Shown piece by piece: positions 1 to 64,000 of a stretch of 64,000 nucleotides of DNA (within the stretch, counting starts at the first letter, position 1; each line of letters starts with the position of its first letter). The stretch is from Pseudomonas sihuiensis (GTDB taxonomy: Bacteria > Pseudomonadota > Gammaproteobacteria > Pseudomonadales > Pseudomonadaceae), in contig NZ_LT629797.1 of assembly GCF_900106015.1 (NCBI RefSeq), forward strand, positions 868,001-932,000, given 5' to 3'. A program made the position numbers and the translations under genes. The notes under the pieces were generated by a model. The model was not told the DNA's origin. It searched no databases and saw only the letters and a program-made list of their open reading frames with translations.

Positions 1-489
1 GTAGGGGCCGTGCTGGGCGAACCACTTGGCGTCGAGGTTGAGTGGTGGAGAGAGGTTGAGGATATGCCCGCCCGTGCTCTTCTTCAGGTAGGGAAGCGCC
101 GCCTGGCTGCAGACCATCACCGCGCGGGTGTTGATCTGGTACATCAGGTCGAAGCGCTTGGGTTCGAGTTTTTCCACGCCCACCAGCTTGATCGCGCCTG
201 CATTGTTGACCAGGGCGTCGATGCCGCCGAAATGCTCGGCGGCCTGGGCCATGGCCGCCGCCACGGCCTGTTCGTCACGCACGTCCAGTTGCAGCGCCAA
301 AGCCTTGCCGCCTGCGGCTTCGACCTCGGCGGCGACGCTGAAGATGGTGCCTTCCAGTTTCGGGTGTGGCTCGGCGCTCTTGGCCGCGATGACGATATTG
401 GCGCCGTCGGCGGCGGCCTTGAGGGCGATCTCGCGGCCGATGCCACGGCTGGCACCGGTGATGAACAGGGTCTTGGCGGAAAGTGACAT
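1..489 (-). CDS. atuG: SDR-family oxidoreductase AtuG, C-terminus cut by window edge
   Basis: This is the first 163 codons of a short-chain dehydrogenase; the rest lies beyond the left edge. The N-terminus carries the Rossmann motif TGASRGIGRE, followed by LDVRDEQAV and the NNAG motif, as in SDRs. It is the last visible gene of the minus-strand atu cluster, downstream of atuF, the position of atuG in P. aeruginosa. AtuG is an SDR of citronellol/geraniol catabolism whose exact step is unsettled. The start is the ATG at 489. The name rests on gene order rather than on diagnostic residues. Confidence 0.85.
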   Translation of the reverse strand, partial: MSLSAKTLFITGASRGIGREIALKAAADGANIVIAAKSAEPHPKLEGTIFSVAAEVEAAGGKALALQLDVRDEQAVAAAMAQAAEHFGGIDALVNNAGAIKLVGVEKLEPKRFDLMYQINTRAVMVCSQAALPYLKKSTGGHILNLSPPLNLDAKWFAQHGPY

Positions 490-548
490 GGGCGTGCTCC
501 GGTATTGTTGTTATGAGGGAGGAGGGAATTTAACCCTGAGTTTCCGTC

Positions 549-569
549 GCGGCTAAAGCCCTTCCCACA
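549..569. repeat. REP-like palindrome, half element
   Basis: A short imperfect palindrome CGCGGCTAAAGCCCTTCCCAC sits in the atuF-atuG gap. It matches the arms of the inverted pair at 57499-57567, so it is a solitary member of the GTGGGA-type family. Confidence 0.5.
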
Positions 570-577
570 GCGTTATA

Positions 578-2566
578 TCAAGCCCCTACAGCTTCGATTT
601 CCACCAGCAACTGGCGATTCTTCACCTGGTCGCCCTGGCTCACGCCGACGCGGCGAACGATGCCGTCGACGCCAGCCTTGAGCGGGTGCTCCATCTTCAT
701 CGCTTCCAGCACCACCAGCAATTGCCCCTTGCTCACGCTGGCGCCCTCGGCGATCAGTACGTCGACGATGGCGCCATCCATCGGTGCCTTCACCGCGCCG
801 CTGCTGGCGGCGTTCTGCCCACCAGCCGGCTCGTGGGTGACATCAACCAGTTCCAGGTTGCCATGCTCGCCGTACAGCCACAGGCGCTCGCCTTCGATGT
901 GGTAGGCCTGGCGGCGGCGCACGCCGTCCAGTTCCAGGGTCAACCAGCGGCCATCGCTGGCCAGCAGGCGCAGGGACAGCTGCTCCTCACCTCGGCTTAT
1001 GCGCAGTTGCGCTTGCGTACCACTGACGAGCACATCCAGCTCCACGGTATGTTTGTGCTCCCCCTGCTTGAGGACAAAGCGCCAGGGCGCACTGCCGGCG
1101 CTGCGCCAGCCGGACAGGCCGGGTTGGTGTGCACGGGCGTCGGCCGAGGCCTTGTAGAGCAGGGCGGCGGCCATGGCCAGCTCGGCCAGGCTGGCGCTGT
1201 GCGGATGCAGGCTTGGGTCATCAGCGAAGTGTTCGGCGATGAATGCCGTGGTGGCATTGCCGGCAGCGAACTCCGAGTTTTTGAGCAAATTGGCGAGGAA
1301 GCGCTGGTTGCCGTTCACACCCAGCAGCACGCACTGCTCCACCGCGCGCACCAGCTTGCGCCGGGCTTCGTCGCGGGTTTCGCCGTAGGCAATGACCTTG
1401 GCCAGCATCGGGTCGTAGAAGGGGGTGACGGCCTGGCCCTCGACCAGGCCGTGGTCGATGCGCACGCCGGCCAGCAGCTCGGGTTCCCAGCGCAGCACCT
1501 GACCGGTTTGCGGCAGGAAGCCGGCGGCCGAGTCCTCGGCATACAGGCGCACTTCCATGGCGTGGCCGGTGAGGCGAATGTCGTCCTGCTGCAGCGGCAG
1601 GGGCTGGCCCTCGGCAACGCGAATCTGCCAGGCCACCAGATCCTGATCGGTGATCAGCTCGGTGACCGGGTGCTCGACCTGCAGGCGCGTGTTCATTTCC
1701 AGGAAGAAGAACTCGCCGCTGGCGTCGAGCAAAAACTCCACGGTGCCGGCGCCGACATAGTTCACCGAAGCCGCCGCCTTCACCGCCGCCTCGCCCATGG
1801 CGCGGCGCAGCTCGGGCGTCATCACCGGGCAGGGCGCTTCCTCGACCACCTTCTGGTGGCGACGCTGCACCGAGCAGTCGCGCTCGCCGAGGTAGACGAT
1901 ATTGCCGTGCTGGTCGCCGAAGACCTGGATCTCCACATGGCGTGGGCGGATCACGGCGCGCTCGAGGATCAGCTCGCCGGAGCCGAAGGCATTCTGCGCC
2001 TCCGAGCGGGCGGTACGGATCTGCCCCAGCAGCTCGGCGGCTTCCTGTACCAGGCGCATGCCACGACCGCCGCCGCCGGCGCTGGCCTTGATCATCAGCG
2101 GGTAGCCGATGCGTTCGGCTTCGCTGGCCAGGGTGTCGTCATCCTGGGCGGCGCCTTCATAGCCGGGAATGCAGGGTACGCCGGCCTCCAGCATGGCGAT
2201 CTTGGACAGGCGCTTGCTGCCCATCAGGTGGATGGCGGAAGCGGTTGGGCCGATAAAGACGATGCCGGCCGCCTCACAAGCGCGGGCGAAATCTGCGTTC
2301 TCGGAGAGGAAGCCATAGCCGGGGTGGATGGCGTCGGCGCCGGTCTTGCGCGCGGCCTCGATGATGGCCTCGATACGCAGGTAGGACTGGTTGACCTGGG
2401 CCGGGCCGATGCACGCGGCTTCGTCGGCGATCTGTACATGGCGGGCATCGCTATCGGCCTCGGAGTACACCGCCACGGTGCGGTAGCCGAGCTCGATGGC
2501 GGTGCGCATCACCCGGCAGGCGATCTCGCCACGGTTGGCGATCAGGATCTTGTTGAATGCGGGCAT
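578..2566 (-). CDS. atuF: Geranyl-CoA carboxylase biotin-containing alpha subunit AtuF
   Basis: A 662-residue biotin-dependent acyl-CoA carboxylase alpha subunit. The N-terminal biotin carboxylase domain starts ILIANRGEIACRV and has the glycine-rich ATP-grasp loop ASAGGGGRGM near residue 160. The C-terminus has the biotinylation motif EAMKM, with the modified Lys near residue 624. With AtuC it carboxylates cis-geranyl-CoA in the cytoplasm. The closest alternative is LiuD (methylcrotonyl-CoA carboxylase alpha); the neighbours AtuA-E make AtuF the better call. The gap from atuE holds a strong hairpin. Confidence 0.93.
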   Translation of the reverse strand: MPAFNKILIANRGEIACRVMRTAIELGYRTVAVYSEADSDARHVQIADEAACIGPAQVNQSYLRIEAIIEAARKTGADAIHPGYGFLSENADFARACEAAGIVFIGPTASAIHLMGSKRLSKIAMLEAGVPCIPGYEGAAQDDDTLASEAERIGYPLMIKASAGGGGRGMRLVQEAAELLGQIRTARSEAQNAFGSGELILERAVIRPRHVEIQVFGDQHGNIVYLGERDCSVQRRHQKVVEEAPCPVMTPELRRAMGEAAVKAAASVNYVGAGTVEFLLDASGEFFFLEMNTRLQVEHPVTELITDQDLVAWQIRVAEGQPLPLQQDDIRLTGHAMEVRLYAEDSAAGFLPQTGQVLRWEPELLAGVRIDHGLVEGQAVTPFYDPMLAKVIAYGETRDEARRKLVRAVEQCVLLGVNGNQRFLANLLKNSEFAAGNATTAFIAEHFADDPSLHPHSASLAELAMAAALLYKASADARAHQPGLSGWRSAGSAPWRFVLKQGEHKHTVELDVLVSGTQAQLRISRGEEQLSLRLLASDGRWLTLELDGVRRRQAYHIEGERLWLYGEHGNLELVDVTHEPAGGQNAASSGAVKAPMDGAIVDVLIAEGASVSKGQLLVVLEAMKMEHPLKAGVDGIVRRVGVSQGDQVKNRQLLVEIEAVGA

Positions 2567-2589
2567 CTTTGTGCTCCTGTGGGGCGATC

Positions 2590-2644
2590 CCCGGATTGCA
2601 TCCGGGCTACGGTCGATTCGTTCCCTCTCCCCTTGGGGAGAGGG
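2590..2644. repeat. Palindromes between atuE and atuF
   Basis: Two inverted repeats lie side by side. CCCGGATTGCATCCGGGCTAC is at about 2590-2611, of the family seen at 18316-18384. A perfect 10-bp stem CCCTCTCCCC/GGGGAGAGGG with a 2-base loop is at 2623-2644. On the minus strand both lie directly after the atuE stop. There is no T-run, so an mRNA-stability or partial-termination role is more likely than a full terminator. Confidence 0.6.
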
Positions 2645-2650
2645 GAGCTA

Positions 2651-3448
2651 CTACTGGGCCCACTTCGGCTTGCGCTTCTGCACGAAAGCCATGGTGCCCT
2701 CGACGCCTTCGGCGCCGGTTACGGCGGCGGCGAACTGTTCGGCCGCTCGGTCGAGCAGTGGGCCGAGTGCTTCGCGCTCGCTGGCCAGCAGCAGGGCCTT
2801 GGTCTGGGCGTTGGCCTGTGGCGCGCATTGGCGAATCTGTTCCAGGGTCTCGTCCAGACGCTGTTGCAGGGCGGCGTCATCGTGCTCGCAGTAGTGCACC
2901 AGGCCCAGGCGCAGCGCCTCGGCACCGTCGAAGCGGGCGGCGGTCAGGGCCAGGCGGCGCGCCTGGGTCAGGCCGATGCGGCGCACCACGAAGGGGGCGA
3001 TCTGCGCCGGGAGGATGCCCAGGGTGGTTTCCGGCAGGCCGAACTTGGCGCCGCTGGCCGCGATGGCTACGTCGGACACGCAGGCCAGGCCGAAACCACC
3101 GCCGAGCACGGCGCCTTCCAGCACCGCTACCAGTACCTGTGGTGCGGCCTGGGCCTCTTCCAGCAGCGCACCGAAGGCGCGGTTCAGCTCGCGGTAGGCG
3201 TCGCCGCCGCGGGCTCTGGCGCCGGCCATGTCCTTGATATCGCCGCCGGCGCAAAAGTGGCCGCCCGCGCCGCGCAGGACGAGGGCGCGCACGTTCGGCT
3301 CATGGCGCACGGCTTCCAGGGTGGCGCGCAGTTCGCCGACCATGGCCAGGCTCATGGCGTTGCGGCTGTCCGGGCGGTTGAGGGTGATGTGCAGCACGCC
3401 ACCGACGTAGTTCAGCAGCAGGGTTTCGCAGGAGGGCAGATCGTTCAT
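2651..3448 (-). CDS. atuE: Isohexenylglutaconyl-CoA hydratase AtuE (enoyl-CoA hydratase family)
   Basis: A 265-residue crotonase-fold protein with the oxyanion-hole segments GGHFCAGGDIKDM and EGAVLGGGFGLA. AtuE adds water to isohexenylglutaconyl-CoA after the geranyl-CoA carboxylase step. The ATG at 3448 (MNDLPS) is chosen because the open frame further upstream is encoded by the REP pair at 3462-3516. The gene lies between atuD and atuF, as in P. aeruginosa. LiuC is the nearest alternative. Confidence 0.9.
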   Translation of the reverse strand: MNDLPSCETLLLNYVGGVLHITLNRPDSRNAMSLAMVGELRATLEAVRHEPNVRALVLRGAGGHFCAGGDIKDMAGARARGGDAYRELNRAFGALLEEAQAAPQVLVAVLEGAVLGGGFGLACVSDVAIAASGAKFGLPETTLGILPAQIAPFVVRRIGLTQARRLALTAARFDGAEALRLGLVHYCEHDDAALQQRLDETLEQIRQCAPQANAQTKALLLASEREALGPLLDRAAEQFAAAVTGAEGVEGTMAFVQKRKPKWAQ

Positions 3449-3461
3449 TGCATACCTCGGT

Positions 3462-3516
3462 GTAGGGCGGGTGAAACCCGCCGCTGCGCTGTGAGTGGCG
3501 GGTTTCACCCGCCCTA
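3462..3516. repeat. REP inverted pair between atuD and atuE
   Basis: Left arm GTAGGGCGGGTGAAACCCGC and its inverted copy ending CCGCCCTA flank a 14-base spacer. Each arm is itself an imperfect palindrome, the arrangement called REPIN. The same element recurs at 4711-4760 and 17428-17479. Confidence 0.85.
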
Positions 3517-3520
3517 TGGG

Positions 3521-4681
3521 TCAGCCTTTCTTCTTCCCTGGCAGGATGCCCATCAGCTTGCAGATGATGCCGAGCATGATCTCGTCGGCGCCGCCGCCGA
3601 TGCTGACCAGGCGCACGTCGCGGTAGGCGCGCGACACCGGGTTGTCCCACATGAAGCCCATGCCGCCCCAGTACTGCAGGCAGGCGTCGGACACTTCGCG
3701 GCCCAGGCGGCCGGCCTTGAGCTTGGCCATCGACGCCAGCTTGGTCACGTCGCGGCCCTTTACGTATTGCTCGGTGGCCTGGTAGACCAGCGCGCGCAGG
3801 CACTCGATCTCGGTCTGCAACTCGGCCATGCGGAAGTGGATGACCTGGTTGTCGATCAGCGGTTGGCCGAAGGTGTGGCGCTGCTTGCAGTACTCGATGG
3901 TGGTGTCGACGCAGTGCTCCAGTCCCTTGATCATGTTGGCCGCGCCGAACAGGCGCTCTTCCTGGAACTGCAGCATCTGCATCATGAAACCGGCGCCTTC
4001 GTGGCCGATGCGATAGCGCTGCGGTACACGCACGTTGTCGAAGAACACCTGGGCGGTCTCGGAGCTGCGCATGCCGAGCTTGTCCAGGTGCGGGCTGACG
4101 CTGATGCCCGGGGTCTTCATCGGCACCACGATCAGTGATTTGTTGACGTGCGGCTTGTCGTCGCTGGTATTGGCCAACAGACAGATAAAGTCGGCACTCG
4201 GAGAATTCGTGATCCACATCTTGCTGCCGTTGATCACATAGTCGTCGCCGTCCTTGCGCGCGGTGGTCTTCAGGCCCGCCACGTCGGAGCCGGCACCGAC
4301 CTCGGAGACGCCGATGCAGCCGACCATCTCGCCGCTGATGGCCGGGCGCAGGAACTCTTCGCGCAGCTCATCGGAGCCGAAGCGTGCCAGGGCCGGGGTG
4401 CACATGTCGGTCTGCACGCCGATGGACATGGGGATGCCGCCGCAGTGGATGGTGCCGAACTCCTCGGCGGCGACTATCGAGTAGCTGTAGTCCAGGCCCA
4501 TGCCGCCGAACTTCTCCGGTTTGGAGATGCCCAGTAGGCCCAGCTCGCCGGCCTTCTTGAAGATCTCGTGGATGGGGAAGCGGCCTTCCTTCTCCCAGGC
4601 GTCGACGTGCGGATTGATTTCCTTGTCGACGAAGTTGCGGACGGTACGGCGGAGTTCTTCGTGCTCTTGAGTGAAGATCAT
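3521..4681 (-). CDS. atuD: Citronellyl-CoA dehydrogenase AtuD
   Basis: A 386-residue FAD-dependent acyl-CoA dehydrogenase. The family motif EVGAGSDVAGLKT is seen near residue 135, and the C-terminal part has QYWGGMGFM. AtuD oxidises citronellyl-CoA to cis-geranyl-CoA. Where medium-chain enzymes carry the catalytic Glu in a YEGT motif, this protein reads SIGGGADEI, so that Glu is absent. The acyl-CoA dehydrogenase at 56340 shares this trait. The start is the ATG at 4681 (MIFTQEHEE); upstream codons fall in a REP pair. Confidence 0.92.
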   Translation of the reverse strand: MIFTQEHEELRRTVRNFVDKEINPHVDAWEKEGRFPIHEIFKKAGELGLLGISKPEKFGGMGLDYSYSIVAAEEFGTIHCGGIPMSIGVQTDMCTPALARFGSDELREEFLRPAISGEMVGCIGVSEVGAGSDVAGLKTTARKDGDDYVINGSKMWITNSPSADFICLLANTSDDKPHVNKSLIVVPMKTPGISVSPHLDKLGMRSSETAQVFFDNVRVPQRYRIGHEGAGFMMQMLQFQEERLFGAANMIKGLEHCVDTTIEYCKQRHTFGQPLIDNQVIHFRMAELQTEIECLRALVYQATEQYVKGRDVTKLASMAKLKAGRLGREVSDACLQYWGGMGFMWDNPVSRAYRDVRLVSIGGGADEIMLGIICKLMGILPGKKKG

Positions 4682-4710
4682 TGTTGTTGTGCTCCGTATC
4701 GAATGGGTCT

Positions 4711-4760
4711 GTAGGGCGGGTGAAAACCGCCACATGCTTGGCGGGTTTCACCCGCCCTAC
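4711..4760. repeat. REP inverted pair between atuC and atuD
   Basis: GTAGGGCGGGTGAAAACCGCC and an inverted copy GGCGGGTTTCACCCGCCCTAC, separated by a few bases. It is the same family as 3462-3516, so two consecutive junctions of one operon carry the same repeat. Confidence 0.85.
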
Positions 4761-4762
4761 GT

Positions 4763-6379
4763 TTAAAATCTCGCGACGCCGAAGCTGCTTTTCTTCAACG
4801 GCCGCAGGTTGGCTTCGGCGCAGATATCCAGCAAAAAGCCCAGCAGCTTGCGCGTGTCGCGCGGGTCGATCAGGCCGTCATCCCACAGGCTGGCGGTGCC
4901 ATACAGCGCGGTGGACTGGCTGTCGAGCTTCTGTGCGGTCACGGTTTCCAGCATGTCGAGCATCTTTGGATCTGCTTCCTTGCCCTCCTTGGCGTGCTTG
5001 TCCTCGGTGACGATGCGCAGCACCTTGCCGGCCTGAGCGCCGCCCATCACGGCGGTCTTGCTGTTGGGCCAGGCGAAGATAAAGCGTGGGTCGAGGCCGC
5101 GGCCGCACATGGCGTAGTTGCCAGCGCCGTAGGAGCCGCCGACGACGATGGTGAGCTTGGGCACAGTGGCGTTGGCCACGGCCTGGATCATCTTCGAGCC
5201 GTGCTTGATCACGCCGTTCTGCTCGGACTCCGTGCCGACCATGAAGCCGGTGGTGTTGTGGAAGAACAGGATCGGCGTGTTGCTCTGCTCGCACAGCTGG
5301 ATGAACTGCGCCGCCTTGGCCGCGCCCTGCGGGGTGATCGGGCCGTTGTTGCCGATGAAACCGCAGGCCTGGCCTTCGATCTGCAGGTGGCCGCATACGG
5401 TCTGGCTGTCGAACTCGTTCTTGAAGTCGAGGAACTCCGAGCCATCGGCAATGCGCGCGATGATCTCGCGTACGTCGTAGGGCTTCTTGGCGTCGGCCGG
5501 CACCAGGCCGAGCAGTTCCTCTGCCGGGTACAGCGGTTCGCGCCAGCTTTTCGCCGGGCGTGCCGGCAACTGCTGGTTCCACGGCAGCATGCCAAGGATC
5601 TCGCGCGCCAGGCGTACACCGTCGGCGTCATTCTCGGCCAGGTACTCGGCGGTGCCGGCGACCTGGGCGTGCATCTCGGCGCCGCCGAGTTGCTCGTCGG
5701 TGGCGATCTCGCCGGTGGCGGCCTTAAGCAGAGGCGGGCCGGCGAGGAACATCTTGGCCTTGCCGCGTACCACCACCACGTAGTCCGACAGGCCGGGCTG
5801 GTAAGCCCCGCCAGCGGTGCTGGAACCATGCACCACGGTGATCTGCGGCAGGCCCATGGCGGACATGCGCGCCTGGTTGGCGAAGCCGCGTGCACCTTCG
5901 ACGAAGATGTCGGCGGCATAGTTGAGGTTGGCGCCGCCGCTCTCGGCCAGGGTCACCACCGGCAGCTTGTTCTCGAAGGCGATCTGCTGCAGGCGCAGCG
6001 ACTTCTTCAGGCCAGTGGGGGAGATGGTGCCGCCCTTGATCGCGCTGTTGTTGGCGATCACCAGGCAACGCACGCCAGCGATGTAACCGATGCCGGCGAT
6101 GATGCCGCCGCCGGCCTGGCTGCCGTCCTTGTCGTCGTGCAGCTTGTAGCCGGCCAGCGAGGACAGTTCGAGGAACGGTGCGCCGGCGTCGAGCAGCAGG
6201 TTGATGCGTTCACGCGGCAGCAATTGGCCACGCTTCTCGAACTTGGCCTTGGCTTCCTGCGCCTTGTCGAGCACCTTCTGCTCGACGTCGCGGAAGGTTG
6301 CGATGGCTGCCAGCATGGCTTCGCGGTTCTGCGCGAAGGCTTCGCCATGCACATCGATTTCCGATTGGATCACGGGCAT
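4763..6379 (-). CDS. atuC: Geranyl-CoA carboxylase beta subunit AtuC
   Basis: A 538-residue carboxyltransferase subunit of the acyl-CoA carboxylase family. It contains GGAYQPGLSDYVVVVRGKA in the N-lobe and GSYGAGNYAMCGRG in the C-lobe, typical of MCC/GCC beta subunits. It transfers CO2 from biotin on AtuF to geranyl-CoA. The start at 6379 is 4 bases beyond the atuB stop, so translation is probably coupled. LiuB is the main alternative; the order atuA-B-C-D favours AtuC. Confidence 0.92.
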   Translation of the reverse strand: MPVIQSEIDVHGEAFAQNREAMLAAIATFRDVEQKVLDKAQEAKAKFEKRGQLLPRERINLLLDAGAPFLELSSLAGYKLHDDKDGSQAGGGIIAGIGYIAGVRCLVIANNSAIKGGTISPTGLKKSLRLQQIAFENKLPVVTLAESGGANLNYAADIFVEGARGFANQARMSAMGLPQITVVHGSSTAGGAYQPGLSDYVVVVRGKAKMFLAGPPLLKAATGEIATDEQLGGAEMHAQVAGTAEYLAENDADGVRLAREILGMLPWNQQLPARPAKSWREPLYPAEELLGLVPADAKKPYDVREIIARIADGSEFLDFKNEFDSQTVCGHLQIEGQACGFIGNNGPITPQGAAKAAQFIQLCEQSNTPILFFHNTTGFMVGTESEQNGVIKHGSKMIQAVANATVPKLTIVVGGSYGAGNYAMCGRGLDPRFIFAWPNSKTAVMGGAQAGKVLRIVTEDKHAKEGKEADPKMLDMLETVTAQKLDSQSTALYGTASLWDDGLIDPRDTRKLLGFLLDICAEANLRPLKKSSFGVARF

Positions 6380-6383
6380 CGCC

Positions 6384-7253
6384 TTACTCCTGATCTTTCA
6401 GTACATCGGGCAGGTAGGCCCGGTGGAAACCGTTGTAGGGCTCGCTGTTTTTCGCCTTGCCCAGCGTCCAGGCATGGGTGCCCTGGCTGGCGGCGCCATC
6501 GATGCGGATGGTGTTGCCGCTGATGAAGTTGGCGCCGGGGCTGAGCAGGAAGACGATGGCCGCGGCCACCTCGGACTCGCTGCCGATGCGTTGCAGCGGC
6601 ACGTGATCCTTGAGATTGCGGATCATGTTCTTCATCGACTCGGGGTAGGTGTCCATGCCGCTGGAGGCGATCCAGCCCGGCGCCACGGCGTTGACCCGCA
6701 CGCCGGCGTGGCCCCACTCGTAGGCGGCGGTCTTGGTGAAGTTCTCCATACCAGCGCGCGCGGCCCCGGAGTGGCCCATGCCGGGCATGCCTCCCCACAT
6801 GTCGGCGAGCATGTTGACGATGCTGCCGCCGTGCTTGCTCATGCTCTGCAGGAAGACTTCCTTGGCCACCAGAAAGCCGCCGACCAGGTTGGTACGCACC
6901 ACGGTCTCGAAGCCTTTCTGGTTGATGCCGATCAGCGGCGCGGGGAACTGGCCGCCAGCGTTGTTGACCAGGTGATGGATGCGTCCGCGCTGCGCAATCA
7001 CAGCACCGACCATGGCCTTCACGGCTTCTTCGTCACGGATGTCGCAGACCTGGAAGCTGGCGCTGCCGCCGTCCTCGGTGATCTCGGTGCAGGTCTTCTC
7101 CAGCTTTTCCTGCTTGCGCCCGACCAGCACCACATGAGCGCCCAGGTGGGCCAGCTCGTGGGCCACGCAGCGGCCGATGCCACTGCCACCGCCGGTGACC
7201 AGGATGGTCTGGCCTTCGAACAGGCCGGGTTTGAATACGGAGTCGTAGCTCAT
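6384..7253 (-). CDS. atuB: SDR-family oxidoreductase AtuB
   Basis: A 289-residue SDR with nucleotide motif VTGGGSGIGRC and the NNAGGQFPAP segment. Around the usual YxxxK active site it reads GHSGAARAGMENFTK, so the catalytic Tyr is not in place. This pattern resembles the 2,4-dienoyl-CoA reductase/trans-2-enoyl-CoA reductase subgroup. AtuB is required for citronellol use in P. aeruginosa but its reaction is not certain. The ATG at 7253 is used; atuC follows after 4 bases. Confidence 0.88.
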   Translation of the reverse strand: MSYDSVFKPGLFEGQTILVTGGGSGIGRCVAHELAHLGAHVVLVGRKQEKLEKTCTEITEDGGSASFQVCDIRDEEAVKAMVGAVIAQRGRIHHLVNNAGGQFPAPLIGINQKGFETVVRTNLVGGFLVAKEVFLQSMSKHGGSIVNMLADMWGGMPGMGHSGAARAGMENFTKTAAYEWGHAGVRVNAVAPGWIASSGMDTYPESMKNMIRNLKDHVPLQRIGSESEVAAAIVFLLSPGANFISGNTIRIDGAASQGTHAWTLGKAKNSEPYNGFHRAYLPDVLKDQE

Positions 7254-7278
7254 TGTTCTTGTTGTCCTGAGTGATACC

Positions 7279-7328
7279 GGTGCGCGCAGCGCACCCTACG
7301 GGCGGGTGTAGGGTGCGCCGTGCGCACC
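7279..7328. repeat. REP-like palindromes overlapping the 3' end of atuA
   Basis: GGTGCGCGCAGCGCACCCTAC and GTAGGGTGCGCCGTGCGCACC face each other across a 7-base spacer. The element spans the atuA stop codon at 7296-7298 and encodes the last residues of AtuA. The family recurs at 20297-20361. Confidence 0.8.
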
Positions 7329-9116
7329 AGTCAAGGTCTCGGCCAGTGCCCTGGGCACCGGCACCGGGAATTCCAGCAGTTGCTGGGCGAACGCCTTGCC
7401 CTGCGGGTCGATGCGCAGGCTGGCGACGCCACCACCGCCAAGCGCGTTTTCCAGCAGGAAGTTGAGGCTGTGGCTGCCCGGCAGGTACCAGCGGCTGACG
7501 CGACCCTGCTCGGCGTCCAGGGTATGCGCCATCCACTTGGCCACGGCTTCGGGTGTCAACGCAGCGGCTATCCACGCCAGGTATTCGGGCTGTCTCGCCA
7601 TCACGCCGATGTTGCTGTGATTGCCCTTGTCGCCGGAGCGGGCCACGGCCAGGCGGATCAGTGGCACGGAGGCGTCGGCTTCGCCCATCGGTACGGGCAG
7701 GGCGGCCGGCGCGTGCAGTCGCTCGGGGTTGAAGGCATCGACCTGGGGCAGGGTGACCGGCTGGCGCTCGCCGCCGATTTCCACCTCCAGCGCGCAGGCG
7801 CTCTTGTCCACCAGGAAGCTGAGCAGGCGGATCACCGGGTAGACGGTGGGACGACCACCGACGATGCCGGTCAGGCCCGGTGCCATGCCAGTGGCGGCCT
7901 GGGCGATCTCGCGGGAGAAGAGGATCAGCGCCTCCTTCTTGGCATGACGCACGGCGATCTTCACCACCAGCTCGCGACTATCCTGGCGACGAGCGTGGGC
8001 ACCATAGGTGGCCTCGCTACCCAGCAGCTCGACGCTGACCTCCTGGTAACGGCCCCAGCCACGTTCAGCAAACATCTCTTCGGTCTTGTTGATGATCGCC
8101 TGGCTGACCCGCTCGGCCTTGGCCACCGCATCGATACCGGCGAGCACGCAGCTGGCGGTGCAGCGAAAACCGTCCGGGTGGGTGGCGCTGACCTTGTATT
8201 GCCCGGTGGGCGGCAGGCCGCGCGCGCCCTGCAGCTGCACGCGGTGGTCGCCGACCTGGCTCAGCGCGACCTGGGTGAAATCGCAGACTACATCCGGCAG
8301 CAGATAGGCGCGCGGGTCGCCGATCTCGTAGAGCATCTGCTCGCCAACGGTAAAAGGCGTGACCAGGCCGCCGGAACCCTCCGGCTTGGTCACGACGAAG
8401 CGGCCATCGTCCTCGACTTCGACGATGGGAAAACCGATGTGCTCGTAGTCCGGCACGTCGCGCCAGTCGGTGAAGTTGCCACCGGTGCACTGCGCGCCGC
8501 ACTCGATGATGTGCCCGGCCAGCGCAGCCTGGGCCAGCTTGTCGTAGTCGCTCCAGGACCAGCCGAACTCGTGCACCAGGGCGGCGCTGACCACGGCGCT
8601 GTCGACCACGCGGCCGGTGATGACGATGTCGGCGCCCTGTTCCAGCGCGGCGACGATGCCCGGTGCGCCCAGGTAGGCGTTGACCGAAACGCAGAAGGGC
8701 GGCAGCGGCGCGCCCGTGAACATCTCGCGGGTGCCGGCCTTGACCAGCTCACCGAGCTTGGGCTGCAGGTTGTCGCCATGCAGCACGGCAATCTTCAGCT
8801 GTACGCCGGCCTGTTCGCAGGCGGCGCTCAGGGCGGCGGCGCAGGCCATCGGGTTGACCCCGCCGGCGTTGCTGATGACGCGGATCTTCTTCGTCGCGAT
8901 GTTGCCCAGCAGCGGCGCGAGCACCTCGACGAAATCGCGGGCATAGCCGTCGTCAGGCTTCTTCATACGGGCGCCGGCCATGATCGACATGGTGATCTCG
9001 GCCAGGTAGTCGAACACCAGGTAATCCAGTTCGGCACCCTGAACCAGTTGAGCGGCAGCGGTGGAGGTGTCGCCCCAGAAGGCCGAGGCGCAGCCGATGC
9101 GTACGGTTTTGTTCAT
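7296..9116 (-). CDS. atuA: Acyclic terpene utilisation protein AtuA (DUF1446)
   Basis: A 606-residue protein matching the AtuA/DUF1446 family, beginning [18 protein letters not shown]. AtuA is essential for citronellol degradation in P. aeruginosa and has been proposed to act late in the Atu pathway; its biochemistry is not settled. The ATG at 9116 is used; an in-frame ATG at 9137 adds 7 residues, and neither has a good ribosome site. The last few residues come from a REP element. It is the first gene of the operon, divergent from atuR. Confidence 0.92.
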
Positions 9117-9157
9117 TGGAATTGGCCCGTCACACATTGAGAAGGTGAGTTGACATT

Positions 9158-9176
9158 ACCAAGCAAGCGCTTGGTT
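9158..9176. promoter_or_regulatory. AtuR operator, copy 1
   Basis: ACCAAGCAAGCGCTTGGTT: 7-bp arms ACCAAGC/GCTTGGT around AAGC, with AAGCGCTT nested inside. It lies 42 bases upstream of the atuA start. From published work, AtuR binds two 13-bp inverted repeats in the atuA-atuR gap; this and the 9214 site are their counterparts by position and symmetry. Confidence 0.85.
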
Positions 9177-9213
9177 GAAAAGTGGCGAGAGACGGCAATT
9201 CGGCCAAAAATGC

Positions 9214-9232
9214 GCCCAAGCGCTTGCTTGGT
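9214..9232. promoter_or_regulatory. AtuR operator, copy 2 (opposite orientation)
   Basis: CCAAGCGCTTGCTTGGT at 9216-9232 is the exact reverse complement of 17 bases of copy 1, with centres 58 bp apart. A weaker third match, CAAGCACTTGC, lies at 9266-9276. Confidence 0.85.
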
Positions 9233-9337
9233 CAGCGCCTGCCGCATACATTTCATCAAGCAAGACAAGCACTTGCCGGCAGCATAGAGAATTCATCAGA
9301 ACAATCGCCGTGCAAGGCAATCAGGGGAGAAGTCAGC

Positions 9338-9961
9338 GTGGACGAACACAGAGCCCAGGCCGTGATGCAGGAGCTGGTCGCCAGCGGCCAGGTAACCGAT
9401 CCGGACAGTGCCCGTGGCAAGCTGTTGCAGATGGCTGCGCACCTGTTTCGCAGCAAGGGTTACGAGCGCACGACGGTGCGCGATCTGGCTGCCGCCATCG
9501 GTATTCAGTCCGGCAGCATCTTTCACCACTTCAAGAGCAAGGAAGAGATCCTGCGTTCGGTGATGGAGGAAACCATCGTCTACAACACCGCCCTGATGCG
9601 TGCTGCACTGGCCGAGGCGCAGGACACCCGCGAGCGGCTGCTGGCGCTGATCCGCTGCGAGTTGCAGTCGATCATGGGCGGTACCGGCGAGGCCATGGCG
9701 GTATTGGTGTACGAGTGGCGTTCCCTTTCGGAGGAGGGCCAGGCGCAGGTACTGGCCTTGCGTGATACCTACGAGCAGATCTGGCTGGCGGTACTGGGCG
9801 AGGCGCGCGAGGCCGGTTACTTCAAGGGCGACCCGTTCATTCAGCGGCGTTTTCTCACCGGTGCGCTGAGCTGGACCAATACCTGGTTCCGTTCGCAGGG
9901 ACCAATGACGCTGGATCAGCTGGCTGAAGAGGCGTTGTCATTGGTGTGTAAGGAAGCCTGA
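9338..9961 (+). CDS. atuR: TetR-family repressor AtuR
   Basis: A 207-residue TetR regulator with an N-terminal helix-turn-helix (TTVRDLAAAIGIQSGSIFHHF) at about residues 46-66 and an alpha-helical ligand domain. AtuR represses the atu genes. The GTG at 9338 is preferred because GGGGAGA lies 7 bases upstream; a longer open frame from 9182 would overlap the operators and has no family-like N-terminus. It is divergent from atuA, with the operator pair between, so autoregulation is likely. Confidence 0.9.
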   Translation: MDEHRAQAVMQELVASGQVTDPDSARGKLLQMAAHLFRSKGYERTTVRDLAAAIGIQSGSIFHHFKSKEEILRSVMEETIVYNTALMRAALAEAQDTRERLLALIRCELQSIMGGTGEAMAVLVYEWRSLSEEGQAQVLALRDTYEQIWLAVLGEAREAGYFKGDPFIQRRFLTGALSWTNTWFRSQGPMTLDQLAEEALSLVCKEA

Positions 9962-10056
9962 GCGAATTCGGCTAGGATAGGAGCAACTGCCGGTTTTCGG
10001 CTCGAACACGGGCGCTGGGGTGTTCCCGCGTTGTGATCCGTGACGAGAGGTCGAGT

Positions 10057-10842
10057 TTGCGCGCACTAGCCTTTTGCCTGTTGTGCAGTCTTTCGCTGTT
10101 GCATGTGCCTGCTGCCCTTGCCCTGCAGGAGGTGCGTGTCGGTGGTTATCACTTCCCGCCATATCTGGACAAACCCGAATCACCTTATCCGCAAGGCTTG
10201 GTGCCCGAGTTGTTACGCGCGCTCAATGCGGCGCAGCAGCAATACCGTTTCGTCCTGGTGCCGACCTCGGCGACCCGCCGTTACCGCGACCTCGAGAGCG
10301 GCCGCTTCGATCTGATGTTCTTCGAGTCCAGTCGCTGGGGGTGGCAGGGCACTTCATACCTGGCCTTGGGACTGGATATCGATGATGCGGAAGTCTATGT
10401 CGCCGCGGCGGAGCCGGGGCGTGGACAAGACTATTTCGAGGATTTCAACGACAAGCGCATGGCGCTCTACAACGGCTATCACTATGGTTTTGCCAGTTTC
10501 GATGCCGACCCTGATTATCTCGCGCGCACATTCAATGCGCTGTTGACCTATTCCCACGATAGCAACCTGCGCATGCTGCTGGCGCGGCGCGTCGATATCG
10601 CCGTGGTGACGCGCTCGTACCTAGAGCTGTTTCTGGATCGGCATCCGGAAATGCTGCCCGAGTTGCTGGTTTCCGATCGGCTGGATCAGTTCTATCACCA
10701 TCAGGTGCTGCTGCGGCCCAAGGGGCCGCTGAGCCCGGCTGAAGTTGCCGAGTTGTTGAACCGGCTGCAGGCCAGTGGAGAATTATCGAAGCTACTTGGG
10801 CGCTATCGTCTGACATTGGGCTACAAAGTGTCAGTGCAGTGA
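10057..10842 (+). CDS. Periplasmic solute-binding-like protein (SBP family 3), copy 1
   Basis: About 261 residues. An N-terminal signal peptide (LCSLSLLHVPAALA) is followed by EVRVGGYHFPPYLD and a bilobed amino-acid-binding-type fold. The TTG at 10057 has GAGAGG 6 bases upstream; a GTG at 10033 would add 8 residues. No ABC permease or ATPase is nearby, so the ligand and partner are unknown. The next gene is a clear paralogue: both share YxGYHYGFA, SHDSNL and VTRS segments. A sensory or single-component role is possible but not shown. Confidence 0.8.
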   Translation: MRALAFCLLCSLSLLHVPAALALQEVRVGGYHFPPYLDKPESPYPQGLVPELLRALNAAQQQYRFVLVPTSATRRYRDLESGRFDLMFFESSRWGWQGTSYLALGLDIDDAEVYVAAAEPGRGQDYFEDFNDKRMALYNGYHYGFASFDADPDYLARTFNALLTYSHDSNLRMLLARRVDIAVVTRSYLELFLDRHPEMLPELLVSDRLDQFYHHQVLLRPKGPLSPAEVAELLNRLQASGELSKLLGRYRLTLGYKVSVQ

Positions 10843-10874
10843 AAATCCATCTGGTCGGTCAGGAGAGACTGGAG

Positions 10875-10891
10875 TAGTGTGCACCACACTA
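10875..10891. promoter_or_regulatory. Inverted repeat between the tandem binding-protein genes
   Basis: TAGTGTG-CAC-CACACTA, a perfect 7-bp inverted repeat, lies 27 bases before the second gene's start. It could be an operator or an mRNA hairpin. Function is inferred only from position. Confidence 0.45.
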
Positions 10892-10918
10892 AGAGAAGGA
10901 ATTTTTTGGGGACTCGAG

Positions 10919-11737
10919 ATGCGGCATGCGCGGTGCTGGATTCATGGATGTTTGGGTGCCTTGTGTCTCTTGCTAGCGGATTCTCTCTATGCGGCCGACG
11001 TGGTCAAGGTCGGTGGCGCGCACTTTCCCCCCTATGTGATCAAGTCCAACGTGCACGACTCGAGTGGCTTGCTACCGCAACTGCTCGAAGCGCTCAACCG
11101 AGAGCAGAGCGAATACCACTTCACCATGTTGCCCACCGCCATCGTGCGTCGTTTCAGTGACCTGCAGCGCGGGCGTATCGACATGGCGATTTTCGAGAAT
11201 CCGCAATGGGGATGGCAGGACATCGACGCTGAAGCTGTCGATATGAGGCTGGAAGATGCTGAGTTGTTCGTTGCCAGGAACGAGGCGCTGCGCGACCAGA
11301 GTTACTTCGAACAGCTCGAAGGCAAGCGCCTGGCGCTCTATCGCGGTTATCACTACGGATTTGCCCAGTTCAACAGCGATCCGGAGTTCCTGACCACCAC
11401 CTTCAACGCCAACCTCGGTCACTCTCACGACAGCAACCTGCTGATGGTGATACGCGGGCGCGCCGATGTCGCATTGGTCACTCGCTCCAATCTCTATGAC
11501 TTCCTTGAGCGCAATCGCGATTATGCACGCCAGTTACTGATCTCCGAGCGTATCGATCAGGTCTATCGACATCATGCGATGATTCGCGCCGGTGCGCCGA
11601 TAACTCCCGAACGCTTCGCTGCCTTGCTCGAGCAGTTGCGGGAGAAGGGCGAGCTGCAACGCATCTTCTCGCCTTACCGCATTGCCGTCACGCAAGACGT
11701 AACGGATAGCTCAGCAACAGAATATGCAGCAGATTGA
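10919..11737 (+). CDS. Periplasmic solute-binding-like protein (SBP family 3), copy 2
   Basis: A 272-residue paralogue of the preceding protein. It has a signal peptide (LGALCLLLADSLYA) and the mature start ADVVKVGGAHFPPYV. The ATG at 10919 follows GGGGA; an upstream in-frame ATG at 10877 would put 14 atypical residues before the signal sequence. The pair looks like a tandem duplication with moderate divergence. The 3' end overlaps the 3' end of the convergent CPBP gene by 50 bp. The ligand is unknown. Confidence 0.8.
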   Translation: MRHARCWIHGCLGALCLLLADSLYAADVVKVGGAHFPPYVIKSNVHDSSGLLPQLLEALNREQSEYHFTMLPTAIVRRFSDLQRGRIDMAIFENPQWGWQDIDAEAVDMRLEDAELFVARNEALRDQSYFEQLEGKRLALYRGYHYGFAQFNSDPEFLTTTFNANLGHSHDSNLLMVIRGRADVALVTRSNLYDFLERNRDYARQLLISERIDQVYRHHAMIRAGAPITPERFAALLEQLREKGELQRIFSPYRIAVTQDVTDSSATEYAAD

Positions 11738-12446
11738 CCGCTGTGTGCAGCGCGATGGCCAGGCTCAGGCGGCCGCTGTAGTGAAAGGCCAGGCCATAAC
11801 CGAGGCCAGCGCAGGTCGCCACCACGGCAAATAGCGCGCTGAAAGGCAGATGGGCCGCGCCGAACAAGCCGGCCGTCAACAGCAAGCCGGGCCAGATGCC
11901 CAGGCGCTTGATCAGAGCGGTCTGTAGCAGACCGCGAAAGAGCAATTCCTCCGCCAGCACCGCCACGCAGAGATTGACCGCCAGCCACAACAGCAGACCC
12001 TGCGGCCATTTGGGTTGCCAGGTGACCAGGCCCAGCGCCATGGCCAGCAGCGGCACCAGCAGCAGGGTGGTGATGCACGTCAGCCAGGCATTTTTCAGCG
12101 AAAGCACGGGTCTGCGTGGCTGCCCCAGCCACCAGGCGAGCAGGGCGCTACCCAGCAGCAGTTTGTCCCAGGACAGGCGCAGGCCATAGGGCGCCGCATC
12201 AGCACTGATGAGACGTGGCTGCCACAACTGCCAAGGGCTGAAACCGGGTATGAGGTGCGCCGCCAGGGCGATTCCGCCAAGCAGAATCAGAGGTAGCCAT
12301 AGCCAGTTTGGCAGATGCGATTGTCCGGCCAGCAGGACAATGACGAATGCGCTGCCCAGCAGCAGGCCGACGGGTTGGATGAAACCCAGGCCGGTGCCCA
12401 GGGCCAGGGTCAGAGCGGGGAGCAGCAAGCGCAAGTGCAGGGGCAT
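11688..12446 (-). CDS. CPBP-family intramembrane metalloprotease
   Basis: A 252-residue multi-spanning membrane protein. It carries the CPBP (CAAX protease/bacteriocin-processing) motifs EELLFRG, FGAAH and HTAVN in the C-terminal half, which supply the metal-binding Glu and His residues. The ATG at 12446 has a strong AAGGAGGAGG site. Substrates are unknown. The end overlaps the convergent gene at 11737. Confidence 0.88.
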   Translation of the reverse strand: MPLHLRLLLPALTLALGTGLGFIQPVGLLLGSAFVIVLLAGQSHLPNWLWLPLILLGGIALAAHLIPGFSPWQLWQPRLISADAAPYGLRLSWDKLLLGSALLAWWLGQPRRPVLSLKNAWLTCITTLLLVPLLAMALGLVTWQPKWPQGLLLWLAVNLCVAVLAEELLFRGLLQTALIKRLGIWPGLLLTAGLFGAAHLPFSALFAVVATCAGLGYGLAFHYSGRLSLAIALHTAVNLLHILLLSYPLRLA

Positions 12447-12528
12447 GGCACCTCCTCCTTGAGAAGGCGCGCAGTCTAGCAGGCTGCGTTGCGGGCAGTC
12501 TTGGCGTTACCTGGCGGGACGAGGGCGT

Positions 12529-12702
12529 TTAGCGCTGACGCTCGCGCGCGTCCTTGGCTTCCTGCTCGATGGCGCGTTTACGCATGCGTTCGAGCTGGTC
12601 TTCGCTCAGGGGCATTTTCTTGGCACTGCTGCGCAGCACCAGCAGGCTACCGATCACTGAGCCAAACACCAGAACCAGCAGCAGCCAGACGTACCAGGGC
12701 AT
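12529..12702 (-). CDS. Small single-span membrane protein, DUF2897-like
   Basis: A 57-residue protein. A hydrophobic segment YVWLLLVLVFGSVIGSLLVL (residues 4-23) is followed by a charged tail rich in Lys, Arg and Glu. GAGGAG stands a few bases before the ATG at 12702. It resembles the Pseudomonas DUF2897 family; the role is unknown. It lies downstream of eutC on the same strand, but a shared function is not implied. Confidence 0.75.
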   Translation of the reverse strand: MPWYVWLLLVLVFGSVIGSLLVLRSSAKKMPLSEDQLERMRKRAIEQEAKDARERQR

Positions 12703-12758
12703 GATGACTCCTCATGGGGGCAATGAAGTTATCACCATAACCCGCGTGCCGGGTCTTG

Positions 12759-13523
12759 TCAGTCGGCCTGTAGCGCCACCGGCTGCAGGTTGCTGTCGTC
12801 CTTGAGCTGCACGCCACTCAGTTGCAGGCGCAGCGCCTGGCGCGCCAGGTAGTCGAGTTTGTGTGCCGCCAGCTGGTAAGGCAGGCCCTCGGGACGTACG
12901 TTGGAGATGCAGTTGCGCGCGCTGTCCAGGCAGCCCACCCGCGGCGCGTAGGTCAGATACAGGCCGAGGCTGTCCGGCGAGGTCAGACCAGGGCGCTCGC
13001 CGATCATCACGATCACCAGGCGTGCACGTAGCGCTTCGCCGATGCCGTCGCCAATCGCCACGCGGCCCTGTTCGGCAAGCACCACCGGGGTGTTGGCCCA
13101 GTCGGTGTCAAAGCGTTCGCGAAAAGCTTGCAACAGCGGCAGGGCATGGCGCTGCACGGCGACGGCCGACAAGCCATCGGCCAGCACGATAGCGATTTCC
13201 GGTGCGGGCAGTTCGTGTTGCAACTGCACGCGGCAGTCGCCGTGCAGGTGGCGGCCGTGATCTGGACGCAGCAGGTAGGTTTGCCGGTCCTCGGCGTTGC
13301 TGCGTACTTTCAGGGTACGAAAGCCTGCCGTATGCAACTGATGCTTGAGTTCGCCGAAGTCCAGCGGACGATGCACCGCATCGCGCGCCTGGGCATGGGC
13401 CAGGCCGAATTTGAGCACCTCGCGGGTGGGCAGGCTGCAGCCGACGCGGCCGAGCGCTATGCGTGCCGAGGTATGCGCGCGCAGTTCGTCCCAGGGATTT
13501 TGCTGAATCAGATCATTGGTCAT
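12759..13523 (-). CDS. eutC: Ethanolamine ammonia-lyase small subunit EutC
   Basis: A 254-residue EutC, starting MTNDLIQQNPWDELR and containing SARIALGR, the conserved EutC opening, and IGERPGLTSPDSLG later. With EutB and adenosylcobalamin it splits ethanolamine to acetaldehyde and ammonia. The ATG at 13523 overlaps the eutB stop by one base (TGATG), so the two are translationally coupled. No microcompartment genes are nearby, as usual in Pseudomonas. Confidence 0.95.
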   Translation of the reverse strand: MTNDLIQQNPWDELRAHTSARIALGRVGCSLPTREVLKFGLAHAQARDAVHRPLDFGELKHQLHTAGFRTLKVRSNAEDRQTYLLRPDHGRHLHGDCRVQLQHELPAPEIAIVLADGLSAVAVQRHALPLLQAFRERFDTDWANTPVVLAEQGRVAIGDGIGEALRARLVIVMIGERPGLTSPDSLGLYLTYAPRVGCLDSARNCISNVRPEGLPYQLAAHKLDYLARQALRLQLSGVQLKDDSNLQPVALQAD

Positions 13524-14917
13524 CACGCGGCTCCCGATATGTGCGGCAGTTGCTTGAGCAGGTGGTGGCCACGGCCGATTTCGCGCAGGCGGCCGCTAGG
13601 CTCGGTAATGGCCATGCGCGCCAGCCAGGCATCGAATTCCGGTGCGCGTTTCAGGCCCAGGACGTTGCGCAGGTACAGTGCATCGTGGAACGAAGTGCTC
13701 TGGTAGTTGAGCATGATGTCGTCGGCACCCGGGATACCCATGATGAAGTTGATGCCGGCTGCGCCGAGCAGGGTGAGCAGGCTGTCCATGTCGTCCTGAT
13801 CGGCTTCGGCGTGGTTGGTGTAGCAGACGTCACAGCCCATCGGCAGACCGAGCAGCTTGGCGCAGAAGTGGTCTTCCAGGCCGGCGCGGATGATCTGCTT
13901 GCCGTCGTAGAGGTATTCCGGGCCGATGAAACCGACCACGGTATTGACCAGCAGCGGGCGGAACTCGCGGGCCACGGCATAGGCGCGAGCCTCGCAGGTC
14001 TGCTGGTCGACACCATGATGACCGCCGGCCGACAGCGCGCTGCCCTGGCCGGTCTCGAAGTACATCACGTTATCCCCTAAGGTGCCGCGACCGAGTGAAA
14101 GCGCGGCTTCATGGGCTTCACGCAGGATTGCCAGGGATACGCCGAAGCCGGCGTTGGTGGCTTCGGTGCCGGCGATGGACTGGAACACCAGGTCGATCGG
14201 CGCGCCGGCCTCGATGGCCTGGATTTGCGTGGTGACGTGGGTGAGCACGCAGCTCTGCATGGGGATTTCGAAGTGCTGGCGCACCTCGTCCATCATCTGC
14301 CAGAGGCGCATCAGCGTCGGCAGCGAATCGCTGGCCGGGTTGATACCGACCGTGGCGTCGCCGGAGCCATACAGCAGGCCGTCGAGCATGCTGGCGGCGA
14401 TGCCGCGCACGTCGTCGGTGGGGTGATTGGGCTGCAGGCGCACAGCAAGGTGGCCGGGCAGGCCCAGGGTGTTGCGAAAGCGGCTGATCACCTGGCATTT
14501 GCGCGCCACCAGAATCAGGTCCTGATTGCGCATTAGCTTGCTCACGGCTGCAACCATCTCCGGCGTCAGCCCGGCGGCCACGGCAGCCAGGCGCGCGCTG
14601 TCGGTCTTCTCCAGCAGCAGCCAGTCGCGCAGGTCGCCGACCGTGAGGTGGCTGATCGGGGCGAAGGCGGCGGTGTCATGTCGGTCGATGATCAGGCGCG
14701 TGACTTCGTCCTGCTCGTAGGCAATCAGTGCCTCGTCGAGAAAGCGCTTGAGCGGCACCTCGGCCAGGGCCAGCTTGGCCGCCATGCGCTCTTCGTAGGT
14801 AGCAGCGGCCAGCCCTGCCAGATAATCGCCGGAGCGCGCCGGGCTGGCCTTGGCCAACAGCGTCTTGAGGTCGGCGAAGCGGTAGACCAGGCTGCCGATG
14901 GTGGTTTGATAGGGCAT
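13523..14917 (-). CDS. eutB: Ethanolamine ammonia-lyase large subunit EutB
   Basis: A 464-residue protein of the usual EutB length, with MPYQTTIGSLVYRFADLK at the N-terminus and the TIM-barrel active-site region. It is the catalytic subunit of the B12-dependent lyase. The ATG at 14917 is preferred over a TTG at 14935, which has no ribosome site. It is divergent from the histidine kinase gene at 15149. No ethanolamine permease or eut regulator lies in the window. Confidence 0.95.
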   Translation of the reverse strand: MPYQTTIGSLVYRFADLKTLLAKASPARSGDYLAGLAAATYEERMAAKLALAEVPLKRFLDEALIAYEQDEVTRLIIDRHDTAAFAPISHLTVGDLRDWLLLEKTDSARLAAVAAGLTPEMVAAVSKLMRNQDLILVARKCQVISRFRNTLGLPGHLAVRLQPNHPTDDVRGIAASMLDGLLYGSGDATVGINPASDSLPTLMRLWQMMDEVRQHFEIPMQSCVLTHVTTQIQAIEAGAPIDLVFQSIAGTEATNAGFGVSLAILREAHEAALSLGRGTLGDNVMYFETGQGSALSAGGHHGVDQQTCEARAYAVAREFRPLLVNTVVGFIGPEYLYDGKQIIRAGLEDHFCAKLLGLPMGCDVCYTNHAEADQDDMDSLLTLLGAAGINFIMGIPGADDIMLNYQSTSFHDALYLRNVLGLKRAPEFDAWLARMAITEPSGRLREIGRGHHLLKQLPHISGAA

Positions 14918-15148
14918 GGCTGCAACCTGCTGCAAAAGGATGTGCTTGCCGTGCAGTGCTCATGCCAGAGGGCCGGCCGCCCGAGATTGGCGCTCCGTAG
15001 AAGCAGGCTGGCTATCTCAGGAGCTGGAAAATGGTGCGGAGGCGGGTCTGGCGCACCAGGGTGGCGCGCCGGCAGCGTGATGTCTGTCACATGATGGCAA
15101 CTTGGCGCTGTTTGAATGACGGCTTTCCGATAGCAGGGGAGGCCGTTC

Positions 15149-16453
15149 GTGACCCAAGCCAGAGCGCTGCAATCGCTGATGCGAGCCGTGAAGCCGCTCG
15201 CTGCGTCGATGAGCATCAACGAGGTCGCCGATCTGTTTCTGGCGGCTGAACACCGCGCCTTTCTCTCCCTGCCGGTGGTGGACGAGAACAACCGGCCACT
15301 CGGCCTGGTCAGTCGCGCCACCCTGCAGGACATCTTCATGCAGCGCTTCGGGCGCGACCTGCGCGGTCGTCATCCGGTTGGCGAGGTGATGAACGACGCG
15401 CCGCTGATCGTCAGCCTGGAAGCCAGTCTGGAAGAGGCTTCCAAGCAGGTCACCGCCCAGCTGCAATACCCGATCACCGAGGACTTCGTCCTGATCGATG
15501 CCAAGGGCGAATACTGCGGTCTGGGTACGGTGCTGGATCTGCTCAAGGCTATGGAAGCGCGCGTCGCCCAGCGCAACCGCGTACTGCGTCAGGCGCTGGT
15601 GGATCTCAAGGAGTCTCAGGCGCAGTTGCTGCAGTCGGAGAAGATGGCGTCGCTCGGGCAGATGGTCGCCGGCGTCGCCCACGAGTTGAACACGCCGCTG
15701 GGCTACGTGAAGAACAACGTGCAACTGCTGCGTGAATTGAGTGAGCCACTGTTCGAACTCGCCGCCGCACAGGCACGCCTGGGCCAGTGCCTGAACGACC
15801 CCGACTGTGACGAGGCGAGCCTGAGCCAGGCCCTGCAGGCCGCCGAACAGGCTCGCCAGCAGGCAGCGCCGGAGCTGCTGGCCGAGGATCTGCAGCAGCT
15901 GTATGGCGACACCCTGTATGGCCTGGAGCAGATTGGCGAGTTGGTGGTGGGCCTGAAGGATTTCGCCCGTCTCGACCGTGCCATGAGCGAGGAGGTCGAC
16001 CTCAATGACTGCATCCGCAGCGCGCTGCTGATCGCGCGCAACCACATCAAGGACAAGGCCGAAGTGGTGCAGCAGCTCGGCGAGCTGCCGCGTATCGCCT
16101 GCGCGCCCTCGCAGATCAACCAGGTGCTGCTCAACCTGTTGACCAACGCTGCCCAGGCCATCGATGGCAGCGGGCGTATCCAGATTCGCAGCTGGGCCGA
16201 TGCCGAGGGCATCCATGTCTCGCTGCAGGACAATGGCCGTGGCATGCCGCCGGAAGTCATGGCGAAGATCTTCGATCCTTTCTTCACCACCAAGCCGGTC
16301 GGCCAAGGCACCGGCCTCGGGTTGTCCATCAGCTACAAGATCGTCCAGGACCACGGCGGCCGCATTCGCGTCGCCTCCGAGCCAGGGCGTGGCACGCGTT
16401 TTCTGATCAGCCTGCCGCTGCCCGCTACTGTCGCCATTAAAAGGAGCGCCTGA
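15149..16453 (+). CDS. CBS-domain sensor histidine kinase
   Basis: A 434-residue cytoplasmic-looking kinase without clear membrane spans. Residues about 10-130 form two CBS motifs (LPVVDENNRPLGLVSRAT and a second ending VLIDAKGEYCGLG). A coiled stretch and a HisKA segment SLGQMVAGVAHELNTPL (phospho-His) follow, then a HATPase domain with DNGRGMPPE and GTGLGLS. The GTG start at 15149 follows AGGGGAGG. CBS pairs often bind adenine nucleotides, so energy or nucleotide sensing is possible. The stop overlaps the next gene's ATG by one base. Confidence 0.85.
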   Translation: MTQARALQSLMRAVKPLAASMSINEVADLFLAAEHRAFLSLPVVDENNRPLGLVSRATLQDIFMQRFGRDLRGRHPVGEVMNDAPLIVSLEASLEEASKQVTAQLQYPITEDFVLIDAKGEYCGLGTVLDLLKAMEARVAQRNRVLRQALVDLKESQAQLLQSEKMASLGQMVAGVAHELNTPLGYVKNNVQLLRELSEPLFELAAAQARLGQCLNDPDCDEASLSQALQAAEQARQQAAPELLAEDLQQLYGDTLYGLEQIGELVVGLKDFARLDRAMSEEVDLNDCIRSALLIARNHIKDKAEVVQQLGELPRIACAPSQINQVLLNLLTNAAQAIDGSGRIQIRSWADAEGIHVSLQDNGRGMPPEVMAKIFDPFFTTKPVGQGTGLGLSISYKIVQDHGGRIRVASEPGRGTRFLISLPLPATVAIKRSA

Positions 16454-17367
16454 TGTCCGCACCCGTTCGCATTCTCTTCGTCGATGACGAGGAGCGCATT
16501 CTGCGCAGTCTCGCCCTGCAGTTTCGCCGCCACTACGAGGTGCTGACCGAGAGCGACCCGTTGCGCGCCCTGCGGCGCCTGCGTGAGGAGCACATTCACG
16601 TGCTGGTCAGTGACCAGCGCATGCCGCAGATGAGCGGCGCGCAGCTGCTGGCCGAAGCTCGCGAGATCGCGCCGAATACCCTGCGCATCCTGCTGACTGG
16701 CTATTCCGATCTGGATGCCGCGGTGGAGGCGTTGAACAACGGCGGCATCTTCCGCTACTTGACCAAACCCTGGGACCAGCAGGAAATGGCCTTCACCCTG
16801 CGTCAGGCGGCAGAGCTTGCGGTGCGCCAGGCGCAGCCTTTGCAGGCTGTTGCCAGTGAGAAGCTGAGCGCGCCGCTGACGCTGCTGTCGCTCGACGATG
16901 AGCCGGACACGCTCAGTGTCGTCGGCGAGTTCTGCGTTGCGGGCGGCCACAACCTGCTACGTGCCCGCAACCTGGCCGAGGCGATGTTGATGCTCAACAA
17001 CGAGAACGTGGACATTCTGGTCAGTGACCTCAAGCTGGCCGGCGAAGACACCGCGCCGTTGCTCAAGACCCTGGCGCAAGCCCACCCGCGTCTGCTCAGC
17101 CTGGTGGTCACACCCTTTCAGGACACCCAGGCGCTGCTGCGTCTGGTCAATGAGGCGCAGATCTTCCGCTACCTGCCCAAGCCGATTCGTCGTGGTCTGT
17201 TCGAGAAGGGCTTGAAGGCCGCTGCCGAGCAGGCGCTGATCTGGCGTGCTCAACCACAGCAGGTGGTCACTCGCCTGGCCGAGGTGCCGCGTGACGAGCG
17301 TGAGCAGGAGAAAGTGGGCAGCCTGATGGGCATGCTCGGGCGCCTGCGTGAGCGGCTGATAGCCTGA
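16453..17367 (+). CDS. Double-receiver response regulator without output domain
   Basis: A 304-residue protein with two REC domains. REC1 (residues 5-120) has VDDEE, phospho-Asp in VSDQRMP, LLTGY and LTKPW. REC2 (about 138-255) has LDDEP, Asp in VSDLKLAG, VVTPF and LPKP. Both have complete acidic, Asp and Lys sites. Only about 45 residues of helical tail follow, with no DNA-binding, GGDEF or HD-GYP domain. It is coupled to the CBS kinase by a TGATG overlap. It may be a phosphorelay hub. Confidence 0.85.
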   Translation: MSAPVRILFVDDEERILRSLALQFRRHYEVLTESDPLRALRRLREEHIHVLVSDQRMPQMSGAQLLAEAREIAPNTLRILLTGYSDLDAAVEALNNGGIFRYLTKPWDQQEMAFTLRQAAELAVRQAQPLQAVASEKLSAPLTLLSLDDEPDTLSVVGEFCVAGGHNLLRARNLAEAMLMLNNENVDILVSDLKLAGEDTAPLLKTLAQAHPRLLSLVVTPFQDTQALLRLVNEAQIFRYLPKPIRRGLFEKGLKAAAEQALIWRAQPQQVVTRLAEVPRDEREQEKVGSLMGMLGRLRERLIA

Positions 17368-17427
17368 TCGTTTGGCCACCCTGAGCTTTCGCGGCTGAAG
17401 CCGCTCCTACGGGGCAATGCCAGATTC

Positions 17428-17479
17428 GTAGGGCGGGTGAAACCCGCCAGAGGCTATTGGCGGGTTTCACCCGCCCTAC
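17428..17479. repeat. REP inverted pair upstream of pyrF
   Basis: GTAGGGCGGGTGAAACCCGCC and its inverted copy, the same family as the two pairs inside the atu operon. A separate half element GCGGCTGAAGCCGCTCCTAC lies just before, at about 17391-17410. Confidence 0.85.
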
Positions 17480-17608
17480 CGATGCAGCATCCTCGGGTCC
17501 TCGAACGCATAGCGCGATTGCCCTGGACAGGGACTTCGGCCGCGACCAGTGATCGGATGCTTTGCGCTACAATGCGCGGCGTTTTTCATCCTGTTCGAGA
17601 CCCACCCC

Positions 17609-18310
17609 ATGCCTGTCTGCCAAACCCCGATCATCGTCGCCCTCGACTTTCCCAGCCGTGATGCTGCTCTGGCGCTGGCCGATCAGCTCGATCCGGCGCT
17701 GTGTCGGGTCAAGGTCGGCAAGGAGCTGTTCACCCGTAGCGGCCCACAAGTGGTCGAGGCGTTGCAGGCCAAGGGCTTCGAGCTGTTTCTCGATCTGAAA
17801 TTCCACGACATCCCCAACACCACGGCGATGGCGGTCAAGGCCGCGGCGGAGCTGGGCGTGTGGATGGTCAACGTGCACTGCTCCGGCGGCCTGCGCATGA
17901 TGGCGGCCTGTCGTAACGAGCTGGACAAGCTGGCTGGCGCCAAGCCACTGCTGATCGGCGTGACAGTGCTGACCAGCATGGAACAGCAGGACCTGGCCGG
18001 CATCGGCCTGGACGTGCCGCCGCAGGAGCAGGTACTGCGCCTGGCCGGCCTGGCTGCCGATGCCGGGCTTGACGGCCTGGTCTGCTCGGCGCAGGAGGCG
18101 CAGGCTCTGAAGGTCGCGCAGCCGCGTCTGCAACTGGTCACGCCGGGCATTCGTCCCGCCGGCAGCAACGCCGACGACCAGAAGCGCATCCTCACCCCTC
18201 GCCAGGCGCTGGAGGCCGGCTCCGATTATCTGGTTATCGGCCGCCCGATCAGCCAGGCTGCCGATCCGGCGCAGGCGCTGGCAGTGGTGGTTGCCGAACT
18301 GCGCGCCTGA
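17609..18310 (+). CDS. pyrF: Orotidine 5'-phosphate decarboxylase PyrF
   Basis: A 233-residue enzyme making UMP from OMP, the last step of pyrimidine synthesis. It has the active-site motif [10 protein letters not shown] with catalytic Lys and Asp, and TPGIRP and VIGRPI near the phosphate-binding end. The ATG at 17609 ([16 protein letters not shown]) matches the family's usual N-terminus; the longer open frame from 17549 is not expected. The ribosome site is weak. Confidence 0.96.
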
Positions 18311-18315
18311 GCCCT

Positions 18316-18384
18316 GTAGCCCGGATGAAATCCGGGGGGGGGCTGGTATGCCGTCCGATCTGTCCCGGATTTCATCCGGGCTAC
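18316..18384. repeat. REP-like inverted pair after pyrF
   Basis: GTAGCCCGGATGAAATCCGGG and its inverted copy CCCGGATTTCATCCGGGCTAC flank a 27-base spacer that begins with an 8-G run. It may also act as the pyrF transcript end. Confidence 0.8.
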
Positions 18385-18529
18385 CCGCTGATCGCGACGC
18401 CGCGCTGGTGGAGTCGCCATCAGCGCCCTGCATGACCCTTCACTCCAGAGCCTGATAGTGCTGCTCACCGTCTGGCTTGCTGGCTAGACTCCTCGCCAAT
18501 TCAACAAGAATCGCTGCGAGGAAGCAGAC

Positions 18530-19291
18530 ATGAGCATGACGTTTTCCGGCCAGGTCGCCCTGGTCACCGGTGCAGCAGCCGGTATTGGCCGTGCCACCGC
18601 CCAGGCCTTCGCTGCCGAAGGGCTCAAGGTGGTGGTTTCCGATGTCGACGTGGCCGGTGGCGAGGGCACCGTCGAGCTGATTCGCGCGGCCGGCGGCGAG
18701 GCCTGCTTCGTGCGTTGCGACGTGACCCGCGATGCCGAAGTCAAGGCGCTGATGGATGCGACCGTGGCGCAGTACGGCCGCCTGGACTATGCCTTCAACA
18801 ACGCCGGTATCGAAATCGAGAAGGGCAAGCTGGCCGACGGTAACGAAGCCGAGTTCGACGCCATCATGGGCGTCAACGTCAAGGGTGTGTGGCTGTGCAT
18901 GAAGCACCAGATCCCCTTGCTGCTGGCCCAGGGCGGTGGTGCCATCGTCAACACCGCTTCGGTGGCCGGCCTGGGTGCCGCGCCGAAGATGAGCATCTAC
19001 GCCGCCTCCAAGCATGCGGTGATCGGCCTGACCAAATCGGCGGCGATCGAGTACGCCAAGAAGAAGGTGCGGGTAAACGCGGTCTGCCCGGCGGTGATCG
19101 ACACCGACATGTTCCGCCGCGCCTATGAGGCGGATCCGAAGAAGGCGGAGTTCGCCGCCGCCATGCACCCGGTCGGGCGCATCGGCAAGGTCGAGGAGAT
19201 CGCGGCTGCCGTGCTCTATCTGTGCAGCGACCACGCAGCATTCACCACTGGTCAGGCATTGGCCGTGGATGGCGGGGCCACAGCAATATAA
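18530..19291 (+). CDS. SDR-family oxidoreductase
   Basis: A 253-residue classical SDR. It has nucleotide motif TGAAAGIGRA, DVDVAG after beta-2, NNAG, catalytic YAASK at about residue 158 and a C-terminal TGQALAVDGGA. It belongs to the broad glucose-1-dehydrogenase/cyclopentanol-dehydrogenase-like group. The substrate cannot be read from sequence. ATG at 18530 follows GAGGAAG. It is monocistronic. Confidence 0.85.
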   Translation: MSMTFSGQVALVTGAAAGIGRATAQAFAAEGLKVVVSDVDVAGGEGTVELIRAAGGEACFVRCDVTRDAEVKALMDATVAQYGRLDYAFNNAGIEIEKGKLADGNEAEFDAIMGVNVKGVWLCMKHQIPLLLAQGGGAIVNTASVAGLGAAPKMSIYAASKHAVIGLTKSAAIEYAKKKVRVNAVCPAVIDTDMFRRAYEADPKKAEFAAAMHPVGRIGKVEEIAAAVLYLCSDHAAFTTGQALAVDGGATAI

Positions 19292-19403
19292 AGGCTCTAG
19301 CCCGGTAGTCTGCAAGCAGGCTAAGGTTGGCTCGCAGGGCCACTGTCAGCAGTGGTCCTGACTCAGCACAATCCTGCCAGGTTCAACTGGAGCGATAACA
19401 ATA

Positions 19404-20300
19404 ATGACCGCCGATCCCTTGCTGACGTTTTTCCTTCCCGCTGCGCTGGGCATCATCATGCTCGGGCTTGGTCTGTCACTGAGCCTGGCCGATTTCGCCC
19501 GCGTAGCCAAATTCCCCAAACCGGTGTTGATCGGCCTGGCTTGCCAGCTGCTGCTGTTGCCGCTGGCGTGCTTCTTCCTGGCCAAATTGTTCGGTCTGGC
19601 GCCGGCCCTGGCCGTCGGCCTGATGCTGTTGGCTGCCTCGCCGGGTGGCACCACCGCCAATCTCTACAGTCATCTGGCTCACGGCGACGTGGCGTTGAAT
19701 ATCACCCTCACCGCGGTCAACTCGGTGATCGCGATTCTGACCATGCCGCTGATCGTCAATCTGTCGCTGGCCTACTTCATGTCGGCCGATCAGGCCATCC
19801 CTCTGCAGTTCGCCAAGGTGGTGCAGGTATTCGCAATCGTCCTCGGGCCGGTGGCCATCGGCATGTGGCTGCGCAGTCGTTTTCCGGGCTTTGCCGAGCG
19901 CATGCAGAAGCCGGTGAAGATCATCTCGGCGTTGTTCCTGCTGCTGATCATCCTGTTGGCGGTGGCCAAGGACTGGCGCACCTTCGTCGATTACGCGCCT
20001 GCGGTGGGCGGCGCGGCGCTGGCCTTCAACCTGCTGAGCATGGCGGTGGGCTACTGCGTGCCCAGGCTGCTCAAGCTCAATCTGCGTCAGGCCATCGCCA
20101 TCGCCATGGAGATCGGCATCCACAACGGCACCCTGGCCATCGCCCTGGCGCTGAGCCCGGCGCTGCTGAACAACCCGACCATGGCCATTCCCGCGGCCAT
20201 CTACAGCCTGATCATGTTCATCACGGCGGCGTTGTTCGGCCTGTGGGTCAACCGTGTGCATGGCGCAGAGCTTGCTCACGAAACGGTGGCTGAACAGTAG
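19404..20300 (+). CDS. Bile acid:sodium symporter (BASS) family transporter
   Basis: A 298-residue inner-membrane protein with about 9-10 hydrophobic segments. It carries the family segment LLAASPGGTTANLYSHLAHG and the helix-9 EIGIHNGTLAIA, typical of BASS/NorM-like sodium-organic anion symporters. The substrate is unknown. The start at 19404 follows GGAGCG. The stop codon TAG is formed by the first bases of a REP element. Confidence 0.87.
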   Translation: MTADPLLTFFLPAALGIIMLGLGLSLSLADFARVAKFPKPVLIGLACQLLLLPLACFFLAKLFGLAPALAVGLMLLAASPGGTTANLYSHLAHGDVALNITLTAVNSVIAILTMPLIVNLSLAYFMSADQAIPLQFAKVVQVFAIVLGPVAIGMWLRSRFPGFAERMQKPVKIISALFLLLIILLAVAKDWRTFVDYAPAVGGAALAFNLLSMAVGYCVPRLLKLNLRQAIAIAMEIGIHNGTLAIALALSPALLNNPTMAIPAAIYSLIMFITAALFGLWVNRVHGAELAHETVAEQ

Positions 20301-20361
20301 GGTGCGCCGTGCGCACCGCTTGAACACGCTGTTATCCAGTGGTGCGCACGGCGCACCCTAC
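20297..20361. repeat. REP-like inverted pair at the BASS gene 3' end
   Basis: GTAGGGTGCGCCGTGCGCACC and an inverted copy GGTGCGCACGGCGCACCCTAC. Its bases 2-4 are the TAG stop of the transporter gene. It is the same family as 7279-7328 and lies between convergent genes. Confidence 0.85.
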
Positions 20362-20387
20362 CGCTCGTAGCCCAGATTGCATCGGAG

Positions 20388-21578
20388 TTAGCGCTTGCCC
20401 CAGTTCAGCACGGCCAGGGTCAGTAGGCCAGCGACTATGCCCCAGAATGCCGAGCCGACGCCCGCCAGGGTCATGCCGGAGGCGGTGACCAGGAAGGTGA
20501 TCAGCGCCGCTTCGCGCTCGTTGGGCTCGCTCATGGCTTGGGTCAGGCCGCCGATGATCGAGGCGAACAGTGCCAGCGCGGCGATTGACAGGATCAACGC
20601 CGCCGGCAGCGCCGCGAACAGCGAAGCCAGGGTGGCGCCGAAGATGCCGGCGATGGCGTAGAACACCCCGCACCAGACCGCTGCGGTGTAGCGCTTGCGC
20701 GGGTCTTCATGAGCTTCAGGGCCGGCACAGATGGCGGCGCTGATGGCGGCCATATGAATGCCATGGCTGCCGAACGGCGCCATCAGGATCGATACCAGGC
20801 CAGTGCTGGTCAGCAGCGGTGAGGCCGGCACGTCATAGCCATTGGCGCGTAGAACGGCCATGCCCGGCAGGTTCTGCGAGGCCATGGCGACGATGAACAG
20901 CGGAATACCGATGCTGATGGCGGCGGCCAGCGAGAAGCTCGGCGTGGTCCATTCAGGCGTGGCCAGTTGCAACTGGAAATCGCTGAAGTCCAGGAGGCCG
21001 AAGACCGCGGCCAGCACGCTGCCGACGATCAGCGCAGAGAGCACCGAGTAACGCGGCCACAGGCGCTTGCCGAGCAGGTAGGCAAGCAGCATGGCGATCA
21101 CCAGAAAGGGCTGTTGCTCGGCGGCCACGCAGATTTCCAGGCCGATCTTGAACAACACACCGGCCAGCAGCGCGGCGGCGATGGAGCCTGGTATACGGCG
21201 CATCAGGCGGTCGAAGGTGCCGGTCAGACCGATCAGTACGATCAGCCCCGAGGCCAGGATGTAGGCACCAATGGCCTCACCGTAGGAGACCTGCGGCAGG
21301 CTGGTGATCAGCAGCGCAGCGCCAGGGGTGGACCAGGCGATCATCACCGGCGCGCGATAACGCAGCGAGAGCACAATGCAGCACAGCGCCATGCCGATCG
21401 ACAGCGCCCAGATCCACGAGGAAATCTGCCCTGCAGTGAGGCCGGCAGCCTGGCCAGCCTGGAACATCAGCACCAGGGAACTGGTGTAGCCGGTGAGCAT
21501 GGCGATGAAGCCAGCGACCACGGCCGAGGTGGAGGTGTCCGCCAGTGGGCGCAGACGAGTAGGGGCGGCGTCTTGCAT
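20388..21578 (-). CDS. benE: Benzoate/H+ symporter BenE-family transporter
   Basis: A 396-residue membrane protein with about 12 spans. It has the BenE family segments AVVAGFIAMLTGYTSS and AWSTPGAALLITSLP. The ATG at 21578 overlaps the stop of the LysE-type gene by one base, so the two are coupled. BenE members import benzoate, but no benzoate catabolic genes are nearby, so the substrate is open and the symbol reflects family only. Confidence 0.82.
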   Translation of the reverse strand: MQDAAPTRLRPLADTSTSAVVAGFIAMLTGYTSSLVLMFQAGQAAGLTAGQISSWIWALSIGMALCCIVLSLRYRAPVMIAWSTPGAALLITSLPQVSYGEAIGAYILASGLIVLIGLTGTFDRLMRRIPGSIAAALLAGVLFKIGLEICVAAEQQPFLVIAMLLAYLLGKRLWPRYSVLSALIVGSVLAAVFGLLDFSDFQLQLATPEWTTPSFSLAAAISIGIPLFIVAMASQNLPGMAVLRANGYDVPASPLLTSTGLVSILMAPFGSHGIHMAAISAAICAGPEAHEDPRKRYTAAVWCGVFYAIAGIFGATLASLFAALPAALILSIAALALFASIIGGLTQAMSEPNEREAALITFLVTASGMTLAGVGSAFWGIVAGLLTLAVLNWGKR

Positions 21579-22189
21579 CAGAACATTCCAGTGTCGACGA
21601 TGATGGGGTAGAGCGAGGCGACCAGCAGCAGCGCCATGCCGATGTTGAAGGCGCGTAGCGCGCGCGGGTTGTCCAGCCACTTGCGCAGCATACTGCCGGC
21701 GACGGTCCACAACCCCACGCTGGGGCAGTTGACCAGGGCAAACAGGGCGGCGATCAACAGTACGTTGCTGAAGAAGCCATCCTGCGGCGTGTAGGTGGTG
21801 ATGGCGCCGATGGCCATGATCCATGCCTTGGGGTTGACCCACTGAAAGGCCGCCGCCTGGATGAAGGTGAACGGCTTGGCCTCTGGATTCTCGCGGCTCT
21901 GCGGTGCGCCGGACTGGGCGATCTTCCAGGCCAGATAAAGCAGGTACGCGGCGCCGACATAGCGCAGTACATCGTGCAGCACCGGCAGGCGTTGGAACAC
22001 CTGGCCGAGGCCCAGGCCCACGGCAGCCACCAGCAGCATGAAGCCCAGGCTGATGCCGAGCATGTGTGGAATGCTGCGGCGCACGCCGAAGTTCACCCCG
22101 GAGGCGAGTAGCATCATGTTGTTGGGGCCGGGCGTCACCGAGGTGACGAAGGCGAAGGCGATGAAGGCGAGCAGCAGTTCGGTGGACAT
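21578..22189 (-). CDS. LysE/RhtB-family exporter
   Basis: A 203-residue, about 6-span membrane protein. It has the N-terminal signature TSVTPGPNNMMLLASG and helix 2 starting near GISLGF, typical of LysE/Rht amino-acid exporters. The ATG at 22189 has GGAGAACG upstream. It is transcribed ahead of the BenE-type gene with a TGATG overlap. Substrate unknown. Confidence 0.88.
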   Translation of the reverse strand: MSTELLLAFIAFAFVTSVTPGPNNMMLLASGVNFGVRRSIPHMLGISLGFMLLVAAVGLGLGQVFQRLPVLHDVLRYVGAAYLLYLAWKIAQSGAPQSRENPEAKPFTFIQAAAFQWVNPKAWIMAIGAITTYTPQDGFFSNVLLIAALFALVNCPSVGLWTVAGSMLRKWLDNPRALRAFNIGMALLLVASLYPIIVDTGMF

Positions 22190-22332
22190 GGTCGTTCTCC
22201 GGTGACTGGCAAAGCCTATTGCGCGGCCGCCACGCCGTCGCGGTACAGCCACCGGTGGGTTGAACCGTACAGTCTGGTCAAGCGCTGCCTGGATGGTTAG
22301 CCTCGGCTTTTTGCCGAGCAAGGATAAAGGCG

Positions 22333-22980
22333 ATGCAACCAGACAATCCCTACAGTGCGCCGCAGGTGGAGTTGCTCGACAGCGCGGGCGTACAGTCGTT
22401 GCCAGGTTGGAGCGCCAGGCAACTGCAGGTGCTGGGCTGGCTGGCGCTGGTCTCGGTGGTAGCCAACGCGCTGGTGGTCGGGCTTACATTTGCCGGAGCC
22501 CTGCTGGAGGCGGATGAAGCTGAACTGCTGTTTACCTACACCGGCTGGCTTAGCCTGGCGCTGGCGTTACTCGGCTGCTACCTGCTGCTGCGCTTCAAAG
22601 CCTTTGCCGAAGCCCGCTTTTTCGCGCGCAACCTCAGTGTACCGATCTGGTTGCTGCTTGCGGTGACGCTGCTGTTGGAGGCAGTGGACATGCTTTTCGG
22701 TGACCAATTGTTCGCCGGATTGGACTGGCAGACCATCGGCTATATGGCGCTGTTGGGTCTTATGGGCATATGCACCACCTGGCTGGGGATACGGTTGCTC
22801 AAGCTGCAAAGTCCCTATCCGGCGCTGAAAGTGATGGCCTGGCTCGATATCGTTGGTGGGCTGATGCTGGCCAGCGTGCTGTTGATGCTGGTGGCGTTGC
22901 TGCCGTTGCTTGGGGCCGGCGTGGCGCTGATGCTGGTGTTCTTCAAGGGCGCTGCCGAGTTGCAGGGGGTTGCGGACTGA
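22333..22980 (+). CDS. Conserved-type membrane protein of unknown function
   Basis: A 215-residue protein starting MQPDNPYSAPQVELL, an NPYSAP N-terminus seen in many short bacterial membrane proteins. About five hydrophobic segments follow, at roughly residues 36-57, 66-84, 100-115, 136-155 and 175-205. AAGGAT stands before the ATG. No catalytic motif is recognised. It is divergent from lysE/benE. Confidence 0.7.
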   Translation: MQPDNPYSAPQVELLDSAGVQSLPGWSARQLQVLGWLALVSVVANALVVGLTFAGALLEADEAELLFTYTGWLSLALALLGCYLLLRFKAFAEARFFARNLSVPIWLLLAVTLLLEAVDMLFGDQLFAGLDWQTIGYMALLGLMGICTTWLGIRLLKLQSPYPALKVMAWLDIVGGLMLASVLLMLVALLPLLGAGVALMLVFFKGAAELQGVAD

Positions 22981-23051
22981 CTGCGTCCAAACGGCAAGAG
23001 CCGCCTGATGGGCACAAGGCCAAATCACCGCGGGGGCAGCGCTACAGACCT

Positions 23052-23136
23052 GTAGGAGCCGGCTTGCCGGCGATGCTTTGCCTCTATGAGCCTGGTGCTC
23101 GCCGAGACGCTTGATCGCCAGCAAGCTGGCTCCTAC
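23052..23136. repeat. REP inverted pair before the TonB receptor 3' end
   Basis: GTAGGAGCCGGCTTGCCGGCGAT and inverted GATCGCCAGCAAGCTGGCTCCTAC around a 37-base spacer. The family recurs at 29140-29201. It lies between convergent genes. Confidence 0.85.
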
Positions 23137-23184
23137 ACAGTCATTTTTCTACGTTTGACTGACAGGCATTAGCCCTTCGGGTGG

Positions 23185-25593
23185 TCACCATTTGTAGTCG
23201 AGACTGGCTGTGACCCGGCGTGGGTCGCCGGCATAGCAGTAGAAACCATCGCAGGTGGCCAGGTATTCCTTGTCGAACAGGTTGTTGGCGTTGAGCGATA
23301 CGCTGGCGCCACGCAGGTTGGCGTCGAGCTGGCCGAGGTCGTAACGCACCGCGGCGTCGTAGACGGTATAGGCGCTGCTGTGGCCGTCGGAAGGATCACG
23401 GACGAAGCCCATGCTGCCGACGGCTATGTTGTCGGTGGAGCCGACGAAGCGGGCGCCAAAACCGATGCCGAAACCCGCCAGCACACCCTGGTTCCAGTCA
23501 TAGTCGGCCCAGATCGATGCCTGATGCTCGGGGATCAGCGGCAGGGCGCGGTTCTTGTCGCGCGGGTCACCGACCTCGGTCATCTTGCTGTTGGTGTAGC
23601 TGTAGGAGGCGGTCAGGCTGAGGTTCTCGGTGATGTTACCGGTAGCCTCCAGCTCCAGGCCACGTACCTCTACCTCGCTCACCGGCTCGGTGGCCCCGGC
23701 GATGTTGGTGGTCACGATGTTTTGCCGCGTCAGGTCATAGACGGCAGCGGTGAACAGCATGTCGCTGCCCGGCGGTTGATACTTGATGCCCAGCTCGTAC
23801 TGCTTGCCGGTGCTGGGTTTGAACGCCGCGCCGCCGTTGCCGCCTGCTTCGGCCTGGAAGGATTCGGCATAGGACACATAAGGCGTGAAACCGGAATCGA
23901 ACACGTAGCTCAGCGCCGCATTGCCGCTGAATTGGCTGTCGCGGCGGCTGTCCCTGGCATCGTTGGCGTTGTGGAACACCGAGTCGGTGTCCAAGCGATC
24001 CCAGCGGCCGCCTAGGGTCAGGCGCCAGGCGTCGAGTGCCATCTGGTCCTGCAGATAGAGGCCCGTGTTTCTGCGTTTCTGGTTGTAGTCCTGGAAGGCC
24101 GTGTAGCTGATACCACTGAAGTCCTGGCCATAAATCGGGCGGATGATGTTGCTACTCGGCGCAGTACCGTACAGCCAGCGGTAATCGGTCTCGACGCGCA
24201 GGTAGTCGAGGCCCAGCAGCAGGGTGTGCCCGATTGCACCGGTGTTGAAATCGGCCTGGAAGTTGTTGTCCACGGCGAAGTGGCTGATGTTTTCGTCATA
24301 CACGTTGGCACCACGCGCAACCGTACCGTCGTCAGCGACGGCGGTGGCCCAGCCACCGGCCGTGATGATCTGGTTATCCAGCTCAAGCTTGCTGTAGCGC
24401 AGGTTCTGATTGAACTGCCAGATATCGTTGATGCGGTGCTCGAAGGCATAGCCCAGTGCATAGAAGGTCTTGTCGTAGAACTCCCAGTCAGGGTCGCCAA
24501 GGTTCTTGTGGTAGTCGACCTTGCCGGCCGGGGTGCTCAACTTGGTGCCTTGCAGCGGCAGGAACTGGCTGGTGCCGCCGGTATCGTCACGGTTGAACTG
24601 GCTGAGGAAGGTCAGTTTGCTGTCGTCGGCAATGTTCCAGGTCAGGCTGGGCGCCAGGTTGAAACGCTGGTCGTCCATATGCTCGATAACGGTGCCACTG
24701 TCACGGCCGGTACCGCTGAAACGGTAGAGAAAGCGACCTTCATCGTCGATCTTGCCGGTGCTGTCGAAGCTGATCTGCTTGTGGTTGTAGTTACCAACCT
24801 GCACCTGCACTTCATGGCTGCTTTCGGCCTGCGGGCGGCGGCTGACGGCATCCACCAGGCCGCCGGGCGGGGTCTGGCCATACACTGCCGAGGCCGGGCC
24901 GCGCAGCACGGCGACGCGTTCCAGGTTCCAGGTTTCCAGTTTGGGCATGGCGTAGCTGCCCTTGGGCAGTGGCAGGCCGTCGAGCATCTGGATCGGTTCG
25001 AAACCGCGGATTTTCATCCAGTCGGCGCGGCTGTCGCTGCCGTAGCTGCTGGCGATGACACCCGGCATATAGCGCACGGCGTCATCGAGGTTCTGCACCT
25101 TGCGGTCCTGCATCTGCTCGCGGGTGGCGACGGAGATCGAGCGTGGGGTTTCCAGCAGCGGCGTGTCGGTCTTGGTGCCGGTCGCGGTGCGGTTGGCCAG
25201 ATAACCACGGGTTGGGCCCCAGGCGGTCTCGGCGGTCTGTTCGCTGGCTGTCACGGTCACGTCCGGCAGTGCCATTGCTGCTTCTGCCGCAGGGGCCAGG
25301 CTGTAGGCGCCGCCGTTGCCGCCTTGCAGCTGCAGGCCGGTGCCACGCAGCGCCTGATTGAGGGCTTCGATGGCTTCGTAGTCGCCGCTGACCGGTGCCG
25401 AGTTCTTGCCCTCGGTCAGGGCTGGATCGATGCTCAGGGTCACGCCGGCCTGGCTGGCGATCTGGTTGAGCGTGGCTGCCAGAGGACCGGAAGGCAGTTG
25501 GTAGACCTCGGCATGGGCCAGCCCGGCATGGCCGGCAAAGGCGATGGTCAGGGCCAACAGCGTGTGGCGGAAAGGGGCAGGGCGGAAGGACAT
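23185..25593 (-). CDS. TonB-dependent siderophore receptor with signalling domain
   Basis: An 802-residue outer-membrane receptor. Signal peptide (residues 1-28), then an STN signalling domain (VYQLPSGPLAATLNQIASQAG, about 30-100) as in FpvA/FecA transducers. A plug domain (TPRSISVATREQMQDRKV) precedes a 22-strand barrel ending LDYKW with the C-terminal aromatic. Together with the sigma and anti-sigma genes upstream it forms a cell-surface signalling unit. The ligand is probably a ferric siderophore, identity unknown. Start ATG at 25593. Confidence 0.92.
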   Translation of the reverse strand: MSFRPAPFRHTLLALTIAFAGHAGLAHAEVYQLPSGPLAATLNQIASQAGVTLSIDPALTEGKNSAPVSGDYEAIEALNQALRGTGLQLQGGNGGAYSLAPAAEAAMALPDVTVTASEQTAETAWGPTRGYLANRTATGTKTDTPLLETPRSISVATREQMQDRKVQNLDDAVRYMPGVIASSYGSDSRADWMKIRGFEPIQMLDGLPLPKGSYAMPKLETWNLERVAVLRGPASAVYGQTPPGGLVDAVSRRPQAESSHEVQVQVGNYNHKQISFDSTGKIDDEGRFLYRFSGTGRDSGTVIEHMDDQRFNLAPSLTWNIADDSKLTFLSQFNRDDTGGTSQFLPLQGTKLSTPAGKVDYHKNLGDPDWEFYDKTFYALGYAFEHRINDIWQFNQNLRYSKLELDNQIITAGGWATAVADDGTVARGANVYDENISHFAVDNNFQADFNTGAIGHTLLLGLDYLRVETDYRWLYGTAPSSNIIRPIYGQDFSGISYTAFQDYNQKRRNTGLYLQDQMALDAWRLTLGGRWDRLDTDSVFHNANDARDSRRDSQFSGNAALSYVFDSGFTPYVSYAESFQAEAGGNGGAAFKPSTGKQYELGIKYQPPGSDMLFTAAVYDLTRQNIVTTNIAGATEPVSEVEVRGLELEATGNITENLSLTASYSYTNSKMTEVGDPRDKNRALPLIPEHQASIWADYDWNQGVLAGFGIGFGARFVGSTDNIAVGSMGFVRDPSDGHSSAYTVYDAAVRYDLGQLDANLRGASVSLNANNLFDKEYLATCDGFYCYAGDPRRVTASLDYKW

Positions 25594-25673
25594 TGCGAAC
25601 GTCTCCTAAGAGTTAATGTATCTCAATGTCCTTTTGCCGAAGCAGGAAAGAAAAATGACAGGGGCGGAGAAAA

Positions 25674-26633
25674 TTATTTTTCTGCCGGCACCACACGAGT
25701 CCACCAGGGGCCCAATTGCTCGGTGCGCACGGGCAGGCTCAGCGCCAAAGCGGCCAGCGCCTTGTCGCTGTCGTGCAGTGGGAAGCTGCCGCTGATACGC
25801 AGCCCGGCCAGGCTCGGGTCGAGGCTCAGATAGCCACTGCGGTATTCGCCGAGCTGATCGATCAGGCGTTGCAGGGGCAGGTTGTCCGCCACCAGCATGC
25901 CGCGACTCCAGGCGTCGGCGCCGATGGGCGCTGGGTGGCTGTCGCTGAGGTGCTGGCTGTCCATGCGCACCTGTTCGCCGCTGTGGATGATGCGTTCCTG
26001 CGAGCCGGCCAGCGGCCTGGCAGCGACCGCTGACTGCAGCACGATCAGTTCGGTCGCAGTACCTTCGCGTCGGACCAGGAATCGCGTCCCCAACGCACGC
26101 AGTCGTCCCTGCTCCGTTTCGACGATGAAGGGGCGGGTATCGCCCTTGGCGGTCTGAACCAGGATTTCGCCACTGCGCAGGTGCAGGCGTCGTTCGTTGT
26201 CGTCGAATGCGATATCCAGCGCACTGCGGCTGTTGAGGCGCACCTGGCTGCGGTCGGCGAGTAACAGGTCGCGTTGTTCTCCGCTGGCGGTATGGTAGTC
26301 GGCTAGGTAATCGCCAAGCGGGCGCTGCTGAGCCAGCAGCACCAGCGTTATGCCCGCGGCCAGCAGCAGACCCAGGGCGCTACCGCCAAGGCGGCGCAGG
26401 CTGCGGCGACGGCTGACGCTGCTCTGCAACAGGGCGCGTCGTGCCATCGGCGTGCTGGCGGCAGAAAGCTGCTGGTCGATGCCGCCGAGGCGTCGCCAGA
26501 CCAGGCCATGCTCCGGGTGCGCGGCCAGCCAGTCGGTGAAGTCGTGGCGTTGCTGCTCGCTGGCTTCGCCCGAGTCCAGGCACAGCTGCCAGGCGATGGC
26601 CTCGTCGAGCACGCGAGCCGAGACCTGGCTCAT
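25674..26633 (-). CDS. FecR-family anti-sigma factor
   Basis: A 319-residue protein. The N-terminal DUF4880 region (ARVLDEAIAWQLCLDSGE, then TDWLAAHPEH) contacts the sigma factor. A single membrane span near residues 92-112 (LGGSALGLLLAAGITLVLLA) is followed by a periplasmic FecR domain that reads the receptor's STN domain. The ATG at 26633 overlaps the sigma factor stop in an ATGA arrangement, so translation is coupled. Confidence 0.92.
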   Translation of the reverse strand: MSQVSARVLDEAIAWQLCLDSGEASEQQRHDFTDWLAAHPEHGLVWRRLGGIDQQLSAASTPMARRALLQSSVSRRRSLRRLGGSALGLLLAAGITLVLLAQQRPLGDYLADYHTASGEQRDLLLADRSQVRLNSRSALDIAFDDNERRLHLRSGEILVQTAKGDTRPFIVETEQGRLRALGTRFLVRREGTATELIVLQSAVAARPLAGSQERIIHSGEQVRMDSQHLSDSHPAPIGADAWSRGMLVADNLPLQRLIDQLGEYRSGYLSLDPSLAGLRISGSFPLHDSDKALAALALSLPVRTEQLGPWWTRVVPAEK

Positions 26634-27148
26634 TGCGGCGCTCCGTACAGCGCGATGTAGCACTGGCGCAGGCCCTGGGCGAGGTATTGACGCACGCGCG
26701 ACGGGGACACGCCAAGGCGCTCGGCGATCTCGGCATGACCGAGGCCATCCAGACGGTTATAGAGGAACGCTGCGCGTGCCTTGCTCGACAGCTGACCGAG
26801 CAGGTGATCGATCTCGGCCAGTTGCTCCAGGGCCAGGGTCTGTTCTTCCGGGCTGGGTTGCACGGCTTGCGGAGCCAGCGCGAGTTCTTCCAGATAGGTA
26901 CGTTCCAGCGCATGGCGGCGAAACTGGTCGACCAGCAGCCCCTTGGCGATGGTGGTAAGCAGGGCTCTGGGCTCGCGCGGGCTGTGCAGGTCGGCGCGAC
27001 CGAGCAGGCGGACGAAGGTGTCCTGGCTCAGGTCTTCGGCGCGCTGCGCGCAGTTCAGGCTTTTGCGCAGCCAGCCGAACAGCCAGTCACGGTGATCGCG
27101 ATAAAGCAGACCGACCAGCTGCTGATTGCTGGAATCCTGAACCGACAC
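26630..27148 (-). CDS. ECF sigma factor, iron-starvation (FecI) type
   Basis: About 172 residues. Region 2 is LYRDHRDWLFGWLRKSLN...AEDLSQDTFVRLL and region 4 is LSSKARAAFLYNRLDGLGHAEIAERLGVS. It directs transcription of the neighbouring receptor gene. The GTG at 27148 is chosen because GAGGT lies 5 bases upstream; a GTG at 27154 would fall inside that site. A Fur box lies about 30 bases upstream of the start. Confidence 0.92.
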   Translation of the reverse strand: MSVQDSSNQQLVGLLYRDHRDWLFGWLRKSLNCAQRAEDLSQDTFVRLLGRADLHSPREPRALLTTIAKGLLVDQFRRHALERTYLEELALAPQAVQPSPEEQTLALEQLAEIDHLLGQLSSKARAAFLYNRLDGLGHAEIAERLGVSPSRVRQYLAQGLRQCYIALYGAPQ

Positions 27149-27176
27149 GCGCACCTCGCGAGATCTAAGTTAAGGT

Positions 27177-27195
27177 GATAATGATTCGCATATGA
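27177..27195 (-). promoter_or_regulatory. Fur box upstream of the ECF sigma gene
   Basis: GATAATGATTCGCATATGA matches the 19-base Fur consensus at about 12 positions, with the whole left half GATAATGAT intact. This fits iron repression of the sigma/anti-sigma pair, as for other FecI-type systems. Confidence 0.75.
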
Positions 27196-27285
27196 TTGCA
27201 GAGGTCGTGTCAGGGTGCAATCACGCGTTGGCGTGGCATGACCGGTGGCGCGAAGGGCAGGGGCAGGACGGCAAGAAAATTGCGG

Positions 27286-27346
27286 ATGCAGGAGCGAGTG
27301 CGGCTCGTAAAGGGCGCGGGTTCGCGAGCAGAGCTCGCTCCTACGG
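27286..27346. repeat. REP-like palindrome after the MarR gene
   Basis: A GAGCGAGTGCGGCTCG arm and CGAGCAGAGCTCGCTCCTAC arm of another GTAGGAGCGAG-type palindrome lie between the MarR gene's 3' end and the sigma gene's upstream region. Confidence 0.6.
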
Positions 27347-27365
27347 GGGAGTGTGACGATGATGC

Positions 27366-27887
27366 TTAGGTGCGTTCCTGGCGGCTGCGGGCCAGGGCGT
27401 GATTGACTTCCAGCCAACCCTGCACGGTCTCTTCGCTCATCTCGCCGAACACGCGCTGTAGCAGGCGTGCTTGTTCGCGGCGCAGGGCCTGTTCCAGTTT
27501 GGCGCCTTCGGCGGTGAAGCCGAGCACACGCTTGCGTTTGTCGTCCGCGGCAGCCTCGCTCTGCACCAGATTCATCTCGATCAGCTGGCGCAACGGCATG
27601 TTCAGCGCCTGCTTGCTCACGCCCAGGTAACCCAGCAGCTCAGTCATGTTCAGGCCCGGGTACTTGGCGATGAAAAACAGAATGCGGTGATGCACGCGTG
27701 ACAGGCCGCGCTTGGCGAGCATCTCGTCGGGCTTGGCAGTGAAGGCCTGGTAGCCGAAGAAGAAGGCTTCCATGGCGGCCTGCTGAGCGGCGGAATTCTT
27801 GATGACCTGCGCCCCATGACGGCCGGCCTGCGTGCCCTCGGCGGGTGACGTCAAAAACTTCTCGGAGAAATTTTTTAGGTCAGTCAT
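27366..27887 (-). CDS. MarR-family transcriptional regulator
   Basis: A 173-residue winged-helix regulator. The DNA-binding region (MTELLGYLGVSKQALNMPLR, about residues 94-113) and the wing with DDKRKRVLGFT are clear. An N-terminal extension of about 45 residues precedes the dimerisation helix. It is divergent from the aminotransferase gene with an 83-base gap containing an inverted repeat, so it likely regulates that gene and itself. The effector is unknown. Confidence 0.85.
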   Translation of the reverse strand: MTDLKNFSEKFLTSPAEGTQAGRHGAQVIKNSAAQQAAMEAFFFGYQAFTAKPDEMLAKRGLSRVHHRILFFIAKYPGLNMTELLGYLGVSKQALNMPLRQLIEMNLVQSEAAADDKRKRVLGFTAEGAKLEQALRREQARLLQRVFGEMSEETVQGWLEVNHALARSRQERT

Positions 27888-27920
27888 ATTGACGTATCTC
27901 TGGTCGGCGGCGTAGTTTCG

Positions 27921-27935
27921 GTCAAGCAGTTTGAC
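27921..27935. promoter_or_regulatory. Candidate MarR operator
   Basis: GTCAA-GCAGT-TTGAC, a perfect 5-bp inverted repeat in the short MarR/aminotransferase gap. Assignment is by position only. Confidence 0.45.
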
Positions 27936-27970
27936 TTAATTCCAACGACTTTTGCACCCCAGGACATCCC

Positions 27971-29128
27971 ATGGCCTTCTCCGAACGCATCGCCCGCCTG
28001 AAAAGCTCCCTGATCCGTGAAATTCTTGCCGCGGCGCAGCGTCCAGAAGTGATGTCCTTTGCCGGTGGCCTGCCGGCCGAGCCGATGCTGCCGAAGGTGG
28101 ACTGGGCCGAGATGCCGGCGAGCATGGGCCAGTACGGCATGAGCGAAGGTGAGCCGGCGCTGCGCGAGGCCATCGCTGCCGAGGCGCGTGCCCTGGGCGT
28201 ACCCTGCGATGCCAGCCAGGTGCTGATCGTTAGCGGCTCGCAGCAGACCTTGGACCTGGCGTCCAAGCTGTTCATCGATCCGGGCACCGAAGTGCTGCTC
28301 GAAGCGCCGACTTACCTGGCTGCCCTGCAGGCCTTTCAACTGTTCGGCGCCGACTGCATCAGCGTACCGCAGGAGGCCGACGGCCCCGAGCTGGCGGCTC
28401 TGCGTCAGCGTCTGGAAAACCACAAGCCGGCTTTCGCCTACCTGATCCCGACCTTCCAGAATCCGTCTGGCACCCGTTACAGCGAAGCCAAACGTGAAGC
28501 CGTGGCGGCCCTGCTCGACGAGTTCGGCGTGACCCTGATCGAGGACGAGCCTTACCGCGAGCTGGTGTTCGATGCCGGTAGCGCCACCCCCATCGTCAGC
28601 CGCCTCAAGAAGGCCAGCTGGATCTACACCGGCACCGTGTCCAAGACGCTACTGCCGGGCCTGCGTGTGGGCTACCTGATCGCCACCAAGGACCTGTATC
28701 CGCACCTGCTGCGCCTGAAGCAGTCGGCTGACCTGCACACCAACCGCATCGGTCAGTGGCAGGCGCTGCAGTGGTTGGGCAGCGAGCAGTACCGCGGCCA
28801 CCTGGCCGAGCTGCGCGACTTCTACCGCATTCGTCGCGACGCCATGCAGACTGCGCTGCTGGAGCACTTCGGCGATCTGGCTGACTGGCAGATCCCTCAG
28901 GGTGGCCTGTTCTTCTGGCTGACCCTGAAGCAGCCGCTCGACACCCGCACGCTGCTCGACGCGGCGCTGGCGCAGAACGTCGCCTTCATGCCGGGCGAGC
29001 CGTTCTTCATCGATCCGGACGCCAACCCAGGCCGCCTGCGACTGAACTTCAGCCACGTGGCGCCAGAGCGCCTGAGCGAGGGGCTGCGCCGGTTGGCGAC
29101 GGTAATTCAAGAGGCACAGGCGAAGTAG
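27971..29128 (+). CDS. Class I/II PLP-dependent aminotransferase
   Basis: A 385-residue fold-type I aminotransferase of the 2-aminoadipate/valine-pyruvate (MocR-like, without HTH) group. It has AGGLPAEPMLP near the start, PTFQNPSGTRYS for the carboxylate-binding Asn, DEPYRELVF, and TVSKTLLPGLRVGY with the PLP Lys. The substrate is not predictable. Regulation by the divergent MarR gene is likely. Start ATG 27971 after CCAGGAC. Confidence 0.88.
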   Translation: MAFSERIARLKSSLIREILAAAQRPEVMSFAGGLPAEPMLPKVDWAEMPASMGQYGMSEGEPALREAIAAEARALGVPCDASQVLIVSGSQQTLDLASKLFIDPGTEVLLEAPTYLAALQAFQLFGADCISVPQEADGPELAALRQRLENHKPAFAYLIPTFQNPSGTRYSEAKREAVAALLDEFGVTLIEDEPYRELVFDAGSATPIVSRLKKASWIYTGTVSKTLLPGLRVGYLIATKDLYPHLLRLKQSADLHTNRIGQWQALQWLGSEQYRGHLAELRDFYRIRRDAMQTALLEHFGDLADWQIPQGGLFFWLTLKQPLDTRTLLDAALAQNVAFMPGEPFFIDPDANPGRLRLNFSHVAPERLSEGLRRLATVIQEAQAK

Positions 29129-29139
29129 AGACTTGTAGT

Positions 29140-29201
29140 GTAGGAGCCAGCTTGCTGGCGATGCACTTGCTAAGACGGATCGCCGGCAAGCCGGCTCCTA
29201 C
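29140..29201. repeat. REP inverted pair upstream of the GST gene
   Basis: GTAGGAGCCAGCTTGCTGGC and inverted GCCGGCAAGCCGGCTCCTAC around a 16-base spacer, the same family as 23052-23136. Confidence 0.85.
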
Positions 29202-29235
29202 AGGTAAAAGAAGGAAACACGGGGAGGGCAACGCG

Positions 29236-29838
29236 ATGTTTAAGGTCTACGGCGACTACCGCTCGGGCAACTGCTACAAGGTCAAGCTGATGCTGCATCT
29301 GCTGGGCAAGGAGTACCAGTGGATTCCCATCGATATCCTCAAGGGCGAGACACAGAGCGAAGCCTTCCTGGCCAAGAACCCCAACGGCAAGATCCCGGTG
29401 CTGGAGCTGGAAGACGGCACCTGTCTGTGGGAGTCCAACGCCATCCTCAATTTCCTCGCCGATGGCAGCGAGTTCCTGCCGACCGAGCCGCGCTTGCGTA
29501 CCCAGGTGCTGCAGTGGCAGTTCTTCGAGCAGTACAGCCACGAGCCCTACGTTGCGGTGGCGCGTTTCATCCAGCTCTATCAGGGCATGCCCGAGGAACG
29601 CCGCGAGGAGCACGCGCGCTGCCTGAAGCTCGGCTACAAGGCCCTGAAGGTCATGGAGAAGCAGCTCGAACGTACGCCCTATCTGGTCGGCGAGCATTAC
29701 TCCATCGCCGATATTGCCCTGTATGCCTACACGCACGTGGCTCACGAGGGCGGCTTCAGCCTCGAAGCCTTCCCGGCGGTTCGCGCCTGGCTCGATCGCG
29801 TCGCCAGTCACCCACGCCACGTGACTATGCTCGGCTGA
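29236..29838 (+). CDS. Glutathione S-transferase family protein
   Basis: A 200-residue GST. The thioredoxin-like N-domain has YRSGNCYKVKLMLHLLG, NPNGKIPVLEL with the cis-Pro, and ESNAIL for glutathione contact. The helical C-domain has SIADIALYAYTHVA, the N-capping Asp motif. Its activity and substrate are unknown. The ATG at 29236 is used; the longer open frame reads through the REP pair. The stop is immediately followed by the convergent AraC gene's stop. Confidence 0.88.
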   Translation: MFKVYGDYRSGNCYKVKLMLHLLGKEYQWIPIDILKGETQSEAFLAKNPNGKIPVLELEDGTCLWESNAILNFLADGSEFLPTEPRLRTQVLQWQFFEQYSHEPYVAVARFIQLYQGMPEERREEHARCLKLGYKALKVMEKQLERTPYLVGEHYSIADIALYAYTHVAHEGGFSLEAFPAVRAWLDRVASHPRHVTMLG

Positions 29839-30408
29839 TCACGGTTCGGAGATGGCCTGCGTCCGTGAGGCGCAGCGCTGCCGCCATACCAAGGGGCTCA
29901 ATCCGGTCTCGCGGCGAAAGGTGCGGGTGAAATGCGACTGATCGCAGAAGCCGTGGGCGTGGGCGATCTGCGTCAATGGCTGGTCGGTGGCCAGCATCAT
30001 CTCCCTGGCTGCTTCGATGCGTTTGCGTGCCACGTAGGCCAGTGGTGTGATGCCGAAGGTCTGTTTGAACACATGGGAAAAATGGCTGCTGCTCAGTTTG
30101 AGTTGGGCGGCCAGATCGCAGGTACGAATGGCAGCGGCCAGGTTGTCGCTGATGTACTGATCCAGGCGTCGCGTCTGCCAGCGTGTCAGACCGTTCGCGC
30201 AATGACCAATGCCGCACTGCTTGTTGGCGTTGACCTGGCGTAGCAGCGTCATGGCCTGCTCGACCTGCAGGTAGGCGTTTTGCGTGTCCACCAGCAACTG
30301 CGTTTCCGCCTCCGCGAGCAAGGCAGCGATACGGTCCAGTAGCTGCGGGTCTGGCCTGGCCTGGTGCAAGCAGGGCGTAATTGCCTGAAGTTCGCCGAAC
30401 GAGCCCAT
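29839..30408 (-). CDS. AraC-family transcriptional regulator (short)
   Basis: A 189-residue regulator. The C-terminal 100 residues carry two helix-turn-helix units (CDLAAQLKLSSSHFSHVFKQ and LTQIAHAHGFCDQSHFTRTF). The N-terminal 85 residues are helical and match no known ligand domain. The ATG at 30408 has AGGAGG upstream. Its stop abuts the GST stop with no spacer. Target genes are unknown. Confidence 0.85.
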   Translation of the reverse strand: MGSFGELQAITPCLHQARPDPQLLDRIAALLAEAETQLLVDTQNAYLQVEQAMTLLRQVNANKQCGIGHCANGLTRWQTRRLDQYISDNLAAAIRTCDLAAQLKLSSSHFSHVFKQTFGITPLAYVARKRIEAAREMMLATDQPLTQIAHAHGFCDQSHFTRTFRRETGLSPLVWRQRCASRTQAISEP

Positions 30409-30494
30409 TGCCAGCCTCCTTGTCTTATTGGTTGTAAAGCATGCGCGGCGCAGTCGGCGGCGCACAGCTCACAAGGAGGGGAAGGGTGACAACA

Positions 30495-31136
30495 CTAAAG
30501 TGGGGTGCCGATCTCCAGCACGCCGCGTTGCACGGCGATGGCCACGGCGTGGGTGCGATTGTTGGCGCCGAGCTTGTCCATGATCAGGCGCATATGGCCT
30601 TTGACCGTGTCTTCGGTGATACGCAGTTGCAGCGCAATATCGCGATTTGAATAACCCAGAGCTGCTGCCTGCAGAACCTCCACTTCGCGTGGACTGAGGC
30701 ACTGCTGGCCGATGTGCTGGGCCAGGTCGGCGGCGATCTCGGGCGGAATATGGCGTTTGCCGGCGGCCAGACTGCGAATGGTCTCCACCAGCTCCTTGCG
30801 CAGCGTGCTTTTCAGCAGATAGGCCTGCGCGCCAGCCTGGATCGCATGCAGCGCACGCACGTCACCGCGATAGGTAGTAAGGATGGCGATGCGTGCATCC
30901 GGGCATTCGCCGCGAATCGCCAGGATGCTGTCGATGCCGTTCATATGGGGCATCTGCAGGTCCATCAGGGTGACGTCGGGGCGTAGCTGACGAAAACATT
31001 CCAGTGCTTCACGACCATCGCTGGCTTCGCCGACCAGATCGATATCCGCCTGCCCGGCGAGCACTGCAGCGATGCCCTCGCGCAGCAGAGGGTGGTCGTC
31101 GGCGACCAGCACACGGATGGGGTTGGCAGCGGTCAT
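30495..31136 (-). CDS. LuxR/NarL-family response regulator
   Basis: A 213-residue regulator. The receiver domain has VADDHPLLREG, phospho-Asp in TLMDLQMP, and LLKS. The C-terminal GerE helix-turn-helix has LSPREVEVLQAAALGYSNRD and TVKGHM. The start overlaps the sensor kinase stop (ATGA), so the two form a co-translated pair. It is the distal gene of a likely seven-gene run. Targets are probably the upstream enzyme genes, but this is inference. Confidence 0.9.
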   Translation of the reverse strand: MTAANPIRVLVADDHPLLREGIAAVLAGQADIDLVGEASDGREALECFRQLRPDVTLMDLQMPHMNGIDSILAIRGECPDARIAILTTYRGDVRALHAIQAGAQAYLLKSTLRKELVETIRSLAAGKRHIPPEIAADLAQHIGQQCLSPREVEVLQAAALGYSNRDIALQLRITEDTVKGHMRLIMDKLGANNRTHAVAIAVQRGVLEIGTPL

Positions 31137-34100
31137 GACTGCGAGCTCCTGATCAATCGTTTCCAGTTTAGCCAGCGCCGCGCACGAGGGGGCGACTGGC
31201 GATAGGCCAATGGTCCGGCCAGGGTCAGCCTGACATGGCAGCCGTGGCCGGGGGCGCTGTCGATATTAAGCGTGCCGCCAATCTTGGCGGCGCGTTCGTA
31301 CATGCCTTTCAGGCCCCAGTGATCGACCGGCTCTGCGCCCAGCAGGTATTCGGCCAGCAGGCCGCGGCCATCGTCGCTAACGTGCAGTGAAAACTGCCGG
31401 GGATGGTAATCCAGCTGCACGCGAACATGACGAGCCCTGGCATGACGGAAGGCATTGCTGACCGCCTCGCGGGCGAGTTGGCTGATCTCGTCATGTACCA
31501 CCGGATGGAGGGCGCAGGGTGTGCCTGCAATCTCGACCCGATACTCGGTATCGGTATGTTCGTGCAATTGATCGAGTTCGTGCAGCGTCTTTGGCAAGTC
31601 GTTCAACGCCTCCTGTGCGTGGCGCAGGTTGCGTACCCGCTCACGACCTTCGGCGATCACCTGATCGGCACGATCCAGGGCATTCTCCAGCTTGCCTCGC
31701 GCCGGCTGGTCGGCTGGCAGACTGTCTGCCGCGGCCTGCACGTGGAGCATCAGCCCCTGCACGCCCTGCAGCAAGGTGTCGTGTAACTCGCGGGCGATGC
31801 GCTCACGCTCGTTGTGGCGTTCTTCCAGACGTGTGCGCAGGCGTTCGGCTGCGCGCTGCATGTTATTGCGATAGAGCAGGTGCAGGGTCAGCAGCACGAC
31901 CAGTGCCATGCTCAGGATGAACAGCGGATGGCGGTAGAACACCTGGTCGATGCTGAAGCTGAGTTCGGCATCCTCCTCGCTGGCCACGCCATTCTGATTG
32001 AGTGCGCGTACGCGAAAGCGATAGTCGCCGGCGTGCAGGCCGGTATAGGTCGCCTCGCGCTGACGTCCGGCGGAATGCCATTCGCTGTCGAATCCATCGA
32101 GACGGTAGAGAAAATGCAGGCCCTCTGGTGCGGACAGGCTCAGGGCACCGTATTGGATGACCAGGCGTTTGCTGTCTGCGGGCAGGGTTGGTGGCGTTCG
32201 CAAGGAGATGGTCGCACCGTCAGCCAGTAACGAGTCGATACGCACCTTGGGCGGCTTGTAGCTATGAATCTCCCGATCCGGACTCAAGCCGGCCACGCCG
32301 TTGCGGGTGACGAACCACAGGCGACCATCGCTGCTGCGCACGGCTGTTGGCAGAGCGAGCACCTGGTGCGGGTCGTTGGCGAGCCCGCCTTGCAGGTCGT
32401 AGGTACGGTAATGGATATGGTGCTTGGGATTGTTCAGCGCCTTTGCGATCTCTTCGGCCGGTAACTGAAAGACGCCACCTTTGCCTTGCAGCCAGAGATC
32501 TTCGCCCCGAGGGCCGGTAACCGGGATGATCGCGTAGAGATTGTCGAACAGCCCACTCTCGCTCAGCGGCAGATGCTGGAAACGCTTGCCATCGAAGCGC
32601 GCCAGGCCGCGTTGGCCACCGAACCAGCTGTGGTCCTGCGAATGGGCCATCGCCGTAACATGGCCAATATCCAGCCCATCGGCGCTGCCCCAGTGGCGCT
32701 CACCCTGATCGTCATGGCTGACGATCAGGTTGTTGCGATAGCCGAACCAGCGTCTGCCATCAGGGGTGAGGGCAGAGCTCACCGGCATCAGTTGTGCCGG
32801 GTCCGCGCTGGGGGCAGGAAGCAGTTGCCAGTTGCCATCGCGCAGCACGTAGAGGCCCTGACGGTTGAGCGAGAGCCAGAGCGCGCCCTGATCATCGATC
32901 AGCAGGGTGCGCACCGAGGAATCCAGATCACGCTCGACCGGCAGGGCGGAGACTTTTTCCAACTGCTCGCCAGTGATGCGCCAGATACCCTCGGAGCCGG
33001 CCAGCCAGACAGAGCCTCCAGGATCTTTGCTGATCGCGCTGATCGGTGTACGCAACGGCAGCTCGTGCAAACCCTGTGCATCCAGGCGCATGAGCGGCAG
33101 GTTGCTGCTGGCGGCCCAGAGATTGCCGGTGTCATCGGCTGCAATCGCCAGGTTGTGCGCCTCGGGCGGAAGGCCTGAAGGACGTAGAGGGCGTTCGCGC
33201 AGCCGATCAAGCCCGTTCTGCGTGCCGATCCACAGGCTGTCCTCGCTGTCTTCCAGCAGCGGCCAGGCGAAGTTGGAGCTCAGACCATCACGTGAAGAAA
33301 GTCGCTCGATATCATCGAAGCTGCCGCTGCCATGCTCGTTGGGATTGGCCACATGCAGCAAACCGCCGCCAGCGGTGCTCAGCCAGAGGCAGCCATGTTG
33401 GTCGAACAGCATGGCGTTGGCTCTTTCGCCAAGGGCTATGTGGGTCGCCTGCAGTTGCGGCTGATCGATCTTTACCCGCAGCAGGCTCTCGCGGTCGCGC
33501 TCGATCAACCACAGTGCACCGTCAGCGGCTTGCGCGATCTGGCGAGTACGTTGGCTGCGAATGCCGGTGTCGTGCAGCGTCTGGGCGCCAGGCGGCAGCA
33601 CATAAAGGCGTTGTTCATCGGCCACCCAGAGACGGTCACTGCTGTCGACGAAGACACTGTAGGCATTCTCGCCGACAAAACCGTCCGCGATGCCCAGTTG
33701 CTGCCAGCGCTTGCCGTCGAAACGCATCAGGCCGTCGTTGGCTGCAGCCCAGACGCTGCCGTCTGCTGTCTGTGCCAGGGCGTAGATTACGCCGCGGGCC
33801 AGATCGAAGCTGCTGGGTTGTTCTTCCACCGATGCGATCAGGTGAACACCGCCGTTGCGCAGGCCGACCCAAAGCCCGGCGTCGCTGGCCAGCAGGCTGG
33901 AGACGATGCCAAGTTCATGACCAGCGGGTGTGCGATATCGGGTGAAGTCGAAACCATCGAAGCGATACAGAGAGTCGTGAGTGCCCAGCCACAGGTAGCC
34001 GTCCCGGGTTTCGGCCAAAGCGCCGATCTGGCTAGGGCTGTCGTCGTTGAGCGTCCAGCGCCGATGTTCCAGTTGCTGCTCCAGGGCGCTTCTGTCGGCC

Positions 34101-34189
34101 AGCGCGGCAGCGCTGAAAAGCACCAGGCAAAACAGGCTTGCCATGACGCCGAGGCGAGCTTGTGGGGTGTGTGATTTAAAAACGTCCAA
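31133..34189 (-). CDS. Hybrid-type two-component propeller sensor histidine kinase
   Basis: About 1018 residues. Signal or anchor segment, then roughly fourteen two-component-propeller repeats of type GYLWLGTHDSLYRFDG forming periplasmic beta-propellers. A Y_Y_Y domain (LHAGDYRFRVRALNQNG), one membrane span near residues 745-765, a HisKA_3 domain with phospho-His in ERIARELHDTLLQG, and a HATPase with SDDGRGL follow. Starts are uncertain: TTG 34189 gives a better signal peptide, ATG 34144 is the first ATG, TTG 34225 the longest. It senses an unknown periplasmic signal and pairs with the LuxR-type regulator. Confidence 0.85.
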   Translation of the reverse strand: MDVFKSHTPQARLGVMASLFCLVLFSAAALADRSALEQQLEHRRWTLNDDSPSQIGALAETRDGYLWLGTHDSLYRFDGFDFTRYRTPAGHELGIVSSLLASDAGLWVGLRNGGVHLIASVEEQPSSFDLARGVIYALAQTADGSVWAAANDGLMRFDGKRWQQLGIADGFVGENAYSVFVDSSDRLWVADEQRLYVLPPGAQTLHDTGIRSQRTRQIAQAADGALWLIERDRESLLRVKIDQPQLQATHIALGERANAMLFDQHGCLWLSTAGGGLLHVANPNEHGSGSFDDIERLSSRDGLSSNFAWPLLEDSEDSLWIGTQNGLDRLRERPLRPSGLPPEAHNLAIAADDTGNLWAASSNLPLMRLDAQGLHELPLRTPISAISKDPGGSVWLAGSEGIWRITGEQLEKVSALPVERDLDSSVRTLLIDDQGALWLSLNRQGLYVLRDGNWQLLPAPSADPAQLMPVSSALTPDGRRWFGYRNNLIVSHDDQGERHWGSADGLDIGHVTAMAHSQDHSWFGGQRGLARFDGKRFQHLPLSESGLFDNLYAIIPVTGPRGEDLWLQGKGGVFQLPAEEIAKALNNPKHHIHYRTYDLQGGLANDPHQVLALPTAVRSSDGRLWFVTRNGVAGLSPDREIHSYKPPKVRIDSLLADGATISLRTPPTLPADSKRLVIQYGALSLSAPEGLHFLYRLDGFDSEWHSAGRQREATYTGLHAGDYRFRVRALNQNGVASEEDAELSFSIDQVFYRHPLFILSMALVVLLTLHLLYRNNMQRAAERLRTRLEERHNERERIARELHDTLLQGVQGLMLHVQAAADSLPADQPARGKLENALDRADQVIAEGRERVRNLRHAQEALNDLPKTLHELDQLHEHTDTEYRVEIAGTPCALHPVVHDEISQLAREAVSNAFRHARARHVRVQLDYHPRQFSLHVSDDGRGLLAEYLLGAEPVDHWGLKGMYERAAKIGGTLNIDSAPGHGCHVRLTLAGPLAYRQSPPRARRWLNWKRLIRSSQS

Positions 34190-34913
34190 CTTGGTTCTGA
34201 ACCCATTCGATGCTGTAGTCGGCAATTCTTTCCCAACCGGGTTCGGCGATCAGCCAGTGGCTGTAGCCGGGGAACTGCTTGAAGCTGGTGATGGCTGAAG
34301 AGCCTCGGTGGCGACGATAGAGGGCGGTCACTACGTTGGCGCGAACGGTGTGGGAATTGCCTGCAGCCAGCAGCAGCAGAGGTGCACGTTCGCCGTTGGT
34401 GAAATCGACGGTGCTACCGATGCCCAGCGCAGCCTCGACGAACACCCGGCCAGGCGCCGGAACGATGTGGCGCGCATAGGCGGCGCTTTGCTCTGCAGGT
34501 GTCAGCGTTTGCGCCATATTGCGCGCGAAATACTGCGGTGTCATGTAAAGAAGGTTACGCCAACCCACCCAGGGCAACAGCCATGGCCAGGTGCTATACA
34601 AGCCCAGCAAACCGGCGCGCGGTGGCAGTGGGTCGATGGCGATGCCGGCCTGGCCCAGGCCGCGGTCGAGCAGCAATTGCACCAGCAGACCACCGAGGTC
34701 ATGGCCAATCAGTAACGGCGGCTGCTCCAGGTTGCGTACCAGTGTTTCGTAGTGGGTGAGGAGGGCGCTGATGCCGGGTTGTCGACCACCTTTGGCAACC
34801 GGCCAAGGTGGCGCCGTGCAGCGATAACCGCAGGCGCTGAAGCGTCTCTGAAATGGCTCCCAGATCGCTGGTGTGAGCCAGGTGCCGTGAATGAACAGGG
34901 CGTGACGAGGCAT
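34176..34913 (-). CDS. Alpha/beta hydrolase with Asp at the nucleophile site
   Basis: A 245-residue alpha/beta-fold protein. It has HGTW (oxyanion region, residues 9-12) and a nucleophile elbow LLIGHDLGGLLV where Asp replaces Ser, as in epoxide hydrolases and haloalkane dehalogenases. YSHW near the C-terminus supplies the catalytic His. Its stop overlaps the sensor kinase's upstream region, and the MFS gene ends 44 bases before. Substrate unknown. Confidence 0.82.
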   Translation of the reverse strand: MPRHALFIHGTWLTPAIWEPFQRRFSACGYRCTAPPWPVAKGGRQPGISALLTHYETLVRNLEQPPLLIGHDLGGLLVQLLLDRGLGQAGIAIDPLPPRAGLLGLYSTWPWLLPWVGWRNLLYMTPQYFARNMAQTLTPAEQSAAYARHIVPAPGRVFVEAALGIGSTVDFTNGERAPLLLLAAGNSHTVRANVVTALYRRHRGSSAITSFKQFPGYSHWLIAEPGWERIADYSIEWVQNQVGRF

Positions 34914-34957
34914 GTTGCACTCAACCTGTCACGCCCTGGTTCGGGCAGTTGCCGTCC

Positions 34958-36562
34958 TCAGGGGGTGGCATGGAGCACATCCTTGGCTGGCATTAGAAAA
35001 TGTTCGATATGCACGGGCACGTCCGGGTTCTGGAAATGCCTGGCAGCAGCCTCGATGCGTTGCTCGGCGCGCGTTACCCGACCGTGGTGACGCAGGTGTT
35101 CGAGCCAGGACTCATCAAAGAAGAACTCCTGCCAGTGCCGTGGATTCTCGCTGTTCTGTACCAGCCCCCAGGAGAACGCGCCGTTGCGTCTGCGCATGCG
35201 GGCGACCTCGGCCATCGCCTGGCGGAAGTCAGGTGCATGCTCCGGCGCGATGTCGTACTGCAGCGTGACCATCACCGGGCCGCGTTCCAGATCGGCTTCG
35301 TCAGCCAGGATCGGCGCAGGCCAGTGCAGCGACGGGGCGAGATCTTCGCTTTCGGTTACCGGCAGTGGGAAATGCAGCGTCAGCAGCAAGCCCAGCGCCA
35401 GGCAACCAGCCGCGGCCAACAGTGCGACCGAAATCGATGCCTGGCTGGCGACATAACCCCAGAGCGCACCGCCAGCGGCCATGCTGCCGAAGAACACCAG
35501 GATATACACCGACAGCGCGCGGGCTCTCACCCAATCCGGCACCGAGGTCTGCGCGCTGACCTGCAGGCTCGACAGTACGGCGATCCAAGCCGCGCCGCTG
35601 AGCAGCATCACCGGTAGCAGCACGGCGAAGTCACGCACCCAGGCCAGGGCCAGCAGCACCAGTGCGTAGAGCACGCTGGCAATGGCCACCAGTTTGTTGG
35701 CGCTTGTGCGCTCACGCAGTTTGGGCAGCAGCATGGCGCCAAGTACTGCGCCGATACCAACGCTACCCAGCAGCAGGCCAAAGTCGCTAGCGCTGCCCTG
35801 TAGCTCGCCGCGCACGATCAACGGCAGCAGCGACATGCCGGCGCTGGCGCCGACGAAGAACGCCGCGGCGCGTACCAGTACCGCCTGCAGTGGTTTCGAT
35901 GCGCGGCTATAGCGCCAGCCGGCGCGCATGGCGCCCAGCAGGCGCTCGGCCGGGAAGCTGGCGACCTGGCGCTCGCGCTTCCAGGTCAGCAGCACCGCCA
36001 TCACCGCGAAGAACGACAGGGCATTGAGGGCGAAGGTCGCCCAGGGACCGCTCAAGCTGACCAGTACCCCGGCGATTGCCGGGCCGAGTGCGCGGGCGAC
36101 ATTGATGCCGAGGCTGGACAGGGCTATGGCCGAGGGCAGGTCGCGCTTGCTTACCAGCTCTGGCGTCAGCGCCGACCAGGCCGGCATCATCAAGGCGGTA
36201 CCGACGCCCATGGCCAGGGTCATGCCCAGCAGCAGCCAGACCGTGGTCAGCCCGAGCAGTGTCAGGGTGGCCAGCAGCGTCGCCACTGCCGCCATCCACA
36301 ACTGCACGCCAAGCAGGTAGCGACGCTTGTCGATGATGTCGGCCATGGCCCCGGCCGGCAGCGCCAAAAGGAACATCGGCGCGGAGCCGGCGACCTGTAC
36401 CAGCGCCACGTGCATGGGATTGGTCGACAGGCTGGTCATCAGCCAGCCGGCACCCACCTCGTGCATCCAGGTGCCGATGTTCGAGGCGATGCTGGCCAGC
36501 CACAGCCAGCGGAAGGTGCTGTGCTTGAGTGCGCCCCAGGGCGAAGGTTTATCGCTGGCCAT
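34958..36562 (-). CDS. MFS transporter fused to a C-terminal ABM-like domain
   Basis: A 534-residue protein. Residues 1-405 form an EntS-type (MFS_3) exporter with about 12 spans (STFRWLWLASIASNIGTWM). A ferredoxin-like antibiotic-biosynthesis-monooxygenase-like domain follows at about 430-530 (MVTLQYDIAPEHAPDFRQAM, EFFFDESWLEHLRHH). The ATG at 36562 lies 1 base after the amidohydrolase stop; a TTG at 36574 is possible. It likely exports a small molecule or siderophore-like compound, unproven. Confidence 0.85.
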   Translation of the reverse strand: MASDKPSPWGALKHSTFRWLWLASIASNIGTWMHEVGAGWLMTSLSTNPMHVALVQVAGSAPMFLLALPAGAMADIIDKRRYLLGVQLWMAAVATLLATLTLLGLTTVWLLLGMTLAMGVGTALMMPAWSALTPELVSKRDLPSAIALSSLGINVARALGPAIAGVLVSLSGPWATFALNALSFFAVMAVLLTWKRERQVASFPAERLLGAMRAGWRYSRASKPLQAVLVRAAAFFVGASAGMSLLPLIVRGELQGSASDFGLLLGSVGIGAVLGAMLLPKLRERTSANKLVAIASVLYALVLLALAWVRDFAVLLPVMLLSGAAWIAVLSSLQVSAQTSVPDWVRARALSVYILVFFGSMAAGGALWGYVASQASISVALLAAAGCLALGLLLTLHFPLPVTESEDLAPSLHWPAPILADEADLERGPVMVTLQYDIAPEHAPDFRQAMAEVARMRRRNGAFSWGLVQNSENPRHWQEFFFDESWLEHLRHHGRVTRAEQRIEAAARHFQNPDVPVHIEHFLMPAKDVLHATP

Positions 36563-36563
36563 G

Positions 36564-38546
36564 TCAGAAGGCAAAGCACGAGCAGCCGAAGGCGCCCCAG
36601 AAGCCCTGGTGGTCGCTCACCGGTATGCTGCTGCGGCGTGCACGGTCATGCTGGTGGGCATGCACTGCGCAGGCGCCGATACACTGGTGGATGCTGGCTG
36701 CCATGGGGACGGCTGTCGGCTTCCAGTGCCCGGGTACCATGGCCACCGGCGACCAGTCCGGCAGTACCGGCAGCGTCGGCGGGGCGAGCTTGTCGAACTC
36801 GCCGGTGCCATGCACCACCTTGCCGCCGACGATGGTCAGCACCGACTCCAGCCACTTGATCTGCTCTTCCTCGATGCTGAAGAAGTCCGCGCTCAAGGCC
36901 ACCAGATCGGCCAGCTGCCCCACCTTGATCTGGCCCTTCTTGCCCTGTTCGCTGGAGAACCAGGCGCTGCCGTGGGTGAACAGTTGCAGCGCGGTGGCGC
37001 GTGACAAGCCCTGTGGGTTGAGTGTGGTGCCACCGACCGTCTTGCCGCTGACCAGCCAGTACAGCGCGGTCCAGGGGTTGTAGCTGGCCACGCGAGTGGC
37101 GTCGGTGCCGCCGCCGACTGGCACGCCTTCGGCCAGCATGCGCTGAATCGGTGGAGTAGCTTCTGCGGCTTTGGCGCCGTAGCGGTCGATGAAGTATTCG
37201 CCCTGGAAGGCCATGCGGTGCTGGATGGCGATGCCGCCACCGAGTGCGCGTACCCGCTCGATATTGCGCGGGCTGATGGTCTCGGCATGGTCGAACAGCC
37301 AGGGCAGGCCGTTGAACGGCATGTCGCGGTCGACCTTCTCGAACACGTCGAGCATGCGCGAGATGGATTCGTCGTAGGTGGCGTGCAGGCGGAACGGCCA
37401 GCGTTGCTCGACCAGATGACGCACCACCGGCTCCAGATCGGCTTCCATGCTCGGCGCCAGATCCGGGCGCGGCTCGACAAAATCCTCGAAGTCGGCAGCG
37501 GAGAACACCAGCATTTCACCGGCGCCGTTGTGGCGGAGGAAATCATCGCCCTGGTGCAGCTTCACGCTGCTGGTCCAGTTCTTGAAATCGGTCAGCTCTT
37601 CCTTGGGCTTCTGGGTGAACAGGTTGTAGGCGATGCGCACGGTGAGCTGATCCTTGTCGGCCAGCTCCTGGATCACCTGGTAGTCGTCGGGGTAGTTCTG
37701 GTAACCGCCGCCGGCGTCGATGGCGCTGGTCACGCCTAGGCGATTGAGCTCACGCATGAACTGGCGGGTGGAGTTGACCTGATACTCCAGCGGCAGCTTC
37801 GGACCCTTGGCCAGGGTGGCGTAGAGAATCAGCGCATTGGGCCGTGCGATCAGCATGCCGGTGGGCTCGCCGCTGGCATCGCGCTGGATCTCGCCGCCGG
37901 GCGGGTTCGGTGTGTTCTTGTCGTAGCCCACGGCGCGCAATGCCGCGCGGTTGAGCAGGGCGCGGTCATAGAGGTGCAGGACGAACACCGGGGTGTCCGG
38001 CGCCGCCTTGTTCAGTTCATCCAGGGTCGGCAGGCGTTTCTCGGCGAACTGGAATTCGGTCCAGCCGCCGACCACGCGCACCCATTGCGGCGTCGGCGTG
38101 CGGTCAGCCTGGTCCTTGAGCATGCGCAGGGCATCGGCCAGCGACGGCACGCCTTCCCAGCGCAGCTCCAGGTTGTAGTTGAGGCCGCCACGAATCAGGT
38201 GCAGGTGCGAGTCGTTGAGGCCGGGAATCACCGTGCGCTTTTGCAGGTCGATCACGCGCGTGGCATCGCCGCGCAGGGCCATGGCCTCAGCGTCACTGCC
38301 GACGGCGACGAAGCGCCCGTCCTTGATGGCCACGGCGCTGGCCTGGGGTTTTTCGCGGTCGACCGTGTGCAGGCGGCCGTTGTAGAGAATGAGATCGGCA
38401 CTCATGTTGCCTCCCGATGAACTGGTGGATGAGTCGCTGGCCATGGCCGCAAAGGGCAGGGCTGACCACAATGCCCCGGCCGCGCCAAGGACGCTGCTGG
38501 TGGCGAGAAAGTGGCGGCGTTTCGGGTCGGAGGGGTCCTGGCTCAT
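36564..38546 (-). CDS. Tat-exported amidohydrolase, YtcJ-like
   Basis: A 660-residue metal-dependent amidohydrolase. The N-terminus is a Tat-type signal (KRRHFLATSSVLGAAGAL). The metal-binding HxH is in PGLNDSHLHLIRGG, with later HATYDE, FDHAE and GGTDA segments. It belongs to the YtcJ/imidazolonepropionase-like group. The C-terminal ~75 residues after the catalytic domain are unusual, with Cys and His and ending CSCFAF. Its start overlaps the ABM gene stop in ATGA. Substrate unknown. Confidence 0.85.
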   Translation of the reverse strand: MSQDPSDPKRRHFLATSSVLGAAGALWSALPFAAMASDSSTSSSGGNMSADLILYNGRLHTVDREKPQASAVAIKDGRFVAVGSDAEAMALRGDATRVIDLQKRTVIPGLNDSHLHLIRGGLNYNLELRWEGVPSLADALRMLKDQADRTPTPQWVRVVGGWTEFQFAEKRLPTLDELNKAAPDTPVFVLHLYDRALLNRAALRAVGYDKNTPNPPGGEIQRDASGEPTGMLIARPNALILYATLAKGPKLPLEYQVNSTRQFMRELNRLGVTSAIDAGGGYQNYPDDYQVIQELADKDQLTVRIAYNLFTQKPKEELTDFKNWTSSVKLHQGDDFLRHNGAGEMLVFSAADFEDFVEPRPDLAPSMEADLEPVVRHLVEQRWPFRLHATYDESISRMLDVFEKVDRDMPFNGLPWLFDHAETISPRNIERVRALGGGIAIQHRMAFQGEYFIDRYGAKAAEATPPIQRMLAEGVPVGGGTDATRVASYNPWTALYWLVSGKTVGGTTLNPQGLSRATALQLFTHGSAWFSSEQGKKGQIKVGQLADLVALSADFFSIEEEQIKWLESVLTIVGGKVVHGTGEFDKLAPPTLPVLPDWSPVAMVPGHWKPTAVPMAASIHQCIGACAVHAHQHDRARRSSIPVSDHQGFWGAFGCSCFAF

Positions 38547-39121
38547 GATCGATCCTCATCTACGGTTGGGTTCAGCCAGGCGTCGAACAGCCGCGTGGCC
38601 ATGGGCATGAACAGGTACACCACGAGCAGGACGATGCTCAGGGTGATCACGACGTTGCTCGGCAGGTAAGCGCCGAGCCAGGGAATATGGTGGAACAGCG
38701 GTTGCCAGAGCAGCGGCACCAGCAGGCTCAGCGGCAGGATCACCAGAAAGGTGACGCAGGCCTGTTTCCAGCGGGGCGGCGGCGCCTGCGCGCTTTCCGG
38801 CATGAACCAGAATTCCTTGCCCTGGGCGATCTCCAACTGGTCACCTGCGCGCAGCAGCGGTTCGACCTCAGCGATCAGCTGGCGCCTTTGCTCCGACTCG
38901 ATCCAGCCCTGCAGCTGCTGCAGGCTGGCGAAACGCAGCACGCAGGTGAATTGCGCCACGCAGGGCTGGCGGCTGCGTACCACGTCCACGCCGAGGTGGC
39001 CGGGGCATTGGCTGGCGGTGGCGATGATGCGCCGTAACCAGGCCTCGTAATGTGGCACGTGGCTGGGGCGAACCTGATGGCGCACCACCAGGGTGACGGT
39101 TTCCGCTTGCGTCTCGCTCAT
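38543..39121 (-). CDS. ABM-domain protein with two C-terminal membrane spans
   Basis: About 192 residues. Residues 8-100 form an ABM-like ferredoxin fold (VTLVVRHQVRPSHVPHYEAWL). Two hydrophobic spans follow at about 125-145 (VTFLVILPLSLLVPLLW) and 158-178 (VVITLSIVLLVVYLFMP). The ATG at 39121 is chosen because the open frame up to 39214 uses codons rare in this genome (CGA, AGA). That longer start would lie 4 bases from the isochorismatase stop. Role unknown. Confidence 0.7.
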   Translation of the reverse strand: MSETQAETVTLVVRHQVRPSHVPHYEAWLRRIIATASQCPGHLGVDVVRSRQPCVAQFTCVLRFASLQQLQGWIESEQRRQLIAEVEPLLRAGDQLEIAQGKEFWFMPESAQAPPPRWKQACVTFLVILPLSLLVPLLWQPLFHHIPWLGAYLPSNVVITLSIVLLVVYLFMPMATRLFDAWLNPTVDEDRS

Positions 39122-39218
39122 GCTGGAGACTCTGCTCGAGGCCTTGGTCTTGTCGATCCAGCGGCGCGCACCGATGCGCGCTGCTGGTCGAGTCGAGGGC
39201 GTTTCCGCCGTCATGAGA

Positions 39219-39905
39219 TCAGATGGGCGCCGCTACAGGGGCCAGGGTCGGGCCGTGCTCGACACGCTCAGGCGCCTTGTGGACCATGGTGTAGGCGTAG
39301 TCCACGCCCATGCCGTAGGCGCCGGAGTGCTCCTTGACCAAGGCCATGACGGCGTCGTAGGTGTCGCGATTCTTCCAGTCGCGTTGCCACTCCAGCAGCA
39401 CCTGTTGCCAGGTCACCGGCACCACACCGGCCTGGATCATGCGCTGCATGGAGTAGTCGTGGGCGGCCTGCGAGGTGCCGCCGGAGGCGTCGGCGACCAT
39501 GTAGATCTCGTAGCCGGCGTCGTGCATGGCGGAAAGGGCGAAGGTGGTATTGCACACCTCGGTCCACAGGCCGGAAACGATGACCTTGTTGCGGCCGTTC
39601 TTCTTCAGCGCGTCACGGACTTTCTGGTCGTCCCAGGAGTTCATCGAGGTGCGCTCGAGCAGCGGCGCGTCGGGGAATACGGCGAGCAGTTCGGGGTAGG
39701 TGTGGCCGGAGAAGCTCTCGGTCTCGACCGTGGTGATGATGGTCGGCACGTTGAAGATCTTGGCCGCCTTGGCCAGGCCCACGGTGTTGTTCTTCAGGGT
39801 TTGCCGATCGATGCTCTGCACGCCGAAGGCCATTTGCGGCTGTTGGTCGATGAAGATCAACTGGCTGTTGTGCGGGGTCAGGACTTCGGTTTTTGGATTG
39901 CTCAT
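39219..39905 (-). CDS. Isochorismatase-family cysteine hydrolase (YcaC-like)
   Basis: A 228-residue hydrolase. It has the family Asp in IFIDQQPQMAFGV, a Lys segment RNKVIVSGLWTEVCNT with the catalytic Cys, and VADASGGTS. YcaC-type enzymes hydrolyse uncharacterised amides. The ATG at 39905 follows CAGGT; the longer frame from 39941 lacks a family-like N-terminus. It is the first gene of the likely minus-strand run ending at the LuxR regulator. Confidence 0.85.
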   Translation of the reverse strand: MSNPKTEVLTPHNSQLIFIDQQPQMAFGVQSIDRQTLKNNTVGLAKAAKIFNVPTIITTVETESFSGHTYPELLAVFPDAPLLERTSMNSWDDQKVRDALKKNGRNKVIVSGLWTEVCNTTFALSAMHDAGYEIYMVADASGGTSQAAHDYSMQRMIQAGVVPVTWQQVLLEWQRDWKNRDTYDAVMALVKEHSGAYGMGVDYAYTMVHKAPERVEHGPTLAPVAAPI

Positions 39906-40043
39906 AGCGGTTACCTGTTGGTGGGGCGGTGGACGATGCACGCATCCCGTCGGTCGTTGCCGTCGGGTAGGCGAAAGGACTATTGCAGAGCGGCCGCCAC
40001 CTGGATTGGATGTAACTGCGATTCTGGTATCGGGCTGTGGCGC

Positions 40044-41021
40044 TCAGGCCAGGTGTTCGCGCAACGCCGCGCCAGCCTGCTGCATGGCAGTGCGTACCGC
40101 AGGCACCTCGGCGATCACGTTGAGCAGGCCGTAGTCGTGGATCATGCCGTTGTAGCGCACCGCGCTGACCACGACGCCGGCGGCGCCCAGGCGGCGGGCG
40201 TAGGCTTCGCCTTCGTCGCGCAGCACGTCCATCTCGGCGCTCTGCACCATGGCCGGTGGCAGGCCTTGCAGCTGTTCCAGGCTGGCGCGCAGCGGCGAGG
40301 CGTGGATCTCGTTACGCTGCTTGGGGTCGGTGGTGTAGTTGTCCCAGAACCACTCCATCATGCCGCGGGTGAGAAAATGTCCCTCGGCGAACTGGTTGTA
40401 GGAGGCGTTGTTGAAGCTGGCGTCGGTCACCGGCCACAGCAGCAACTGAAAACGCAGCTTCGGCGTACCAGCCTCTTTCGCCTTGATGGCGACCACGGCG
40501 GCCATATTGCCGCCGACACTGTTGCCGGCCACGGCTAGGCGCGAGCCGTCGACACCGATCTGGCTACCGTTGTCAGCCACCCACTTCGTGGCGGCATAGG
40601 CCTGGTTAATCGCAGTCGGGTATTTCGCTTCGGGCGAGGGGGTGTAGTCGACGTAGACCGCCGCGGCGCCGGAATGCACCACCAGGTCGCGGATCAGCCG
40701 TGCGTGGGTCGGATAGTCGCCCAGCACCCAGCCGCCACCGTGGAAGAACATGAAGCCCGGCAGGTTGCCCTGGCTGCCTGCCGGACGCACCACCACCAGC
40801 TTCAGCATCTGGCCGGCGGCCTCGATGCTGTGTTCGCGGGTTTCCACGGCCGATAGATCGACCTCGACCGAGGCTTGCGCGCCCACCAGCACAGCGCGGG
40901 CTTCCGCAGGCGATAGCCGTTCCAGGGGCGTGCCGCCACCGGCGGCCAAGGCTTCGAGAAAGGATTGCGTGTTGCGTTCGACGCCGGGACTGCCGGCGTC
41001 CAGGTTGGGGGAAGGCTGCAT
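40044..41021 (-). CDS. HSL-family alpha/beta hydrolase (esterase)
   Basis: A 325-residue hormone-sensitive-lipase-type esterase. The oxyanion motif HGGGW, nucleophile AGNSVGGN (Ser), an acid region EMDVLRDEGEAYA, and GMIHDY with the catalytic His are present. The ATG at 41021 follows GAGGTGA. It precedes the isochorismatase gene by 138 bases on the same strand; it may or may not belong to the same transcript. Substrate unknown. Confidence 0.87.
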   Translation of the reverse strand: MQPSPNLDAGSPGVERNTQSFLEALAAGGGTPLERLSPAEARAVLVGAQASVEVDLSAVETREHSIEAAGQMLKLVVVRPAGSQGNLPGFMFFHGGGWVLGDYPTHARLIRDLVVHSGAAAVYVDYTPSPEAKYPTAINQAYAATKWVADNGSQIGVDGSRLAVAGNSVGGNMAAVVAIKAKEAGTPKLRFQLLLWPVTDASFNNASYNQFAEGHFLTRGMMEWFWDNYTTDPKQRNEIHASPLRASLEQLQGLPPAMVQSAEMDVLRDEGEAYARRLGAAGVVVSAVRYNGMIHDYGLLNVIAEVPAVRTAMQQAGAALREHLA

Positions 41022-41184
41022 GGCGATTCACCTCATGATGGCTGAAGGAACTGTAGCGCTACTGCGTCGGGCATCTTCTGCCCTTGCGGTCGATCCGGCT
41101 TGTACCGGCCTGCCGTTTTGGCATCAGGCTGCTGCCGGGCTGCTAGAGTGAGAGCGGAGTCGCTGGCGTCCGCACGAGGTGGGC

Positions 41185-42612
41185 ATGACAGGGGAAAGTC
41201 GCAAGCTGGGCCTGGGGTCGCTGACCGCGCTGGTGGTGGGCTCGATGGTCGGTGGCGGGATCTTCTCGCTACCGCAGAACATCGCCGCGCGGGCCGATGT
41301 CGGCGCGGTACTGATCGGCTGGGGCATTACCGCGGTGGGCATGCTGGCGCTGGCCTTCGTGTTCCAGGGCCTGGCCAACCGCAAGCCGCAGCTCGATGGC
41401 GGGGTGTACGTCTACGCCAAGGCGGGCCTCGGCGACTACATGGGTTTTTCCTCGGCCTGGGGTTACTGGATCAGCGCCTGGCTGGGCAATGTCGGCTACT
41501 TCGTCCTGCTGTTCTCGACCCTGGGTTATTTCTTCCCGGTCTTCGGCCAGGGCAATACGCCGCTGGCCATCGCCTGCGCCTCGGGGTTGCTCTGGTGCGT
41601 GCACGCCCTGGTGCTGCGCGGCATCAAGGAGGCGGCGCTGATCAACCTGATCACCACCGTGGCCAAGCTGGTGCCGATCCTGCTGTTCATCGCCATCGTC
41701 GGCCTGGCCTTCGACCGCGACATCTTCACCCGTGACATCTGGGGCCGCAGCAACCCGCAGTTCGGCGGTGTGCTGGAGCAGGTGCGCAACATGATGCTGG
41801 TCACCGTGTTCGTGTTCATCGGTATCGAAGGGGCGAGCGTGTACTCGTCGCGTGCCGAGCGCCGCCGCGATGTGGGCAAGGCCACGGTGATCGGCTTTCT
41901 CGGCGTGCTGGTGCTGCTGATGCTGGTCAACCTGCTGTCGCTGGGGGTGATGAGCCAGCCCGAGCTGGCGGCGCTGCAGAACCCGTCCATGGCCGGAGTG
42001 CTGGAGCATGTGGTGGGGCGTTGGGGGGCGGTGCTGATCAGCATCGGCCTGGCGGTGTCGCTGCTTGGTGCGCTGCTGTCGTGGGCGCTGCTGTGCGCCG
42101 AAATCCTCTTCGTCTCCGCCAAGGACGGCACCATGCCGGCCTTCCTGCGCCGGGAGAACGCCAATCAGGTGCCGGTCAACGCGCTGTGGCTGACCAACGG
42201 CATGATCCAGCTGTTCCTGCTGATCACCCTGTTTTCCCAAGGCACCTACCTGTCGCTCATCTACCTCGCGTCGTCGATGATTCTGGTGCCCTACCTGTGG
42301 TCGGCGGTCTATGCGCTGCTGCTGGCGCTGCGCGGCGAAACCTATGAAGACCAGGCCGGGCTGCGCCGCAAGGATCTGGCCATCGGCCTGCTGGCGGTGG
42401 GCTACGCGATCTGGCTGCTGTATGCCGGCGGGGTCAAGTACCTGCTGCTGTCGGCGCTGCTCTACGCGCCGGGGGCGCTGCTGTTTCGCCAGGCCAAGCG
42501 CGAGCAGGGGCAGGTGCTGTTCACCCGCTACGAATGGCCGATCTTCGCCGCCGTATTGCTGGCCGCCGTGCTGGCCGGCTATGGCCTGTATGCCGGGCAT
42601 CTGAGCTTGTAG
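41185..42612 (+). CDS. APC-family basic amino acid antiporter/permease
   Basis: A 475-residue, 12-span transporter. Helix 1 has GLGSLTALVVGSMVGGGIFS, the APA-family substrate loop, with DGGVYVYAKAG and ALINLITTVAKLVPI. It resembles the ArcD arginine/ornithine antiporter group, but no arginine deiminase genes lie nearby. The ATG at 41185 has GAGGTG upstream; a GTG at 41179 is an alternative. It is divergent from the HSL-type esterase. Confidence 0.85.
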   Translation: MTGESRKLGLGSLTALVVGSMVGGGIFSLPQNIAARADVGAVLIGWGITAVGMLALAFVFQGLANRKPQLDGGVYVYAKAGLGDYMGFSSAWGYWISAWLGNVGYFVLLFSTLGYFFPVFGQGNTPLAIACASGLLWCVHALVLRGIKEAALINLITTVAKLVPILLFIAIVGLAFDRDIFTRDIWGRSNPQFGGVLEQVRNMMLVTVFVFIGIEGASVYSSRAERRRDVGKATVIGFLGVLVLLMLVNLLSLGVMSQPELAALQNPSMAGVLEHVVGRWGAVLISIGLAVSLLGALLSWALLCAEILFVSAKDGTMPAFLRRENANQVPVNALWLTNGMIQLFLLITLFSQGTYLSLIYLASSMILVPYLWSAVYALLLALRGETYEDQAGLRRKDLAIGLLAVGYAIWLLYAGGVKYLLLSALLYAPGALLFRQAKREQGQVLFTRYEWPIFAAVLLAAVLAGYGLYAGHLSL

Positions 42613-42681
42613 CGCTGGACAAAGCGGTCAGCGCGCGGATAATCCGCCTCATCGCCCTCTGACTCTGGCCTCGCGACCCCT

Positions 42682-43086
42682 ATGCGCAAATCCCTGCGTA
42701 CCGCCCTGATCTGGATACTGATGCTGGCCCTGCCGGCACAGGCCATGGCGGCGCTCGGCATGCAGTTGTGCGAGCAGGTGCATCGCAGCGGCGCTCTGCA
42801 GATGAGCTCGACTCAGCAGGTCGAGCACGGCATGCACCACGACATGGCGGCCGACAGCGCACATGGCGCGCATCAGGACGCCGCCCCGGTGGCCAGCAGC
42901 AATGCTCCCAGCGATGGCAGCCTCTGCACCCTGTGCGCCTTCTGCGTCGGTGTCGCCGCGCCCAGCCAGCCGTTTCTGAACGACTCTGCCCTGCAAACCG
43001 TCGAGCCGGCTACAGCCTGGCCCGACCGCCTTATCGTCGGCGTGGCCGACACGCCCGAACGCCCCCCGCGTCTTTCTCTCGCCTGA
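42682..43086 (+). CDS. Small exported His/Cys protein, DUF2946-like (copper operon)
   Basis: A 134-residue protein. A signal-like segment (LIWILMLALPAQAMA) is followed by a His/Met-rich stretch (EHGMHHDM, HGAHQD) and a Cys cluster LCTLCAFCVG, a pattern seen in DUF2946 and copper-associated proteins. It opens the copper operon. A role in periplasmic copper handling is inferred from composition and context. Confidence 0.7.
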   Translation: MRKSLRTALIWILMLALPAQAMAALGMQLCEQVHRSGALQMSSTQQVEHGMHHDMAADSAHGAHQDAAPVASSNAPSDGSLCTLCAFCVGVAAPSQPFLNDSALQTVEPATAWPDRLIVGVADTPERPPRLSLA

Positions 43087-43160
43087 GCCCCTTAGGTAGC
43101 GCCGTCCTGCGGCGCCTGTAGCTCACGCGGCCGCCTGGCCGCCGTACGCGAGAACACATC

Positions 43161-43460
43161 ATGACTTTGCATTCCCTTGCCGGAAGGCTGCTGGGCATCG
43201 CTGCCCTGACGCTGCCCGGCATCTTGATGGCGGCCCAGCCCGACCCGCTGGACGCCAACGCCGCCGTGCCGGCGCAGGATTACCGTTCCCCTCTGCAAGA
43301 CTACCGTGCCCAGGCCGACGAGCCGTTGCAGGACTGGCGCGCGGCCAATGACCTGGTCGGCCGTATCGGCGGCTGGCGCACCTACAGCATGGAAGGCTGG
43401 GAGCAGCCGGCCGAGCAGGGCGCCGAGCCCGTCGAGGGAGGTGGCCATGACCACCATTAA
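43161..43460 (+). CDS. Small exported protein of copper operon, unknown function
   Basis: A 99-residue protein with a signal peptide ending near PGILMAA and a mature part with paired YRSPLQDYRA / EPLQDWRAAN segments and a C-terminal HDHH. I do not recognise a named family. The 3' end overlaps the start of the TolC-like gene by 14 bases. Copper involvement is inferred from context and the terminal His cluster. Confidence 0.7.
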   Translation: MTLHSLAGRLLGIAALTLPGILMAAQPDPLDANAAVPAQDYRSPLQDYRAQADEPLQDWRAANDLVGRIGGWRTYSMEGWEQPAEQGAEPVEGGGHDHH

Positions 43461-44847
43461 ACCCGCCGTACTGCTCTGCGCCGCGCTGCTGCTGACCGGC
43501 TGCGCCGGCTTCAGCCAGGACGGTGGCTTCGACCCGGTGCAGCAAAGCGCCGAGCGCCAGCTGGACAAGCAACTGCTGTGGGCGCGCGACGAGGCCGGGC
43601 GCGGGCAGATCGAGGCACGCGTCGCCGAGTTGCTGGCCGAACCCCTGAGCCTGGATGCCGCGGTGCAGCTGGCGCTGCTCAACAACCGCGGCCTGCAGGC
43701 GTCCTTCGACGAGCTGGGCATCGGCGAGGCCGAGCGCGTGCAGGCCGGGCGCCTGCCCAACCCCGGCTTCTCCTACGGTCGTCTGGAAAAGGGCAGCGAG
43801 GTCGAATACGAGCGCGGCCTGCACCTGAATCTGGCGCGGCTGATCGCCCTGCCGCTGACCTCGCGCCTGGAAGGTCGGCGCTTCGAGCAGCTGCAGCGGC
43901 AGACCAGCCTGGCGGTGTTCGACCTGGCCAGCGAGACGCGCAAGGCCTGGTACCAGGCGGTCGCCGCCGAGGAGAGCCTGGTCTACGCACGGCAGGTGCT
44001 GGACGCCGCCGAAGCCGGCGCCGATCTGGCCCGGCGCATGGCCGCAGTGGGCAACTTCAGCAAGCTGCAGCAGGCCGAGCAGCAGAACTTCTACGCCGAA
44101 GCCGGCATCGGCCTGTTGCAGGCCGAACAGGCGCGAGTACGTAGCCGCGAGCAGCTGACCCGTCTGCTCGGCCTGTGGGGCGAGCAGCTCGACTACCGCC
44201 TGCCCGAACGCCTGCCGGCGTTGCCGAAAACCGCGGACGAGTTGCCGGACGTGGAGCGCCTGGCCATGAACCAGCGCCAGGACATCCAGGCCGTGCGCCT
44301 GGATGCCGAGCGCCTGGCGCAGAACCTCGGCCTGACCCGCACCACGCGTTTCATCAACGTGCTGGAGCTGGGCGTGGTCAACAACCGCTCAAACGAGGAA
44401 CCGACCCAGCGCGGCTACGAGATCAGCGTCGAGCTGCCGCTGTTCGACTGGAGCGGTGCCAAGGTGGCGCGGGCCGAGGCACAGTATCGCCAGGCGCTCA
44501 ACCGTGCCGCCGAGACGGCGATCAACGCACGCTCGCAGGTACGCGAGGCCTATCACGCCTACCGCAACGCCTTCGAGCTGGCGCAGCACTACCGTACCGA
44601 GGTGCTGCCGCTACGTCAGCGCATCGCCGAGGAAAACCTGCTGCGCTACAACGGCATGTTCATCAGCACCTTCGACCTGCTCGCCGATGCGCGCCGCCAG
44701 GTGCAGGCGGTGGATGGCTACCTGCAGGCGCAGCGCGCCTTCTGGCTGGCGCGCGCCGACCTCGACATGGCCCTGTTGGGCGCCCCCAATCCCTCGCTCG
44801 GCGTGGCGCCTGCCGCTGCTGCCGAGCCGGCCGCCGCCGGCCACTGA
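43447..44847 (+). CDS. TolC-family outer-membrane efflux lipoprotein
   Basis: A 466-residue outer-membrane channel of the TolC/CusC type. The lipobox LLTGC with Cys at about residue 18 suggests lipidation. Two OEP repeats follow (SLDAAVQLALLNNRGLQASF, then ELPLFDWSGAKVARAEAQYRQ). Its place beside a multicopper oxidase and a CusF-like gene suggests metal efflux. No membrane-fusion or RND pump gene is in this operon. ATG at 43447. Confidence 0.87.
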   Translation: MTTIKPAVLLCAALLLTGCAGFSQDGGFDPVQQSAERQLDKQLLWARDEAGRGQIEARVAELLAEPLSLDAAVQLALLNNRGLQASFDELGIGEAERVQAGRLPNPGFSYGRLEKGSEVEYERGLHLNLARLIALPLTSRLEGRRFEQLQRQTSLAVFDLASETRKAWYQAVAAEESLVYARQVLDAAEAGADLARRMAAVGNFSKLQQAEQQNFYAEAGIGLLQAEQARVRSREQLTRLLGLWGEQLDYRLPERLPALPKTADELPDVERLAMNQRQDIQAVRLDAERLAQNLGLTRTTRFINVLELGVVNNRSNEEPTQRGYEISVELPLFDWSGAKVARAEAQYRQALNRAAETAINARSQVREAYHAYRNAFELAQHYRTEVLPLRQRIAEENLLRYNGMFISTFDLLADARRQVQAVDGYLQAQRAFWLARADLDMALLGAPNPSLGVAPAAAAEPAAAGH

Positions 44848-44863
44848 ACAAGGAATTTCCCAG

Positions 44864-46276
44864 ATGGTTTCACGACGCGATTTCTTTCTCGGGGCCGGCG
44901 CCATCGGCGCTGCGGTGGCCACTTCGGCGGTCAGCCGGGTGGCCATGGCGGCCCTGCCCGAACCGGTGCTGCAGGCCAGCGCCGACACCCAACCGCCGCT
45001 GCAGCCGAACAGCGGGCGGCCCTACAACCCGGTGGTCACCCTCAACGGCTGGACCCTGCCGTGGCGCATGAACAACGGCGTCAAGGAGTTCCACCTGGTC
45101 GCCGAGCCGGTGGTACGCGAGCTGGCGCCCGGCTATAAGGCCCACCTGTGGGGCTACAACGGCCAGTCGCCGGGACCGACCATCGAGGTGGTGGAGGGCG
45201 ACCGGGTGCGCATCTTCGTCACCAACAAGCTGCCCGAGCACACCAGCATCCACTGGCACGGCCAGCGTCTGCCCAACGGCATGGACGGCGTCGCGGGCCT
45301 GACCCAGCCGGCGATTCCGGTGGGCAAGACCTTCGTCTACGAGTTCGTCGCCCGCCGCCCCGGCACCTTCATGTACCACCCGCACGCCGACGAGATGGTG
45401 CAGATGGCCATGGGCATGATGGGGTTCTGGGTCACTCACCCCAAGGAGCATCATCCGCTGATCAGCGAGGTGGATCGCGACTACTGCTTCCTGCTCAGCG
45501 CCTACGACATCGAGCCGGGCGCCTACACGCCGAAGATCATGCAGATGCTCGATTTCAACCTGTGGACCTTCAACAGCCGCGTGTTCCCCGGCATCGACCC
45601 GCTGGTGGCGCGCCAGGGCGAGCGCGTGCGCCTGCGTGTCGGCAACCTGACCATGACCAACCACCCGATCCACCTGCACGGTCACGAGTTCGAGGTCACC
45701 GGCACCGACGGCGGGCCGACCCCGGTCGGCTCGCGCTGGCCGGAGGTGACCGCCGATGTGGCGGTGGGGCAGATGCGCCAGCTCGAGTTCATCGCCGACG
45801 AGGAGGGCGATTGGGCGCTGCACTGCCACAAGAGCCACCACAGCATGAACGCCATGGGCCACGACGTGCCGACCCTGGTCGGCGTCGATCATCGCGACAT
45901 GACGCGCAAGATCGCCAAACTGGTGCCCGACTACATGGTGATGGGCGAGCGCGGCATGGCCGACATGGCGGAGATGCAGATGCCGCTACCCGACAACACC
46001 GTGCCGATGATGACCGGCGACGGCCCGTTCGGCTCGGTGGAGATGGGCGGCATGTTCACCATGCTCAAGGTGCGCAAGGAGCTGGCCGCTGGCGACTACC
46101 GCGACCCGGGCTGGTTCGAGCACCCAGCCGGCACGGTGGCCCATGAGTGGAAGGGCGCACTGGCCAACCCGAGCCGCTCGCACGACGGCGGCGGCCAGTC
46201 GATGCCGCTCAAGCAGCCGCTCGAGACGCCGGTGGAAGTGCAGGTACGCAAGCCGGGCGGTCATGCCGGGCATTGA
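44864..46276 (+). CDS. Periplasmic multicopper oxidase
   Basis: A 470-residue copper oxidase. A Tat signal SRRDFFLG is followed by cupredoxin domains with the four copper motifs HWHG, HPHAD, HPIHLHGHEF and HCHKSHHSMNAM. Met-rich segments (AMGMMGF, DMAEMQMP) suggest cuprous-ion capture as in CopA/McoA. It probably oxidises Cu(I) in the periplasm. ATG at 44864 follows AAGGAA. It is shorter than CopA because the Met-rich insert is limited. Confidence 0.9.
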   Translation: MVSRRDFFLGAGAIGAAVATSAVSRVAMAALPEPVLQASADTQPPLQPNSGRPYNPVVTLNGWTLPWRMNNGVKEFHLVAEPVVRELAPGYKAHLWGYNGQSPGPTIEVVEGDRVRIFVTNKLPEHTSIHWHGQRLPNGMDGVAGLTQPAIPVGKTFVYEFVARRPGTFMYHPHADEMVQMAMGMMGFWVTHPKEHHPLISEVDRDYCFLLSAYDIEPGAYTPKIMQMLDFNLWTFNSRVFPGIDPLVARQGERVRLRVGNLTMTNHPIHLHGHEFEVTGTDGGPTPVGSRWPEVTADVAVGQMRQLEFIADEEGDWALHCHKSHHSMNAMGHDVPTLVGVDHRDMTRKIAKLVPDYMVMGERGMADMAEMQMPLPDNTVPMMTGDGPFGSVEMGGMFTMLKVRKELAAGDYRDPGWFEHPAGTVAHEWKGALANPSRSHDGGGQSMPLKQPLETPVEVQVRKPGGHAGH

Positions 46277-46327
46277 CGGGGCGGGCCGCCACGCGGCCCG
46301 GTCCCCATAGCAAGCGAGGATTCACAG

Positions 46328-46822
46328 ATGAAAACAGCACAGTTACTGGTTCTGACCCTGATCGGGCTGCTCGGCAGCCCGGCAGCGCTGGCCCACAGCG
46401 AGGTGCACGAGGGCCATCAGGCCGCCGCAACGATCAGGGAGCAGAAGCCCTGGGGCATCGCCGGCCATGCCAGCGAAGTCGACCGCACCATCGAGATCCG
46501 CATGACCGATCAGATGCGCTTCACTCCGGATCGGCTACAGGTCAGGCAGGGCGAAACCATCCGTTTTGTCCACCACAACGACGGCAAGATCCTCCACGAG
46601 TTCGTCATCGGTACCCGCGAAACCCTGGATGAACATGCCGAGGCAATGCTGCGTTTTCCCGGTATGGAGCACGACGAGCCCTATATGGCCCACGTGGCGC
46701 CGGGGCAGAGCGGCGAGATGATCTGGACCTTCAACCGCGCCGGCGAATTCGATTTCGCCTGCCTGATCGCCGGCCACTACCAGGCCGGCATGGTCGGCAC
46801 CATCCAGGTGCAGGCCGACTGA
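46328..46822 (+). CDS. Periplasmic cupredoxin-domain copper protein
   Basis: A 164-residue protein. Signal peptide LIGLLGSPAALA, then an N-terminal His-rich part (HSEVHEGH) and a cupredoxin fold. The type-1 copper ligands are visible: His in ILHEFVIG, and Cys, His, Met in FACLIAGHYQAGM. It is likely a periplasmic copper carrier or electron donor for the adjacent oxidase. Confidence 0.85.
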   Translation: MKTAQLLVLTLIGLLGSPAALAHSEVHEGHQAAATIREQKPWGIAGHASEVDRTIEIRMTDQMRFTPDRLQVRQGETIRFVHHNDGKILHEFVIGTRETLDEHAEAMLRFPGMEHDEPYMAHVAPGQSGEMIWTFNRAGEFDFACLIAGHYQAGMVGTIQVQAD

Positions 46823-46841
46823 CCTACGAGAGGAAACACGC

Positions 46842-47135
46842 ATGAAGAAACCATTGTTAATCGCGGCACTGACCGCCCTGTTCAGCCTGCCGTTGCAGGC
46901 CGCCGCCCCCGCGCCGCTGAGCCAGGGCGAGGTGCGCAAGGTGGACGCCGCCGCGCAGAAGATCACCCTGCGTCACGGCCCCATCGCCAGTATCGGCATG
47001 CCGCCGATGACCATGGTCTTCGAAGTCGAGAAGCCTGAACTACTGGAAGGGGTTTCAGCTGGAGAGAAGGTGAAGTTTCAAGTGCAGCAGCAGGGTAACC
47101 GTTACATCGTTACCGAACTGCAGGTAGTGGAGTAG
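46842..47135 (+). CDS. CusF-like periplasmic copper-binding protein
   Basis: A 97-residue protein with signal peptide LIAALTALFSLPLQAA and a small OB-fold. The CusF copper/silver site is present: HGPIASIGMPPMTMVF supplies His and Met ligands. It ends the copper operon. CusF normally delivers metal to CusCBA; here only the TolC-like partner is present, so pump genes may be elsewhere. Confidence 0.88.
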   Translation: MKKPLLIAALTALFSLPLQAAAPAPLSQGEVRKVDAAAQKITLRHGPIASIGMPPMTMVFEVEKPELLEGVSAGEKVKFQVQQQGNRYIVTELQVVE

Positions 47136-47147
47136 CCAGGAGAGCCG

Positions 47148-47168
47148 GCCCAGGCATTGCGCCTGGGC
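47148..47168. terminator. Hairpin between convergent cusF-like and HU genes
   Basis: GCCCAGGC-ATTGC-GCCTGGGC, a perfect 8-bp stem extendable by a few pairs. It lies between two convergent gene ends and could end both transcripts. There is no T-run, so intrinsic termination is uncertain. Confidence 0.5.
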
Positions 47169-47178
47169 TGGCGAACAC

Positions 47179-47457
47179 TCAGTTCAGGCCGTCGGTCAGG
47201 GCCTTGGCAGGTACCAGCTTGACCACTTTCTTGGCAGCGATTTCGATGGCTTTGCCGGTCTGCGGGTTACGGCCGGTGCGTGCCGGGCGCTCGCTCACTT
47301 TCAGCTTGCCGATGCCTGGCAGGGTGATCTCACCGTCGTTTTCCAGTGCGTCGCCGACAATTTCGCCCAGCTGATCGATCAGGGTACGGACAGTGGCTTT
47401 GGGCAGGGATACGGCCTCGGCCAGGTCGCTGATCAGTTGGTCTTTGGTGATTGCCAT
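47179..47457 (-). CDS. HU-family DNA-binding protein
   Basis: A 92-residue HU/IHF-type nucleoid protein (starts MAITKDQLISDLAEAV). It has the beta-arm segment RPARTGRNPQTGKAIEI with the Pro that intercalates into DNA. It bends DNA as a dimer. The ATG at 47457 follows GGAGT. The longer frame would read through upstream non-coding bases. Resembles Pseudomonas HupN, but the paralogue is not certain. Confidence 0.9.
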   Translation of the reverse strand: MAITKDQLISDLAEAVSLPKATVRTLIDQLGEIVGDALENDGEITLPGIGKLKVSERPARTGRNPQTGKAIEIAAKKVVKLVPAKALTDGLN

Positions 47458-47550
47458 GATGTAACTCCGTTTGCAGGTGAGAGGTTCGATGCTGCCGATA
47501 TGGATCTGCGCAGTCGAAAACGTGGGAACGCTAACATAAAAGACATGATT

Positions 47551-47576
47551 CGGCAGTGCCGCAACGGGCACTGCCG
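47551..47576 (-). terminator. Hairpin after the lipase-like gene
   Basis: CGGCAGTGCC-GCAACG-GGCACTGCCG, a perfect 10-bp stem, lies 19 bases after the lipase gene's stop. On the minus strand it is followed by a short T-rich run, as in an intrinsic terminator. Confidence 0.55.
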
Positions 47577-47594
47577 ATAGGGCTTAGTGTCGCA

Positions 47595-49187
47595 TCAGTC
47601 CTGGTGGTTCCAGCGTGCTAGCAAAAAACGCAGCCTGCCGCTGATGCCGGGTTCGCTGGCGCTGTCGAACGGCACCTCGATCTCCAGGCTTCCATCGTTC
47701 TGGAGGTTGCCATCGAGTTTATGGTCGGCGCTGTGCACCCCCTGGTTCTGCCAGGCGTGGCTCACCTGCCAGCCGCTGTCGGCGCCAGGCGGGGTTATTT
47801 CCAGCACCAGGCTGTTGCGGAACAGGTAGCTGCCCTCGAAATGCTGGTTGACCCATAGCTTGCGCTCCACCTCGTAGTCCGGCACTCGCACGTTAAAGGT
47901 CAAGGTATAGGCCAGCCCCTTGCGCCTACTGTTCACGCGCGCCCGATCAGCCAGAAACAGGCTGCCAAGGAATAGCTTGCCGTTCTCCTGCGGTGCCTTG
48001 AGCCAGTGCTGGTGGGCGAGACAGGCCACCGAATCCTCTTCGGCAGTACGCCGGCTCAGGTACCAGAGCTTGCCACGGGGGGCGGCGAGCACTTCGAACT
48101 GGTACAGGGCATTGACCGTTTGCCCCTGGCTCTCAGACTTGCGCAGCTCCTTGGGCAGGGTGATGGCGTCGACTTCAGCCCAGATGTCCACACGTACATC
48201 GCCGAACAGAAAGCGCGTGAGATTCTGGTAAGCCTCCTCGCTGTTGACGATGCCGAAGTAGCCGGAATGCGCTCGATAGGTAAAGGCCTTGGCGCAGGGC
48301 GCTGTCGGTTTGCCGCTAGCGTCCAGGCCGCAGAGGGTCGCGTTGTCGATGCGCACCAGGCCGTCGCTGCCATGGCCGGCGAAGGTACGCGACAGGCCCA
48401 GGCCAGCTTCGTAGTCCATGCGGTTGGTGCCAACCATGCAGAAGAATCGTTTGGATGCAAAGCGTGCCTCGGGTAGCCAGTCGACGCGCTCGGTGAGCTT
48501 GTAGGCAGCTTCCAGATCCAGAAAGGTCGCCAGGCGCTGGCGGTTGAAATTGCTGATATCGCTCAGGTTCAGCCAGCTCGGCGGGTTGATGCCGAGCAGG
48601 TCGATGCCGTTGTGCGGGGTAGCGTAGGTGAACACCTTGTCCACCAGCTGAGCCGCGCCGTCCGGATCCAGCTTGGGATTTTGCAGCAGGCCACGGCAGA
48701 CCAGGCCACCCATCGAATGGGCCACCAGATAGCAGCGAAAGTCGGTCTTGCTAATGCCGTTCTTGGGGTTGGCGCAGATCAGCTCGCGCACCTTGAGTAT
48801 CAGCTCGCCAAGCTTGCTGGCGAATACCTCCAGGCTCGGTGTGCTGCCGATGCCCAGCAGCCGTGAGGCCTCGTCGTAGTAGCGATAGATGATGATCGAA
48901 CGGCTGCCCAGGCGATTGTCGGTATTGGCGGCCCATTCCGGGTCGAGAATGTCGTAGCCGTCTTCGTATACGTCCTGATAGTCGAATTCCGTGGCCAGGC
49001 GGATCACTGGCGACTCGAAGACGAATTTGCGTGGCTGGCGGGTCTTTTCCGCTACCGCGCGGTAGACGGTAGAACCGAGGTTGAAACCGCAGAACGGGTC
49101 GGCGCTGGTCTGGTCGATCTCCCCCGGGGTCATGGCGTAGCCACGCACGTAGATGATCGGATGGAAGGGGCTATGCGAATTGGCCAT
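47595..49187 (-). CDS. Lipase-like alpha/beta hydrolase, uncharacterised
   Basis: A 530-residue protein. The first 300 residues have an alpha/beta hydrolase core with the nucleophile elbow YLVAHSMGGLVCRG (Ser) and TYATPHNG. The rest (300-530) holds a beta-rich, family-unknown region. No signal peptide is seen (MANSHSPFHPIIYVRG). It may be a cytoplasmic or self-secreted lipase/esterase. Start 49187 is the first ATG. Confidence 0.8.
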   Translation of the reverse strand: MANSHSPFHPIIYVRGYAMTPGEIDQTSADPFCGFNLGSTVYRAVAEKTRQPRKFVFESPVIRLATEFDYQDVYEDGYDILDPEWAANTDNRLGSRSIIIYRYYDEASRLLGIGSTPSLEVFASKLGELILKVRELICANPKNGISKTDFRCYLVAHSMGGLVCRGLLQNPKLDPDGAAQLVDKVFTYATPHNGIDLLGINPPSWLNLSDISNFNRQRLATFLDLEAAYKLTERVDWLPEARFASKRFFCMVGTNRMDYEAGLGLSRTFAGHGSDGLVRIDNATLCGLDASGKPTAPCAKAFTYRAHSGYFGIVNSEEAYQNLTRFLFGDVRVDIWAEVDAITLPKELRKSESQGQTVNALYQFEVLAAPRGKLWYLSRRTAEEDSVACLAHQHWLKAPQENGKLFLGSLFLADRARVNSRRKGLAYTLTFNVRVPDYEVERKLWVNQHFEGSYLFRNSLVLEITPPGADSGWQVSHAWQNQGVHSADHKLDGNLQNDGSLEIEVPFDSASEPGISGRLRFLLARWNHQD

Positions 49188-49383
49188 GGTTGCTCCTGAG
49201 GTGGCGTGCGCGTGCCTCGGGAATGCTCATCATGGCCGAACTGCGGGATGCGACGAGTGGCGCGGGTAATAGTGGAGAAGGTTAGTTCAGCGCCAGAGGT
49301 TTTCCGGATTTTTGCACCGCCAGACGGCGACTTGGCAAGGCTCGACTAAGCTACTGATACTTGCCTAATGCTGGAGTGCCATC

Positions 49384-51018
49384 ATGTTGCGCGCATTTGC
49401 CGATCTGGGGTTCCGCTGGAAGATTGCCCTGCCCATTCTGTTGCTGGCCGCCTTGCTGGTAGCGATGGGAACCTTGGGTGTGCGCGGTATCACTCAGGTC
49501 GCCGAATCCAGTACCACGCTGACCAATCGCCATCTGCCGGCCATCAGCCTGCTGCTCAACGCCGACCGCGATCTTTATCAGGCCTTCGTCGCTGAGCGTA
49601 GCCTGCTTGATGAGGGTGCCGAGGATCACGTCGCCGCGCTCAAGAAAACTCACGCCGAGAACCTGCAGCAGGCCTACGACCGTGTGCACAAGTTCGCCGA
49701 CATGCAGCCCGGCAGCGAGGCGCTGGCGCTGGTGGCCGAGTTCGATCGTGGCTTCGAGCGCTGGAAGGCCACCTCGCAGCGAGTGCTGGAGCTGGCCTCC
49801 AGTGATCCGGAAGGCGCCAGTCGGCTTAGCTTTGGCGACAGCGAGGCGCAGTTCGAAGAGGCGCGCACTGCCATCGACAAGCTCGGTGAATTGGAAGACA
49901 ACGCCGCCAATGCCGTTGGCACCGATGCCATTGCCCGCGGCGAAGCGCTGGTCTGGCAGCAGGGACTGATCATCGCCATCGGCCTGCTGGTGTGCCTGGT
50001 CCTGGTGGTGGGCTTCCCGCTGTTGGTGACCCGTCCGCTGCATAACCTGCTTTATCGCATCGAACAGATCGCTGACGGTGACGGCGACCTGCGGGTGCGC
50101 CTGGACGTGCTCTCCAGGGACGAACTGGGCAAGCTCAGCCACGCCTTCAACCGCTTTCTCGACAAACTGCAGCCGTTGATCAAGGAAGTCGGCAGGGTCA
50201 CTGGTGAGGTGGCCGACTCGGCACAGAGTCTCGCAGGCATGGCGGCCGCCAATGATCGATTGATCAGCAGCGAGCACGCGGCGGTCGATCAGGTCAGCAC
50301 TGCGGCCACCGAAATGAGCGTGGCCGTGCATGAGGTGGCGCGCAATGCGCAGAATGCTGCCGATGCTGCGCGCCATGCCGAGGTCCAGTCGCGAGAAGGC
50401 GCCCAGGTGGTCGGTGCGACCATTCATTCGATTCGCCAACTGGCCCAGGAAGTGGAGAGCGCATCCGACACCATCCAGACCCTGGAGCAGGAAACCGCCA
50501 ACATCGGTGCGGTACTGGCGGTGATCAAGGGCATCGCTGAACAGACCAACCTGCTGGCGCTCAACGCGGCCATCGAGGCAGCGCGGGCAGGGGAGCAGGG
50601 CCGCGGTTTTGCCGTGGTCGCCGATGAGGTGCGAGCGCTGGCAGCACGTACCCAGGAGTCGACCAAGGACATCCAGCAGATGATCGAGCGTCTACAGGCT
50701 GGTGTGCAGAATGCGGTCAAGGCCACGCACTCAGGCAGCGCACGGGCGCGGCAGAGCGTGGAGCAGGCTGCCGGTGTGGACCAGGCTTTGAGCGTGACCG
50801 GTGATTCGGTGCAGCGCATCAACGACATGGCTGCGCAGATCGCCACCGCCTGCGAGGAACAGAGCAGCGTTACCGAGGAAATCGCGCGCAATATCAGTGA
50901 CATTCGCGACCTCTCCAACGAAGCGGCGCAGACGTCCGAACAGAGCACGCGGGCCAGCCAACACCTGTCCGAGCTGTCCCACGGGCTGGCCCAGTTGGTG
51001 GGACGTTTCCGGGTGTGA
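49384..51018 (+). CDS. Methyl-accepting chemotaxis protein
   Basis: A 544-residue chemoreceptor. TM1 at about residues 12-34, a helical periplasmic sensor (four-helix-bundle-like) to about 190, TM2 about 195-217, a HAMP domain, then the signalling hairpin with the tip [30 protein letters not shown] (only partly listed here). There is no C-terminal pentapeptide for CheR. The ligand is unknown. Monocistronic. Confidence 0.9.
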
Positions 51019-51053
51019 CGTCAGTGTCTCGCGTATCTAAGTGTTTGAAGCAG

Positions 51054-51081
51054 TTGTAAGTTTACGTTTAGCCGTTACAAT
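51054..51081 (+). promoter_or_regulatory. Promoter of the 4.5S RNA gene
   Basis: TTGTAA and TACAAT with a 16-base spacer match sigma-70 elements. Transcription would begin near 51089, before the mature RNA. Confidence 0.55.
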
Positions 51082-51114
51082 GGCGCGGCTCGCCGCAATG
51101 GCGAGCAGCGTTAT

Positions 51115-51225
51115 GGTGGCCCTGCCGGTCCCCTCGCAACGATTACCCGTCAACCTGGTCAGGCCCGGAAGGGAGCAGCCACAGCGGGAACATTGTGTGC
51201 CGGGGTGTGGCTGGTAGGGTCCACC
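51115..51225 (+). ncRNA. ffs: 4.5S (SRP) RNA
   Basis: The strongly conserved SRP loop GGTCAGGCCCGGAAGGGAGC is present, flanked by pairing ends GGTGG and CCACC. The RNA binds Ffh for co-translational membrane targeting. Boundaries are by stem pairing; the primary transcript may be longer at either end. Confidence 0.95.
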
Positions 51226-51302
51226 TCCAGTTTCCAAGCCCTTGCATCCTTCTATCTCAATATCTTCAGCGTCTATCTGGCGGTTTTTTGCTGTGCGCAA
51301 TA

Positions 51303-51330
51303 AAAAGCCCGCGCTTTGGGCGCGGGCTTT
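51303..51330 (-). terminator. Intrinsic terminator of the small-protein gene
   Basis: AAAGCCCGCGC-TTTG-GGCGCGGGCTTT. On the minus strand the stem is followed by TTTTTATT. It sits just beyond the stop of the gene at 51346 and may also stop readthrough from the plus strand. Confidence 0.85.
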
Positions 51331-51345
51331 CGGCTGTTTGCAGGC

Positions 51346-51633
51346 TCAGGCGATGCGGTAATTCAACACGCTGTCCTGTTCCTTGAGCGTCTTGCGCAGA
51401 TCGGCTGGGATATTGCCGGCGCGTACGGCCAGTTCCAGGCGGATTTCTTCCAGGCTTTGGGCGAAGGCATTCTGGTCGTTGATCTGTGGCTTGGCCAGGA
51501 CGCGGCTGTAGACAGTGATGTCGCTCTCGTCGAGCAGGGCGAGGATGATGCTGCCGTCCGGGCGCGGTGAGCTGAAGCTGGCACGCAACGGATTGAACAG
51601 GTGATCGACGAGCTGTTGGTTGGTGAGTTCCAT
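51346..51633 (-). CDS. Small protein, DUF3509-like
   Basis: A 95-residue acidic protein starting MELTNQQLVDHLFNP. It shares the architecture of the next gene's product (beta-rich segment ending in Asp-Gly-Ser/Asp-Lys-Thr, then a helical YSRxL...IRLEL/TRQSL stretch), and both resemble the Pseudomonas DUF3509 family. Function unknown. The gene is followed by a strong intrinsic terminator. Confidence 0.7.
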   Translation of the reverse strand: MELTNQQLVDHLFNPLRASFSSPRPDGSIILALLDESDITVYSRVLAKPQINDQNAFAQSLEEIRLELAVRAGNIPADLRKTLKEQDSVLNYRIA

Positions 51634-51686
51634 GTCCTACTCCATCCTGAGGTTGGTCACCTTCGACCTCAGGATGACGACTTAGT

Positions 51687-51908
51687 TCAGGCAGTGAGCG
51701 ACTGGCGGGTACGCTCGATCACCTGTTGCAGCGATTCGTCGCTGTACTGGCCTGGGTAGAGACGCTGGCTGTACTGGGCGATACCGGTCTTGTCGACCAG
51801 GGTAAAACTGAAGCTGCCCTTGCGCGTTGCCTGAATGCGGCAATCGAACGGTGCAAAGGCGTGAGTCAGGGTGCTGATGGCTTTCTGAATTTGATGTTGA
51901 GCATTCAT
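51687..51908 (-). CDS. Small protein, DUF3509-like paralogue
   Basis: A 73-residue protein starting MNAQHQIQKAISTLTHAF, with AQYSQRLYPGQYSDESL matching VYSRVLAKPQINDQNAF of the neighbour. Function unknown. It is probably upstream in the same transcript as 51346, 53 bases apart. Confidence 0.7.
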   Translation of the reverse strand: MNAQHQIQKAISTLTHAFAPFDCRIQATRKGSFSFTLVDKTGIAQYSQRLYPGQYSDESLQQVIERTRQSLTA

Positions 51909-52372
51909 TTTTCTAAGTATTCCTTAAAGCATGTGCGCTTCGTTGCGCGTGGTGTAGCTCCATGTGGTTGGCCGAAAAACGGCCATAGCATGTCAACCGA
52001 TCGGAGCTTGATTAGCACGATAAAGTTCCATTGTTACGGTTCTTCGGCGTGGTCGGTACGTCGGAGGCAGGCAGAGGAACTGCGCCGATAAACGGCGAGT
52101 CGGCCTGATCAGTCAGCAGATGGGATCTTGGAGGGCGGCAGCGCAGAGATGCGCTAGACGTTGAACCGGGAAACCAGCGAGGGGGCGCAAAGGCCTTAAT
52201 GACTTGCAGCGTGGTACGAACGGCGCGAATACTAATGCTTTGTGCAAGAAATGACCAGTGTTATTTCTCAAGTCAGGGCGATGCTGCTCCACACAAGCGG
52301 GTGGCGGATGCAATTTGCCGGTTGCTCCGCTAGGATTAGCCCACTTTTGCTTTCCTCATATGACGGTTTTCC
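51909..52372. other. 464-base gap upstream of dnaX, no gene found
   Basis: I see no convincing coding region. It holds small hairpins (GGCCG-AAAAA-CGGCC at 51970-51984) and must contain the promoters of dnaX (plus) and the small-protein pair (minus). dnaX itself has no clear ribosome site. A small RNA cannot be excluded. Confidence 0.5.
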
Positions 52373-54478
<2,106 letters not shown>

Positions 54479-54526
54479 CCGGTCGTTTCAACGACTTGTT
54501 TAACCCCGAACACCGAGGATACCGAC

Positions 54527-54853
54527 ATGATGAAAGGTGGCATGGCAGGCCTGATGAAGCAGGCTCAGCAAATGCAGGAAAAAATGCAGAAGATGCAGGA
54601 AGAACTGGCCAACGCTGAAGTCACCGGCCAGTCCGGCGCCGGCCTGGTCAGCGTGGTGATGACCGGTCGTCACGACGTCAAGCGCATCACCCTGGATGAC
54701 AGCCTGATGCAGGAAGACAAGGAAGTGCTGGAAGACCTGATCGCCGCTGCCGTCAACGACGCGGTGCGTAAGGTCGAGCAGAACAGCCAGGAGAAGATGT
54801 CCGGCATGACCGCAGGGATGCAGCTACCCCCCGGCTTCAAAATGCCCTTCTGA
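54527..54853 (+). CDS. ybaB: YbaB/EbfC nucleoid-associated protein
   Basis: A 108-residue YbaB/EbfC family DNA-binding protein, with [14 protein letters not shown] helix at the start and [16 protein letters not shown]. It lies between dnaX and recR in the common gammaproteobacterial order. A few bases after dnaX, same strand; likely co-transcribed. Confidence 0.94.
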
Positions 54854-54889
54854 GCATGTGACGCCCAGCCGGCACGCATTACTGCGTTG

Positions 54890-54947
54890 CGAAAGGCCCC
54901 GAGCATCCTCATTTACAGACTTAAACTCCGGTGCTCGGGGCCTTTCG
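54890..54947 (+). terminator. Large inverted repeat after ybaB
   Basis: A perfect 16-bp repeat (CGAAAGGCCCCGAGCA with its complement) around a 26-base spacer. It could end the dnaX-ybaB transcript, although no T-run follows. Confidence 0.6.
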
Positions 54948-55009
54948 CGCCTTGTACTGCATACCGTCCGGTCGCCCCGTGATAATGCTGTGCAAAAACG
55001 CACCCGTTC

Positions 55010-55031
55010 GTAGGGTGGGCTTTAGCCCACC
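55010..55031. repeat. REP-like half element before recR
   Basis: GTAGGGTGGGCTTTAGCCCACC, an imperfect palindrome with the same GTAG-type opening as the other families. It stands alone. Confidence 0.65.
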
Positions 55032-55064
55032 AGATCATTGCCCGCCAACTTTTGCAGGACTTCC

Positions 55065-55664
55065 ATGAGCTTCAGCCCTCTGATTCGCCAGTTGATCGAT
55101 TCTCTGCGCATCCTGCCCGGCGTCGGCCAGAAGACCGCGCAGCGCATGGCGCTGCAGCTGCTCGAGCGCGATCGCAGTGGTGGTCTGCGTCTGGCGCAGG
55201 CACTGAATGCGGCGATGGAAGGCGTGGGGCACTGCAAGCGCTGCCGCAGCCTGAGCGAGGACGAAATCTGCCAGCTGTGTCTGGACGAGCGCCGCGACGA
55301 CAGCCTGCTGTGTGTGGTCGAAGGTCCGATGGACGTGCATGCCGTGGAGCAGACCGGCTTTCGCGGCCGTTATTTCGTGCTCAAGGGGCATCTCTCACCG
55401 CTCGATGGTCTGGGGCCAGAGGCCATCGGTATTCCGGCGCTGCTGGAGCGTATCGATGCCGGTGCTTTCAGCGAAGTGATCCTGGCCACCAACCCGACGG
55501 TGGAAGGCGAGGCCACGGCGCACTACATCGCTCAGATCCTCGCCGGTAAAGGTCTGGTCGCCTCGCGCATCGCCCATGGCATGCCGCTCGGTGGCGAACT
55601 GGAACTGGTCGACGGCGGCACCCTGGCCCATGCCTTGGCAGGTCGGCGCCCGATCAGCCTGTAA
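55065..55664 (+). CDS. recR: Recombination mediator RecR
   Basis: A 199-residue RecR. An N-terminal helix-hairpin-helix region ([16 protein letters not shown]), a four-Cys zinc finger (CKRC...CQLC) and a Toprim domain ([14 protein letters not shown]) are seen. It helps load RecA at gaps. The ATG at 55065 (MSFSPLI) has GCAGGAC upstream; the frame from 55038 is not expected. Confidence 0.95.
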
Positions 55665-55694
55665 GCAGTCAAACCCTCTCGATTCGGAGTGCCA

Positions 55695-56273
55695 GTGACC
55701 ACCGACACTCTGCGCCGTATTGCTCTGCTGCTCCTGCTCGGGGCGCCTCTGGCCGTACAGGCTCAATGTCCGACCGGGCAGGTACAGGTGTGCCTGGGCG
55801 CTTCCTGCTTGTGCGTGCCCGATCCGGTACGGGTACGCGAAGATGGCCTGAATATGGCGGCGGCGCGTCTCGAAGCCTGGTTGCTGCAATCTCGCCAGGC
55901 AGCACTGCTAGCCGGCACCGAACCTATCCCTCTGATGATTCGTGCCCAGCTCGCGCCTTTCTACGACGATGCATTGCTTGATGAAGTGCGCTTTCGCGTG
56001 GGCATCACCGACGAGATGGACGCCGCCACCGTCATGCTGCAGAACCCCGATGTGCAGGCCGTGACGCTGGTCGACGTGGTGGTATTTCGCAACGCCGATG
56101 CTGCTGCAGAGGATGCAGCGCTGTGGGCGCATGAATTGTGGCATGTGCAGCAATACCGCGAGTGGGGCACCGATGGCTTCGCCCAGCGTTACACGCGCAA
56201 TTTCCAGTCGGTGGAAGGGCCAGCCTACGAGATGGGCGAGCGGGTGAGAAAAGCGTTGCGCGGGCAGAAATGA
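55695..56273 (+). CDS. Exported DUF4157-like protein
   Basis: A 192-residue protein with signal peptide (LRRIALLLLLGAPLAVQA) and a Cys-rich mature start (CPTGQVQVCLGASCLC). The C-terminal HELWHVQQY plus EGPAYEMGERV resembles DUF4157 (metallopeptidase-like HExxH without the second Glu; here HELWH is intact). The GTG at 55695 follows GGAGT. The role is unknown, perhaps a periplasmic peptidase-like protein. It lies between recR and the acyl-CoA dehydrogenase. Confidence 0.7.
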   Translation: MTTDTLRRIALLLLLGAPLAVQAQCPTGQVQVCLGASCLCVPDPVRVREDGLNMAAARLEAWLLQSRQAALLAGTEPIPLMIRAQLAPFYDDALLDEVRFRVGITDEMDAATVMLQNPDVQAVTLVDVVVFRNADAAAEDAALWAHELWHVQQYREWGTDGFAQRYTRNFQSVEGPAYEMGERVRKALRGQK

Positions 56274-56288
56274 AACGCTCGCTTGAAA

Positions 56289-56307
56289 ACCAAGCAAGCG
56301 CTAGGTT
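56289..56307. promoter_or_regulatory. Candidate AtuR operator upstream of the acyl-CoA dehydrogenase
   Basis: ACCAAGCAAGCGCTAGGTT is 18/19 identical to the 9158-9176 AtuR operator, in the 66-base gap before the gene at 56340. One change (T to A) weakens one arm. Confidence 0.75.
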
Positions 56308-56339
56308 AGGGTGGCCAAAATAATAACGGGAGTACCCGC

Positions 56340-57488
56340 ATGGCCGCCTCTCTGTCGTATTTCGATGAGTCCCACCAATTGGTTCGCGATTCCGTTCGGC
56401 GTTTCGTCGAGCGCGAGATCCTGCCGCATATCGACGAGTGGGAGGAGGCCGGGGATTTTCCTCGTGAGCTGTACCTCAAGGCTGGCGCTGCGGGCATTCT
56501 CGGTATCGGTTACCCGGAGCAGCTCGGCGGCAGTCATGAGGGTGACGTGTTCGCCAAGGTGGCGGCCAGCGAGGAACTGATGCGTAGTGGCTCCGGCGGC
56601 CTGGTGGCTGGGCTCGGTTCGCTGGATATCGGTTTGCCGCCCATCGTCAAATGGGCCCAGCCCGCCGTGCGCGAACGTGTGGTGCCGCAGGTACTGGCTG
56701 GCGAGAAGATCATGGCGCTGGCGGTGACCGAGCCCTCCGGTGGCTCCGACGTGGCCAATCTCAAGACCCGCGCTGTGCGCGACGGCGATCATTACCGCGT
56801 CAATGGCAGCAAGACCTTCATCACCAGCGGCGTGCGTGCCGATTACTACACGGTGGCGGTGCGCACCGGCGGTGAGGGCTTTGGCGGCGTCAGCCTGTTG
56901 CTGGTGGAGAAGGGCACGCCGGGTTTCAGTGTCGGTCGCAAGCTGAAGAAGATGGGTTGGTGGGCGTCGGATACCGCCGAACTGTTCTTTGACGACTGCA
57001 AGGTGCCGGTGGAGAACCTGATCGGCGTGGAGAACGCCGGTTTCGCCTGCATCATGGCCAACTTCCAGAACGAGCGCCTTAGCCTGGCGATCATGGCCAA
57101 CATGACCGCACAACTGGCCCTGGAAGAGTCCCTGAAGTGGGCGCGCGAGCGCCAGGCGTTCGGCAAGCCGGTGGGCAAGTTCCAGGTGCTCAAGCACCGC
57201 CTGGCCGAGATGGCCACGCAGCTCGAAGTCTCCCGTGAGTTCACCTACCGTCAGGCCGCGCAGATGGCGGCCGGCAGGAGCGTGATCAAGGAGATCTCCA
57301 TGGCCAAGAACTTCGCCACCGATATCGCCGATCGCCTGACCTACGATGCGGTGCAGATCATGGGTGGCATGGGTTACATGCGCGAAAGCCTGGTCGAGCG
57401 CCTGTACCGCGACAACCGCATCCTCTCCATCGGCGGTGGTACGCGGGAGATCATGAACGAGATCATCGCGAAGCAGATGGGGCTGTAG
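56340..57488 (+). CDS. Acyl-CoA dehydrogenase (PA1535-type, likely terpenoid/branched substrate)
   Basis: A 382-residue FAD acyl-CoA dehydrogenase. The family motif PSGGSDVANLKT, FGKPVGKFQ and MGGMGYM are present. Near the C-terminus it has SIGGGTREI instead of YEGT, lacking the usual catalytic Glu, as does AtuD here. It follows recR, the place of PA1535 in P. aeruginosa, which I recall being studied alongside AtuD in citronellol catabolism. An AtuR box stands 33 bases upstream. Confidence 0.88.
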   Translation: MAASLSYFDESHQLVRDSVRRFVEREILPHIDEWEEAGDFPRELYLKAGAAGILGIGYPEQLGGSHEGDVFAKVAASEELMRSGSGGLVAGLGSLDIGLPPIVKWAQPAVRERVVPQVLAGEKIMALAVTEPSGGSDVANLKTRAVRDGDHYRVNGSKTFITSGVRADYYTVAVRTGGEGFGGVSLLLVEKGTPGFSVGRKLKKMGWWASDTAELFFDDCKVPVENLIGVENAGFACIMANFQNERLSLAIMANMTAQLALEESLKWARERQAFGKPVGKFQVLKHRLAEMATQLEVSREFTYRQAAQMAAGRSVIKEISMAKNFATDIADRLTYDAVQIMGGMGYMRESLVERLYRDNRILSIGGGTREIMNEIIAKQMGL

Positions 57489-57498
57489 TCGGGGCGCA

Positions 57499-57567
57499 GT
57501 GGGAGGGGCTTTAGCCGCGATCATCCTCAAAAAGGGCGGAAAAGCTCGCCGCTGAAGCGCCTCCCAC
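57499..57567. repeat. REP-like inverted pair between convergent genes
   Basis: GTGGGAGGGGCTTTAGCCGCGA and inverted CGCCGCTGAAGCGCCTCCCAC around a 26-base spacer, between the acyl-CoA dehydrogenase and AraC gene ends. Confidence 0.75.
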
Positions 57568-57590
57568 GGGGGCATGGTCCTGCGCGGTTA

Positions 57591-58538
57591 TCAGGAAGCG
57601 ACCTGATTCTGCGCGGCCTGGCGCAGGCGGGCGATGTCGCGTTGCGGCGGATCGCCGAACAGACGGCTGTACTCGCGACTGAACTGCGATGGACTTTCGT
57701 AGCCGACGCGGTAGCTGGCCGCTGCCGCTTCGAGGTTGTCGCACAGCATTAGCCGGCGAGCCTCCTGCAGGCGCAGCTGCTTCTGATACTGCAGCGGGCT
57801 GAATGCCGTGACTGCCTTGAATCTATGGTGCAGGGTCGAGGGGCTCAGGTTCACCTCGCGGGCCAGTTCCTCGATCCGCAGCGGCTGATCGAAATTCTTG
57901 CGCAGCCACTCGATGGCGCGGGAGATGCGCTGGCTCTGGCTGTCGGCGATCACCACTTCATGCAGGCGATGGCCCTGCGGGCTGAGCAGCATGCGGTAGA
58001 AAATCTCACGCAATGCCAATGGCGCCAGCATGGCGATGTCGGATGGGGTTTCCAGCAGGCGCAGCAGGCGGATCACCGCATCCAGCAGGCGCGGGTCGAG
58101 ACGATCGAGAAACAGCGCCCGCTGGGAAGCCGCGTCCGGGGCTGGAATCGCTGGCATTTCGGTGAGCAGGCTGCTGATCAGCGCGGGATCGATCTCCAGA
58201 GCGATGCTCAGATAGGGGTGATCCGGGCTGGCCTCGATCACCCGACCGGTTACCGGCAGCACCACCGACGCCACCAGGTAATTCAACGGATCATAGACGT
58301 AGAGCTCGTCACCCAGACGTATCTCTTTACGGCCCTGGGCGATGATGCACAGGCAGGGGTCGTAGACTGTCTGCATCGGCAGGCTGGGTGTCGTGGCGCG
58401 TGCCAGCTTCAGGCCAGGAATCGCTGTGAGGTGTAGACCGTCATCGGGGACGAAGCGATCGACCAGACGCGCCATTTCGTGGCTAAGTTCGGCAAGGGGG
58501 GTGTCGAGAGTTGTGGCGGTGTGAATGGGTGACTGCAT
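57591..58538 (-). CDS. AraC-family regulator with N-terminal cupin-like domain
   Basis: A 315-residue regulator. The N-terminal 180 residues match the AraC_N (type I) ligand domain (DPCLCIIAQGRKEIRLGDELYVYDPLNYL). The C-terminal two helix-turn-helix units are RIEELAREVNLSPSTLHHRFK and AASYRVGYESPSQFSREYSR. Regulators of this subtype often control a neighbouring oxidoreductase gene; none is adjacent here. Start ATG 58538. Confidence 0.88.
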   Translation of the reverse strand: MQSPIHTATTLDTPLAELSHEMARLVDRFVPDDGLHLTAIPGLKLARATTPSLPMQTVYDPCLCIIAQGRKEIRLGDELYVYDPLNYLVASVVLPVTGRVIEASPDHPYLSIALEIDPALISSLLTEMPAIPAPDAASQRALFLDRLDPRLLDAVIRLLRLLETPSDIAMLAPLALREIFYRMLLSPQGHRLHEVVIADSQSQRISRAIEWLRKNFDQPLRIEELAREVNLSPSTLHHRFKAVTAFSPLQYQKQLRLQEARRLMLCDNLEAAAASYRVGYESPSQFSREYSRLFGDPPQRDIARLRQAAQNQVAS

Positions 58539-58868
58539 GGCGCGCCTCCGGAAAGTCAGCGAAGCCTAGCCAGGTTTTTCAGGCAAGTCATGAGGGGCGG
58601 CAGGATTAGGCAAATATTTGCCAGTAATGGGCAAATAACCGGTGATACAGAGTATTTCAAGGGTAGTCAGGGTGCGCTGCACTCGGTTGCAGCAATTTCC
58701 TTGTTATGGAGTTTTAGGCAAGGATTTGCCAGAAATCGACTAACGCTCTGATGACTTTCTGCCTGATCTTTGTAGCCATCGAGCGGTGTCTCTGCATCGG
58801 CTCGAACACGTGCAGTAGCCCGATCACCCGCTAAGTGGTGCCCACATACCTCACGAAAGGAGCGAACC
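58539..58868. other. 330-base gap between AraC and small-peptide genes
   Basis: No longer open frame with good support is seen. It holds the repeated motif at 58606-58736 and presumably the divergent promoters of the AraC gene (minus) and the small-peptide/ABM genes (plus). Confidence 0.6.
58606..58736. promoter_or_regulatory. Repeated palindromic motif between the AraC gene and a small peptide gene
   Basis: The 14-base palindrome GGCAAATATTTGCC (58609-58622), with flanking TTA and AGTAAT, is repeated as GGCAAGGATTTGCC (58717-58730). Over 23 bases the two copies match at 20, and they lie exactly 108 bp apart. A half site GGGCAAATAA lies at 58629-58638. They look like binding sites, most likely of the adjacent AraC regulator. 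Confidence 0.6.
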
Positions 58869-59015
58869 ATGCCCAGCAAATGGCTGATCGCACCGCTGAC
58901 TCTGTTATTGCTCGCCACGGCCTGGCTTGACTCAAGAGCCGTTGGCGAAGCGGCTTTTGCCGAGCCGGACGCAGCGCCCCATGTTCTGCAGCGAAACGCT
59001 GCTGGTATGTATTGA
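58869..59015 (+). CDS. Small exported or membrane peptide
   Basis: A 48-residue peptide with hydrophobic N-terminus (WLIAPLTLLLLATAWL) and a short polar tail. A strong AAGGAG lies 8 bases before the ATG at 58869. It precedes the ABM gene by 20 bases on the same strand, so the two may be co-transcribed. No family recognised. Confidence 0.6.
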   Translation: MPSKWLIAPLTLLLLATAWLDSRAVGEAAFAEPDAAPHVLQRNAAGMY

Positions 59016-59035
59016 TTCAGTTCCAGGAGGTTGCC

Positions 59036-59335
59036 ATGAGCATCATTCACCGTATGACCGTTCGCGCCCGTCACGGCCGTTCAAATCGGTTGGGGCAGTG
59101 CCTGGCGCGGTTGCATGAGGTCGGGCGAGATATTCCAGGTTGTGAGCGCCTGCGTGTGTTCTCACTGCGCAATGATCCGTTGATCTGGCAGGTCGAAGGG
59201 CAGTGGCGTTCGACAGCGGCACGCGACGCTTTTCTCGGCAGCGACGGCCTGCGTCGGGTTTTGGCCCAGGCGATAGATGAAGGGCTGCTCACTCATCTCG
59301 AATGCGGTATGGAGTTGCAGCAGCAGGTCGCCTGA
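59036..59335 (+). CDS. ABM-domain (antibiotic biosynthesis monooxygenase-like) small protein
   Basis: A 99-residue ferredoxin-fold protein (MSIIHRMTVRARHGRSNRL; IPGCERLRVFSL) of the ABM superfamily, with unknown activity. The ATG at 59036 has AGGAGG; the open frame from 59012 is not supported. Confidence 0.8.
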   Translation: MSIIHRMTVRARHGRSNRLGQCLARLHEVGRDIPGCERLRVFSLRNDPLIWQVEGQWRSTAARDAFLGSDGLRRVLAQAIDEGLLTHLECGMELQQQVA

Positions 59336-59362
59336 GCCGCTCAGGCTTGCCTTTGTGAAATT

Positions 59363-59374
59363 ATCTATATAGAT
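59363..59374. promoter_or_regulatory. AT-rich palindrome before the FAD oxidase gene
   Basis: ATCTATATAGAT, a perfect 12-base palindrome inside an AT-rich stretch (59354-59405), framed by GAAA and TTTC. It is a candidate operator for the HTH-cupin regulator at 60705, by analogy with PauR/PuuR control. Confidence 0.5.
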
Positions 59375-59413
59375 TTTCATGGAATTAATTATTTTAAATT
59401 TCATGAGTCGTCT

Positions 59414-60703
59414 ATGTTTCGCCATGCCAGTGAGCACGTCGACAGCTATTACGCCCATAGCTGCAAGGATCGACTGACGCATCATCCCGTGCTGCAAGAT
59501 GATCTGCAGTGCGAGGTGCTGGTGATCGGTGCTGGTTTCAGTGGTCTGCACACTGCTTTGCGCCTGGCCGAAGCAGGGCGCAAGGTCATTCTGCTGGAGG
59601 CCAGTCGTGTGGCATGGGCGGCCTCTGGACGCAATGGCGGGCAGGCGATTCTGGGCTGGTCCTGCGATATGCCGCCGCTGGAAAAGGCGCTGGGCATCGA
59701 ACGCGCCCGCCGTCTGTGGGATGGCATGAGCTGGGCAGCTCGTGAGCTGCGTGAACTGCCCGAGCGCCACGGCTTCGACTGCGATTACCGCCGCGGCCAT
59801 CTGTGGACGGCAGTGCTGCCACGTCGTGTGGCGCTGCTGCATGAGTGGCAGGAGGAGGCCGCTTATAAATGGGGGCATCGCGCGCTGCAGTTCGTTTCCC
59901 GTGAGCAGATGCCGGAGTGGGTCGCCAGCGAGCGTTACCGCGCTGGCCTCTACGACCCTGAGGCCGGGCATCTCAATCCGCTCAAGTTGGCGCTCGGGCT
60001 GGCCGAAGCCTTCGTTCGCGCCGGTGGGCAGATCTTCGAGCAAAGCCGTGTGCTGAGTCAGGACAAGCAGGGCGCGGGCTACCGGGTGCGTACCGAGCAC
60101 GGCAGCGCGCAGGCCGACACCCTGGTGCTGGCCTGCAACACCTATATCGATCACCTCGAGCCGCGTCTGGCGCGGCGCATCCTGCCTGTCGGCACCTACC
60201 AGATCGCCACCGAACCGCTGGGCGCCGACTGCGCCGAGGCACTTTTGCCGCGCAATGCGTGTGTGACCGACAACCAGTTCGTCCTCGACTACTTCCGCCG
60301 CACCCCGGATCACCGCCTGCTGTTTGGCGGCGGCTGTACCTATCTGGGCGGCCTGCCGAGAGACATGGCGGCGGCCACGCGACCGTTCCTCGAGCGCGTA
60401 TTCCCGCAGCTTTCAGGCGTGGCAATCGACTTTGCCTGGGGCGGCCATATCGACGTGACTCGTGCTCGCACGCCCGACGTTGGCGGCGAGAACGGCCGTT
60501 ACTGGCTGCAGGGCTTTTCCGGGCATGGTGTGCTGCCGACCCTGGCGGCGGCGCGGGCAGTCAGTGATGCCATTCTCGGCAATGACGACGAACTGGCGCT
60601 GTATCAGCAACTGCGCAATCCCGAATTCCCATTCGGCGAGCGCCTGGCGGCACCGCTCGAGGCCATCGGCAAGGCCTGGTATCGATTAAGGGACTATTTC
60701 TGA
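59414..60703 (+). CDS. FAD-dependent gamma-glutamylpolyamine oxidase (PuuB/PauB type)
   Basis: A 429-residue DAO-family flavoprotein. The N-terminal FAD motif VLVIGAGFSGLHTALRLAE and the HGVLPTLAAARAVSDAI end match PuuB. PuuB oxidises gamma-glutamylputrescine to the aldehyde. The neighbours are a glutamine-synthetase-like ligase, an aminotransferase and a regulator, fitting a polyamine degradation set. The exact substrate is inferred. Confidence 0.82.
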   Translation: MFRHASEHVDSYYAHSCKDRLTHHPVLQDDLQCEVLVIGAGFSGLHTALRLAEAGRKVILLEASRVAWAASGRNGGQAILGWSCDMPPLEKALGIERARRLWDGMSWAARELRELPERHGFDCDYRRGHLWTAVLPRRVALLHEWQEEAAYKWGHRALQFVSREQMPEWVASERYRAGLYDPEAGHLNPLKLALGLAEAFVRAGGQIFEQSRVLSQDKQGAGYRVRTEHGSAQADTLVLACNTYIDHLEPRLARRILPVGTYQIATEPLGADCAEALLPRNACVTDNQFVLDYFRRTPDHRLLFGGGCTYLGGLPRDMAAATRPFLERVFPQLSGVAIDFAWGGHIDVTRARTPDVGGENGRYWLQGFSGHGVLPTLAAARAVSDAILGNDDELALYQQLRNPEFPFGERLAAPLEAIGKAWYRLRDYF

Positions 60704-60704
60704 C

Positions 60705-61262
60705 ATGGACAAGAATCTGGAGATGGCCGCGCTGGCCGTGCTCATTCACGACCTGCGCAAGCACAAGAAGGTCACCCTCAACGAGCTGGCCGAGCGCATC
60801 GGTCGTTCCGTGGGCTTTCTCTCGCAGGTCGAGCGTGGCCTGTCGCGCCCGACCGTGGCAGATCTGACTGCCATCAGCGAGGCACTCGACGTACCCACCA
60901 CCTATTTCTACAGCCTGCCCAAGCCCAAGGCGCTGGACTGGGTGACCCGTCCGGACGAGCGCCGCACCCTGTACCTGGCCGGTGGCATCACCGACATCAT
61001 GGCGTCGCCGACCTTGCAGGGCGCCTTCATGGTCGTCGATAGCCTGCTCGAACCGGGGGCCAGCAGTGGCGAGCGGCAGATGAGCGATCGTTCCGAGCAG
61101 GCCGGCTATGTGCTCGAAGGTCAGTTGACGCTGTGGCTGGGCGAGGACGAAGAGAGTGCCACCCTCTATCCCGGCGATGTTTTCCAGGTGCCGAGCTATG
61201 CGCGCCTGCGTTATGCCAACCAGGGCGACACCCCCGCGCGGGTGTTGTGGATCTACACCTGA
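60705..61262 (+). CDS. HTH-cupin transcriptional regulator (PauR/PuuR type)
   Basis: A 185-residue regulator. The N-terminal XRE helix-turn-helix (VTLNELAERIGRSVGFLSQV) and a C-terminal cupin (VLEGQLTLWLGE) match PuuR/PauR, repressors of polyamine catabolism. It starts 1 base after the FAD oxidase stop. Likely autoregulates the cluster in response to putrescine-type compounds. Confidence 0.85.
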   Translation: MDKNLEMAALAVLIHDLRKHKKVTLNELAERIGRSVGFLSQVERGLSRPTVADLTAISEALDVPTTYFYSLPKPKALDWVTRPDERRTLYLAGGITDIMASPTLQGAFMVVDSLLEPGASSGERQMSDRSEQAGYVLEGQLTLWLGEDEESATLYPGDVFQVPSYARLRYANQGDTPARVLWIYT

Positions 61263-61291
61263 ACCTTCCCGTGAACCCGGAAATAACCACA

Positions 61292-62638
61292 ATGAACGCC
61301 ACCCGAGTCGAGCTGCTCGACGAAGTCCGTCAATTTCGCCAGGTCCACCCCGAGGTGCGCTTCGTCGACCTGATCTGCCTGGACATTCCCGGGCATTTCT
61401 ATGGCAAGCGCTACCCCATCGAAATGCTGGAGAAGGTCGCCGCCGGCAGCGCCCTGAAACTGCCGCAGAACTGCGTGCTGCTCGGCGCTCAGGGCGGGCT
61501 GTACGAGATCGGCGACTACTGCTTCCATGACGGCGACCCGGACGCGCCACGGCGGCTGATCCCCGGCACGCTCAAGCTGGTGAACTGGGAGCGCCAGCCG
61601 CTGGGGCAGATGCTGATCAGCTCCGATGGTACCGAAGCGCCCATCGAATTCGAGCCGCGCGAGGTGCTGACGCGCGTGGTGCAGCGCCTGGCCGCGCGTG
61701 GCATTCGTCCGGTGGTGGCCTTCGAGCTGGAGTTCTACCTGTTCGACAAGGCGCTCAAGGACGGCTTGCCGCAGTACCCGCGCGATGACCTGAGTGGCGA
61801 TGCCGACGACCAGCCGAACATGCACATCGAACGGCTGTCGCGTTTTTCCGAGGTGCTCGACGACATCACCGAGACCGCGCGTCTGCAGGGCATCGACACC
61901 ACGGTGATCACCGCCGAGATCGGCCCGGGGCAGTTCGAGATCAACTTCAGCCACAACATGGATCCGATGCAGGCGGCCGACTGGTCGGCGCTGTTCTGCC
62001 GGGTGACCCGTGGTGTGGCGCTCAAATACGGCCATCGCGCCAGCTTCATGGCCAAGCCTTATCTGCAGTATCCCGGCAGCGGCATGCACATCCACGTCAG
62101 CCTGTACGACGAAGCCGGTGACAACCTGCTGGCGCGTGATGAGCAGCGTCCGCTGCGGCATGCCGTGGCCGGTTGCCTGGAACTGCTGCCGGAGCTGATG
62201 CCGATCTACGCGCCGAACCACAACAGCTATCGTCGCTTCGGCGCTCAGGTGAACTCGGCGAGCAAGGCCAGTTGGGGCTTCGAAGACCGCGACGCCTGCG
62301 TGCGTATTCCCGAGTCGGACGCGCGCGACCTGCGCCTGGAATTCCGCCTGCCGGGCGCCGATGCCAACCCCTATCTGGTGCTGGCGGCATTGCTGACCAG
62401 TATCGAGCATGGCCTCGACGCCAAGGTCGAGCCCATTGCACCGCTCAATGACGACCGCACCAGCGGCGTCGACTTTCCCAAGGACATGCTCGACGCCGTG
62501 CGCCGCATGCAGGCCAGTGAGCGCGTTGCCGCGGGGCTGGGCAGCGAGTTCGTCATGGTCTATTGCGAGAACAAACGCCAGGATCACCTGGCCTTCATGC
62601 ACGACATCAGCCCGCGCGAATACCGCTGGTACCTGTGA
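61292..62638 (+). CDS. Glutamine-synthetase-like gamma-glutamylpolyamine synthetase (PuuA/PauA type)
   Basis: A 448-residue glutamine synthetase family ligase. EIGPGQFEINF and GSGMHIHVSL supply ATP and metal ligands. It forms gamma-glutamylputrescine from glutamate, putrescine and ATP. The ATG at 61292 (MNATRVELL) is chosen; the frame from 61133 overlaps the regulator. The other genes of the set are adjacent. Confidence 0.85.
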   Translation: MNATRVELLDEVRQFRQVHPEVRFVDLICLDIPGHFYGKRYPIEMLEKVAAGSALKLPQNCVLLGAQGGLYEIGDYCFHDGDPDAPRRLIPGTLKLVNWERQPLGQMLISSDGTEAPIEFEPREVLTRVVQRLAARGIRPVVAFELEFYLFDKALKDGLPQYPRDDLSGDADDQPNMHIERLSRFSEVLDDITETARLQGIDTTVITAEIGPGQFEINFSHNMDPMQAADWSALFCRVTRGVALKYGHRASFMAKPYLQYPGSGMHIHVSLYDEAGDNLLARDEQRPLRHAVAGCLELLPELMPIYAPNHNSYRRFGAQVNSASKASWGFEDRDACVRIPESDARDLRLEFRLPGADANPYLVLAALLTSIEHGLDAKVEPIAPLNDDRTSGVDFPKDMLDAVRRMQASERVAAGLGSEFVMVYCENKRQDHLAFMHDISPREYRWYL

Positions 62639-62661
62639 TGTCACGGATAGAAGGAGGCGCC

Positions 62662-64000
62662 ATGAACAACGCCGTAAACAACCCCAAGACCACACACTGG
62701 CAGGCCCTGAGCCAGGCTCACCACCTGGCACCATTCAGTGATTACAAGCAGCTGGCCGAGAAGGGCCCGCGCATCATCACCGAGGCAAAAGGCGTGCACC
62801 TGTGGGACAGCGAGGGCAACAAGATCCTCGATGGCATGGCCGGTCTTTGGTGCGTGGCGGTCGGCTATGGTCGCGAGGAGCTGGTCGAAGCTGCCGCTAC
62901 GCAGATGCGCCAGTTGCCGTTCTACAACACCTTCTTCCAGACCGCCCATCCACCGGTGCTGGAGCTGGCCCATGCCATCTCCCAGCTGGCGCCGGCCGGC
63001 ATGAACCATGTGTTCTTCACCGGGTCGGGCTCGGAGGGCAACGACACCATGCTGCGCCTGGTACGCCACTACTGGGCGTGCAAGGGGCAGCCTGCGAAGA
63101 AGATCATCATCGGCCGCGACAACGGTTATCACGGTTCCACCGTGGCCGGCGCCAGCCTCGGCGGCATGAAGTTCATGCACGAGCAGGGCGATCTGCCGAT
63201 TCCGGGCATCGCCCATATCCCGCAGCCCTACTGGTTCGGCGAGGGCGGCGACCAGTCGCCGGAGGAATTCGGCATCTGGGCAGCCGATCAGCTGGAGAAG
63301 AAGATTCTCGAGCTGGGCGAAGAAAACGTTGCCGCCTTTATCGCCGAGCCGATCCAGGGCGCCGGCGGCGTGATCATCCCGCCCGAGACCTACTGGCCGC
63401 GGATCAAGGAGATCCTGGCCAAGTACGACATTCTGTTCGTGGCCGACGAGGTGATCTGCGGTTTCGGCCGTACCGGCGAGTGGTTCGGCAGCCAGTACTA
63501 CGACCTCAAGCCGGACCTGATGACCATCGCCAAGGGCCTTACCAGCGGCTACGTGCCGATGGGCGGGCTGATCGTCAGCGACAAGGTATTCGAGGTGATC
63601 GAGGCGCATGGCGACTTCAACCACGGCTTCACCTATTCCGGGCATCCGGTGGCGGCAGCGGTGGGGCTGGAGAACCTGCGCCTGCTCCGGGAAGAAGGCA
63701 TCGTCCAGCGGGTGAAGGCAGACACCGCGCCTTACCTGCAAAAGCGCCTGCGTGAACTGGCGGATCATCCGCTGGTGGGCGAAGTGCGTGGCGTCGGTAT
63801 GCTCGGTGCCATCGAGCTGGTACAGGACAAGGCCACGCGCAAGCGCTTCTCCGGTGATGTGGGCGTGGGTATGGTGTGCCGTGGCCACTGCTTCAACAAC
63901 GGCCTGATCATGCGCGCGGTGGGCGACACCATGATCATCGCGCCGCCTCTGGTAATCAACCAGGCGGAAGTGGATGAGCTGGTGGAGAAAGCGCGCAAGT
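62662..64000 (+). CDS. Class III polyamine/omega-aminotransferase (SpuC-like), truncated by window edge
   Basis: About 446 residues visible, with about 10 missing by comparison with SpuC. PLP Lys lies in TIAKGLTSG, with VADEVICGFGR before it and GYHGSTVAGAS for the phosphate. It is a class III (subgroup II) omega-aminotransferase; SpuC uses putrescine with pyruvate. The ATG at 62662 has AAGGAGG upstream. It closes the polyamine set on the visible strand. Confidence 0.9.
   Translation, partial: MNNAVNNPKTTHWQALSQAHHLAPFSDYKQLAEKGPRIITEAKGVHLWDSEGNKILDGMAGLWCVAVGYGREELVEAAATQMRQLPFYNTFFQTAHPPVLELAHAISQLAPAGMNHVFFTGSGSEGNDTMLRLVRHYWACKGQPAKKIIIGRDNGYHGSTVAGASLGGMKFMHEQGDLPIPGIAHIPQPYWFGEGGDQSPEEFGIWAADQLEKKILELGEENVAAFIAEPIQGAGGVIIPPETYWPRIKEILAKYDILFVADEVICGFGRTGEWFGSQYYDLKPDLMTIAKGLTSGYVPMGGLIVSDKVFEVIEAHGDFNHGFTYSGHPVAAAVGLENLRLLREEGIVQRVKADTAPYLQKRLRELADHPLVGEVRGVGMLGAIELVQDKATRKRFSGDVGVGMVCRGHCFNNGLIMRAVGDTMIIAPPLVINQAEVDELVEKARK

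Follow-up and report, generated by a model that had tools for sequence, protein, structure and literature searches.

Does the repressor encoded in an atu cluster also control an acyl-CoA dehydrogenase gene that lies far outside this cluster? The question arises in a 64,000-nucleotide stretch of Pseudomonas sihuiensis DNA (hereafter the window), which holds both a divergent atuA-atuR arrangement and a PA1535-type dehydrogenase gene (Table 1). An earlier note on this DNA had proposed that the 19-base palindrome in front of atuA recurs upstream of the dehydrogenase, and the sequences bear this out: ACCAAGCAAGCGCTAGGTT at 56289-56307 is identical in 18 of 19 bases to the atuA-side site ACCAAGCAAGCGCTTGGTT at 9158-9176, and the two are separated by 47,131 bp. 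The 33-base spacing to the dehydrogenase was also given correctly, as the 18-base core ends at 56306 and the ATG stands at 56340. Set against the published 13-bp AtuR repeat AGCAAGCGCTTGG, the dehydrogenase operator agrees in 12 of 13 bases (AGCAAGCGCTAGG). The description of the gene as lying beside recR is slightly loose: the RecR identity holds, but a small gene (55689-56273) lies in between. This small gene encodes an eCIS_core domain and, judged by eye, has a signal-peptide-like start.

Table 1. Predicted operators, promoter elements and genes; positions are those of the window unless a locus (L) is named.
Feature	Position	Strand	Remarks
atuF-type biotin carboxylase/biotin carrier subunit	578-2566	-	biotin carboxylase and biotin carrier models, position
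atuD-type citronellyl-CoA dehydrogenase	3521-4681	-	acyl-CoA dehydrogenase domains; SIGGG, QEERL motifs
atuC-type carboxyltransferase subunit	4763-6379	-	TIGR01117 below cut-off, plus position
atuB-type short-chain dehydrogenase	6384-7253	-	SDR models all below cut-offs, plus position
atuA, first gene of the divergent cluster	7296-9137	-	ORF, named by position; no NCBIfam hit
Predicted AtuR operator S1, atuA-atuR intergenic	9158-9175	+	perfect 18-mer
Predicted AtuR operator S2, ACCAAGCAAGCGCTTGGG	9215-9232	-	second atu copy, opposite strand; overlooked in the earlier note
atuR, TetR-family repressor, 206 aa	9341-9961	+	Pfam TetR_N, TetR_C_24
recR	55038-55664		RecR identity confirmed
-35-like hexamer TTGAAA	56283-56288	+	directly 5' of operator
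Predicted AtuR operator ACCAAGCAAGCGCTAGGT	56289-56306	+	1 mismatch to the atuA site, position 15
-10-like hexamer TTAGGG	56306-56311	+	overlaps last operator base
Acyl-CoA dehydrogenase, PA1535-type, 382 aa	56340-57488	+	Pfam PF02771/PF02770/PF00441
Predicted fadD4-type operator and acyl-CoA synthetase	L199: 5206-5223, 5259-6923		genome 1,035,206 onwards
Patchy AtuR-type site, third dehydrogenase	L201: 5838-5855		
Patchy AtuR-type site, acetyl-CoA synthetase	L200: 4559-4576		

Could the second copy be fortuitous? A search of the window with a 20-base version of the site, allowing up to 3 mismatches, returned only the 56289 copy and the atuA site, and 100 shuffles of the window returned none, so that a chance origin of the copy at 56289-56307 is excluded. 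Throughout the genome (5,476,267 bases), the 18-mer ACCAAGCAAGCGCTTGGT occurs with 0-1 mismatch at four places, which are the two atu sites, the dehydrogenase site and 1,035,206. Allowing 2 mismatches adds 262,687 and 5,171,838 (2 mismatches each) to make six, and the reversed 18-mer pattern has no match in the source genome at that level. At 0-3 mismatches, 17 rows were returned versus 4 for the reversed pattern. Nine further places carry 3 mismatches; seven of these lie inside a longer ORF, one (455,969) precedes a 445-aa ORF, and the ninth, before an acetyl-CoA synthetase gene, is an exact symmetric core. This exact core (CCAAGCN4GCTTGG) is found at five places, namely the two atu sites, 1,035,207, 2,930,560 and 5,171,839, and the three outside the cluster all precede acyl-CoA or acetyl-CoA genes. 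When one mismatch is tolerated the symmetric core occurs at 26 places versus 15 for the control, and a one-mismatch core by itself is therefore weak evidence. We discarded 262,687 as a target: among the matches listed, its sequence is confined to G000 and three genomes of the same genus, and the neighbouring ORFs gave no acyl-CoA link.

We next considered conservation, for which the earlier note had suggested a search of the whole genome and of relatives. The named contigs provided at least 80 dehydrogenase loci (77 titled Pseudomonas and 3 titled only as Gammaproteobacteria or Pseudomonadaceae MAGs), and all 80 loci listed carry the site with at most 2 mismatches, 30-50 bp upstream of the aligned start. 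Of these sites 7 are perfect, 67 have a single mismatch and 6 have two. A draw of 248 Pseudomonadaceae genomes, scored for the dehydrogenase at E <=1e-130 and for AtuR at E <=1e-50, contained the former in 97 and the latter in 108, and all 97 were among the 108. Hence, at the thresholds used, the PA1535-type gene occurs in this draw only alongside AtuR and in none of the 140 genomes without it. The operator stands upstream of the dehydrogenase in 97/97 of these orthologues, 16 times perfect, 80 times with one mismatch and once with two, while the best match of the reversed control has 6 mismatches. With AtuR as a stand-in for an intact cluster, no orthologue in either sample had the cluster and lacked the site.

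The number of sites per genome follows the same distinction. Counting the 18-mer at up to 2 mismatches, with full palindromes counted on both strands, we found a mean of 5.03 sites in genomes with AtuR and the dehydrogenase (minimum 3), 1.82 in the 11 AtuR-only genomes and 0.18 in the 140 AtuR-less ones; the reversed control gave 0.25-0.27 in each of the three groups. The 25 sites in the 140 AtuR-less genomes, versus 36 control matches, are at chance level. Before atuR itself, the S1 site was perfect in all of the 30 best family loci read. Seven genomes with AtuR and without the dehydrogenase were also read: in four (G142, G019, G218 and G067, corresponding to L387, L388, L390 and L391) the atuR site is weak, with 2-4 mismatches, and in three (G054, G062 and G161) it is perfect. 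The operator may thus be drifting in the first four, where the outlying target is lost.

One operator base behaves differently from the rest. At position 15 (56303 in the window), 79 of the 97 orthologues have C or A, departing from the T of the atuA site; the S1 sites before atuR in the 30 family loci read all keep this T. The change lies in the right, -10-proximal half, and it may be a target-specific deviation that tunes affinity; as the base departs from the atuA site, affinity is perhaps lower than at atuA.

The operator also occupies a fixed promoter register. In the window it fills the 17-bp spacer between the -35-like and -10-like elements, and among the 80 loci listed a TTGnnn hexamer stands in spacer register directly upstream of the operator in 78 (TTGAAA in 47, TTGTAA in 19), and a TA- or TT-starting hexamer begins at the last operator base in all 80. 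Read towards atuA, the S1 site shows the same register, with 17 operator bases followed by TAATGT. The -10-like element of the source window is poor, and a formal sigma-70 consensus scan of the window called no promoter at the dehydrogenase operator. In a footprint over the loci listed, which was anchored on the best site match and so favours the site, the information content is close to 2 bits in every site column but position 15 (0.61) and position 1 (1.61), and below 1 bit in most flanking columns.

Is the association confined to the family? We drew 194 genomes from the order (dehydrogenase at E <=1e-115, AtuR at E <=1e-40) and found both proteins in 37 and neither in 144; 5 genomes had only the dehydrogenase and 8 only AtuR, which gives a Fisher p of 1.7e-26 for the co-occurrence when kinship is ignored. 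AtuD was also present in 36 of the 37 genomes with both. Among 35 extra-family genomes with the dehydrogenase, we read the upstream regions of the 23 best-scoring loci; these 23 come from seven family labels, and the five dehydrogenase genomes without AtuR lie outside them. The site is present with at most 2 mismatches in 21 of the 23, and 15 times it is perfect; two loci (L421 and L429) have no site upstream of the dehydrogenase though AtuR is present. In 9 of the 23 the site is reversed, and 7 of these 9 are still perfect. The S1 site before atuR was perfect in 13/13 loci read, out of 38 AtuR-bearing genomes of other families, whose AtuR is 56-65% identical. The dehydrogenase gene lies less than 10 kb from atuR in G316 and G253.

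What else might AtuR control? The site at 1,035,206 precedes the gene of a 555-aa AMP-binding acyl-CoA synthetase, which is followed by genes for a 4HBT thioesterase, an AraC-type regulator and an alpha/beta hydrolase (Pfam). In length and layout this set fits the PA1617-PA1623 (fadD4) operon type; the FadD4 operon, in the part of PMC8637051 available to us, likewise has a 555-aa synthetase with genes of these three types after it. The transporter gene of that operon is unconfirmed here, as the ORF examined had no Pfam hit. P. aeruginosa mutants of this operon grow poorly on citronellol, and the excerpts of the same source do not describe AtuR control (PMC8637051). Matches to the fadD4 type were found in 133 of the 248 family genomes, and we tested 101 of the 102 with AtuR, leaving out G142 for its 47% identical paralogue, and the 13 best of the 31 without AtuR. 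The site is present with up to 3 mismatches in 97 of the 101 (within 2 in 92; the commonest centre is AAGT), the misses being L340 and L381-L383. It was found in none of the 13 AtuR-less orthologues read, which are more distant (50-64% identical), so that this contrast is unmatched for divergence. PA1617 is absent from the genes that the portion of PMC4412052 seen by us names as changed by cis-2-decenoic acid, and this speaks against a joint response of fadD4 in those data.

Two further candidates, whose genes follow the remaining two exact symmetric cores of the source genome, were set aside as core targets because their sites are patchy. For the acetyl-CoA synthetase, whose gene sits after one for phosphoglucose isomerase (Pfam), and for a third dehydrogenase, we read the best 30 loci among 147 and 85 matching genomes, respectively. 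The synthetase site is present in 12 of 29 AtuR-positive loci (up to 2 mismatches of the symmetric motif, with L500, whose start was unlocated, counted as a miss) and the third-dehydrogenase site in 12 of 30; at the one AtuR-less locus read in this set the site is missing. Of 208 genomes, 85 encode the third dehydrogenase, and 84 of these also have AtuR. In some relatives AtuR-type sites were also seen 5' of genes for DUF1302 proteins, at L164, L166 and L167 and at L173-L176 and L182 (Pfam: L166, L174), one group adjoining an M1-peptidase gene and another lying between DUF1302 and acyl-CoA ligase genes; DUF1302 proteins are possible uptake genes of the regulon. It is very likely that AtuR controls a gene set wider than its own cluster. 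The proposal that the regulon reaches outside the cluster is thus supported by the 97/97 orthologues and the tie to AtuR, and the regulon appears larger than was proposed, taking in the fadD4-type operon and others.

The enzyme itself shares features with the cluster's dehydrogenase. It is 39% identical to the AtuD-type protein of the window and 91% identical, over residues 7-382, to a protein of P. aeruginosa PA7 (L057), whose orthologous gene in PAO1 we take to be PA1535. As the earlier note had observed, both window enzymes carry SIGGG at the position of the MCAD-type YEGT. The candidate glutamate lies instead in QNERL (E245) of the dehydrogenase and QEERL of AtuD; this helix G position is that of the catalytic base in IVD and LCAD, and Glu245 in helix G probably replaces the YEGT glutamate as the base. 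The xERL and GGG motifs are present in 80/80 loci listed from the named contigs, and the ERL/IGGG pair in 23/23 loci read from other families. We rejected SIGGG as a mark of terpene or citronellyl specificity: the two solved structures closest to the dehydrogenase, which have no terpene naming, share IGGGT.

How does this compare with known systems? At atuA-atuR, AtuR binds a pair of 13-bp inverted repeats (Foerster-Fromme and Jendrossek 2010, quoted in PMC9973270). As far as such quotations go, the AtuR system of P. aeruginosa and P. citronellolis agrees with ours in repressor family, motif and divergent atuA-atuR layout with two sites, and the published sites, like the dehydrogenase site, lie just 5' of the -10 element. 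In contrast, the published sites are in the cluster, whereas here a single site with a changed position 15 precedes an unlinked gene 47 kb off. A close relative is RdmA of P. nitroreducens HS-18, which is 86% identical to P. aeruginosa AtuR and in EMSA binds the same repeats at dmgA; DSF releases it, and it represses the DSF degradation genes and also dig genes outside its cluster (PMC9973270). In the available part of that paper, no site before a PA1535-type gene or fadD4 is mentioned for the RdmA-dmg system. The genes that PMC4412052, as far as seen, lists as changed by cis-2-decenoic acid include PA1535, several atu genes and PA2885 (atuR).

The link of PA1535 to the terpene pathway, as given in the earlier note, agrees with a 2008 abstract quoted in PMC4714473 (Foerster-Fromme et al.): the protein was seen only in cells grown on acyclic terpenes and has high citronellyl-CoA dehydrogenase activity, with an affinity lower than that of AtuD. 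It also takes octanoyl-CoA and is dispensable for growth on terpenes, and AtuD is inactive on 5-methylhex-4-enoyl-CoA (quoted in PMC4714473). The window gene is orthologous to that of this enzyme, for which the quoted abstract names no operator. An AtuR iModulon exists (PMC9023270, in the part available). In the literature covered, outside which lie the 2008 and 2010 primary papers and the iModulon list, we found no AtuR site before PA1535 or PA1617; an earlier mention of either as an AtuR target is possible.

What mechanism would fit these observations? We put at roughly 87% the probability that 56289-56306 is a genuine AtuR operator that would occlude the dehydrogenase promoter and be released jointly with the atu and fadD4-type sites; AtuR binding at this position is a prediction made from sequence. 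AtuR, as a TetR-type dimer, would sit on the palindrome in the spacer between TTGAAA and the -10-like element and block RNA polymerase at the dehydrogenase promoter. Upon entry into the cell of acyclic terpenes, or of DSF-like branched or cis-2-unsaturated acyl compounds, an effector would free AtuR at the same time from the dehydrogenase site, both atuA/atuR sites and the fadD4-type operon. The cell would then produce simultaneously the acyl-CoA synthetase, the Atu enzymes, with the specific AtuD among them, and the broader acyl-CoA dehydrogenase. We infer both the effector and the exact substrate of the dehydrogenase, which most likely acts as a back-up citronellyl-CoA dehydrogenase and/or dehydrogenates shorter branched intermediates, for example 5-methylhex-4-enoyl-CoA.

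Several alternatives must be weighed against this mechanism. Some other TetR-type fatty-acid regulator that recognises a similar motif might bind the palindrome, the tie to AtuR reflecting only shared lineage ancestry. Indeed, the tie was counted across genomes ignoring kinship, and the first AtuR search of the source genome gave 37 candidates, not necessarily all TetR proteins, of which one passed E 1e-50. However, sites in the AtuR-less family genomes stay at or below the control, and the identical 18-mer stands perfect before atuR in the 30 best family loci and in the 13 loci read of other families, which makes a foreign regulator improbable in our estimate. A chance palindrome or a conserved RNA hairpin that no repressor binds is less credible still, to the point of being nearly negligible. 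A minus-strand hairpin of 13 pairs can be drawn across the operator at 56274-56302, in part because the preceding sequence repeats the GCTTG of the palindrome. Yet no shuffle reproduced the site, and its reversal in 9 of the 23 extra-family loci, with 7 still perfect, suits a DNA palindrome, unlike an RNA signal.

A more serious alternative grants AtuR the site and disputes the purpose of the enzyme, which would chiefly serve medium-chain or DSF-type fatty-acid oxidation, terpenes being incidental. Octanoyl-CoA use by the PA1535 protein and its dispensability on terpenes (quoted in PMC4714473), the release by DSF of the AtuR homologue RdmA from DSF degradation genes (PMC9973270, as available) and the LCAD/IVD kind of catalytic motifs all speak for it. 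Against it, the abstract quoted in PMC4714473 gives the P. aeruginosa protein a high activity on citronellyl-CoA and an expression specific to terpenes, and AtuD is present in 36 of the 37 genomes of the order that have both this gene and AtuR; on balance we regard it as rather unlikely. In a broader and still tentative picture, which we hold to be less likely than not, AtuR would stand as master repressor over an ancient regulon of several operons, kept in several families, that deals with branched and cis-2-unsaturated acyl compounds. Its parts would be DUF1302 uptake in some lineages, FadD4 activation, oxidation by the PA1535-type and third dehydrogenases and the Atu enzymes, with acetate recovery by acetyl-CoA synthetase in some species. 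DSF degradation and terpene degradation would then be two uses of one regulon, and operator variants would set the order of induction.

If AtuR does act at the predicted site, the operator is the likely direct cause of the reported terpene-only appearance of the PA1535 protein, and a fadD4-type operon under the same switch would bear on the identity of the acyl-CoA synthetase that activates citronellate. A short sequence with hardly any variation marks the regulon, which can thus be tested by a few gel shifts, and the close tie of AtuR to targets outside its cluster offers a clean case of a local repressor gaining distant ones. A last observation concerns AtuR itself. The nearest solved chains, 4MO7/4MXM, deposited as "Transcriptional regulator I2", are those of P. 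fluorescens pfiT, which together with its homologue PA2885 has been reported as a Crohn's-disease-associated T-cell superantigen (PMC3873459, seen in part). That paper states DNA binding by pfiT as not established, and the name AtuR is absent from its main text; the predicted AtuR operator would be the natural DNA target of pfiT.
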